Shown one piece after another: positions 1-42,581 of a DNA stretch of 42,581 nucleotides; within the stretch, counting starts at the first letter, position 1, and each line of letters opens with the position of its first letter. Source of the DNA: Actinomycetota bacterium (GTDB taxonomy: Bacteria; Actinomycetota; Coriobacteriia; Anaerosomatales; Anaerosomataceae); assembly GCA_004348925.1 (NCBI GenBank), contig RCMX01000002.1, positions 216,299 to 258,879 on the forward strand, written 5' to 3'. The position numbers were made by a program, and so were the translations under genes. The notes below the pieces were generated by a model that made no database searches, was not told the DNA's origin, and was given only the letters and a program-made list of their open reading frames with translations.

Positions 1-800
1 AAACGAACCTCCAGCTGGCCGATGTCGTCTACGAGAGCGTGACGGAGGGCGGGATCACGCGATTCAACTGCGTCTTCCAGTCACAGAGTCCCGACATCAT
101 CGGGCCCGTGCGTAGCGCCAGGCTGTCCGACCTCTACATCGTCCCCGAGTACAACGCGCTCTTCGTCTTCTCCGGCGCAAGCAGCAGCGTGAACAGCCGG
201 GTGAACCAGAGTGGCATCGACAACTTGAGCGAGGATGCGGGTATCTCGTATCCGTTCTCGCGTTCATCGAGCCGGCCGCGCCCGCACAACCTCTACCTAA
301 CGCTCTCCAAACTGCGTGAGGAGTCGGTCAAGCGCAAGATGGACCAAACGCAGGACCTCACTGGCTTCGCGTTCGATCGCACCTCCGTTGTGGCGACATC
401 GACGCCTGTCGTGGGGATCTCGATCCCGTTCTCCACTGCCAACAAGGTCGATTGGACATACGACGCCGCGAACAACGCGTATCTGCGCGTGAACAACGGC
501 AAGAAGTTCATGGACGCCGCCACGAACAAGCAGATCTCTGCGCGCAACGTCGTGGTGCTGTGGGCGCAGCACAAGACTGCCAGCCGCGACAAGGTCGGCT
601 CGGTAACGTTCGAGATCGTCCTCAAGGGATCGGGTCAGTGCGCCGTCTTCCGCAACGGCCAGCGCTTCGACGGAACCTGGGAGACGGACGGCACGAAGCC
701 GCCGGCATTCCGCGCCCAGGACGGCACGCTTATCAAGCTGACCCCCGGCAACACCTGGTTCCAGGTCGTGCAACCGAGCGTGAATATCACGATGAAGTGA
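1..800 (+). CDS. DUF3048 (YerB-like) domain protein, 5' end outside the window
   Basis: The reading frame is open from base 3 and runs to a TGA at 798-800, so the start lies upstream of the window. The first residues contain ADVVYE, EGGITRF and GPVRSARLSD, the hallmark of the DUF3048 N-terminal domain of YerB-type lipoproteins. The C-terminal part (DGTWETDGTKPP, then LTPGNTWFQVV) matches the second DUF3048 domain. Members are usually exported, lipid-anchored proteins of unknown biochemical function; the signal peptide here would lie in the missing part. A GTG at 39 is in frame but is internal to the conserved domain and is not the start. The next gene has its own promoter, so this is probably the end of a transcription unit. 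The family call is firm; the function is unknown. Confidence 0.85.
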   Translation, partial: TNLQLADVVYESVTEGGITRFNCVFQSQSPDIIGPVRSARLSDLYIVPEYNALFVFSGASSSVNSRVNQSGIDNLSEDAGISYPFSRSSSRPRPHNLYLTLSKLREESVKRKMDQTQDLTGFAFDRTSVVATSTPVVGISIPFSTANKVDWTYDAANNAYLRVNNGKKFMDAATNKQISARNVVVLWAQHKTASRDKVGSVTFEIVLKGSGQCAVFRNGQRFDGTWETDGTKPPAFRAQDGTLIKLTPGNTWFQVVQPSVNITMK

Positions 801-821
801 TCTTTCACAGCGCAGGTCCGG

Positions 822-850
822 TTGTTCGCATCCTGCCGTGCGGGTAGAAT
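822..850 (+). promoter_or_regulatory. sigma-70 type promoter for pdxS
   Basis: TTGTTC (822-827) and TAGAAT (845-850) are separated by exactly 17 bases. The predicted transcription start is near 857, leaving a leader of about 60 bases before pdxS. Confidence 0.65.
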
Positions 851-870
851 CTGTAGGTCACACCGCCAGC

Positions 871-890
871 CGGTCGCGTCGGCGCGACCG
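871..890 (+). promoter_or_regulatory. hairpin in the pdxS leader
   Basis: CGGTCGCG (871-878) and CGCGACCG (883-890) form a perfect 8-bp stem around a TCGG tetraloop. It lies between the predicted transcription start and the ribosome-binding site AAGGAG (903-908). It could stabilise the mRNA or act as an attenuator; no T-tract follows, so it is not an obvious terminator. Confidence 0.45.
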
Positions 891-919
891 ATCCCCCGAT
901 TCAAGGAGCGACGACAATC

Positions 920-1819
920 GTGACAGAGAGCGGCAGCACGACCACGGGCACCCTGAGGGTCAAGACAGGACTCGCCGAGATGCTCAAGGGCGGCGTCATC
1001 ATGGACGTCGTCAACGCCGAGCAGGCCAAGATCGCCGAGGACGCCGGTGCGGTCGCCGTCATGGCGCTCGAGCGCGTCCCCGCGGATATCCGCGCGGCGG
1101 GTGGCGTTGCGCGGATGGCCGATCCAACGATCGTCGACGAGGTCGTGAAGTCCGTCTCTATCCCGGTCATGGCCAAGTGCCGCATCGGGCACTTCGTCGA
1201 GGCGCAGGTGCTGCAATCGCTCGGCGTGGACTACATCGACGAATCCGAGGTGCTGACGCCGGTCGACGAAGAGCACCACGTCAACAAGTGGGACTTCGCG
1301 GTTCCTTTCGTGTGCGGGTGCCGCAATCTCGGGGAGGCGCTTCGCCGCATCGCAGAGGGTGCTGCCATGGTGCGCACCAAAGGTGAGCCGGGTACCGGCA
1401 ACGTCGTCGAGGCCGTGCGGCACATCCGCGCTGTCAGCGACGAGATCGCATGGCTCAAGGGTCTGCGTCCCGAGCAGCTCTACGCGGCCGCCAAGGATCT
1501 GCAGGCCCCGCACGAGCTCGTGAAGTGGGTTGCCGAGAACGGCAAGCTCCCGGTGGTGAACTTCTCGGCAGGCGGCATCGCAACGCCGGCAGACGCCGCG
1601 CTCATGATGCAGCTCGGTTGCGACGGCGTCTTCGTCGGTAGCGGCATCTTCAAGAGTGGCGACCCGTCGAAGCGCGCCAAGGCGATCGTCGAGGCGACCA
1701 CGCACTTCGAGGACGCCGAGATCATCGCGCGCGTCTCGCGTAACCTGGGCGAAGCGATGGTCGGCATCAACATATCCGACATTCCTGACGCCGAGCGCAT
1801 GCAGGAGCGGGGCTGGTAG
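920..1819 (+). CDS. pdxS: pyridoxal 5'-phosphate synthase lyase subunit PdxS
   Basis: PdxS condenses ribose 5-phosphate, glyceraldehyde 3-phosphate and ammonia to make PLP in the DXP-independent vitamin B6 route. It forms a TIM-barrel dodecamer that receives ammonia from PdxT. The 299-residue product has the family length and motifs: [10 protein letters not shown] with the lysine that carries the sugar intermediate, [10 protein letters not shown], the second lysine in VNKWDF, and the phosphate-binding C-terminal part ([10 protein letters not shown], then [12 protein letters not shown]). The GTG start follows AAGGAG at 903-908. pdxT starts one base after the stop, so the two subunits are co-translated in one operon. 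Nothing essential is missing. Confidence 0.97.
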
Positions 1820-1820
1820 G

Positions 1821-2399
1821 GTGAAGGTCGGAGTCCTCGCCCTGCAGGGGGCGTTCAGAGAGCACATCGTGACCCTTGAGGCGCTGGGTGCCTCGGCTGC
1901 TGCAATACGACTGCCCGAACAGCTCGGGGACATCACCGGGCTCATCATCCCCGGAGGCGAATCGACCGCCATCGGGAAGCTGATGCGGACGTATGGCTTC
2001 TACGACGCCATCCGGCAGCATCACGGAGCTGGCATGGCGGTGTGGGGCACCTGTGCGGGAGCGATCCTCATGGCGAGCGAGGTTCTCGATGCCCTTCCCG
2101 ATCAGGAGGCACTCGGTCTCATGGACATCGCCATTCGCCGCAACGCGTACGGGCGACAGGTGGATTCATTCGAGGCCGATCTGGACCTGCAGGGCATAGG
2201 GGACGGACCCTTCAGGGGCGTATTCATCCGGGCGCCGTGGATCGAGTCTGTCGGCGACGGCACGGACGTGCTTGCGCGCCACGACGGTCATATCGTGGCG
2301 GCACGTCAGGGCGATCTCATGGCGACGACGTTCCACCCCGAGTTGACGGGCGACCCGAGGCTGCACCGGTACTTCCTCGACTCCATCATCGGAGCATAA
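1821..2399 (+). CDS. pdxT: pyridoxal 5'-phosphate synthase glutaminase subunit PdxT
   Basis: PdxT is the class I glutaminase that hydrolyses glutamine and channels ammonia to PdxS. The 192-residue protein shows the N-terminal VGVLALQGAF, the substrate loop GGESTAI (about residues 45-51), the nucleophile elbow GTCAG with Cys78, and the other triad residues His172 and Glu174 in FHPELTGD. The GTG at 1821 lies one base after the pdxS stop and gives the canonical N-terminus. An in-frame extension reaching back into pdxS was rejected because it overlaps a conserved gene and lies outside the family. Confidence 0.96.
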   Translation: MKVGVLALQGAFREHIVTLEALGASAAAIRLPEQLGDITGLIIPGGESTAIGKLMRTYGFYDAIRQHHGAGMAVWGTCAGAILMASEVLDALPDQEALGLMDIAIRRNAYGRQVDSFEADLDLQGIGDGPFRGVFIRAPWIESVGDGTDVLARHDGHIVAARQGDLMATTFHPELTGDPRLHRYFLDSIIGA

Positions 2400-2419
2400 G
2401 CGGCGCGAAAGGAATCACG

Positions 2420-3172
2420 ATGTCCGGACATTCGAAGTGGGCGACCACTAAGCATCGCAAGGCAGCGCAGGACAAGAAGCGCAGTGCGCTGTTCTCCAAG
2501 CTCTCGCGCATCGTCTACGTCGCCGCTAAGACCGGCGGACCGGATCCCGCGAACAACGCGTCGCTGGCGGCGGCGATCGAGAAAGCCCGCTCTTACAGCC
2601 TTCCGAAAGACAAGATCGACGCCGCCATCAAGAAAGCGGCCGGCGCCGGCGAAGGCGAGCAGTATGAAGAGATCGTCTACGAGGGATACGGCTCGAGCGG
2701 TGTGGCGATCTACGTCGAGGCGTTGACCGACAACCGCAACCGCACTGCGGCCGATGTCCGCTCGGCGTTCACGCGTGCGGGCGGCAACCTCGCCGCAACC
2801 GGTGCTGTGGCCTTCCAGTTTGCGCGGACCGGCGAGATCCTGGTCGACAAGACCGGCGCGCCGGACGAAGAGGACATGCTCATGCTGGTGGCCGAGGCCG
2901 GCGGCGAGGATCTGGAGGATACCGACGACGAGTTCGTCATCGTGACCGCTCCGTCCGAGGTCATGAAGGTCAAAGACGCGCTCGTTGCGGCAGGGGTGGA
3001 GGTCAAAGGGGCAGAGCTCACGATGCGGCCGCTCACGCCGGTCGCTGTGACGGTGGAGACCGCCAAGAAGGTCATGCGGCTCGTCGATGTCCTCGAAGAC
3101 AACGACGACGTGCAGGAGGTCTACCACAATATGGAGCTGACCGAGGAGATCGCCGCCGCGCTCGACGAGTAG
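2420..3172 (+). CDS. yebC: YebC/PmpR family protein
   Basis: The 250-residue product begins with MSGHSKWATTKHRKA, the near-invariant YebC start, and keeps the three-domain architecture to the end (GEGEQYEEIVYEGYG, TDNRNRTAADVR, then a C-terminal MRLVDVLEDNDDVQEV). YebC proteins were long listed as transcriptional regulators; more recent work links them to ribosome function on difficult sequences. AAAGGA (2408-2413) precedes the ATG by six bases. The gene sits immediately upstream of ruvC, a common arrangement, although ruvC here has its own promoter and operator. Family identity is certain; the molecular role in this organism is inferred. Confidence 0.95.
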   Translation: MSGHSKWATTKHRKAAQDKKRSALFSKLSRIVYVAAKTGGPDPANNASLAAAIEKARSYSLPKDKIDAAIKKAAGAGEGEQYEEIVYEGYGSSGVAIYVEALTDNRNRTAADVRSAFTRAGGNLAATGAVAFQFARTGEILVDKTGAPDEEDMLMLVAEAGGEDLEDTDDEFVIVTAPSEVMKVKDALVAAGVEVKGAELTMRPLTPVAVTVETAKKVMRLVDVLEDNDDVQEVYHNMELTEEIAAALDE

Positions 3173-3176
3173 TTCC

Positions 3177-3205
3177 TTCACGCTGTCAGTACGTGGTGTT
3201 ATCCT
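3177..3205 (+). promoter_or_regulatory. promoter of the ruvCAB operon
   Basis: TTCACG (3177-3182) and TATCCT (3200-3205) are 17 bases apart. Transcription should start at about 3212, inside the LexA-type palindrome. Confidence 0.55.
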
Positions 3206-3218
3206 GAACATATGTTCG
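3205..3218 (+). promoter_or_regulatory. LexA (SOS) operator of ruvCAB
   Basis: TGAACATATGTTCG contains the perfect 12-bp palindrome GAACATATGTTC (3206-3217). This fits the Gram-positive LexA/DinR box CGAAC-N4-GTTCG. It directly follows the -10 box and covers the predicted transcription start, an effective position for repression. It precedes the Holliday-junction genes, a known SOS target class. Confidence 0.85.
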
Positions 3219-3247
3219 ATTCGCCACGTGGGGAGAGGGAGCGCGCG

Positions 3248-3739
3248 TTGATCATCCTCGGCATCGACCCTGGTCTCGCGAACACGGGATGGGGCGTCAT
3301 CGAGACGTCTGGCTCGCGCTTCAGATGCGTCGCGTACGGGTGCATCACCACCGACGGCGCGATGGCGCTTCCTTCACGACTTGCCCGGATCCACGAATCG
3401 CTGAGCGAGGCGGTGGCGAAGTACCGCCCGGACGAAGCGGCGATCGAAAGCGTCTACTTCTCTAACAACGCGAAGTCAGCGTTCGCCACCGGGCAGGCGC
3501 GAGGCGTCGCCATCCTTGCCGCGCATGGTGTGCCCCTCGGGGAATACGGTCCCGGCGAGATCAAACTGGCGGTGGTCGGCGCCGGTGATGCGGACAAGCA
3601 CCAGGTGCAGTACATGGTGCGCGTGGTGCTCGGCCTGAAGGACGAACCCAAGCCGGATCACGCTGCCGACGCGCTTGCCGCAGCGATCTGCCATGCCAAC
3701 AGCCGTACGCGCACCTCGTTGGCCGGGGCGGCGTCATGA
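3248..3739 (+). CDS. ruvC: Holliday junction resolvase RuvC
   Basis: RuvC is the RNase H-fold endonuclease that cuts Holliday junctions brought to it by RuvAB. The sequence shows the acidic active site: GIDPG with Asp7, IESVYF with a glutamate, and the C-terminal DHAADALA with the last aspartates. The TTG at 3248 is preferred because GGGAGAGGG lies at 3231-3239 and because it yields MIILGIDPG, the usual family N-terminus (163 residues). An in-frame ATG at 3212 would add 12 residues but has no ribosome-binding site, and it lies inside the LexA operator at the predicted transcription start. ruvA overlaps by four bases. Confidence 0.94.
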   Translation: MIILGIDPGLANTGWGVIETSGSRFRCVAYGCITTDGAMALPSRLARIHESLSEAVAKYRPDEAAIESVYFSNNAKSAFATGQARGVAILAAHGVPLGEYGPGEIKLAVVGAGDADKHQVQYMVRVVLGLKDEPKPDHAADALAAAICHANSRTRTSLAGAAS

Positions 3740-4326
3740 TCGCTTTCCTCACAGGTCGGATCGCCGAGAAGGGCGCAGGTCACGTCGTGCTCGACGTCGG
3801 CGGCGTCGGTCTCAGGGTCGCGATGTCGACCGGGTCGATCGCCGCGCTGCCCGCCGAGGGCGATTCGGTGACGGTACGCACGCACCTGCAGGTGCGGGAG
3901 GACGAGCTCTCGCTCTACGGTTTCGAGAACGCCGATGAGAAGTCGCTCTTCGAGAAGCTCATCACCGTGAGCGGCGTCGGGCCCAGAGTCGCGCTGTCCG
4001 CGCTCTCCTCGTTCCGGTCCGCTGCGCTGGCCGAGGCGGTCGCGCGCGAGGACGTGGGGCTCCTGAGTTCGATTCCGGGTGTAGGGAAGAAGACGGCGCA
4101 GCGCATCATCATCGAGCTGAAGGACAAGCTCGGGGTTCCGGATCTCGCCGCTGCGACTTCGGGTGCAGGCGCGAGCACGCATGCCGAGGCACGCGATGCG
4201 CTTCTCGGCATGGGATTCTCGGCGGCCGAGGTCGCCACCGCGCTCGACAGGTACGAGGGTGATCCCGAGAACAGCCAGGCGCTGCTCAAGCATGCGCTCC
4301 GTCGACTCGGGGGAGGCGTCTCGTGA
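3736..4326 (+). CDS. ruvA: Holliday junction branch migration protein RuvA
   Basis: RuvA binds the four-way junction and loads the RuvB motor. The 196-residue protein starts with the OB-fold ([13 protein letters not shown]), followed by two helix-hairpin-helix motifs ([14 protein letters not shown] and [14 protein letters not shown]). After a flexible linker comes domain III, which contacts RuvB ([16 protein letters not shown]). The ATG overlaps the ruvC stop as ATGA, and the stop overlaps the ruvB GTG start as GTGA, indicating translational coupling of ruvC-ruvA-ruvB. Confidence 0.97.
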
Positions 4327-5387
4327 GCACCGTGTGGGAAGACGACTCGTGGACGCCGCCCGAGAGCGAGCGGCTGGTCTCGGCGGAGCATACCGAAGAC
4401 GACCTGGAGATCGACCGCAATCTACGTCCGAAGCGACTGCAGGAATACCTGGGGCAGACCCGCGTGAAGGAGAACCTCGGCGTTCTCATCGACGCCGCAC
4501 GCGCTCGCGACGAGGCGCTCGATCACATCCTGCTCTCGGGACCGCCGGGTCTGGGCAAGACGACGCTCGCAGGGGTCGTCGCGGCTGAACTCGGCGTGCA
4601 GCTCAAGACGACGAGCGGGCCGGCGATCGAGCGCGCGGGCGACCTTGCTGCGATCCTCACGAACCTGGAAGAGCGGGACGTGCTCTTCATCGACGAGATC
4701 CACCGGCTCAATCGAGCCGTGGAAGAAGTCCTGTACCCGGCGATGGAGGACTTCGCCCTCGACATCATCATCGGGAAGGGGCCGGCTGCGCGCTCGCTGC
4801 GGCTTGATCTGCCTCGCTTCACGCTTATCGGCGCCACGACGCGCACCGGGCTGCTCACCGGACCGCTGCGTGACAGATTCGGAATGGCGTTCCGGCTCGA
4901 CTACTACACACCGATCGAGCTCTCGGAGATCGTTCGTCGATCGGCCGCGATCCTCGGCGTTCCCGTGACCGATGATGGTGCCAACGAGATCTCGAGACGC
5001 TCGCGGGGAACGCCCCGGCTGGCAAACCGGCTGCTCAAGCGCGTACGCGACTACGCGCAGGTGCGCCACGACGGGCAGATCACCGAGGATATCGCCGCGG
5101 AGGCACTCGCTTTCTTCGAGGTCGACCACGTTGGCCTTGACCGCATGGACCTCGCCATCCTGGAGACGCTGGCGACCAAGTTCGGCGGGAGGGCCGTCGG
5201 ACTCAACACGCTTGCGGCCGCAGTCAGCGAAGAGACCGACACGCTTGAGGATGTCTATGAGCCGTACCTGCTGCAGCTCGGCTTCATCGTACGCACGCCG
5301 AAGGGGCGTCAGGCGACAGCGAGGGCATACGCGCACCTCGGGCTTCGTGCGCCAGCCGATGAGCCCGCCCAGGACGGCCTGTTCTAG
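4323..5387 (+). CDS. ruvB: Holliday junction ATP-dependent DNA helicase RuvB
   Basis: RuvB is the AAA+ hexameric motor for branch migration. The 354-residue sequence has the family start of the core ([12 protein letters not shown]), Walker A GPPGLGKT (residues 73-80), Walker B with DEIH (124-127), sensor motif IGATTR, the arginine-finger region GPLRDRFG, and a C-terminal winged helix ([13 protein letters not shown]). It begins at a GTG that overlaps the ruvA stop by four bases. The following membrane-protein gene starts three bases after this stop, so it may be co-transcribed and thus share the LexA-controlled promoter. Confidence 0.97.
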
Positions 5388-5390
5388 GTC

Positions 5391-6500
5391 ATGGGGTCGG
5401 TGAAGCAGCCACGTGCCATCACGTCGCAGCCGCTGTGGGTGCGCGTCGACCAGAACCGTATCAAGCTGGGCATCTTCGTCGCGCTGTTCGTCATCGGCTC
5501 AGCGCTGCTGCTCGCGATAGCGTTCGTCTACGTCCCCGGGGGGCTGATCGGGCTTGCGCTGTCGGTCGCCGAGACCGCGGATATGGCCGCTTACTGGGCA
5601 GGGTTGCTGAAGGTGTTCCTGACCGCACTCGCGCTGCTGCTGGCCGCAGGTGCGCTCGCCTCGGCGGTGCAACTGGCGAATGCCGAGGAGTGGATCCGCA
5701 ACAGATTCGGCGGAAGCGACCTTGGGCCCGCCGATGAGGCAGCGCTCGCTGGAGCGCTCGGCGACATGACGATCGCGGCAGGTCTGGCGTCCGTGCCGCG
5801 CCTGATGCTGCTCGACTCGGACAGCGTGAACGCGTGCGCGATCGGCATCAGCCGCACACAGCCGATGATCGGCGTAACACGCGGCCTCCTTGCGGCGCTC
5901 GATGCCGACCAGCAACGCGCCGTGCTCGCGACCCTCGTCGCGCGTATCCGCGGCGGCGATATCCTGATCGGTACCGCGATGGCAGCGCTCATGGGACCGC
6001 TGAAGGCCGTCCGCGAGTCGAGGCATGCGGCCGGCGGCGCCGCGCTCGGGTGCGCGGATGCCGGATGCTCGAACCCCGGATGCATGGACGACGGATGCGG
6101 GTGCCTGTTCGACGGACTCGGTGATTCTGACGCCGCTGGCGGGTGTCTCGGGGCTATCGGCCTCGCGGTCTTCGCCGCGATCGTGGTGGCGCTCACGTAT
6201 GCCGCTGTCGTCTCGGCAGGGTGGATCGTCACGGCCTGGGGTCGCGCGATCCATCGGACGGGACACGAGAAGGCGGACGCGGAAGGCATGCTGCTGCTCA
6301 AGGATCCATCGCCGATGTTGTCGGCGTTGCGCATCGCGATCACGTCATCCAACGAGATCGCCGACGGCGACGCATCGTACGACGGGATCTTCTACGTCTC
6401 CACGAGCGGGAAGCCCGCAGTCGACCGAGCGGAGCGGCGGCGATTCGATCGCCTGCGTGAAGTACTCGGCACCGAGGGGCTCGCCGCCGGACCCGTGTAG
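5391..6500 (+). CDS. HtpX-like (M48) membrane protein lacking the zinc-protease motif, with cysteine-rich insert
   Basis: This 369-residue protein has two N-terminal membrane segments (about 27-50 and 76-98) and one or two near residues 245-278, the topology of HtpX. The stretch VPRLMLLDSDSVNACAIG, followed by IGVTRGLLAAL, aligns with the HtpX region before its active site. Where HtpX has AHELSH, this protein reads ATLVAR (TLVAR at 181-185), so both zinc histidines and the catalytic glutamate are gone. The later ExxAD-type ligand site is HEKAD. A cysteine ladder follows at residues 221, 226, 231, 236 and 238. The protein is probably a non-proteolytic M48 relative, perhaps a scaffold or metal or redox sensor. 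The start is uncertain because no clear ribosome-binding site is seen. Confidence 0.75.
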   Translation: MGSVKQPRAITSQPLWVRVDQNRIKLGIFVALFVIGSALLLAIAFVYVPGGLIGLALSVAETADMAAYWAGLLKVFLTALALLLAAGALASAVQLANAEEWIRNRFGGSDLGPADEAALAGALGDMTIAAGLASVPRLMLLDSDSVNACAIGISRTQPMIGVTRGLLAALDADQQRAVLATLVARIRGGDILIGTAMAALMGPLKAVRESRHAAGGAALGCADAGCSNPGCMDDGCGCLFDGLGDSDAAGGCLGAIGLAVFAAIVVALTYAAVVSAGWIVTAWGRAIHRTGHEKADAEGMLLLKDPSPMLSALRIAITSSNEIADGDASYDGIFYVSTSGKPAVDRAERRRFDRLREVLGTEGLAAGPV

Positions 6501-6663
6501 GCGCTCCCGTTCGCCCCCGGTGTGCATCCGTTCAGGGATTCTACACGGCAAGGGTCGCCCGAGCGGTCTTGTGAGGAGCATACTTGTGCCCTGGAGCCTG
6601 CGTCGTCGTGCGTGCATGTCAGGGTCGCGTTCCTTGTGACCGGGTCCGAAGGGGGAAGGTCCG

Positions 6664-9600
6664 ATGTTGAGTCGTCCTCATCCGTCCCGCCGTTGGTGGA
6701 GCCTCGTGCTCTGCATCGCGCTCGTCGCGAGCATGAGCGGATTCACATCCGCAGCCGGCGCGCCCCCGACGACGGCCGTCGTGCCCAAAGCCGCGAGGAC
6801 GAGCGTGACGTCGGGTTCCACCGACATCAGGAGCGCGAAGATGGATTCGCGGCTCAGTGACATCGCTTCTGCTGCCAAAGACGCTGCGTCCAAAGCCAAG
6901 TACGTCGACGTGGCGGTCCTGGTAGCAAAGGGCGGAAACGCCCCGAAAGGCCTCGAACAGGGTGTCAAGATCAAGCTGCGAGCGGACACCGCCAACGACC
7001 TGTGGGCCGGACGCGCCAAGGCGGGCAATCTCGTGAAGATGGCTTCCGAGAAGCAGGTCACGCAGGTGTTCGAGAACGGTCACCGGGAAGCGCCGCCCGT
7101 TCCCGACGAGCAGACCGTGCCCGCATCGGCGCGACGCACCGCCGCGCTTGAGGCGAAGCAACGCCTTGATGAAGCACGGACGACGGGTGCTCTCGATGCG
7201 TTCGCAGCCCAGTTCGATGGCTCGACCGGCGTCAAGGTGCCCGGGCTGGATGACGGTGCGGCTACCGGCTGGTGGGATGTGGGCGCGTCGGGCCACAACT
7301 CCGCCGGCGCGTGGGCGCAAGGCTATGACGGCACGGGTGTTCGCGTGGCCGTCGCCGATGACAGCGTCGACTTCGCGCATCCGGATCTGATGGGGACCCA
7401 GGCTGTGGTATCCGACCCTTCGTCCCCGTACTACGGCTGGCCCGAGGCGCTCGACCCGTTCTCGACCCTGTTGTATGCGTACGACGCCCTCTACGGGACG
7501 ACGTACGTGGAAGACGGACAATCGTGGTTCACCGATAGCTCGGCCACAGTGACGGAAGGATCCCCGGTCTTCGGCGGCTCTTCGGACTGGGCACTGACCG
7601 GAACGAGCGTGTCCGGCACGTACCACATGGGCTACCTGTGGGACGAGAACCTCGACGCCTGGTGGTGGGGCTATCCTGCAGTGCTTGTCGTCGACGAGAC
7701 CACCGCCGGCGTCTACGACACCGTCTACGTCGACCTTGATATGGATCACGACTTCACGAATGACAAGCCATGCACGAAGGCGGACCCGATCTCGTACCTG
7801 GATTTCTGGGACAGCGAGGCCGGCGTGATCGGACAGGACGGCTACGCCGATCTCTCGGGAGGGATGGTCTACTGGATCGCCGATGGAACCAATCAACCGC
7901 CAGGTTATGACTTCATGATCGGTGCGCCTGCGGGGGCGCCGGAGTCCGGCTGCCTGGTTGCCTTCATGGGTGCGCTCGACTTCGATTCGAACCACGGCAC
8001 GCTCTGTGCCTCGAATGTCGTCGGCCAGGGGGTGATCGACGGACCCTCCGACGCGATCGTAGACGGAGGTTCCTATCCGCCATTCAAGACGCCTGTCGGG
8101 AGTGGTGCGGGAATCGTGCAGGGTGCGGCGCGTGACGCTGATCTGGTCGCGATGTCGGACATCTACTGGAACCATTTCACTTCGACGCTGGTCGCCTATG
8201 ACTACGCCGCCTTCGGCCTGGATGAGACGCCCGGTACCACCGATGACATCCAATGCGTCTCGAACAGCTACGGCGAATCGGATGAGGATGCCGACGAGTG
8301 GGATTACCGGTCTCGCTACATCACATACCTCAACACCGAGGTGAACCCGGAGGTCACGTACCTCTTCTCCACGGGCAACGGCGCCCCCGGCTACGGCACG
8401 AGCGCACCACCGACGCCGGCTACCGGCATCGGAATCGGTGCATCGACGCAGATGGGTGCGTGCGGCGGCTGGGACTCGATCCTTGATGCCGATCAAGTGA
8501 ATGTCGGGGATGTGATCCCATGGTCGAACCGGGGTCCGTCTGCTGCAGGGCATCTTGGACCCGCGGTCGTCGCGGATGGAGCGTATTCCTCCGGCGCGTT
8601 GGCGCTCAACCAGGGCGCAGGCGACGGATGGCGTTCCTGGGAAGTCTGGGGCGGGACGAGTCGTTCGTGCCCGGTCGCCACGGGAAACCTGGCGTTGGTG
8701 TTCGAGGCCTACAGGGACTCGAACGGTTCATGGCCTACGTGGGATGCAGCTCGCGACGTGCTCATGAACGGCGCCACAGACCTCAACTACGACACGTTGA
8801 CGCAGGGTTCGGGGATGATCGACGCGGCGCGCTCGGTCTCGCTGGCTGCGGGCAACGGTGGGCTCGCAGTGTCGCCGGCTGTGTGGTACCCGGGCGACTA
8901 CCGTGGTGATCGCATGGTCTCGTACGTCAACCTCATGCAACCCGGCGAGACGTTCGATGACCACATCACGGTCACGAACACGGGGAGTGTCTCGGCCAAT
9001 GTCACGGTTAGCGATTCGTGGCTGCAGCTCGACAGCGTCGAGACGACCACCATCACGTTGACCGGCGCGAGCGAGTCGGCATATGACTTCAACCGACCGG
9101 ATGTCTTGCGGGATATCACCGCGTTGGTGAATGCCGCCGACGCGGACCTCATGGTGATCAAGGCCGACGAGGCATATGCGCAATTCGCCCCGACGCGTTC
9201 GTTCAGTACGCACAGCTCCACTCACAACGTGCCGCGACTACTCGTGTACAACTGGAAGGATCAGAACGGCGACGGTCGCCTGTGGACCGACTCGAACACG
9301 AACGGCTTCGTGAACGCGGGCGAGATCCAAACCGGCGAGTATATGCGCTTCACCTACGCGAACAACTTCGCCGACAGCCAGCAGGTTCGCGTGCAGCGCC
9401 CGCAGGACCGCAGCCTTGATGGCGTGTTCCTCGGCCTGCAGCACAGCAGCCGCGCCACGGCGTCGCCGACAGTGGACGTTCAGATCAGCATCGAGTTCTG
9501 GTCTCGTTCCGACCAGCCATGGCTCTCGGCCGGCGCCACCGATTTCGCGCTCGGTGCCGGAGCGTCGCAGGATGTGCCGGTGACCGTCGAGGTACCGGGC

Positions 9601-12003
9601 GATGCGCCCGTCGGCATCTACGAGGGTGAGTACCGGGTCGATGATGGCCTTAACGTCACCGTGGTGCCGGTCCACATCAACGTGGCTGCATCGGGCACGA
9701 ACTTCGAGTTCGGCGACGTGGTCGGCGCACCGGAATCGCTCATGCCGAACGGCAAGGTGTTCGGCTATCAGGACTGGAACTGGCGCGCCGAGTCTGGCGA
9801 CTGGCGCTTCTTCATGACCGATGTCGAGCAGCCGCTTCCGGATGGCGCCGTCTGGCTCGTGCATACCGACTGGCCGGATGTCGGGGCGCCTTCGTCCATG
9901 CAGGCCGACAACGATACGCTGCTCTTCGGCACGACGCCGGACGAATTCTCGGATGCTCTGCCGCAGACGTTCGGTCCGGGTACGCTCGCGTATACCGGAG
10001 GGTCGCCCAACATGAACACCGCGGGCGGCGTATGGCTTCCACAGACGAATACAGGGACGACGTCGGAATGGGTCGCAGCTCCCCTTGGCAGCGGCCTCAA
10101 TCAGATCATGATCCACAACGTCGTCTGGCCCGGCTCGGTGAGCGAACTCTCCTTCACCGGTGAGGCCGGGATGGCAACGGTCGCTCCTTCACGTCTCGAC
10201 CTGGTCGACTCTGCCGATTACGGCTCCGCCACGATCGACTTCGCGACCACGCTCGCGCTGAGCGGCGCGTCCGCGGAGGCGTATGGACTCTCCAAGACGT
10301 TCGAGGGCACGTACTCGGTAGGGCAGAACTCGGTGTGGGTGCACGACGTCACAGTTGCGCATGCCGCTTATCTCGAGGCGACGACGTCGGGGACGGACTC
10401 GGACGTCGACCTGTACGTGTTCGACGGCAACGACAATCTGATCGGCGCTTCGGAGTCGAGCTCCGGCGATGAGTACGTTCGCATCGACCTGCCTGCTGAC
10501 GACACGTACAGCATCCAGGTCTTCGGCTACAGCGTCGTGGGCGGCACGGACGACTTCGACGTCAGGATCGCCTCGCCGATGGGCAACGACCTGAGTCTGT
10601 CCGGGATTCCCGAAGGTCCGATCTCCGCTGATAGCACGTTCACGCTTGACGTGGACTGGACGAAGGTTCGCTCGGGCGGGCTGACCGACCGCGAGGGAAC
10701 GTTCGAGGGACTGGTGGTCCTCGGTCCTACTGAGGCGCCATCAGCGATCCAGGTGCCGGTGTCGCTGCGCTATCCGTTCGAGGTCGAGTACGCCACGCCG
10801 ACGGGTGCGGACACCGTTGACACGCCGAACCCCCCGATCGTCATCAGGTTCTCGAAGCGCGTCGATCCGGGTACGCTCACCGACGCGACCGTGTACGTCA
10901 CGGACGGGTCGGACGTGATCGGCACGCAGCGCGTCTACACCGACTCGACGGCGACGCTGGAGCTCACGCTTGAGGAGCCGCTGGCATCGAGCACCGAGTA
11001 CTCGGTCATGATCGACGGCGTTGGCTCGGTCGATGGCGATACGCTCACCACCACGTGGACGTTCTCCACGATGGATTCGGTGAAGCGACTCGCCGGCACA
11101 GACCGGTACAAGACGGCCGTCGCGGTGAGTTCCGAGAACTGGGACGCCTCGGAGGTGGTCGTGCTTGCTACGGGCGCGCAGTTCCCCGACGCGCTTGCGG
11201 CCTCAGGTCTGGCCGGAAGCTACGATGCTCCGTTGTTGCTCACGCGCCCCGACTCGCTCCTCACATCCGTCAGAGATGAGATCGTCAGGCTCGGAGCGTC
11301 CAACGTCATCATCATCGGCGGCACGGCCGCGGTCTCCGCACACGTCGCGACCGCCGTCGATGCCATACCGGGCGTGACGATCTCGAGGATCGCGGGTGTC
11401 GATCGCTACGACACCGCCGCACGTGTCGCGGCGCAGGTGCAGGCACGTGAAGGCGATCCGGCAGCAGTATATGTGGCTCGAGGCGACGACTTCGCTGACG
11501 CGCTCGCGTGCTCGCCGTACGCCTTCTCGCACCGGATGCCCGTACTACTTACCCGACCCGGTTCACTTCCCGGCTACACGAAGTCGGCTATACAGACCCT
11601 GGGCACCTCCAGTGTCCTTCTCGCCGGGGGGAGTCCGGCCGTCTCACCCTCGGTCGCTTCAGCTATCGATGCGCTGCCGGGCGTGAGCGTGACGCGCCTC
11701 GCGGGCGGCAATCGCTATGCGACCGCCGGTGTCATCGCCGAGGACGCCGTCGCCAGGGGATGGGCGTCATGGACAAACGTCGGCATCGCGACCGGGTTGG
11801 ACTTCCCCGATTCGCTCGTGGGAGGAGCGGCCACGGGGCGTCGCGGAGGCGTGCTGCTCATGACCGACCCCAGGAATCTGAGCGGCGCCACCCGTGCGGA
11901 GATCCTGCTGCACGGAAGCGCGATCGTAAGGATCGACATCTTCGGCGGAACGTCTGTCGTGTCGTCCGGTGTAGCAGCGGAACTCGGGTCGCTGCTTTGG
12001 TAG
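6664..12003 (+). CDS. secreted subtilisin-like (S8) serine protease with PPC, Ig-like and CWB2 cell-wall-binding repeats
   Basis: The 1779-residue exported protease starts with a signal peptide (basic RPHPSRRWW, then a hydrophobic run to about residue 35). The S8 domain carries Asp232 (AVADDSVD), His444 (NHGTLCA) and Ser666 (GGTSRSCP), plus an oxyanion Asn in STGNGAPG; a long insertion separates Asp from His. Downstream come beta-rich segments, a PPC domain (DSDVDLYVFD to YSIQVFGYS, about residues 1215-1310) and an Ig-like Big_5 domain (IVIRFSKRVDPGTL). Three CWB2 repeats run from about residue 1473 (VKRLAGTDRYKTA) to the end and should bind a secondary cell-wall polymer. GGGGGAAGG precedes the ATG. 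The triad is complete, so an active wall-anchored protease is expected; substrate unknown. Confidence 0.93.
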   Translation: MLSRPHPSRRWWSLVLCIALVASMSGFTSAAGAPPTTAVVPKAARTSVTSGSTDIRSAKMDSRLSDIASAAKDAASKAKYVDVAVLVAKGGNAPKGLEQGVKIKLRADTANDLWAGRAKAGNLVKMASEKQVTQVFENGHREAPPVPDEQTVPASARRTAALEAKQRLDEARTTGALDAFAAQFDGSTGVKVPGLDDGAATGWWDVGASGHNSAGAWAQGYDGTGVRVAVADDSVDFAHPDLMGTQAVVSDPSSPYYGWPEALDPFSTLLYAYDALYGTTYVEDGQSWFTDSSATVTEGSPVFGGSSDWALTGTSVSGTYHMGYLWDENLDAWWWGYPAVLVVDETTAGVYDTVYVDLDMDHDFTNDKPCTKADPISYLDFWDSEAGVIGQDGYADLSGGMVYWIADGTNQPPGYDFMIGAPAGAPESGCLVAFMGALDFDSNHGTLCASNVVGQGVIDGPSDAIVDGGSYPPFKTPVGSGAGIVQGAARDADLVAMSDIYWNHFTSTLVAYDYAAFGLDETPGTTDDIQCVSNSYGESDEDADEWDYRSRYITYLNTEVNPEVTYLFSTGNGAPGYGTSAPPTPATGIGIGASTQMGACGGWDSILDADQVNVGDVIPWSNRGPSAAGHLGPAVVADGAYSSGALALNQGAGDGWRSWEVWGGTSRSCPVATGNLALVFEAYRDSNGSWPTWDAARDVLMNGATDLNYDTLTQGSGMIDAARSVSLAAGNGGLAVSPAVWYPGDYRGDRMVSYVNLMQPGETFDDHITVTNTGSVSANVTVSDSWLQLDSVETTTITLTGASESAYDFNRPDVLRDITALVNAADADLMVIKADEAYAQFAPTRSFSTHSSTHNVPRLLVYNWKDQNGDGRLWTDSNTNGFVNAGEIQTGEYMRFTYANNFADSQQVRVQRPQDRSLDGVFLGLQHSSRATASPTVDVQISIEFWSRSDQPWLSAGATDFALGAGASQDVPVTVEVPGDAPVGIYEGEYRVDDGLNVTVVPVHINVAASGTNFEFGDVVGAPESLMPNGKVFGYQDWNWRAESGDWRFFMTDVEQPLPDGAVWLVHTDWPDVGAPSSMQADNDTLLFGTTPDEFSDALPQTFGPGTLAYTGGSPNMNTAGGVWLPQTNTGTTSEWVAAPLGSGLNQIMIHNVVWPGSVSELSFTGEAGMATVAPSRLDLVDSADYGSATIDFATTLALSGASAEAYGLSKTFEGTYSVGQNSVWVHDVTVAHAAYLEATTSGTDSDVDLYVFDGNDNLIGASESSSGDEYVRIDLPADDTYSIQVFGYSVVGGTDDFDVRIASPMGNDLSLSGIPEGPISADSTFTLDVDWTKVRSGGLTDREGTFEGLVVLGPTEAPSAIQVPVSLRYPFEVEYATPTGADTVDTPNPPIVIRFSKRVDPGTLTDATVYVTDGSDVIGTQRVYTDSTATLELTLEEPLASSTEYSVMIDGVGSVDGDTLTTTWTFSTMDSVKRLAGTDRYKTAVAVSSENWDASEVVVLATGAQFPDALAASGLAGSYDAPLLLTRPDSLLTSVRDEIVRLGASNVIIIGGTAAVSAHVATAVDAIPGVTISRIAGVDRYDTAARVAAQVQAREGDPAAVYVARGDDFADALACSPYAFSHRMPVLLTRPGSLPGYTKSAIQTLGTSSVLLAGGSPAVSPSVASAIDALPGVSVTRLAGGNRYATAGVIAEDAVARGWASWTNVGIATGLDFPDSLVGGAATGRRGGVLLMTDPRNLSGATRAEILLHGSAIVRIDIFGGTSVVSSGVAAELGSLLW

Positions 12004-12080
12004 CATGCGCATCGAACGCAGGTGCGGGATGGATACCCGACGGTGCGAACAGGAGCACATCAGACGATAAAGGAGCGCGC

Positions 12081-12188
12081 ATGTTCACCGCAGAGACGCT
12101 ACCGGGGGTACTGCTCGGATTGCTGATCATCGCAGGCGGGACATTCCTCGGCGTGCGCGCATCACGGCGCAAACAAGACGAGGAGTGA
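12081..12188 (+). CDS. 35-residue single-pass membrane miniprotein
   Basis: AAAGGAG (12069-12075) lies five bases before an ATG that opens a 35-codon frame. The product is a short acidic start (MFTAETLPG), one hydrophobic helix (VLLGLLIIAGGTFLG) and a basic then acidic tail (RASRRKQDEE). This is the profile of a small membrane protein with the tail inside. It starts 77 bases after the protease stop and ends just before a strong terminator, so it is probably co-transcribed with the protease. It could be a regulator or a partner of that exporter load. No family is recognised. Confidence 0.6.
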   Translation: MFTAETLPGVLLGLLIIAGGTFLGVRASRRKQDEE

Positions 12189-12217
12189 CGCGTCGGCCAT
12201 GCAAGCCGGACGAGCAC

Positions 12218-12252
12218 GCCGATGGGCCCCGCACGATGCGGGGCCCATCGGC
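12218..12252. terminator. bidirectional hairpin between convergent genes
   Basis: A perfect 16-bp inverted repeat, 12218-12233 with 12237-12252, has a CGA loop and an almost entirely G/C stem centred on GGGCCCC. It lies between the miniprotein (plus) and superoxide reductase (minus) stops. No T-tract follows on either strand, so it is a GC-type terminator serving both directions. Confidence 0.75.
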
Positions 12253-12269
12253 ACTCCGGGGCTGAAGAG

Positions 12270-12617
12270 CTAGAGCGTCAGCTCGGCTGCCCACAGACCG
12301 TGGAGGTTGCAGTGCTCGACCGCGCGCACGACCGTCCCCGGCTCAAGGTCGACTGCAACGGACACTGTGGGTGCGGTAACGACAGGGGAGAGGTCGAACC
12401 GCGCGATCGACGCCTCACCGGCGAACAGCTCGATCCAACCGATGAAATGGTCAGGCTGATTGGGGTGCGGAACGCCCCAACCGACCGTTACCGACACGAT
12501 CCCGACGCCATCCACTGTTGCGGCCTCGATGTGTGGCGTGTGCTTCTTCTCGAAATCGCTTGCGACAGACAGGTCCGCGACCATGTTGACCGGGCCGAGA
12601 ATCGGGGCTTCTGGCAT
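12270..12617 (-). CDS. superoxide reductase, one-iron (neelaredoxin) type
   Basis: The protein reduces superoxide to peroxide without releasing oxygen, a typical defence of anaerobes. The 115-residue product is a bare SORL domain with no N-terminal desulforedoxin centre. All five ligands of the Fe(His)4Cys site are visible: His26 in EKKHTP, His51 in VPHPN, His57 in DHFIGWIEL, and Cys103 and His106 in EHCNLHGLW. The ATG (12617-12615) follows a GAGGAGG ribosome-binding site on the minus strand. It is transcribed divergently from the isochorismatase-like gene. An electron donor (rubredoxin) is not encoded nearby. Confidence 0.92.
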   Translation of the reverse strand: MPEAPILGPVNMVADLSVASDFEKKHTPHIEAATVDGVGIVSVTVGWGVPHPNQPDHFIGWIELFAGEASIARFDLSPVVTAPTVSVAVDLEPGTVVRAVEHCNLHGLWAAELTL

Positions 12618-12709
12618 GGTTGTCCTCCTCGGATGGATGAAGTGGTGTGACGCCGGAGCGCGCACGATGTTACATACCCGAATACATCCACGGGCGACCC
12701 CTGCGAGGG

Positions 12710-12715
12710 TACAAT
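12710..12715 (+). promoter_or_regulatory. -10 box for the isochorismatase-like gene
   Basis: TACAAT preceded by GGG, 28 bases before the ATG. No convincing -35 box is visible. The intergenic region (12618-12743) also has to hold the minus-strand promoter of the superoxide reductase. Confidence 0.4.
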
Positions 12716-12743
12716 CGATGGCGACGCCTGTTGAGGAGGTACC

Positions 12744-13322
12744 ATGTCGTCTCTGAGCCCGTGGCTCGCCGCTCGCGTGGACGCCGTGCTCGTGATCGTC
12801 GACGTGCAAGAACGACTGGCGGCGGCTATGCCGGAGCGTGCCGACGTCGTTGCGAGGATCATCGCTCTCGCTAGAGCCGCGAAGGTGCTTGGAATGCCGA
12901 TTCTCGTGACCCGGCAGAATCCTGCCGGGTTGGGTGATACCATCCCCGAGGTGGCGGCCGCTGTGGGTGAGCATGTGCCGATCGACAAGATGGCGTTCTG
13001 CTGCCGGGAGGATGCAGGCTTCTCGGACGAGCTGGCGCTTACCTGGCGCGGGCAGGTCGTGCTGGTGGGTATGGAAGCGCACATCTGCATCACGCAGACG
13101 GCACTCGCGCTTGTTGAGGACGGCTATCGCGTGCATGTCGTGGCAGATGCCACATGTTCGCGCCGAAGCAATGATGCGCAGGTCGCCTACGAGCGCTTGC
13201 GGCAGGCCGGAGTGGCCGTCACGACCACCGAGGCGTTCCTGTACGAGGCGGTGGGTGTCGCCGGTACGGACGAATTCCGGGCAGTCCTCGATCTGGTGAA
13301 GGCGCTCGACGTCGTCTCCTAG
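12744..13322 (+). CDS. isochorismatase-like cysteine hydrolase
   Basis: The 192-residue protein has the isochorismatase fold: Asp20 in VIVDVQ, Lys82 in IDKMAF, the cis-peptide region LVGMEAH and the nucleophile Cys115 in ICITQTA, which together make the Asp-Lys-Cys triad. Members hydrolyse isochorismate, nicotinamide, ureidoacrylate or other amides, and the sequence does not decide between them. It is closest in look to the small YcaC-type hydrolases. A GAGGAGGT ribosome-binding site ends four bases before the ATG. The divergent superoxide reductase is the only contextual clue and may be coincidental. Confidence 0.85.
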   Translation: MSSLSPWLAARVDAVLVIVDVQERLAAAMPERADVVARIIALARAAKVLGMPILVTRQNPAGLGDTIPEVAAAVGEHVPIDKMAFCCREDAGFSDELALTWRGQVVLVGMEAHICITQTALALVEDGYRVHVVADATCSRRSNDAQVAYERLRQAGVAVTTTEAFLYEAVGVAGTDEFRAVLDLVKALDVVS

Positions 13323-13383
13323 GATGTTCCGGGGCTGAGGCTTCCGCGCGCAATCAGGCGCGTGTTTCCGAATGGAGTGAATC

Positions 13384-15078
13384 GTGCTCTCAGACATCGA
13401 AATCGCACAGCGGGCAACCCCGCGCCCGATAGCCGACGTGGCTGCCGAGATCGGCCTTGATCCCTCCGAAGTCGAGCTGTTCGGTTCGACCAAGGCGAAG
13501 GTCGCGCTTTCGGCCATAACCGCTCGCTCTGAACGTCCGGCGGGCCGCTACGTGGTCGTCTCGGCGATAACACCGACGCCGCTCGGCGAGGGCAAGACGC
13601 TCACGACCGTGGGGCTCGGCCAGGCGTTCCGCACGCTCGGCCGCACCGCGATCACGACAATCCGGCAGCCGTCGCTCGGGCCGGTGTTCGGCATCAAGGG
13701 CGGCGCTGCTGGTGGGGGCTACTCGCAGGTGCTGCCGATGGAGGATTTCAACCTGCACCTTACGGGCGACGCGCATGCGATCGCGGCCGCACACAACCTG
13801 TGTGCGGCGTTTCTGGACAACCACCTGCATCACGGGAACACGCTTGGGATCGAGCCGCACTCTGTCACCTGGCGTCGCGTGGTCGACGTCTCCGACCGTG
13901 CCCTTCGCGGCATTGTCGTGGGACTCGGCGGTCGCATGAACGGCGTGCCACGAGAGAGCGGGTTCGATATCGTCGCGGCAAGTGAGCTGATGGCGATCCT
14001 CGCCCTTGCCGAGGACCTCCATGACCTGCGGGCACGCATCGGGCGCATCGTCGTTGCGACCACACGCGACGGTCGTCCCGTTACCACCGAGGATCTTCAG
14101 GTCGCGGGTGCCATGACGGTGCTCATGCGTGACGCCATCAAGCCGAATCTGCTGCAGAACCTCGAAGGCGGCCCCGTGCTGGTCCATGCCGGGCCGTTCG
14201 CCAACATCGCGCATGGCAACAGCTCGATCATCGCGGACCGCCTCGGCCTGAAGCTCGCCGACTACGTGATCACCGAGAGCGGTTTCGGCGCGGACATGGG
14301 TTTCGAGAAGTTCGCGAACGTCAAGTGCCGGACGTCGGGCCTCGAGCCGGACTGTGCCGTGCTGGTGTGCACGGTGCGGGCGCTCAAGATGCATTCGGGC
14401 AAGTTCACCATCAAGCCCGGTCGTCCGCTTGATCCCGCGCTCGGCGAGGAAGACATGGAGGCGCTGCGGCAGGGGTCGTGCAACCTCGTCAAGCAGATAG
14501 CTAACGTGCAGTCGTTCGGGGTCCCCGTCGTTGTCGCCATCAACCACTTCCCGACAGACACCGAGGCAGAGCACGAGGTCATCCGGGAGGTCGCGCTGGG
14601 CGCAGGCGCGTGCGCCGCCGTCAGCCACACGCTTCACAGCGACGGAGGCGCCGGCGGCACGGAGCTCGCCTCGGCGATCGAGGCGGCCTGTGAGCGCGAG
14701 CACGACTTCACGTTCACCTACGACGCCGCCGCGCCCATCGCCGAGAAGATCAGCGCCATCGCGACGAAGGTCTACGGTGCAGATGGTGTGGACTTCTCGC
14801 CGATCTCCGAGCGCGCGATGCAGGTCTTCACCGGCATGGGGTTCGACCGGTTGCCGGTGTGCATGGCGAAGACGCCGCTGTCGCTTTCGCACGATCCAGC
14901 GTTGACGGGTTGCCCGAGCGGATGGCGGCTCCCGGTTCGCGACATACGCCTCGCCGCCGGTGCCGGGTTCCTGTACGCTTTGTGCGGCGACATCGTCACC
15001 ATGCCCGGTCTGCCAAGCAGGCCTGCGGGTGAGAAGATCGACATCGATTCCGACGGCAACGTAGTGGGGTTGTTCTGA
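13384..15078 (+). CDS. fhs: formate-tetrahydrofolate ligase
   Basis: This enzyme makes 10-formyl-THF from formate, THF and ATP, the entry to the methyl branch of the Wood-Ljungdahl pathway and to purine and formyl-Met synthesis. The 564-residue length is standard. Diagnostic stretches are [15 protein letters not shown] (ATP-binding loop), [20 protein letters not shown], and the internal [20 protein letters not shown]. The start is GTG, preceded by GGAG at 13374-13377. folD follows after one base, so formate activation and the next two folate steps are encoded together. Fhs is frequent in anaerobes and acetogens, but other acetyl-CoA pathway genes are not in this window. Confidence 0.97.
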
Positions 15079-15079
15079 C

Positions 15080-15928
15080 ATGGCTGAAATCATCATTGAC
15101 GGAAAAGCGGTAGCGGCGCGCGTTCGCGGCGAGGTCGCACGCGAAGTCGCCGTCCTGCGCGAGCGCGGCGTCGAGCCGGGGCTGGCGGTCGTCCTCGTCG
15201 GCAGCGACCCGGCATCGCAGTCGTATGTCGGCATGAAGGAGCGCGACTGCGCCGAGGTCGGCATCCGCTCGTTCGACACCCGCCTGTCCGAGGAGACCAC
15301 GCAGGAGGCGCTCGAGGCGATCATCGACGGCTTCAATGCGGATTCCGCAGTGCACGGCATACTGCTGCAGTTGCCGCTTCCCGGTCATCTGGATGCGGAG
15401 GCGGCGATCGCTCGCATCGCTCCCGAGAAGGACGTGGACGGTTTCACGCCAATCAGCATCGGGCGCCTCGTCAGGGGTCTACCCTCGGCTCACGCGTGCA
15501 CGCCCGAGGGCGTCATGGAGCTGCTGCGCGCATACGACATCGACCTCACGGGCAAGCGCGCGGTCGTTATCGGTCGATCGGTGCTCGTCGGCAAGCCGAT
15601 GGCGTTGCTGCTCATGGAGGCTAACGCCACCGTCACCGTGTGTCATTCGCGGACCAGGGATCTGCCGGGGGTCTGCCGTGAGGCCGACGTCCTGGTGGCT
15701 GCCATCGGTCGACCCGGGATGATCGACGCGTCATACGTGAAGCCTGGCGCGGTCGTCATCGACGTGGGAATCAACCGCGTCGGCGACAGGCTCGTAGGCG
15801 ACGTCGACTACGCCCGGGTCGAGCCGATCGCCTCGGCGATCACACCGGTGCCCGGAGGCGTGGGACCGATGACTCGTGCGATTCTGTTGAAGAACACCCT
15901 TGCTGCGGCAGAAAGAGCGGGCCGGTAG
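15080..15928 (+). CDS. folD: bifunctional methylene-THF dehydrogenase / methenyl-THF cyclohydrolase
   Basis: FolD interconverts 5,10-methylene-, methenyl- and 10-formyl-THF using NAD(P). The 282-residue product shows the active-site [10 protein letters not shown] (Tyr and Lys), the substrate loop DVDGFTP, the nucleotide-binding [14 protein letters not shown] and the C-terminal [10 protein letters not shown]. The ATG lies one base after the fhs stop, so the pair is an operon. No unusual feature is seen. Confidence 0.97.
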
Positions 15929-15930
15929 GC

Positions 15931-15952
15931 TACAATACCGCCGAGACGTCTC
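15931..15952 (+). promoter_or_regulatory. -10 box and palindrome upstream of the exported protein gene
   Basis: TACAAT (15931-15936) lies in the short gap after folD. The perfect 10-bp palindrome GAGACGTCTC (15943-15952) sits where transcription should start, so it could be an operator. No -35 box is evident. Confidence 0.4.
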
Positions 15953-15974
15953 CGAGTCCCGGTAGGTGAAGTGA

Positions 15975-16811
15975 ATGTCCCGGTCCCGCACGCGCGCCAC
16001 CGCGATCGTTCTGGCAGCGGTCGTCATGCTTCTGTGTGTTCCATCGCTCGCCTTCGCAGGCGTGAGCGAGTATCAGGTGCAATTCGCACCCGTCGGGCTT
16101 TCGACGCGCATGGATCTCATCGTGAACGTCATCCTGTCGCCTGACACGCCACTGCCTGCCACGGTGCGCGTTCCTTTGCCGGCGGGCGCTACGATCCTGT
16201 GGTCGGGCGAGATCCTCGGCGGCGATCCAGCCGACGATCCCAGCCGTGAGGCGACCCTCACCGCGGTCGGCGGAGCGCAGTACGCCGAGTTCACGCTCGA
16301 GAAGGTGCGTGTCGCGCAGGTCGAGGCGGAGCTTGGCCCGGCCGCTGTTACCGGCACCAAAGTCGAAGGCGCGCTTGACTGGATCAATGTGACCGAGGCG
16401 GGAACGTACACCTTCTCGGTCAGAATCGAGCCGAACGTCCGTGATCTTGAGATAACGCCCGCTGCAGAGGGAGCGCCTCAGACGAACGCGGATGGGGAGA
16501 CCCTCTACACGTTGACGCCGGTGCGTCTGGAGAAAGACGGCACGTTCTCAATCGACGTCAGCTACCGCCGCGGCGCTGGCGCGACCGGCAGTGTCTCGCC
16601 GCTGCTGTACGTCGCGCTCGGACTGCTCGCGGTCACCCTCGTGGCGCTCGTGGTCGTCCTGCTGAAGCAGCGCCAGGCTCCCGCGGCGGCGGTCACCACG
16701 ACCCGGCGCGCGGACCGGACCGCCGGAGTCGCCTCTGAAGGCGGGGCACCGGGGTCGGTCTCCACAGATGCGCTGGAGCCCGAGGATGACGACGCGTTCA
16801 CGTGGGAGTAG
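15975..16811 (+). CDS. exported, C-terminally membrane-anchored protein of unknown function
   Basis: The 278-residue protein has a clear signal peptide (basic start, hydrophobic core, cleavage likely after SLAFA near residue 26). An extracytoplasmic beta-rich domain of about 190 residues follows, with repeated PLPAGATI, FTLEKVRVAQ and GTYTFSVRI strands. A single membrane helix (about 213-232, LLYVALGLLAVTLVALVVVLL) leads to a cytoplasmic tail ending in the acidic EPEDDDAFTWE. The domain resembles conserved anchored proteins with Ig-like or carboxypeptidase-regulatory-like folds, but I do not recognise the family. A ribosome-binding site (AGGTGA, 15965-15970) precedes the ATG. It is likely monocistronic. 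Confidence 0.8.
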   Translation: MSRSRTRATAIVLAAVVMLLCVPSLAFAGVSEYQVQFAPVGLSTRMDLIVNVILSPDTPLPATVRVPLPAGATILWSGEILGGDPADDPSREATLTAVGGAQYAEFTLEKVRVAQVEAELGPAAVTGTKVEGALDWINVTEAGTYTFSVRIEPNVRDLEITPAAEGAPQTNADGETLYTLTPVRLEKDGTFSIDVSYRRGAGATGSVSPLLYVALGLLAVTLVALVVVLLKQRQAPAAAVTTTRRADRTAGVASEGGAPGSVSTDALEPEDDDAFTWE

Positions 16812-16829
16812 CCCCGGAATTCGTCATGC

Positions 16830-16856
16830 TTGCACGTTCTGACAGTGTGCTACCAT
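16830..16856 (+). promoter_or_regulatory. extended -10 promoter of the cold-shock gene
   Basis: TGCTACCAT (16848-16856) is an extended -10 element; TTGCAC (16830-16835) is a -35 candidate with a short 15-base spacer. Transcription from about 16863 leaves a leader of roughly 165 bases before the cold-shock gene. Confidence 0.5.
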
Positions 16857-16862
16857 TGTCTG

Positions 16863-17030
16863 CAGTCGGGGGCACAAGCCCCTGATAGGCGGCGAAACGG
16901 TTTGTCGGTACCACAAGCGCCATCGGTCCACCCCCGCAAGGACGTGTGGCAAGAGACGCAAGCGCACGGACAAGCACGTCGCACGAGTGTGAACCCGCGA
17001 GAGTGCGCGGGGAGGGAAGGACGGATCGGC
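16863..17030 (+). promoter_or_regulatory. long 5' leader of the cold-shock gene
   Basis: About 165 untranslated bases precede a 67-codon gene. They include a GGGGC/GCCCC hairpin with an ACAA loop near 16870-16883. Long structured leaders that refold at low temperature are typical of cold-shock mRNAs in other bacteria; that role here is inferred. It matches no riboswitch class I could recognise. Confidence 0.45.
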
Positions 17031-17234
17031 ATGGCACAGGGTACCGTCAAGTGGTTCAACCCGGACAAGGGCTACGGCTTCGTTTCTCGCGAGGATGGCG
17101 ACGATCTGTTCGTCCACTTCTCCGAGATCCAGGGCGAGGGCTTCAAGACCCTCGACGAGGGTCAGGCCGTGGAGTTCGACGTCACCACCGGGCAGAACGG
17201 CAAGCTCCAGGCGAGCAACGTTCGCAAGATCTAG
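17031..17234 (+). CDS. cold-shock protein (CSD family)
   Basis: This 67-residue OB-fold RNA chaperone binds single-stranded RNA and DNA and melts mRNA structure. It starts [19 protein letters not shown] and contains RNP-1 (KGYGFVS) and RNP-2 (DLFVHF), each with the aromatic residues that stack on bases. The ATG follows a purine-rich GGAGGGAAGG (17011-17020) at the far limit of normal spacing. A long leader precedes it and a good terminator follows, so it is a single-gene transcript. The gene could be called cspA or cspB; paralogues cannot be told apart here. Confidence 0.96.
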
Positions 17235-17253
17235 TTCGAATCTGAGAGTGATA

Positions 17254-17283
17254 GAAGGGCGGCCCTCGGGTCGCCCTTCTTGT
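17254..17283 (+). terminator. terminator of the cold-shock gene
   Basis: GAAGGGCG (17254-17261) pairs with CGCCCTTC (17272-17279), with additional CCC/GGG pairing inside the loop, followed by TTGT. This is the most classical terminator in the window. Confidence 0.8.
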
Positions 17284-17317
17284 ATGATGCGACCGACCCT
17301 TCGAGCTTGGAGTCGCG

Positions 17318-17995
17318 GTGCTCTACACGTTCATCATCTCATTCATCCTTATCATGATCGGAGAGCTTGCCGACAAGTCGCAGTTGCTGGCGCTTGTCCT
17401 CGCGACCAGATACAAAGCCTCTCACGTTCTCATAGGCATCTTTCTTGCGACGTTCACCGTCCACTTCGTGTCCACCGGGTTCGGCATGCTCGCCGGCGGG
17501 CTCATCCCCGAGGGTGTGCTGCCGTGGGTGAGTGGACTGCTCTTCCTCTTCTTCGGCGCGTGGACGCTTCGCGGTGACACCGTCGAGGAAGAAGAGGCCG
17601 AGGCGGGCAAGATCGCCAGATTCGGACCGATCGCGGCAGTGGCTGTCGCGTTCTTCCTTGCCGAGCTCGGCGACAAGACCCAGATCATGACGATCGCTAT
17701 CGCCGCTGATCCCGGAGGCGCACTTCTCGAGATCCTCAAGGGCTCGGGTGCGACGGTGCAAAACGCCCTTTCCGCGATCGGCATCAGCAGTGCGGGCTCG
17801 TTGTCGCAGAGCGCACGATTCTGGGGCGTCACGCTCGGCTCCACGCTCGGCATGGTGGTTGCCGATGCCCTCGCCATCGCCGTTGGCGCGCTGCTTGGCA
17901 AGCGGCTTCCCGAGAAGCTGCTCACCCGCATCTCCGGCTTCGCGTTCATCGCCTTCGGCATCCTCACGATCGTTGCGCCGTACCTTGCGCGCTGA
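17318..17995 (+). CDS. TMEM165/GDT1 (UPF0016) family cation transporter
   Basis: The 225-residue membrane protein has two homologous halves of three helices, each with the family signature: GELADKSQ near residue 15 and AELGDKTQ near residue 116. The acidic residues of the two E-x-x-D-K motifs form the cation path. Family members export Mn2+ or exchange Ca2+ or Mn2+ for protons. The first signature has Ala in place of the usual Gly (ELAD rather than ELGD). A central acidic loop (VEEEEAEAG) separates the halves. It starts at GTG with GGAG seven bases upstream. There is no room for a Mn riboswitch in the 83-base gap after csp. Confidence 0.9.
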   Translation: MLYTFIISFILIMIGELADKSQLLALVLATRYKASHVLIGIFLATFTVHFVSTGFGMLAGGLIPEGVLPWVSGLLFLFFGAWTLRGDTVEEEEAEAGKIARFGPIAAVAVAFFLAELGDKTQIMTIAIAADPGGALLEILKGSGATVQNALSAIGISSAGSLSQSARFWGVTLGSTLGMVVADALAIAVGALLGKRLPEKLLTRISGFAFIAFGILTIVAPYLAR

Positions 17996-17999
17996 GGGG

Positions 18000-18005
18000 T
18001 AGAAT
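18000..18005 (+). promoter_or_regulatory. -10 box for queH
   Basis: TAGAAT preceded by GGGG, five bases after the transporter stop and 24 bases before the queH start. No clear -35 box. Confidence 0.4.
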
Positions 18006-18029
18006 CGCGGTGTCTTCCGGAGGTGTGCT

Positions 18030-18614
18030 GTGAAGGTCCTGCTCCATGCGTGCTGTGGTCCGTGTCTGCTCGAGCCGTTTGACGCGCTCGTCGCCGAGCA
18101 TGACGTGACGGTGCTGTACGCGAATCCCAACATCCATCCCGCCGAGGAGTACCGGAGGCGGCGGGATACCCTGCTCGCATACGCCACCGGGCACGACATC
18201 GAGGTGATCGAGGAGCGGTATGACCCGACGGTGTGGGCCGCTGCGGTTGCGGACGTCGAAGACGATCCTGCCGAGAGGTGCCGCGCCTGCTTCGGTCTGC
18301 GGCTCGGCATCGCTGCGCGCACGGCGGCGTCGCTCGGCATGGACGCGATCGCGACGACGCTCACGGTAAGCCCGTATCAGAACCAGGTCGCCGTGGCCGA
18401 GGCGGGGCATGCGGCTGCGGCACAGGCGGGTATCACGTACATCGATGCCGATTTTCGTGAGCGCTATCCGGAGGCCACGCGGCGTTCGAGGGAGCTCGGC
18501 ATGTATCGCCAGAACTACTGCGGGTGCGCGCTGTCAGATCTCGAAGCGCAGGCCGAGCGCGCTGCACGCCGCGAGGAGCGAGAAGCGAAGCGCGCGCAGC
18601 GCGGCGCACGCTAG
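18030..18614 (+). CDS. queH: epoxyqueuosine reductase QueH
   Basis: QueH performs the last step of queuosine synthesis, reducing epoxyqueuosine in tRNA. It is the iron-sulfur, cobalamin-independent alternative to QueG. The 194-residue protein begins MKVLLHACCGPC, has the second cysteine pair in RCRAC and ends its conserved part with YRQNYCGC. These are the DUF208 cysteine motifs that hold the 4Fe-4S cluster and the additional metal site. The GTG start has GGAGG (18019-18023) six bases upstream. queA and tgt of the same pathway lie within 4 kb. The stop shares the four bases CTAG with the stop of the convergent PHP gene. Confidence 0.95.
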   Translation: MKVLLHACCGPCLLEPFDALVAEHDVTVLYANPNIHPAEEYRRRRDTLLAYATGHDIEVIEERYDPTVWAAAVADVEDDPAERCRACFGLRLGIAARTAASLGMDAIATTLTVSPYQNQVAVAEAGHAAAAQAGITYIDADFRERYPEATRRSRELGMYRQNYCGCALSDLEAQAERAARREEREAKRAQRGAR

Positions 18615-19324
18615 CCCTTCGCGGGCCCCCGTCCGGGATCGCGACGCAGGATGCCCGGCAGGTTGCGGGCATACCGCAGGTTGCGGGCGAGCCAGAAGCT
18701 TCCGACATCCGCCTTCGTCGTGCGGTCTTCGATCGCTTTTCGCAGGTCGGCCGCGGTCGTGCCCGGGAAGAGCGTACGGCTTGCACCGATCGCCGGAAGG
18801 ATGTGGGCGTCGCTGCCGCCGGTGACGGCGAAGCGGTGCCCGTGGTTGCGCATGTAGCGACGTGCAAGCCAGTTCGCGTGAAAGATCAGCGGCGTCGAAT
18901 TGGAGATCTCGAACGCGTCGAAGTCCACGCAGTCGTAGACATTGGCGTCACCCCGGCAGAGGCCGTGCTTGGCCCACCAGCGCGGAGCGAAGGGGTGCGC
19001 CACGACGGCGATGCCGCCCTGCGCGTGGATGTGATCGACCGTCTCCTGCGCCGAGCCGCCAGGTTCGATGCGCTCGGTGGTCCAGAGGCCGATGACGTGA
19101 CCGCTGAGCGTATCGACTTCCTGGCCGACGATCACGTCGACCGGATACTCTTCGGCCAGACGTGCCGCCTCAAGGGCACCGTCGATCGCGTTGTGATCGG
19201 TGATCGCGATGACGGCGAGGTCGGTGTTCTCGGAAACCCAATCCAGAACGGCCGCCGGAGTGGCAAGGCCGTCCGAGACGGACGTGTGTATGTGTATGTC
19301 TGCGGGTGACCACGTTTCGGGCAT
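18611..19324 (-). CDS. PHP-domain metal-dependent phosphoesterase
   Basis: The 237-residue minus-strand protein contains the full PHP metal-binding set: DIHIHTSVSDG at the start, ITDHNAID, the glutamate in VGQEVDT, VVAHPF in the middle and GGSDAH near the end. Such stand-alone PHP proteins include 3',5'-nucleoside bisphosphate phosphatases and histidinol-phosphatase-like enzymes. The substrate cannot be fixed from sequence. The ATG at 19324 gives the usual N-terminus just ahead of the HxH motif; longer in-frame extensions run into the queA promoter and gene. It is divergent from queA and convergent with queH. Confidence 0.9.
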   Translation of the reverse strand: MPETWSPADIHIHTSVSDGLATPAAVLDWVSENTDLAVIAITDHNAIDGALEAARLAEEYPVDVIVGQEVDTLSGHVIGLWTTERIEPGGSAQETVDHIHAQGGIAVVAHPFAPRWWAKHGLCRGDANVYDCVDFDAFEISNSTPLIFHANWLARRYMRNHGHRFAVTGGSDAHILPAIGASRTLFPGTTAADLRKAIEDRTTKADVGSFWLARNLRYARNLPGILRRDPGRGPAKG

Positions 19325-19356
19325 GGCGTGATGGTACCCGATGGCGGGCTTCGCGG

Positions 19357-19362
19357 TACACT
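19357..19362 (+). promoter_or_regulatory. -10 box for queA
   Basis: TACACT lies 40 bases before the queA start, in the region shared with the divergent PHP gene. The -35 box is not clear. Confidence 0.35.
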
Positions 19363-19402
19363 CTGCTTGACGGATTCGCCGAAACAACGGGAGGGCACGC
19401 CG

Positions 19403-20437
19403 GTGCGCACCGACGACTTCGACTACGAGCTTCCTACCGGTCTCATCTCCCAGCATCCTGCCGAGCCGCGCGACGCGTGTCGTCTGCTGGTGCTCGAGCG
19501 CGCGAGCGGGATGATCGAGCATCGGAGCTTCCGTGATCTGCCCGGGTACCTGCGCGCGGGTGATGTCCTAGTCGTGAACGAGACGCGCGTGCTCCCGGCG
19601 CGGCTTCTCGGCGCGAAGGACGAGACCGGCGGGGCGGCCGAGGTGTTGCTGCTGCGTCCCCGGTACGAGGACACGTGGGAGTGTCTGGTCAAGCCCGGCA
19701 GGCGTCTCAAGCCGGGCGCGCGCATCGTGTTCGGTGACGGGCTGCTCTCGGGCCTCGTCGTCGACGTCTTGGAGGAATCTGGCGGTCGGCTCGTGCGCTT
19801 CACCACGCAGAGTGGCACCTTCATGGAGGCGGTCCACGCGTTGGGGGAGGTGCCACTGCCGCCGTATATCACGGCCCGGCTCGACGATCCCGAGCTCTAT
19901 CAGACGGTCTTTTCTGCCGAGGAGCACAGCGTTGCGGCGCCAACCGCCGGTCTGCACTTCACGACCGAGATGCTCGACGCGATCCAGATGGCGGGCGTGC
20001 ATCTCGCGAAGGTGGAACTCGATGTCGGACTCGACACGTTTCGACCGGTGAGCGTCGACGATCCTGCCGAGCACCACATCCATACGGAGCACTACCGCGT
20101 GCCGTCACACGCTGCCGAGGCCGTGAACGCGGCACGTGATCGGGGTAGCCGGGTGATCGCGGTCGGAACGACATCGGTGCGTGCGCTAGAGAGCGCGTTC
20201 AACGAGGCCACGGGTCGCGTCGAAGCGTCCGAAGGGTTGACCGACCTGTTCATCCTGCCGGGCTTCAGCTTCGGCGCGGTCGACGCGATGGTCACGAACT
20301 TCCACGTCCCCCGCAGCACGCTGCTCATGATGGTGAGCGCCTTCGCGGGGCGGGATCAGATCATGCACGCCTACCGGATGGCCGTGGCCGAGAAGTACCG
20401 CTTCCTGAGCTTCGGCGATGCCATGCTGATCGTCTAG
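19403..20437 (+). CDS. queA: tRNA preQ1(34) S-adenosylmethionine ribosyltransferase-isomerase
   Basis: QueA transfers and isomerises the ribosyl group of SAM onto preQ1 in tRNA to form epoxyqueuosine. The 344-residue sequence starts MRTDDFDYELPTGLISQHP, the conserved QueA opening, and contains VNETRVLPARL, VGTTSVRALES and TNFHVPRSTLLMMVSAF, all family signatures. The GTG at 19403 is chosen because GGGAGGG lies at 19389-19395 and gives the standard N-terminus; an in-frame ATG at 19328 would add 25 unrelated residues. QueA acts between Tgt and QueH, both encoded nearby. The stop is four bases from that of the convergent anti-sigma gene. Confidence 0.96.
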   Translation: MRTDDFDYELPTGLISQHPAEPRDACRLLVLERASGMIEHRSFRDLPGYLRAGDVLVVNETRVLPARLLGAKDETGGAAEVLLLRPRYEDTWECLVKPGRRLKPGARIVFGDGLLSGLVVDVLEESGGRLVRFTTQSGTFMEAVHALGEVPLPPYITARLDDPELYQTVFSAEEHSVAAPTAGLHFTTEMLDAIQMAGVHLAKVELDVGLDTFRPVSVDDPAEHHIHTEHYRVPSHAAEAVNAARDRGSRVIAVGTTSVRALESAFNEATGRVEASEGLTDLFILPGFSFGAVDAMVTNFHVPRSTLLMMVSAFAGRDQIMHAYRMAVAEKYRFLSFGDAMLIV

Positions 20438-20441
20438 GCGT

Positions 20442-21448
20442 CTAGAGCCGTTGCCACCACGTCCAGTTGGGGTTGCCTGCAGCGGGATCCTGGGGTCCTG
20501 AGCCGGGCGCGACGGCGAACCCGTCGGTCGCCTGTCCGCCCGTGGGTATGTAGATCAGCGTACCCGAGTCGTCCTTGCCGAAGAACGAGAACGTAGGCGA
20601 ACCGTCCGGTGCCGTGGGTTGCTGGAATCGGGCGGGCAGTGTCGGCCATTGACCGTATGAGGTGAGCAGCGAACCGCTGGTGAGCACGAATGCGCGGCCA
20701 CCGAACTCGCGGGTCACGGCCGAGAATCCGAGGTAGGTCCCGTCGGTCAACTGCAGGACGGCGGTGTCGTTCGAGGTGCTGATCCGGTATGCGGGCAACG
20801 TGATCGGATCGGATGCCGCATGAAGCGAGGTCAATACCGGGGTCGCGGTCACCAGTGTGGCTGCGTCGACCGTCCGTGGGCCGGTGGGGGTGTAGACGAG
20901 CCCATCGATGACGACGTACGGCGGCGCGATCAGCGTATCGCTCAGGGCCTTCGTTGCCTCCTGCGTACCACCCGGTGCGGGCGCCGCTGAGAGCGCCGCG
21001 CCGTCCGTCCGCGCGCGCGTGTCCTCCGCAGTTTCGAAGACCGCTTCTCTTGGGGAAAGCACGCCGCCGAGGCCGATGCCGGTGGCCACCAGGGCGACCA
21101 GCAGCACCGCCGCTACGGCGGCGTATGCGGTCAGCCTGGGCGCCCACCATGCAGGCATGAGTCGCACGGGAGCGGCAGCGTGTCCGTCCGGGGCGACCCC
21201 GTCCTCTGGCGACCCGGCAGGTGCAGTGCGCAGCACGGCGGCCTCCTGTGCGCCGAGCGCGACGAGCCGCGACACGAGGGCGTCCGGGGCGACCGGAGTC
21301 GGCAGCGACGAGATGCGCTCAAGCGAGCGGGCGAAGCGCGTGCACTCCTCACAGCCGACGCAGTGCGCGCGGGCCTCGGCGAGTTCGTCTTCGGGCACTG
21401 CCGAATCGATCGCCTCGGAGAGCATCTGCTGTGCTTTCAGGCACTCCA

Positions 21449-21449
<1 letters not shown>
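20442..21449 (-). CDS. membrane anti-sigma factor with zinc-finger (ZAS) domain
   Basis: This 335-residue protein should sequester the ECF sigma factor encoded just upstream. The N-terminal cytoplasmic domain carries the ZAS motif His29-x3-Cys33-x2-Cys36 within HCVGCEEC. One membrane helix spans about 106-129 (LTAYAAVAAVLLVALVATG). The rest, about 200 residues, is extracytoplasmic, with a linker rich in Ala, Pro and Thr and a compact C-terminal domain (VLQLTDGTYLGFSAV, EFGGRAFVLTSG) of no family I recognise. It is the likely sensor part. Its ATG overlaps the sigma-gene stop by one base (TGATG), so the pair is translationally coupled. Release by regulated proteolysis is the usual mechanism. 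Confidence 0.88.
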
Positions 21450-23203
<1,754 letters not shown>

Positions 23204-23245
23204 GTCGATCCCGGGTGATTTGTGGGTTCAGCACGCGCTTTCTGG

Positions 23246-23254
23246 TGCTATGAT
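23246..23254 (+). promoter_or_regulatory. extended -10 promoter of yajC-secDF
   Basis: TGCTATGAT is an extended -10 element 62 bases before the yajC start. No good -35 box is needed or seen. Confidence 0.45.
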
Positions 23255-23316
23255 TAGTGGCCGTGTATGCTCCCGGTGGCATCCGTGCCGGGCCCGGACT
23301 CCTTGGAGGTGTCCCC

Positions 23317-23580
23317 GTGAACAGCCAGTATGGTTCGCTCATTTCGTTCGTGGTGCTTATCGCCGCGTTCTACCTGTTGATCATCCGCCCGCAGATGAAG
23401 CGGCAGAAGGACCAGGCAGCCCTCATGGCATCGCTCGCCCTGGGCGACCGTGTCGTGACCATCGGTGGCATCTTCGGCACCATTCGCACGCTTGATGATG
23501 ATGAGGTGCGCCTGGAGATAGCGTCGGACGTGGTCATCACGGTGGCCCGCTCGGCGATTGCGCGGAAGTTCGACGCGTAG
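23317..23580 (+). CDS. yajC: preprotein translocase subunit YajC
   Basis: YajC is a small accessory subunit of the SecDF complex. The 87-residue product has one membrane helix (LISFVVLIAAFYLLII), the conserved RPQMKRQK just after it, and the cytoplasmic GDRVVTIGGIFGTI motif. The GTG at 23317 follows GGAGGTG with normal spacing; a longer in-frame start near 23257 lies at the predicted promoter and lacks a ribosome-binding site. It leads the yajC-secD-secF operon. Confidence 0.95.
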   Translation: MNSQYGSLISFVVLIAAFYLLIIRPQMKRQKDQAALMASLALGDRVVTIGGIFGTIRTLDDDEVRLEIASDVVITVARSAIARKFDA

Positions 23581-23625
23581 GTTCCCGCTCGGCATCGACG
23601 ACCGGAAGGCAGGACGAGAGACTAC

Positions 23626-24930
23626 ATGGATCCGAAGACACGCAATGTCGTGGCGCTCGTCACGATCATCGCCCTTGTGGCAGTGTCGTGGTGGTTGTTC
23701 TGGCCGCTCGACACGAAGATCACGCAGGGACTCGACATCAAGGGTGGCGTGCAGGTCATCCTCACGGCGAAGCCCATCGGGAACGCCGCTCTCACCGAGG
23801 ATTCGATGAGTCGCACGGAGGCCATCCTCACCGAGCGCGTCAACGGGCTTGGCGTGAGCGAGGCGAGCGTTCAGCGTCAGGGGAACGACTCGCTGATCGT
23901 GCAGCTCCCCGGCATCAAGAACTCCGAGGAAGCACTGAAGGCGCTCGGCTCGACCGGTCGTCTCGACTTCGTCGACCTGCGCAGCATCGCGACGAGCGAG
24001 AATCTCACATACGGCGTGAAGGTTCCTGCTGAAAGCTACGACACGTCAGCTGTCGTCGTCGCCGGCTCAAGCGTCAAGAGCGCAGGCGCGACGATCGACG
24101 CGCAGAATCAGCCCGCCGTCTCCGTTGACTTCGACAAGGAGGGCGCGGACAAGTGGGGGGCGTACACGACGCAGAACGTCGGTCAGTACATCGTCATCCT
24201 GCTCGACAACGTCGTGCAGTCGGTTGCCCAGATTCGCGAGCCCATCACCGACGGCTCCACGCAGATTTCGGGTAGCTTCACTGCCGAGGAGGCCAAGCGC
24301 CTCTCGGCGGTGTTGCAGGCCGGTGCGCTGCCGGTCGAGCTGACGCCGTCTTCGACCCTCATCGTCGGCCCCACGCTCGGCGGTGAGTCCCTTAAGCAGG
24401 GTCTGCTCGCCGGTCTGCTCGGTCTCGGCCTGGTGGCGCTGTTCATGCTCGTCTACTATCGCGGCTTCGGCGTCCTGTCATGGCTCTCGCTCTCGCTGTA
24501 CCTGTCGCTGCTCTTCGGCGTCGTCGCGCTGCTCTCCAGGCTTGGCATGTACGCGCTGACGTTGCCGGGTATCGCTGGTCTCGTCCTCACGGTCGGTCTG
24601 GCCGCGGACTCCTCCATCCTCATCTTCGAGCGCTTCAAAGAAGAGGTTCGGATGGGCAAGACGTACCGCACCGCCGCGAAGTCCGGCACGCGTCACGCGA
24701 TCGGCACCAGCATCGACGCCGACCTCGTCACCTTCGTCAGCGCGCTCGTACTCTTCCTGGTGGCGATCGGTCCGGTCAAGGGCTTCGCTCTCACGCTCAT
24801 GCTCGGCATCATGTGCGACCTCACCGTCGCGATCCTGTTCACGCGCACGCTCGTCGTGTTGCTTGCCGAGAATGTGGTGCCGAAGGCACCCTGGCTCTTC
24901 GGCCTGAAGGGCGGTGATCTCGATGCGTAG
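23626..24930 (+). CDS. secD: protein translocase subunit SecD
   Basis: SecD, with SecF, uses the proton gradient to pull exported proteins out on the far side of the membrane. The 434-residue sequence has the N-terminal helix, then GLDIKGGVQVILTA (the family signature), a large extracytoplasmic P1 region, and five more helices (LKQGLLAGLLGLGLVALFML, GLVLTVGLAADSSILIFERF, FVSALVLFLVAIGPVKGFAL). At 434 residues it is shorter than E. coli SecD but normal for Gram-positive-type proteins. secF overlaps the 3' end. The many exported proteins in this window fit with its need. Confidence 0.96.
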   Translation: MDPKTRNVVALVTIIALVAVSWWLFWPLDTKITQGLDIKGGVQVILTAKPIGNAALTEDSMSRTEAILTERVNGLGVSEASVQRQGNDSLIVQLPGIKNSEEALKALGSTGRLDFVDLRSIATSENLTYGVKVPAESYDTSAVVVAGSSVKSAGATIDAQNQPAVSVDFDKEGADKWGAYTTQNVGQYIVILLDNVVQSVAQIREPITDGSTQISGSFTAEEAKRLSAVLQAGALPVELTPSSTLIVGPTLGGESLKQGLLAGLLGLGLVALFMLVYYRGFGVLSWLSLSLYLSLLFGVVALLSRLGMYALTLPGIAGLVLTVGLAADSSILIFERFKEEVRMGKTYRTAAKSGTRHAIGTSIDADLVTFVSALVLFLVAIGPVKGFALTLMLGIMCDLTVAILFTRTLVVLLAENVVPKAPWLFGLKGGDLDA

Positions 24931-25840
24931 AGCTGCCATCGATTTCATGGGCAAGCGCAACTGGTTCTTCCTCGCCTCGGCGATCATCATTGTGGTCGGC
25001 CTCATCTCGCTGTTTACCAAGGGACTCGTGTTCGGCATCGAGTTCCAAGGCGGCACCGTCATGACCTTCCAGGCGCCGGGCACGGTCACTGGTGAGGATA
25101 TCCGCGGCTCGCTCGGCAAGGCGGGCGTTGCTGACGCAAGGAACGCGACCATCCAGTCGACGCAGGACGGCACGTTCCTGGTGCGCACCACCGAGTCCGA
25201 CCCGACCAAGGCCGCCGATGCGTTCAAGGCCGTCGTCGCCGACCTCAAGCTGCCGTCCCAGGATGTCACCGTCACCACCATCGGACCGGGCTGGGGCCGC
25301 AGCGTGACGAACTCCGCGCTCCTGGCGCTGGCGATCTCGATCCTTGCGATTCTTATCTACATCTCGATCCGCTTCGAGTACAAGATGTCGGTGACCGCTG
25401 TCATCGCGCTCGTGCATGACACGCTCATCGTTCTTGGCGTGTACTCGCTCTTCGGCCGCGAGGTGACGCCGAACACCATGGCGGCGCTGCTCACGATCCT
25501 CGGCTACTCGCTTTACGACACGATTGTCGTCTTCCACCGGATTCGTGAGAACTCGCGCAATCTACAGAAGCAGACGTTCATGCAGATGGCGAATGAATCG
25601 ATCAACCAGGTGCTCATGCGCTGGGTCAACACCAGCCTCACCTCAGTCGTTCCGGTCACCTGCCTGCTACTGTTCGGAGGCGACACACTCAAGGACTTCG
25701 CCTTCGCGCTGGTCGTCGGTATGCTCTCTGGCGCGTATTCTTCGGTCGGGGTGGCGAGCACCATCTACTCCCTCTGGAAAGAGCGGGAGCCCAAGTTCCA
25801 GGCGCTCAAGAAGAAGTACACGGCCGCCAAGGCGTCGTAG
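24923..25840 (+). CDS. secF: protein translocase subunit SecF
   Basis: SecF partners SecD. The 305-residue protein has six helices, the signature GIEFQGGTVM after the first helix, and the paired TLIVLGVYSLFGREV, ILGYSLYDTIVVFHRIREN and FGGDTLKDFAFALVVGML segments. The ATG at 24923 overlaps the secD stop by eight bases; a GTG nine bases earlier is also in frame, but the GGTGAT ribosome-binding site favours the ATG. A strong hairpin follows the stop. Confidence 0.95.
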   Translation: MRRAAIDFMGKRNWFFLASAIIIVVGLISLFTKGLVFGIEFQGGTVMTFQAPGTVTGEDIRGSLGKAGVADARNATIQSTQDGTFLVRTTESDPTKAADAFKAVVADLKLPSQDVTVTTIGPGWGRSVTNSALLALAISILAILIYISIRFEYKMSVTAVIALVHDTLIVLGVYSLFGREVTPNTMAALLTILGYSLYDTIVVFHRIRENSRNLQKQTFMQMANESINQVLMRWVNTSLTSVVPVTCLLLFGGDTLKDFAFALVVGMLSGAYSSVGVASTIYSLWKEREPKFQALKKKYTAAKAS

Positions 25841-25865
25841 CACCCGTTCTCCTTCGAATCGCAAC

Positions 25866-25896
25866 GGGACCGATGCGCGATATGCGTGTCGGTCCC
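25866..25896 (+). terminator. 13-bp hairpin after secF, next to the recJ promoter
   Basis: GGGACCGATGCGC (25866-25878) pairs with GCGTGTCGGTCCC (25884-25896) around a GATAT loop, with two G-T pairs. There is no T-tract. CCCGTT (25843-25848) can instead pair with AACGGG (25863-25868), giving an alternative fold. Probably a terminator for yajC-secDF; it also occupies the -35 region of recJ. Confidence 0.6.
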
Positions 25897-25902
25897 GACG
25901 TA

Positions 25903-25908
25903 TAGAAT
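25903..25908 (+). promoter_or_regulatory. -10 box of recJ fusion gene, leaderless arrangement
   Basis: TAGAAT ends six bases before the ATG, with no ribosome-binding site in between. The -35 position falls inside the preceding palindrome and shows no consensus hexamer. Confidence 0.5.
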
Positions 25909-25914
25909 GGTCAC

Positions 25915-28900
25915 ATGACAGACTGCGAACGCACCGAATGGTCCGTGATGCGGACCGAAGAGTCCGAGGTCCGTGCGCTCTCGGCGGAACTCGGCCTTTC
26001 TATCGTCACCGCCAGCATCCTTGCCGGACGTGGCATGGCCAGCGCCGAGAAGGCACGAGAGTTCCTCGCGCCGTCACTTGAACGCGACTGGCCTTCTACT
26101 GCGTCGATCCCGGGGATGGCAGCTGCCGCAGAGCGGGTAGCGCGCGCTGTGCGCGATCGCGAGCGCATCGTGGTCTTCGGTGACTTCGATCTGGACGGGA
26201 TATCCTCGGCAGCGCTTGCGCTTCTGGGGTTGCGTCGGCTCGGCGGCGATGTCGCCGCCACCGTTCCGCACCGCTTTCGCGAGGGGTATGGGCTGACACC
26301 GCCGGCCATCGAACGGCTTCTGGGGATGAAGCCGGACCTGGTGGTCACCGTCGACACCGGCGTCTCGGCGGCCGCAGAGGTAGCCACGCTCAAGGGACAT
26401 GGCGTCGACGTCGTCGTCACGGATCACCACGAACCTGGCGACCTGGTGCCGATCGACACACCTGTTGCGAACCCGAAGCTCGTCGGCCCCGGTGCGCTCG
26501 AGCTTGCGGGGGCAGGCGTCGCGCTCGCGCTCGTGCGGGCCGTCGGTGAGGTGCTTGGCGAGCCTGACGTGTGGAAGGACCTCACCGACCTTGCGACACT
26601 CGGAACCGTGGCCGACATCGTACCGCTCACCGGCCCCAACCGGGCGCTCGTGTCCGACGGGCTGGAGCGCATGCGCTCGTCGGCGCGCACGGGGATTGCG
26701 GCACTGGCGAGCGTTTCGGGCGTCGATGTCGCAGAGATGGCCGCCGAGAAGATCGCCTTCTCGCTTGCGCCCCGCCTGAATGCCGCCGGCCGCATGGCCG
26801 ATCCCGGTCTTGCGCTCGACCTGCTCGTCGAGATCGACGCGTCGCGGGCGGCCGAGCTGGCTGTCGCGCTCGACGAGCACAATCGTCTACGACAGGCTGC
26901 CGAGGGCGATCTCATGGATCTCGCGCTCGCCGAAGCCGATCGTGTGCATCGCGAAGGCGCGCGGGTGCTGGTGCTTGCGGGCGAGGGCTGGCACGAGGGC
27001 GTACGTGGCATCGTAGCTTCGCGGATCGTCTCTCGGTACGGGATCCCGGCGCTGCTCTTCTGCGTCGAGGACGGAGAAGCGCAGGGCTCCGGGCGCTCCG
27101 TCGCCGGTGTCGATCTCTTCTCGGCTGTGAACTCCACCGCGCACATGCTCACACGTTTCGGCGGTCATTCGGCGGCGGTGGGCGTCACGTTGCCCGCTGC
27201 GGACCTGGACCGTTTCGCGTCGGCGCTTGCCGAGTGGATGAATGGCGTCCCCGATGAGGCCTTCGTGCGCAGCGTGCACGTCGACGCCGAGGTCCCCCTC
27301 GACGGGCTCAGCAAGTCGCTCGCCGCCGAGCTCGCACGGCTCGAGCCGTTCGGTTTCGGCAATCCCCGGCCTCTGCTCGGCACGCGAGGGGTCTTCCTCA
27401 ACGCTCGTCGTGCGGTCGGCAAACGCAGCGAGCATCTCAAGTTCACGGCATATGACGGCGTCGCGTCGGTGCCCGGCATCATGTTCCGCTGCCCTGATAT
27501 CGAGAGCGTTCTTGTGACGGAGTCTGCGGTCGACGTTGCATACGAGCTCGAGGTCGACACGTGGCGCGGCGCAGAGCGCATGCAACTCATGGCGCGGGAC
27601 ATCCGTCCGCAGCGCACGCCCGACGACGCGCCTGCCGCGGCGCTCGTCGAGGACCTCTTCAGCCACGCCGAGGAAATCCTAGCGCGCGGCGACTATGCGG
27701 GAATCGCCGAGGCGGACTCGTTCCATACGAAGCTGGCCGGGGTCACGTTCGAGGGTCGCCAGGAAATCATCGCGCGACTGTCGGAAGGCACCCCGCTTCG
27801 CCTCGAGCGCCAGTCCGAGAATCCGTACGACTCCAACGCATGTGCGCTGTACGATCCGTTCGGCGACCAGGTGGGTTTCTTCAACCGGACGCTCGCCGGT
27901 GCGCTCGCCCCGTACGTCGATGCGGGGGTCGAGTACGACGTGACCGTGACCGAGGTGACCGGCGGCTCTGAAGGTGAGAGCCGGGGGGTCAATGTGCTGG
28001 TCGCCCGGCACGATGCGATCGTGAGCGACGAGGAAGCGGCAGAGGCCGGGCGAACTCGACGCGCGGAACTGGCGGCGCTTGCAGCACCCGAGCTCGAAGA
28101 GCGCCTCGTGCGGCACCTCATCGGCGACCGGCCACTGCATGCGGCGCAGGTTCAGGCGCTCGGGCACCTCTCGGCGGGGGAGAGTACGCTCGTCGTGATG
28201 GCGACGGGCAGGGGAAAGTCGCTCATCTTCCACCTGCATGCAGCGCGGGCCGCGATCTCGCGCGGTGAGGCAAGCGTGTTCGTGTACCCGTTGCGCGCGC
28301 TCGTCGCCGATCAGGCCTTTCACCTTCGGGACACGTTCGCCGAACTCGGGCTGACGGTGCGGACGGTGACGGGAGAGACCGCGCCGGGAGCACGGGATGA
28401 GGCGTTCGAAGCTCTCGGACACGGCGGCACCGACGTCGTTCTGACCACACCGGAGTTCCTCGATCACCACGCTGCGCGGTTTGCGGAGTCGGGTCGCGTG
28501 CGCTTCGTGGTCGTTGACGAGGCGCACCATGTCGGTCTTTCTCGAGCGGGTCATCGTCCCGCGTATGCGCGGCTGGACCGTGCGCTGGAGGTGCTCGGTG
28601 CGCCACTTGTGTTGGCGGTGACAGCCACCGCCGACGCCGCTACCGCCGAGAGCATCTGCGGCGTCCTCGGCACCGACGCCGTGGTGCTCGATCCCACCGT
28701 TCGGGAGAATCTCGTGCTGGATGACCGTCGGGGTGCGGCCGACAAGACCGCGCTCGTCTCGGCGATCGCCGCATCCGGCGACAAAGTCATCGTGTACGTG
28801 AACTCGCGCGAGACGACCGTGCAGCTTGCCAGGCAGCTGCGCTCCCGTGTCCCGCACCTGCTTCATGCGGTGGCGTTCTACAACGGCGGGATGACGCGCG

Positions 28901-29568
28901 AATCACGCCATGCAGTCGAAGGGGCGTTCCGCGACGGCGCCGTACGTGTGGTCGTCGCGACGAGCGCGTTCGGGGAGGGCGTGAACATACCGGATGTGCG
29001 GCATGTGGTGCTCTATCACCTGCCGTTCAATGCCGTCGAATTCAACCAGATGTGCGGTCGCGTCGGTCGCGATGACAAGCGAGCGCTCATCCACCTGGTC
29101 TTCGGTGATAAGGACGCGCGCATCAATACCATGATTCTCGAGTCGCTCGCTCCCGGCCGGGATGACCTCGCTGCGCTCTACCTTGCGCTACGGGACTGTG
29201 CTGCGGAAGGGGACGGATCCATCGAGGTCACGAACGCCGACCTTGCCGCTCGCGTGAAGCAGCGGAGACCGAAGACGGCGATGAACGACAAGGGCGTCTC
29301 GGCGGCGATCGGTGTGTTCCGTGAGCTCGGTCTGGTGACCAGCGAGGGAACGGGCGCCTACCGGCGCCTGCAGCTGCTGCCTGCTCCCGAGGGCAAGCTC
29401 GATCTTGCGTCCTCTGTCAGATATGCCGAAGGGCTTGAGGAGATGGCCGAGTTTGCCGATTTTAGAGTGTGGGCGCTCGAAGCTCGGTCGAACGCGCTGC
29501 TTTCCCGCATCAATCGTCCGATCTTGCCCATGATTGGAGATTGCCCGGACGATACCGCCGCAAGCTAG
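25915..29568 (+). CDS. recJ: RecJ single-strand exonuclease fused to HIRAN and RecQ-like helicase domains
   Basis: The 1217-residue protein is about twice the usual RecJ size. Residues 1-565 form a complete RecJ: GDFDLDG (Asp90, Asp92), VTVDTG (Asp147), TDHH (Asp170, His171, His172), VADIVPL (Asp234), the DHHA1 part with GSGRS and RFGGHSAAVG, then an OB fold. Residues about 602-690 are a HIRAN domain (LERQSENPYDSNA, QVGFFNR). Residues about 735-1100 are an SF2 helicase of RecQ type: ATGRGKS (763-769), DEAH (868-871), TATAD, and QMCGRVGR (1045-1052), followed by a winged-helix-like part without RecQ zinc cysteines. The frame is continuous with no break. It should combine 5'-3' degradation, 3'-end recognition and unwinding; this is inferred from its domains. 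Confidence 0.93.
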   Translation: MTDCERTEWSVMRTEESEVRALSAELGLSIVTASILAGRGMASAEKAREFLAPSLERDWPSTASIPGMAAAAERVARAVRDRERIVVFGDFDLDGISSAALALLGLRRLGGDVAATVPHRFREGYGLTPPAIERLLGMKPDLVVTVDTGVSAAAEVATLKGHGVDVVVTDHHEPGDLVPIDTPVANPKLVGPGALELAGAGVALALVRAVGEVLGEPDVWKDLTDLATLGTVADIVPLTGPNRALVSDGLERMRSSARTGIAALASVSGVDVAEMAAEKIAFSLAPRLNAAGRMADPGLALDLLVEIDASRAAELAVALDEHNRLRQAAEGDLMDLALAEADRVHREGARVLVLAGEGWHEGVRGIVASRIVSRYGIPALLFCVEDGEAQGSGRSVAGVDLFSAVNSTAHMLTRFGGHSAAVGVTLPAADLDRFASALAEWMNGVPDEAFVRSVHVDAEVPLDGLSKSLAAELARLEPFGFGNPRPLLGTRGVFLNARRAVGKRSEHLKFTAYDGVASVPGIMFRCPDIESVLVTESAVDVAYELEVDTWRGAERMQLMARDIRPQRTPDDAPAAALVEDLFSHAEEILARGDYAGIAEADSFHTKLAGVTFEGRQEIIARLSEGTPLRLERQSENPYDSNACALYDPFGDQVGFFNRTLAGALAPYVDAGVEYDVTVTEVTGGSEGESRGVNVLVARHDAIVSDEEAAEAGRTRRAELAALAAPELEERLVRHLIGDRPLHAAQVQALGHLSAGESTLVVMATGRGKSLIFHLHAARAAISRGEASVFVYPLRALVADQAFHLRDTFAELGLTVRTVTGETAPGARDEAFEALGHGGTDVVLTTPEFLDHHAARFAESGRVRFVVVDEAHHVGLSRAGHRPAYARLDRALEVLGAPLVLAVTATADAATAESICGVLGTDAVVLDPTVRENLVLDDRRGAADKTALVSAIAASGDKVIVYVNSRETTVQLARQLRSRVPHLLHAVAFYNGGMTRESRHAVEGAFRDGAVRVVVATSAFGEGVNIPDVRHVVLYHLPFNAVEFNQMCGRVGRDDKRALIHLVFGDKDARINTMILESLAPGRDDLAALYLALRDCAAEGDGSIEVTNADLAARVKQRRPKTAMNDKGVSAAIGVFRELGLVTSEGTGAYRRLQLLPAPEGKLDLASSVRYAEGLEEMAEFADFRVWALEARSNALLSRINRPILPMIGDCPDDTAAS

Positions 29569-29581
29569 ACGGGCGGCGGAG

Positions 29582-29610
29582 TTGTGGGTTCAGGCTGCGG
29601 AAGGTATTCT
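29582..29610 (+). promoter_or_regulatory. promoter of the nidogen-like protein gene
   Basis: TTGTGG (29582-29587) and TATTCT (29605-29610) are separated by 17 bases. The predicted start near 29617 argues against translation from the GTG at 29584. Confidence 0.55.
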
Positions 29611-29673
29611 CGGCTGTACCGCTCGGGACGCCGGGTTCTGTGCGGACCAATCCGCGCCGGACGGAGAGGCCGT

Positions 29674-32487
29674 GTGAGGCGTACAGGAACAGCGTGCGAA
29701 CGTACCGGCAGCGTCCGGGGCGCGTGGGGGCTTTCTCTCCAACGACTTGCGCTGGTGGCTTCTGCGTGTCTTCTTGCGGCTGTGGCCTTCCCCGGGTTTG
29801 CCTATGCAGCCGGGCCAAATGCCATTCTCACTCCCAGCGGCTACAACACCAACGCGGTGGCGCGCGCCGACGATACCGCCAACCAGGTCGTTGGCCTGCC
29901 GTTCAGCATGAATTGGAACGGTACGAACTACAACCAGATCTACATCAACATGAACGGGAACTGCACGTTCGGCAACGGCTACACGGGCTACAACCCGACG
30001 ACCGACCTAGGCGCCCTGGGACAGAACATCATGGCTCCGTTCTGGGCCGACGTCGATACCCGGAATACTGCGATGGGTCAGGTCACCTACAGCAACATCA
30101 TAGCCGGCAGCGTGCCGCAGGTGAACGGTCACGATGCGTTCTTCGTGAACTGGATCAACGTAGGTCGGTACAACTACTCAACCGCCGGAAACACGCAGAC
30201 CAACTCGTTCCAGCTCGTCATAATCGACCGTTCGGATACCGGAGCCGGCAACTTCGACTTCATGTACAACTACGATGCGATCACCTGGGACATCGCGACC
30301 GCAAGCTCAAGCATGCGGGCCCGCGTTGGGTGGGGACGCTCGGACGGTAGTTCGTACGAGCTGCCCGGGTCGGGCACGGCGCAGGGGAGCGCGAGCACCC
30401 TGCTCGATTCCTCAGCAGCTGCGACATCGCTCATCCAGAACCTCATCAACGACGAAGAGCAGCTGGGTCGGTACGTGTGGGAAGTGCGAGCCGGTATCGC
30501 CCCGAACATCCCGCCGTCGATCACGGTGGTCGATCGGGTGCTTGAAGGCAACCGGCCGAACGCGTACTACGGGTATACAGGAGCTGGCGACGCGACAGCG
30601 TCCGACGTTGACGGTACTGTCGTCAGTCTCACCAATGATCTTCCCGGGGTGCTACCTTTCGGTACGACCACGGTGACGTGGACCGTGACCGATGATCGAG
30701 GCGGCGTCACAACGCGCGCGCAGACCGTCACGGTTGCCGATACCGTTGCACCAACGTTGCCGACACTCGCGAGCCCTACCCACGCGACAGGTGTGTGGTC
30801 GACGGTAGGTACGGTAACCCTCAACTCGACGACCTCGACCGACACCTGCACCGGCGTTGCAGGAGCGTCGTACGTCTGGACGCGAAATGCCGCGGTCGCG
30901 CCCGACGCCGTGCTCGATCCATCAACCATCGCAACCTACACTACGAGCGTGACCGCTACGGAGAACGCTACGCTTGAGAACCAGTCGTTCGTTGACGCGA
31001 CGTGGCCGACGGATTGGACCCGCGTACGCATCGCCGACGCAGGTGCCCCGACGACGTACCTGCGCAGTCAAGACACCCGCACTAACGGCACCTTCGCAGC
31101 CGAGCTGTACACGGACGCCAATAATGCTCGCCGCACGATGGGTTTCTACAGAGACTTCGCCATCACCGGCCTGAGCTCGATTGTGTTGTCCTACTCGGAC
31201 TACACGATGGGTTTGGACGCCGGCACCGACTACACGCGGCTTGAGTACTCGCTTGACGGCGGTGCCAGTTGGACGGTGCTGCGTGACACCTCCGTTAACA
31301 CCGGCTGGACGGTGCGTACGTTTCCCATTCCGACCGGGACCACGCTGAGAATCCGCTTCAGCGGATCGGTGAACCGCACCAACGAGTACTGCGATTGGGA
31401 CGACATCTCGCTTTCCGCAATCAGGACTACCACGACGACGCTCTCGAACACCACCTGCACGGTGGGTTCGACGAACGCGCTCGCCGACGGCGCATGGTAC
31501 TTCAGCCTGCGCACCGTTGACCGTGCCGGCAACTGGACGGCCTCCAGGACGTTCGGTCCCGTTCTCGTGGACAGGACCGCTCCGGTCACCACGAGCAACG
31601 CACCCACCACCTGGCAGAACGCGAACGTGTTGGTGTCGCTCACCGCCACGGATGCCGGGCAGGTGGTATCAACGACCTACAAGGTCAACTCGGGCGCCAA
31701 CACCCCATACGGTGCGCCCATCCTGATGAGCGCCGAGGGAACGACGACGGTGCTGTTCTGGTCCGCAGACGCCGCCGGACACGTCGAGGCTACCAAGACC
31801 GCGACCATCCGCATCGACAAGACGCCTCCGACCGTGCCGGCAACCGTAACGGCGAGCGCACTGAGCACCACCAGCGCGGAGGTCGCATGGACACCCTCTA
31901 CCGATGCCCTCTCGGGCATAGCACGGTACGAGGTGTACCGCGACGGCGTCCTCGTGGGATCGTCGACTACCACGACGTTCACCGAGATCGGACTCACGCC
32001 GGGCATGACGTACCGGTACTCGGTCCGCGCCGTCGATGTCGCCGGAAATGCTTCGGCTCAAACGCCGCAGGTCGTGCTACTCATGCCGCTCTCGCAGATA
32101 TGGCTGTCCGTCAGCCAGTCCTTGATCGACATGAGCGGCATCACGCCCGGCGAAGCGTCCACCGTCACGAGCGCCACGACGGTCTCGATCGGCGGCATCG
32201 GCGCCATAGCGTATGACCTTACGTGTTCGGCTCCGGATTTCATGAGCATTGACGCGCTGTCGCCGACCCCCACGTTCCCTATCGGGGCGATGTCTTATGT
32301 GACGCATGGCAAGGTCGAGATACCAGCTCGAGCGTTCACGGTGAATCCCGTCGTGATCGACTCTGCTGTGGGCACTGCTATGCAGTGGCGCTACGACTAC
32401 AGGCTTGATTTCTCCATCGTGGTTCCGCTCTCGAACGAGCCGGGCACGTATACTACGACTGTCACGTATACGTTTGTTCCAAAGTAA
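29674..32487 (+). CDS. large secreted protein with nidogen-like, HYR and fibronectin type III domains
   Basis: The 937-residue product has a long signal peptide (basic start, hydrophobic LALVASACLLAAVAFPGF, cleavage likely after AYA near residue 45). A nidogen-like NIDO domain follows (INMNGNCTFG, IMAPFWADVD, NFDFMYNYDAITW). Then come a HYR repeat (LPFGTTTVTWTVTDDRGG), a jelly-roll-like segment, an OmpL47-type segment (ITTYKV-like strands, APVTTSNAPTTW), and a fibronectin III domain (ARYEVYRDGVLVGSS). The C-terminal beta domain is unassigned. It is probably a surface or matrix adhesin. There is no CWB2 repeat, LPXTG motif or C-terminal helix, so anchoring is unclear. GTG 29674 is chosen because GGAGAGG is at 29663-29669; GTG 29584 is an alternative. 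Confidence 0.82.
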   Translation: MRRTGTACERTGSVRGAWGLSLQRLALVASACLLAAVAFPGFAYAAGPNAILTPSGYNTNAVARADDTANQVVGLPFSMNWNGTNYNQIYINMNGNCTFGNGYTGYNPTTDLGALGQNIMAPFWADVDTRNTAMGQVTYSNIIAGSVPQVNGHDAFFVNWINVGRYNYSTAGNTQTNSFQLVIIDRSDTGAGNFDFMYNYDAITWDIATASSSMRARVGWGRSDGSSYELPGSGTAQGSASTLLDSSAAATSLIQNLINDEEQLGRYVWEVRAGIAPNIPPSITVVDRVLEGNRPNAYYGYTGAGDATASDVDGTVVSLTNDLPGVLPFGTTTVTWTVTDDRGGVTTRAQTVTVADTVAPTLPTLASPTHATGVWSTVGTVTLNSTTSTDTCTGVAGASYVWTRNAAVAPDAVLDPSTIATYTTSVTATENATLENQSFVDATWPTDWTRVRIADAGAPTTYLRSQDTRTNGTFAAELYTDANNARRTMGFYRDFAITGLSSIVLSYSDYTMGLDAGTDYTRLEYSLDGGASWTVLRDTSVNTGWTVRTFPIPTGTTLRIRFSGSVNRTNEYCDWDDISLSAIRTTTTTLSNTTCTVGSTNALADGAWYFSLRTVDRAGNWTASRTFGPVLVDRTAPVTTSNAPTTWQNANVLVSLTATDAGQVVSTTYKVNSGANTPYGAPILMSAEGTTTVLFWSADAAGHVEATKTATIRIDKTPPTVPATVTASALSTTSAEVAWTPSTDALSGIARYEVYRDGVLVGSSTTTTFTEIGLTPGMTYRYSVRAVDVAGNASAQTPQVVLLMPLSQIWLSVSQSLIDMSGITPGEASTVTSATTVSIGGIGAIAYDLTCSAPDFMSIDALSPTPTFPIGAMSYVTHGKVEIPARAFTVNPVVIDSAVGTAMQWRYDYRLDFSIVVPLSNEPGTYTTTVTYTFVPK

Positions 32488-32550
32488 GGACGCCGAGTCA
32501 CTCCCAAGCGACCGAACCGAGGAGCGTCCGATCCGTTTCGAAGGGCCTCG

Positions 32551-34767
32551 ATGTCCGCAACGCTCGAAGGTATTGAAGCGCAGCTCAAGACGTACAACCC
32601 CCTCGCAGACACCAGCGGCCTCGAGGAGGCGTATAAGTTCGCGCTGGAGGAGCACGCCGGCGTGATGCGCAAGTCGGGTGAGCCGTACATCCAGCACCCG
32701 CTTGAAGTCGCCATGATACTGGCCGGTCTCAATCTGGACACTGCGACTCTGCAGGCTGCGTTGCTGCATGACGTCGTCGAGGACAGCGGCGTCTCGCTCA
32801 AAGAGATGCGCGATCGGTTCGGACTTGAGGTCGCCGCACTCGTCGATGGCGTCACCAAACTCGGCCGCATCAAGTTCAGCTCGCTTGCCGAGGCGCAGAG
32901 CCAGAACCTGCGCAAGATGCTCATCGCCATGGCGAAGGACATCCGGGTCATCCTCATCAAGCTTGCTGACCGGCTGCACAACATGCGCACACTGGCGGCG
33001 CTCGACCCGGAGAAGCAGCGCGAGAAGGCCATCGAGACGATGGAGATCTACGCGCCGCTCGCGAACCGGCTCGGCATATCGCAGATCAAGTGGGAGCTCG
33101 AGGATCTGGCGTTCTTCTACCTTGAGCCCAAGAAGTTCAACCAGATCCAGCGTATGGTTGCCGAGAGCAGGGCCGCGCGCGAGAGCTACCTCCATCAGGT
33201 CATCGAGCAGCTCACAACGGAGCTCGAGGCGATCGGGATCCACTCCGAGATCTCCGGTCGGCCAAAGCACCTGTACAGCATCTACCAGAAGATGACACAA
33301 CGCGGCAAAGACTTCTCGGAGATCTACGACCTCATCGCTCTGCGGCTCATCGTGGACTCGGTGAAGGACGTGTACGGCGCGCTCGGCACGGTGCACAGCA
33401 TCTGGAAGCCGATGCCGGGCCGTTTCAAGGACTACGTCGCTATGCCGAAGTTCAATATGTACCAGTCGCTCCACACCACCGTCATCGGGCCCGCCGGTCG
33501 ACCGCTGGAGATCCAGATTCGCACCGAGGAGATGCATCGAACCGCCGAGTACGGCATCGCTGCCCACTGGCGCTACAAGGAGGGTGGCCGTACCGACGAG
33601 GCCTTCGATGAGCGCCTGGCATGGCTGCGGCAGATGCTCGAGTGGCAGACGGAACTCAAGGATCCGCGGGAGTTCATGGAGGCGCTCAAGATCGACCTGT
33701 TCGAGGACGAGGTGTTCGTCTTCACCCCGAAGGGTGACGTGTTCTCTCTGCGACGCGGATCGACTCCGATCGACTTCGCGTACGCGATCCACACGGAGGT
33801 CGGTCATCACTGCGTGGGCGCAAAGGTGAACGGGTCCATCGTCTCGCTCAACTATGAGCTGCAAATGGGAGACCGTGTCGAGATCCTCACATCCAAGAGC
33901 GGGACGCCATCCCGCGACTGGATGAATATCGTCAAGACCTCCTCGGCGCGAAGCAAGATCCGGTCGTACTTCTCGAAGATCAATCGTGAAGACGACCTGC
34001 AGCAAGGGCGAGACGAGCTGCTCAAGACGCTGCGGAAGAACGGCCTCGGCCTTGGCAGTCAGGGAGTCCCGAAGGCGCTCGATGCCGTCGCTCGCGACAT
34101 GAACTTCCAGGCCGCGGACGACCTCATCGCTGCGATCGGGAGCAACAAGGCGAGTGCGAAGCAGGTCGTCACCAAGCTGATCACGCAGCTCTCGGCTGCT
34201 ACCGGTGCTCCCGCCCGCACGGAAGATGAGCCGAAGGCCTTCCTGCCGGGCACGCCGATGATCGCGCCGCGCGCCAAGCGCCGCAAGAGCGGCGGCGGCG
34301 TCCGCGTGGTCGGCGTCGATGACGTTCTGGTGCGCCTGGGTCGCTGCTGCAATCCGGTCCCCGGTGACGAGATCGTCGGGTTCGTCACGCGTGGCCGCGG
34401 CGTGTCGGTCCATCGCCGAGATTGTCCGAATGCGAAGGAGCTGTTGTCGCAGCCGGAACGCATCATCGACGTCGAGTGGGATACCGGCAGCGCGTCGACA
34501 TATCAGGTCGAGATCGTTCTCGAAGCGATGGATCGCACACGGCTCCTCCAGGACGTCTCGATCGTGCTCGCTGACGCGGGCGTCAATGTGCTCTCTGCTG
34601 CTGTCTCCACGGACCGCCAGGGCATAGCCACGATGCGGTTCTTGCTCGAGCTTGGCAGCATGGACCAGCTCACGAAAGTGCTGAACGCTGTTCGCGGAGT
34701 CAGCGGCGTCTTCGAGGCGCGAAGAGCGATGCCGGATGTCGGTCCGCGCGGCAAGAGGTCCAAATGA
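32551..34767 (+). CDS. rel: bifunctional (p)ppGpp synthetase/hydrolase (Rel)
   Basis: The 738-residue Rel/SpoT-type protein sets (p)ppGpp levels during the stringent response. The hydrolase domain is intact: HDVVED (His73, Asp74, Glu77, Asp78). The synthetase domain contains GRPKHLYSIYQKM, YDLIALRLIV and RFKDY (291-295), with the RFKD form typical of bifunctional enzymes. The TGS domain starts near 387 (VFVFTPKGDVFSL), a zinc-finger-like segment has GRCCNPVPGDEIVGF, and an ACT domain ends the protein. AAGGG precedes the ATG. The next gene overlaps by four bases. Confidence 0.96.
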   Translation: MSATLEGIEAQLKTYNPLADTSGLEEAYKFALEEHAGVMRKSGEPYIQHPLEVAMILAGLNLDTATLQAALLHDVVEDSGVSLKEMRDRFGLEVAALVDGVTKLGRIKFSSLAEAQSQNLRKMLIAMAKDIRVILIKLADRLHNMRTLAALDPEKQREKAIETMEIYAPLANRLGISQIKWELEDLAFFYLEPKKFNQIQRMVAESRAARESYLHQVIEQLTTELEAIGIHSEISGRPKHLYSIYQKMTQRGKDFSEIYDLIALRLIVDSVKDVYGALGTVHSIWKPMPGRFKDYVAMPKFNMYQSLHTTVIGPAGRPLEIQIRTEEMHRTAEYGIAAHWRYKEGGRTDEAFDERLAWLRQMLEWQTELKDPREFMEALKIDLFEDEVFVFTPKGDVFSLRRGSTPIDFAYAIHTEVGHHCVGAKVNGSIVSLNYELQMGDRVEILTSKSGTPSRDWMNIVKTSSARSKIRSYFSKINREDDLQQGRDELLKTLRKNGLGLGSQGVPKALDAVARDMNFQAADDLIAAIGSNKASAKQVVTKLITQLSAATGAPARTEDEPKAFLPGTPMIAPRAKRRKSGGGVRVVGVDDVLVRLGRCCNPVPGDEIVGFVTRGRGVSVHRRDCPNAKELLSQPERIIDVEWDTGSASTYQVEIVLEAMDRTRLLQDVSIVLADAGVNVLSAAVSTDRQGIATMRFLLELGSMDQLTKVLNAVRGVSGVFEARRAMPDVGPRGKRSK

Positions 34768-35381
34768 GAGTGGAGCGGCTCATCCTGGGCGCCCTCGACA
34801 CGAACTGCTTCCTGGCGGGCGACGATGCCGACGGCCCGCTCGTGATCATCGACCCTGCGGGAGACGCTGACGAGCTGCTCGCGGCCATCGCTTTTCGCGC
34901 GGTTGTGGCCGTCGTGCTCACGCACGGGCACTTCGACCACCTCGGCGCTGTTCGAGAGGTGCTTGCGGCCACGGGTGCGCCGCTGATGGTCCATGAGGAT
35001 GATGCCGCCGCCATCACTACCCCCGAGGGCGCCGGCGGTGCGATCTTCGGCTTCGCGTACTCTGCGCCGTCAGCCGACCGCACACTTGCCGAGGGGAGCG
35101 AGATCACAGCCGGAACCCTGACGTTGCAGGTGCTGCACACGCCGGGGCACACGCCGGGAAGCATGTGCCTGCTCGGCGGAGGCCATCTGTTCGCCGGCGA
35201 CACGCTGTTCTCGGGCAGCGTGGGTCGCACCGACTTCCCCGGCGGCGATCCGGAGGAGATGCGGCGTTCCATCGCGAGACTCGCGGCGCTTCCGGACGAG
35301 ACGCGCGTGCACTGCGGCCATGGGCCCGATACGTCCATCGGCCGTGAACGGCGCGTCAATCCGTTCTTCCCGAGGGCATAG
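34764..35381 (+). CDS. metallo-beta-lactamase-fold hydrolase (glyoxalase II-like)
   Basis: The 205-residue protein shows the complete metal site: THGHFDHLG (His54, His56, Asp58, His59), HTPGHTPGS, FAGDTLFSGSVGRTDFPGG and a final histidine in HCGHGPDT. It resembles the YcbL/GloB-like family that often follows rel in Gram-positive genomes. The substrate could be a thioester such as lactoylglutathione or a related thiol conjugate, but glutathione use is unlikely in this kind of organism. The ATG overlaps the rel stop as ATGA, so the two are translationally coupled. Confidence 0.9.
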   Translation: MRVERLILGALDTNCFLAGDDADGPLVIIDPAGDADELLAAIAFRAVVAVVLTHGHFDHLGAVREVLAATGAPLMVHEDDAAAITTPEGAGGAIFGFAYSAPSADRTLAEGSEITAGTLTLQVLHTPGHTPGSMCLLGGGHLFAGDTLFSGSVGRTDFPGGDPEEMRRSIARLAALPDETRVHCGHGPDTSIGRERRVNPFFPRA

Positions 35382-35398
35382 AACCCCGAGCGAGGGTT
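35382..35398 (+). terminator. weak hairpin after the MBL hydrolase gene
   Basis: AACCC (35382-35386) pairs with GGGTT (35394-35398) around a seven-base loop. It has only five pairs and no T-tract, and the 3' arm overlaps the -35 box of hisS. Confidence 0.35.
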
Positions 35399-35425
35399 GG
35401 TCGGCTCCCGTGCTTGGCGTATAGT
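35397..35425 (+). promoter_or_regulatory. promoter of hisS-aspS
   Basis: TTGGTC (35397-35402) and TATAGT (35420-35425) are 17 bases apart. It is among the best sigma-70 matches in the window. The leader of about 30 bases is too short for a T-box, and none is seen. Confidence 0.7.
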
Positions 35426-35461
35426 TCTTTAGCCGCACGAAACCATCTCGAAAGGCTGTCG

Positions 35462-36733
35462 ATGAACGCCCGCGCACCCAAAGGCACCGCCGATATGCTT
35501 CCCGATGTGGCCCGGGCCTGGGAGCATATGCAGCGCACGGCCCAGCGTCTCTTTGCGCGGTACGGCTACGAGCCGGTCTACACGCCCGTCTTCGAGCACA
35601 CCGAGGTCTTCACGCGCGGCATCGGCGAGGCGACCGACATCGTCTCCAAGGAGATGTACACCTTCGAGGACAAGGGCGGCCGATCGATCACGCTGCGACC
35701 GGAAGGCACCGCGAGCGTCGTGCGTGCCACGCTCGAGCACAACCTCGTGGCCAACGGTCAGTCCGCGAAGCTGTACTACGCGGGTCCGATGTTCCGCTAT
35801 GAGCGTCCTCAAAAGGGCAGAATGCGGCAGTTCTGGCAGATCGGCGCCGAGGCGCTCGGCATGGCGGAGCCCGGCATCGATGCCGAGGTCATCGTCATGC
35901 TCATGCGCTACTTCGAGGAACTCGGTATCCCTCGTCAGAGCATGCGGTTGCTCATCAACACGATGGGCGACGAGGCGTGCCGTCCGGTGTATCGCGACAA
36001 GATCGCAGGGTTCATCAGGGAGCATGCCTCCTCGCTCTGCGAGGAGTGCAATCGCCGCGCCGAGACCAACCCGTTGCGCGCCTTCGACTGCAAGAATCCC
36101 GGCTGCAAGGACGTGATGTCCGATGCGCCGCTGCTGCGCGATGAACTCTGCGATGACTGCGCGGCCCACTACGCGGCCGTGAAGGAATCGCTCGATGACC
36201 TGGCGATCTCGTACATCGAGGACCCGTCGCTCGTGCGCGGGCTCGACTACTACACACGCACCGTCTTCGAGGTCCAGGTGGACGCGGGCCTGGGCTCCCA
36301 GAACGCGATCGGTGGCGGCGGTCGCTACGACCGCCTTATGGAAGAATACGGCGGGCCTGCCACGCCGGGCCTCGGCTTCGCACTCGGGTTCGAGCGGACG
36401 CTGCTCGCACTTGAGGCGGCGGGCGTCACGATCCTCGGGCATCCCATGGCCGAGGTGTACGTCGCCCGCGTCGATGAGTCGCTGGGCGGGGCGGTCTTCA
36501 CGCTCGTGCAGGAGCTGCGCGATGCCGGCATCGCGACCGACACCGACTATCAGGGACGCAGCCTCAAGTCGCAGTTCAAGCAGGCGGACAGGCTCGGCGC
36601 CCGCGTGGTCGTCATCGTCGGCCCCGATGAGCTCGCTGTCGGCGAGGTCACGATGCGGGACATGGCCACCAAAGATGAGACACGGATTCCGCTCGGCGAG
36701 ATCGCCGCGCGGCTGAAGCAGCTGCTCGGCTAG
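35462..36733 (+). CDS. hisS: histidyl-tRNA synthetase
   Basis: The 423-residue class II synthetase has the HisRS opening (APKGTADMLPD), motif 2 (YYAGPMFRYERPQKGRMRQF), the histidine-specific signatures LVRGLDYYTRT and GGGGRYDRL, and motif 3 (LGFALGFERT). A C-terminal anticodon domain follows. The ATG at 35462 has AAAGG six bases upstream; an in-frame extension to 35414 would start before the -10 box. aspS follows after 22 bases, the same hisS-aspS pairing as in Bacillus. Confidence 0.97.
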   Translation: MNARAPKGTADMLPDVARAWEHMQRTAQRLFARYGYEPVYTPVFEHTEVFTRGIGEATDIVSKEMYTFEDKGGRSITLRPEGTASVVRATLEHNLVANGQSAKLYYAGPMFRYERPQKGRMRQFWQIGAEALGMAEPGIDAEVIVMLMRYFEELGIPRQSMRLLINTMGDEACRPVYRDKIAGFIREHASSLCEECNRRAETNPLRAFDCKNPGCKDVMSDAPLLRDELCDDCAAHYAAVKESLDDLAISYIEDPSLVRGLDYYTRTVFEVQVDAGLGSQNAIGGGGRYDRLMEEYGGPATPGLGFALGFERTLLALEAAGVTILGHPMAEVYVARVDESLGGAVFTLVQELRDAGIATDTDYQGRSLKSQFKQADRLGARVVVIVGPDELAVGEVTMRDMATKDETRIPLGEIAARLKQLLG

Positions 36734-36755
36734 ACCGGGCGAGGGAAGGAACCGC

Positions 36756-38525
36756 ATGTTCGACGCACGGTACTCGATTCGTTCGCACGTCGCCGGCTCG
36801 CTCCGCACGAGCGACGTGGGGGAGACCGTCACGCTTGCCGGATGGGTCCACCGGCGTCGCGATCACGGCGGCCTGATCTTCATCGACATCCGGGATCGCA
36901 GCGGGCTCGTGCAGGCGGTGTTCGACCCGGACGCGTCCGGTGCGGCGTTCGTGACCGCCGAGAGGGTGCGTCCCGAGTGGGTCGTGAAGCTCACGGGCAC
37001 CGTTCGCCCGCGCCCCGAAGGCACCATCAATCCGAACCTCGCAACCGGCGAGGTCGAAGTCATCATCACCGACGCCGAGGTCCTCAACCAGAGCGAGACG
37101 CCGCCCTTCGAGATCGACTCGGCGATCGACACCGATGAGACGCTGCGCCTCAAGTACCGCTACATCGACATGCGCCGGCCTGAGGTCATGGAGGCGTTCC
37201 TCCTGCGTGACCGGGTGACGCAGCGTTTCCGCAAGTCGCTCGAGCACCGCGGCTTCCTTGAGATCGAGACGCCGATCCTCGGCCGCTCCACGCCCGAGGG
37301 CGCGCGTGACTTCATCGTCCCGAGCCGCATGTCGCCCGGCGAGTTCTACGCGCTGCCGCAGTCACCGCAGCTCTTCAAACAGCTGCTCATGGTGGGCGGC
37401 GTCGAGCGCTACTACCAGGTCGCCCGCTGCTTCCGAGACGAGGACCTGCGTGCCGATCGTCAGCCGGAGTTCACGCAGATCGACATCGAGATGTCCTTCA
37501 TCACGCAGGAGGACATCCTCGGCATGATGGAAGAGGTCATGCGCGAGGTCATGCACGAGGCGAACGTCGATCTACACGTGCCGCTGCGCCGTCTCACGTA
37601 TGCTGAGGCCATGTCGCGCTTCGGTTCGGACCGACCGGATCTGCGCTTCGGCATGGAGCTCGTCGACGTGAGCGGCGTCTTTGCTGCGAGCGAGTTCAAG
37701 GTGTTCGCGGGCGCGCTCGGCGGCGGTGGCGTCATCAAGGGCATCAACGCTCGCGGTGCGGGCGACTGGAGCCGAGGCAAGATCGACGCCCTCAACCAGG
37801 TCGCGCTCGATGCCGGCGCGAAGGGTCTTGCCTGGGTCGCCTTCCCCACAGATGGCGACGTTCGCTCGCCGATCGCGAAGTTCTTCACCGAGACCGAGAT
37901 GGCCGGGCTGCGTGACGCCATGGGCGTCGAGCCGGGTGACCTTCTGCTCATGATCGCCGACGCCACCGATGTCGCGAACGAGGTTCTCGGCGCGCTTCGC
38001 CTGAAGATGGCCGATGAGCTCGATGTCCCGCGCACCGGCTTCGAGGCGCTGTGGGTCGTCGATTTCCCGATGTTCAAGTGGGATGCCGAAGAGAAGCGCT
38101 GGAGCGCGAACCACCATCCCTTTACGCGCCCGTTTGATGAGCATGTCGATTTGCTCGAGTCGGATCCCGGTGCGGCGCTGTCGTACTCGTACGATCTGGT
38201 GCTGAACGGCCTTGAGATCGGCGGCGGGACGCTTCGTATCCACGATGAGGCGATCCAGCGTCGCGCGCTCGCGGCCATCGGTATCGGTGGCGATGAGGCG
38301 GATGCACAGTTCGGCTTCCTGCTTGAGGCGCTCTCGCTCGGCGCTCCGCCACACGGTGGCATCGCGCTCGGCCTCGATCGCCTCATCATGCTGCTGGCGG
38401 GCAAGCACTCGATCCGTGACGTCATCGCATTCCCGAAGACCTCCTCGGGTTCGTGTCCGCTCACGGGCGCTCCGGGTAGCGTGAGCACCCGGCAGCTTCG
38501 TGAAGTGCACCTGCGGGCGGAGTAG
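36756..38525 (+). CDS. aspS: aspartyl-tRNA synthetase
   Basis: The 589-residue length and the GAD insertion fit bacterial AspRS. The N-terminal OB domain ([20 protein letters not shown]) binds the anticodon. Motif 2 is [19 protein letters not shown], and motif 3 is [14 protein letters not shown]. The C-terminus ([11 protein letters not shown]) is typical. GGGAAGGAA precedes the ATG. It is cotranscribed with hisS. Whether it also charges tRNA-Asn cannot be told from the sequence alone. Confidence 0.97.
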
Positions 38526-38535
38526 GGGGACTCCC

Positions 38536-38835
38536 ATGTACGCGACACTCATCGCAGCGGTAGCCGTCATGGTCGTGTCATCTGCGGCGCTGATGGTTGT
38601 CGGAACCGCCTACAAGTGGCAGGTCGCCAGCCGCGGCTACGGCCTGTGGACGCGGGCGATCGGCGTTCTGACCGTGCTGGCTCTGACGGGCATCACCGTC
38701 TGGAGCAGGCGGGCCGACGCGGTTGTAGCCGTGTTCGTCGGCGTGGGAGGGATCCTGCTCGCAGGCGCCTACGTGTGGCTGCACATGCGTCTGACCGACA
38801 ACCTCCGGAAAGCGGGCGTCGAGTCGTCGCTGTAG
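38536..38835 (+). CDS. small membrane protein of unknown function
   Basis: The 99-residue product has three hydrophobic helices (about 3-25, 41-57 and 63-82), a short loop with YKWQVASRGYGLW between the first two, and a hydrophilic tail. GGGGGA (38525-38530) precedes the ATG by five bases. It starts 10 bases after aspS and is probably the last gene of the hisS-aspS operon. I do not recognise the family. Confidence 0.75.
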   Translation: MYATLIAAVAVMVVSSAALMVVGTAYKWQVASRGYGLWTRAIGVLTVLALTGITVWSRRADAVVAVFVGVGGILLAGAYVWLHMRLTDNLRKAGVESSL

Positions 38836-38852
38836 CGGCTCGCTGTCGCTGA

Positions 38853-38861
38853 TGCTACGAT
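38853..38861 (+). promoter_or_regulatory. extended -10 promoter of 6S RNA
   Basis: TGCTACGAT ends six bases before the predicted 5' end of the 6S RNA at about 38867. No -35 consensus is seen. Confidence 0.55.
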
Positions 38862-38866
38862 GATGA

Positions 38867-39040
38867 AGGCTTCGCCTTGCGTCGCTTCGGCACTAACGGT
38901 CGAACCAACACTTCTTTACCGGGAGCTCTATCATTGGTCGGCGGAATGGTATCCCCGCAAGGGGAAGCACGAAGTCGATCTGCGGGCACCCACCTGCTGA
39001 GGCAGGTTCACCGCGCTGGAGCACGCGAGGCGGGGTTCAC
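38867..39040 (+). ncRNA. ssrS: 6S RNA
   Basis: 6S RNA binds housekeeping RNA polymerase by mimicking an open promoter. The ends pair over 15 bp: 38868-38882 with 39023-39037, with several G-T pairs. The apical part is a CCCC-GCAA-GGGG tetraloop hairpin (38953-38964). The 3' arm carries GGGAAGC (38962-38968) and ACCCACCT (38988-38995), in the same order as in Bacillus 6S-1. A perfect ACCTGC-TGAG-GCAGGT hairpin (38992-39007) corresponds to the conserved ACCTTGAA helix on the 3' side of the central bubble. The location between aspS and rarA matches that of Bacillus bsrA (6S-1). The length of about 174 bases is typical; exact ends are estimated. Confidence 0.88.
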
Positions 39041-39068
39041 TGGTCGCCACTGAGCGGAGGATGGGGAG

Positions 39069-39617
39069 ATGCGCAAGATCGTCGCAGTACTCGTTGTAGC
39101 ACTTCTGGCACTCGCCCTTGCAGGTTGCGGCGGTGGAGCAGACACTGCTGCGCCTGCCACGGACGCGCCCGCCGCGGCGCCGACTCCCGCCGCTACCCCG
39201 CCCGTTCAGAGCACCGATCGCTCGCCGGTCGAGTCCGGGACGCCAGAGCCGTTCCCGGCGATCGAGTCGACGGCAGTGCCAGCGGCCGTCCAGTCGAAGC
39301 TCGATGCAAAACGTCCGATGGCCCTCTACTTCTACGACAGCACGCTCCCGGAGTCGAAGATCATTCGTGTGGAGCTTGATGCCGTGATGCAGGAGAACCG
39401 CGGACTCATCGATCTGGTAACGTTCGATCTCGGCGCAACCAAGGGCGGCGTCGCGACGGAGAGCGCCCAGCTTGCTGCTGCACTTGCGGGAGATCTGCGC
39501 GTGGTGCGCCCGCCGTACATCGTGCTGGTCGATGGCAACGGGTTCATCACCTGGCGGTTCATGGGCTACGTCGATCGCGAGATCATCAGCCGAGAGGTGC
39601 TCCGCGCTACCGAGTAG
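39069..39617 (+). CDS. lipoprotein with thioredoxin-like domain lacking CxxC
   Basis: The 182-residue product has a lipoprotein signal (MRKIVAVLVVALLALALAGC) with the lipobox LAGC at Cys20. An Ala/Pro/Thr-rich linker follows, then a domain of about 100 residues beginning RPMALYFYDSTL and ending RPPYIVLVDGNGFITWRF. The strand pattern and the cis-proline-like RPPY suggest a thioredoxin fold, but the CxxC site is replaced by DSTLPES, so it cannot be a classical oxidoreductase. GGAGG (39056-39060) gives the ATG at 39069. rarA follows after two bases. The fold assignment is inference. Confidence 0.75.
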   Translation: MRKIVAVLVVALLALALAGCGGGADTAAPATDAPAAAPTPAATPPVQSTDRSPVESGTPEPFPAIESTAVPAAVQSKLDAKRPMALYFYDSTLPESKIIRVELDAVMQENRGLIDLVTFDLGATKGGVATESAQLAAALAGDLRVVRPPYIVLVDGNGFITWRFMGYVDREIISREVLRATE

Positions 39618-39619
39618 CC

Positions 39620-40882
39620 ATGGACGATCTCTTCTCAGACGCCGCAGACCGATCACTCGAACGAAGCGCGCCGCTCGCTGCGCGCATGCGCCCCCGCACC
39701 ATCGACGAGTTCGTGGGCCAGCAAGAAGCGGTCGGACCGGGAACCGTGTTGCGGAGCGCGATCGAACTCGACGCGCTTTCCTCGGTCATCCTCTACGGTC
39801 CTGCGGGATGCGGGAAGACGAGCCTGGCACGCATTATCGCCGGAGTCACGAGCTCACATTTCGTGGAGCTTTCGGCGGTGAACTCCGGGGTCAAGGACGT
39901 ACGCGCCGCGATCGATGCCGCTCGAGACCGTCTGGGCCAATCCGGCCGTCGTACGATCGTGTTCATCGACGAGATCCATCGCTTCAACAAGTCGCAGCAA
40001 GACGCGCTGCTCCATGCGGTCGAGGACCGCCTCATCACCCTCATCGGTGCCACGACCGAGAACCCGTTCTTCGAGGTCAACGCGCCGCTGATCAGCCGGT
40101 CGCGAGTGATCATCTTGCGACCGCTCTCCGATGACGACATCCGCGCCATCATCCGTCAGGCGCTTGCTGACGAGGACCGCGGTCTCGGCGGCGCGGTCGT
40201 GCTTGCGGCCGAGGCCGAGGATCGCATCGTGCTCAGTGCGGGGGGCGACGCGCGGGCAGCGCTGACCTCGCTTGAACTCGCGGCGAGCGTCGCGCCCGCC
40301 GATGGGGACGGCGTCCGGCATGTCGCGCTTGAGCATGTCGCTGAGGCGACCCAGACTCGGCAGCTCACCTACGACAAGGGCGGAGACGCGCACTACGACA
40401 TCATCTCGGCATTCATCAAGTCGATGCGTGGAAGCGACGCAGACGCGACGGTCTACTGGCTGGCGCGCATGATCGACGGGGGAGAAGACCCCAAGTTCAT
40501 CGCTCGCCGGATGCTGATCTTCGCGTCCGAGGATGTGGGCATGGCGGATCCGCAGGCGCTGCTCATCGCACACGCGGCAGTGAAGGCAGCGGAGTTCATC
40601 GGGTGGCCTGAGTGCAGGATCAACCTGGCGCACGCTGCGGTCTACCTTGCCTGCGCTCCCAAGTCGAACTCGGCGTACGTTGCGATCGACGAGGCGCTGA
40701 AGGAGGTCCGGGAAGGGCCCGTGCGGACCGTGCCGGACCATTTGCGGGATCGTCGACGCCCCGGAGCCGAGACGTATCCAGGGTACAAGTATCCGCATTC
40801 GTACCCCGGTGCCACAGTCGAGCAGCAGTACCTCCCCGACGGACTCGAGGATCGACGGTTCTTCCGTCACGACGACGAGTAG
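39620..40882 (+). CDS. rarA: replication-associated recombination protein RarA (MgsA)
   Basis: RarA is an AAA+ ATPase that acts at stalled forks with SSB. The 420-residue protein has the RarA opening (LAARMRPRTIDEFVGQ), Walker A GPAGCGKT (60-67), Walker B with DEIH (117-120) inside FIDEIHRFNKSQQD, sensor 1 IGATTENPFFEV, and the C-terminal signatures GSDADATVYWLARMI and EDVGMADPQAL. The ending PHSYPGATVEQQYLPDGL is typical. It is two bases from the lipoprotein gene and close to the 6S RNA, as in Bacillus. Confidence 0.97.
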   Translation: MDDLFSDAADRSLERSAPLAARMRPRTIDEFVGQQEAVGPGTVLRSAIELDALSSVILYGPAGCGKTSLARIIAGVTSSHFVELSAVNSGVKDVRAAIDAARDRLGQSGRRTIVFIDEIHRFNKSQQDALLHAVEDRLITLIGATTENPFFEVNAPLISRSRVIILRPLSDDDIRAIIRQALADEDRGLGGAVVLAAEAEDRIVLSAGGDARAALTSLELAASVAPADGDGVRHVALEHVAEATQTRQLTYDKGGDAHYDIISAFIKSMRGSDADATVYWLARMIDGGEDPKFIARRMLIFASEDVGMADPQALLIAHAAVKAAEFIGWPECRINLAHAAVYLACAPKSNSAYVAIDEALKEVREGPVRTVPDHLRDRRRPGAETYPGYKYPHSYPGATVEQQYLPDGLEDRRFFRHDDE

Positions 40883-40883
40883 C

Positions 40884-40904
40884 CCGGCGGCAAGCGGCCG
40901 GTTT
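40884..40904 (+). terminator. possible terminator of rarA
   Basis: CCGGC (40884-40888) pairs with GCCGG (40897-40901), followed by TTTCTC. A short stem but with the only T-run in this gap. Confidence 0.45.
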
Positions 40905-40930
40905 CTCGCGCCGCGCAGGGGTACGTGCTT

Positions 40931-40939
40931 TGCTACACT
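40931..40939 (+). promoter_or_regulatory. extended -10 promoter of the sigma-B-type operon
   Basis: TGCTACACT, 36 bases before the first gene of the set DUF948-RsbW-like-sigma. No good -35 box. Confidence 0.45.
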
Positions 40940-40975
40940 TGATTGATACGTCCCCGCGTCTCCGGAGGGCCACTG

Positions 40976-41317
40976 ATGGAGCTTCGCTCGGTGCTTGAAA
41001 TCGTCCTCATCGTGCTGGGTATCCTGCTTGCGGGCGGCGGCATCTATGCGACGATCACCTTCGTGACGGCGCTGCGCGAAGCGCAACAGACGCTTGCCGA
41101 CGTTCGCGAACGTGCGATTCCTTTGCTCGAGAAGGCTGACGTCACACTCGATGCCCTCAACGCCGAGCTGTTGCGTGTCGACGGGATCGTGACCGACATC
41201 GAAGAAGTCTCAGGTGCGGTCAGCTCCGCGACCGACGTGATCCGAACGCCGGTCGAGGCGCTCGCAGGGCTCGGCGGACGACTTGCCCGATCATTCTCTC
41301 GCGCTCGCAGGTCGTGA
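40976..41317 (+). CDS. DUF948-like membrane-anchored protein
   Basis: The 113-residue protein has one N-terminal membrane helix (VLEIVLIVLGILLAGGGIYA) and a long amphipathic, probably coiled-coil tail with few prolines. This is the layout of DUF948 proteins such as Bacillus YtxG, which is part of the general stress regulon. GGAGGG (40964-40969) supports the ATG at 40976. It opens a likely operon with the RsbW-like gene and the sigma factor, so it may be linked to the same stress response. Biochemical function is unknown. Confidence 0.75.
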   Translation: MELRSVLEIVLIVLGILLAGGGIYATITFVTALREAQQTLADVRERAIPLLEKADVTLDALNAELLRVDGIVTDIEEVSGAVSSATDVIRTPVEALAGLGGRLARSFSRARRS

Positions 41318-41351
41318 GCGTCGAATCCACTACCGACCCGGAGGAACCCTG

Positions 41352-41744
41352 ATGGCTTCAGATCGAATCGCACTGACCGTTCCGGCCCGCAGCGAGTACG
41401 CGAAGACGGCGCGTCTGACCGCGGCCGAGCTCGCGAGTCGCATCGGCATGTCCTACGACGATGTCGATGATGTGCGGATGGCTGCCGAGGAAGCGTTCGT
41501 CTACGCGTGCACGCATGTGGCGCGAGGCGGCGAGATCACCTTCTCATTCGTCCTCGACGGTCCGACCCTCACGATCGAGGTCGGTCCGTTTCCCGACGCG
41601 GATGACACCGAGGAGCCCGAACCGGAGGACCGGTACGCGGCGTTCATCCTCGAGTCCGTGTGCGATGAATTCGAGATCGACCGGGTTGCCGGTGCGTGCA
41701 CGCTGCATCTCGTCAAGCGCCTCGGCGTGCCGGTGGAGGGGTAA
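41352..41744 (+). CDS. RsbW/SpoIIAB-like anti-sigma protein with degenerate ATP site
   Basis: The 130-residue product has the size and layout of an RsbW-type GHKL protein: VPARSEYAKTARL at the start, DDVDDVRMAAEEAF at the N-box helix and ILESVCDEFEID near the end. The N-box asparagine is Tyr51 (EAFVYACTH in place of EAxxNAxxH), the DxGxG motif is absent (a PFPDADDTEE acidic stretch is there), and the glycine-rich G2 box is EDRYAAF. It is therefore unlikely to bind ATP or phosphorylate an RsbV. GGAGGA (41340-41345) precedes the ATG. It lies two bases before the sigma gene it presumably controls. Confidence 0.82.
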   Translation: MASDRIALTVPARSEYAKTARLTAAELASRIGMSYDDVDDVRMAAEEAFVYACTHVARGGEITFSFVLDGPTLTIEVGPFPDADDTEEPEPEDRYAAFILESVCDEFEIDRVAGACTLHLVKRLGVPVEG

Positions 41745-41746
41745 CC

Positions 41747-42532
41747 GTGCCTCGAGTCTCAAAGAAGCCCGGGCGTCGGCTCGTGTGGGACAAGCAACGG
41801 ACACGCGACCTGTTCGCGCACTATCGCGAATTCGAGGACGAAGAGTCGCGCGACGAACTCATCACGATGTATCTCAACCTCGTGAAGTATCTCGCCAGCC
41901 GTTTCCGGAATCGTGGCGAGCCCATCGACGACCTCATCCAGGTCGGGACGATCGGGCTGATCAAGGCGATCGATCGATTCGACACCGGTCGCGACGTCGA
42001 GTTCACCACGTACGCCACACCGACGATCGTCGGGGAGCTCAAGCGCTACTTCCGCGACAAGGGCTGGGCCATCAAGGTCCCGCGCAGGCTACAGGAGCTC
42101 TCGTTCCGAGTGAACCAGGCGGTGGATCAGCTCACGCAGCAGATCCAGCGGTCGCCGACCATCGCCGAGATCGCCGAGTACCTCGGCGTCACGTCGGAAG
42201 AGGTGCTTGAAGCGATGGAGACCTCCGAGGCGTACAACTTCGTCTCGCTGGAGAGCGATCGCAACAACGATGGAAGCGATTCGTTCAGCATCCTTGAGTA
42301 TATCGGCAAGGACGATCAGCTCATGGCGATCGTCGACGACCGGACGACGCTTGCCAAGGCCCTCAAGTTCCTCACGCCGATGGAGCAGCGAGTGCTCTAC
42401 CTTCGCTTCTTCCAGGGTCTGACGCAGACGGAGATAGCAACGCAGCTTGAGATATCGCAGATGCAGGTGTCGCGCCTGCTTCGCAAGACGCTTCGCGTGC
42501 TGCGCGAGAACCTCGTCTCCGAGGAGGTCTGA
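41747..42532 (+). CDS. sigma-B/F/G type RNA polymerase sigma factor
   Basis: The 261-residue factor has regions 2 to 4: NLVKYLASRFRNRGEPIDDL and QVGTIGLIKAIDRFDTGR (region 2), a VPRRLQEL to LTQQIQRSPTIAEIAEYLG region 3, and region 4 (LTPMEQRVLYLRFFQGLTQ, then a helix-turn-helix ISQMQVSRLL). This is the three-region layout of the general-stress and sporulation group, without region 1.1. The GTG start has GGAGGGG five bases upstream and is two bases after the RsbW-like stop. No RsbV-type antagonist is encoded before it; the next gene is cut by the window end. Confidence 0.93.
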   Translation: MPRVSKKPGRRLVWDKQRTRDLFAHYREFEDEESRDELITMYLNLVKYLASRFRNRGEPIDDLIQVGTIGLIKAIDRFDTGRDVEFTTYATPTIVGELKRYFRDKGWAIKVPRRLQELSFRVNQAVDQLTQQIQRSPTIAEIAEYLGVTSEEVLEAMETSEAYNFVSLESDRNNDGSDSFSILEYIGKDDQLMAIVDDRTTLAKALKFLTPMEQRVLYLRFFQGLTQTEIATQLEISQMQVSRLLRKTLRVLRENLVSEEV

Positions 42533-42534
42533 CG

Positions 42535-42581
42535 ATGACCGACGCACGGGCCAGAGAGGATCGTTGGCGCCGACTGGCGAT
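42535..42581 (+). CDS. start of an unidentified gene, 3' end outside the window
   Basis: An ATG two bases after the sigma-factor stop, with GAGGAGGT (42521-42528) at good spacing, opens a frame reading MTDARAREDRWRRLA. It is probably cotranscribed with the sigma factor. Too short for identification. Confidence 0.6.
   Translation, partial: MTDARAREDRWRRLA

Follow-up and report, generated by a model that had tools for sequence, protein, structure and literature searches.

Gene content of the locus

According to our analysis, the window, that is, the whole 42,581-nucleotide stretch of DNA analyzed here, carries on its forward strand the gene order ruvC-ruvA-ruvB followed by a gene encoding a relative of the membrane peptidase HtpX, which we call pseudo-HtpX. 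Judging from their translations, ruvC occupies positions 3212 to 3739 (+), with a likely true start at about position 3251 as read from the sequence, ruvA occupies 3736 to 4326 (+), and ruvB occupies 4323 to 5387 (+), its stop lying 3 bases before the start of the pseudo-HtpX gene. The latter (5391 to 6500, +) starts with ATG and encodes 369 amino acids, predicted to form four membrane helices. The same genome encodes an intact HtpX with the motif HELSH about 7 kb upstream of pseudo-HtpX, just beyond the window. A homologue search covering one genome per species plus 119 relatives yielded 22 distinct orthologues sharing 53 to 89% identity, the window copy counted (family A), and 34 paralogues, mostly with 31 to 39% identity (family B).

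M48 membership and predicted structure

The original prediction had recognized an HtpX signature around a lost active site, and all three motifs concerned, NACAIG, IGVTRGLL, and RGGDIL, are read in the translation. The Pfam Peptidase_M48 profile (PF01435) scores the protein at 25.6 bits (E value, 1.2e-5), above the curated cut-off of 20.3 bits, which places it inside and not outside M48. Its NCBIfam matches are all HtpX models, the best of which, at 55.3 bits, is far below the equivalog cut-off of 355.

An AlphaFold model of pseudo-HtpX, built from an alignment of 55 sequences, reached a pLDDT of 87 and a pTM of 0.81. Foldseek alone returned no match to it below an E value of 0.001, the best being 6e-3 and the top rows being ZMPSTE24 and HtpX. 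A second structural aligner gave Z scores of 12.9 to BepA, 12.7 to the HtpX domain 3cqb (96 residues, 2.5 Å), 12.0 to ZMPSTE24 (6bh8), and 11.2 to BlaR1, with unrelated helical rows at about 7; a model of family B matches the same M48 set by structure. The hydropathy peaks and the model helices fit the four-helix layout of HtpX, of which TM3 is marginal (1.3). The edge-strand motif VNACAIG (residues 146 to 152; positions 5826 to 5846, +), equivalent to N-A-F in BepA and HtpX, is retained, with a beta strand modeled at residues 148 to 151 and with its Asn and Ala kept in all rows of families A and B readable there. The A-D helix is kept as well, as is the VT-x-G motif. The ORF, the Pfam score, and the predicted fold thus agree on a real gene of the M48/HtpX fold, as had been claimed: pseudo-HtpX is, by profile and model, a homologue within the M48 superfamily, with the M48 core fold as its predicted structure.

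Loss of the catalytic and zinc-binding residues

In the alignment with the HtpX of the same genome, the place of HELSH is taken in pseudo-HtpX by TLVAR (residues 181 to 185; positions 5931 to 5945, +). This replacement of HEXXH, already noted in the original prediction, is no sequencing slip, since HEXXH is missing from 22 of 22 family A orthologues (window copy counted) and from 34 of 34 family B paralogues. At this place the consensus is [TAPM]-L-x-[AS]-R in family A and N-L-x-[AS]-R in family B, so that all 56 sequences have Leu for the catalytic Glu and Arg for the second His. The third zinc ligand of HtpX, the Glu of E-x-x-A-D located 3 residues ahead of the Ala of the A-D motif, falls within the segment HEKADAEGM (residues 292 to 300; positions 6264 to 6290, +), where the alignment puts His292 at the ligand position. 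The corresponding column holds His or Tyr in family A and Ala or Ser in family B when read in ungapped register, although a one-residue gap would bring into line the invariant Glu293, which stands one residue past the third-ligand position. We considered Glu293 as a retained third ligand and dropped it, since the ungapped register gives His292 there. Together with Arg185, Asp296, and Glu298, Glu293 is invariant in 55 sequences of families A and B. On these alignments, pseudo-HtpX is almost certainly no zinc protease and, HEXXH and the third ligand having both been checked and found absent, it stands outside the HtpX protease family.

A conserved clade under purifying selection

Compared with its four nearest orthologues, the window copy shows a dN/dS ratio of 0.08 to 0.14 over the whole gene, and neither the pseudo-active region nor the Cys region exceeds about 0.14, which indicates that family A is under purifying selection. 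The expectation that conservation keeps the frame open is borne out by this ratio and by the 22 orthologues with an open frame, and the survey of orthologues, which might have exposed a decaying copy, turned up none with HEXXH. Since a clade that is conserved and under purifying selection lacks the catalytic residues throughout, pseudo-HtpX is, as far as comparative evidence tells, a pseudoprotease.

A few further M48 paralogues of the order (family C; loci L090 to L094, L096, and L097) mostly keep the first His, as HLVAR or HLIAR. Paralogues of this kind, with the first zinc His only, occur at L091 (1055 to 3358), L092, L093, and L096, some of them in tandem; they look like a possible half-way state of inactivation. 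In a tree built after removal of the five HEXXH columns, families A, B, and C are split from true HtpX (SH-aLRT, 96) and family A forms one clade (SH-aLRT, 94), while some family C rows are long-branched, so their exact position is unsure. Families A and B thus appear as an old, conserved clade of inactive M48 relatives.

The family B gene of the same genome (C2:220699 to 221688; locus L079:7646 to 8752) reads NLMAR and lacks the Cys cluster described below. Behind it come genes for a trypsin-like secreted protease (Trypsin_2) and for a beta-propeller protein of PQQ/BamB-like type; the propeller gene follows family B in about half of its loci. Like this copy, the family B genes of loci L018 to L047 lie inside the histidine operon, downstream of hisI/hisE and ahead of trpE.

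Distribution in the order

Confident members of these families are confined to one order of Coriobacteriia, three oddly labeled contigs aside, and related records are labeled Coriobacteriia or Anaerosomatales (OPB41), the latter being the likely order of the window. The exceptions are family B genes on contigs labeled Geobacter (L043, nearly identical to L039), Aeromicrobium (L047), and Slackia (L032), records which are probably mis-binned or mislabeled. In a phylum-wide profile search, 439 to 470 bits were reached only within the family of the window copy itself; beyond the order, scores went no higher than about 103 bits, and the loci inspected there (L084 to L089) encode ordinary HEXXH proteins.

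Of the order's 69 genomes, 22 carry family A; these are scattered over 11 of its 16 families, and about two thirds of the genomes are without it. This scatter fits an ancestral gene that was lost many times. In a genome of the same genus (G001), no remnant of pseudo-HtpX was found between ruvB and the next gene; since the gene is missing from most genomes of the order and even from this close relative, its distribution marks it as dispensable. Directly after pseudo-HtpX, the window encodes a secreted 1,779-amino-acid subtilase that bears CWB2 cell-wall repeats as well as a Big_5 domain (6664 to 12003). This subtilase gene keeps its place behind ruvB in relatives lacking pseudo-HtpX; in G001 it directly follows ruvB instead, and we dropped it as a candidate partner of family A since it sits behind ruvB there without family A too.

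The Cys-rich loop between the predicted helices TM3 and TM4

Translation and alignment place a loop rich in Cys, Gly, and Asp between the predicted helices TM3 and TM4, with C221, C226, C231, C236, C238, and C252 (positions 6051 to 6146, +). The ladder C-x4-C-x4-C-x4-C-x-C lies at residues 221 to 238 with exactly the spacing originally described, C252 being an addition to it; if Cys makes up 1 to 1.5% of residues, the probability of six Cys in the 47-residue loop is about 1e-5 to 1e-4. All 22 family A proteins have 4 to 8 Cys in this loop, compared with 0 to 1 in the 34 family B proteins and none in five true HtpX proteins, in keeping with the statement that HtpX lacks such a ladder. C238 and C252 are invariant in family A, and C226, C231, and C236 are nearly so. 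Conservation among orthologues therefore holds for the presence of the Cys cluster but not for the ladder as such, whose exact spacing is found only in the five closest sequences, window copy included. Since inactivation is common to paralogues without the Cys cluster, it is older than the cluster, the two being separate events.

The loop is 41 to 61 residues long and varies in the spacing and parity of its Cys residues, odd numbers (5 and 7) being among those seen. On this variation we rejected a fixed metal motif, and it speaks equally against obligatory disulfide pairs; with composition conserved and geometry not, we consider a defined site of zinc finger-like or Fe-S type unlikely. In the model, the loop has a pLDDT of about 52 and no defined site. 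It may instead serve loose metal binding, redox chemistry, or contacts with other molecules as a surface. The original prediction of a protease converted into a noncatalytic, metal- or redox-responsive protein hence stands for the loss of the catalytic residues in a protein kept by selection, and not for the metal or redox response, given the varying number and spacing of the Cys residues. The loop is predicted to face outward on account of its acidic charge (7 D/E, 2 K/R) and the positive-inside rule, and thus most likely lies on the side of the membrane opposite the pseudo-active site.

The ruvCAB operon and its LexA-type box

A LexA-type box, GAACATATGTTC (3206 to 3217), is the sole exact GAACN4GTTC in the window and lies about 40 bases ahead of the likely ruvC start. 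A box of this type occurs 37 to 55 bases before ruvC in 11 of the 11 loci for which ruvC was available (two of them reading GAACATACGTTC), and in each of these it is the single exact GAACN4GTTC within 8 to 18 kb. Such a box also precedes ruvC in a genome without family A (L113). The lexA gene of the same genome carries a box of the same type, CGAACACGTGTTCG, which precedes the part coding for the HTH by about 107 bases. Genome-wide, the exact pattern CGAACN4GTTCG showed no enrichment (9 occurrences versus 18 for the reversed pattern), so that it is the conserved position that carries the argument. The LexA of Streptomyces venezuelae binds to tCGAAC-N4-GNNCGa and has RuvC and RuvA among its core targets (PMC9380542). 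From its position, the box very probably controls ruvCAB, and control of the operon by LexA in particular is likely.

Of the 22 family A loci, 17 have a same-strand ruvB upstream; in 11 of them the two ORFs adjoin or overlap, and in six loci the gap from ruvB to pseudo-HtpX is 0.36 to 0.84 kb. At L007, L017, and L060, no ruvB was detected within 0.8 to 1.5 kb of flanking sequence. A same-strand ORF of about 120 amino acids lies between ruvB and pseudo-HtpX at L008 (7128 to 7484) and L013, and the L008 copy had no Pfam match. Around the pseudo-HtpX gene, we found neither a sigma-70-like promoter nor a terminator-like site and, given this and the 3-base gap, we infer that pseudo-HtpX rides on the ruvCAB transcript. 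The proposed co-expression with an SOS-controlled operon is accordingly well supported, both by the box at every ruvC locus available and by ruvB lying directly or closely upstream in most family A loci.

Proposed role and alternative explanations

We propose that pseudo-HtpX is a pseudoprotease, expressed along with ruvCAB, that holds on to membrane clients and leaves them uncut, a reading to which we assign a probability of roughly 0.45. According to this proposal, a LexA-controlled promoter would yield, upon DNA damage, a transcript carrying ruvCAB together with pseudo-HtpX. The protein, its zinc site and catalytic Glu gone, would grip extended polypeptides by the M48 edge strand, and on the cytoplasmic side it would bind membrane or membrane-inserting proteins. 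It might then hold, sort, or shield these clients with no cutting, as a chaperone, an adaptor, or a decoy beside intact HtpX, and the Cys/Asp/Gly-rich loop on the outer face could provide a branch-specific contact or metal-binding surface. In BepA, substrate is contacted by the edge strand N105-A106-F107, which the chaperone-like and the proteolytic activity both require (PMC8423444). A role in holding or guiding is suggested since pseudo-HtpX has kept the gripping strand and lost the zinc chemistry, and the strand serves the chaperone-like activity in BepA. SOS induction, topology, client binding, and the role of the loop are all inferred; client holding taken by itself is a tentative step, somewhat short of an even chance. 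The most inclusive version, an order-wide family of dead HtpX proteins with one branch in the SOS ruvCAB operon, clients captured by the edge strand, and the Cys loop as sensor or anchor, seems rather doubtful to us.

Pseudo-HtpX might alternatively regulate intact HtpX, through mixed complexes or competition for substrates, and so tune membrane proteolysis during damage. The same genomes do carry a gene for intact HtpX, some 7 kb upstream, and the tuning of active partners is a common role of pseudoproteases, as with ClpR/ClpP and iRhom/ADAM17; however, the pseudo-HtpX gene neither adjoins htpX nor is co-transcribed with it, and the family B copies reside in an unrelated operon, so we consider this explanation unlikely.

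SOS-induced membrane inhibitors of division occur in other bacteria. Pseudo-HtpX could likewise be a DNA-damage checkpoint protein that, once induced, delays septation by binding to the division machinery, a reading which looks quite improbable. The LexA-type box and the ruvCAB operon would agree with it, and LexA regulons often hold species-specific checkpoints (PMC9380542). A dispensable, lineage-specific gene would also suit, as such checkpoints tend to be of this kind, but paralogue B belongs to an operon for amino acids. Moreover, the known SOS division inhibitors are small and not M48-like.

No more probable is a metal or redox sensor, in which the Cys/Asp-rich outer loop would bind iron or zinc, or form disulfides, and signal via the helices. 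The abundance of loop Cys in every family A protein, compared with the near absence in paralogues, and the invariance of C238 and C252 are in its favor, and iron-reducing anaerobes are among the cultured members of the likely order (PMC9686372). The varying spacing and number of the Cys residues, odd numbers included, and the low-confidence loop without a defined site weigh against it.

That pseudo-HtpX is still an enzyme, with a new catalytic site formed from Arg185, Glu293, Asp296, and Glu298, would account for the invariance of these four residues in families A and B, but it is highly improbable since no metal-ligand set is left and C-type paralogues vary at Glu293. A decaying or misread htpX copy would explain the missing catalytic motif, but can safely be dismissed in view of the 22 open-frame orthologues, their dN/dS of 0.08 to 0.14, and the invariant residues at the lost motif.

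Comparison with known systems

Pseudoproteases are known in several families, among them ClpR, FtsHi, and iRhom. In the papers searched, a set to which subscription papers and preprints were mostly external, we found no HtpX/M48 pseudoprotease clade, and a 2024 review of inactive metallopeptidases mentions neither M48 nor HtpX. Two stable paralogues, in the SOS and his-trp operons, together with the half-way HLVAR proteins, make the loss of the zinc site traceable step by step. If the most inclusive version of the proposed role is true, DNA damage would be linked to membrane-protein quality control by a nonproteolytic member of a protease family.

The chloroplast FtsHi proteins (M41) are likewise relatives of membrane zinc proteases that have lost HEXXH and kept a function (PMC8197885, PMC11266112); they differ in belonging to M41 and in keeping their AAA+ ATPase engine, whereas pseudo-HtpX has no ATPase. 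The iRhoms resemble it as membrane pseudoproteases with a new extramembrane region which act by binding clients (PMC6451368), but they are animal proteins of the rhomboid (serine protease) family. With HtpX (MEROPS M48B), pseudo-HtpX shares the fold, the predicted four-helix layout, the NA-x-x-x-G edge strand, VT-x-G, and the A-D motif; it is distinguished by the missing HEXXH, the missing in-register third-ligand Glu, the extra Cys-rich loop, and a score of 55 bits against the NCBIfam cut-off of 355. Escherichia coli BepA matches the core fold with a Z score of 12.9, and its N-A-F strand holds substrate uncut (PMC8423444). BepA, however, is periplasmic, active, and equipped with a TPR domain, and its chaperone-like state depends on a His switch, whereas in pseudo-HtpX catalysis appears lost outright. 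The family also makes it testable whether the M48 fold can purely hold membrane proteins, as BepA does in part.
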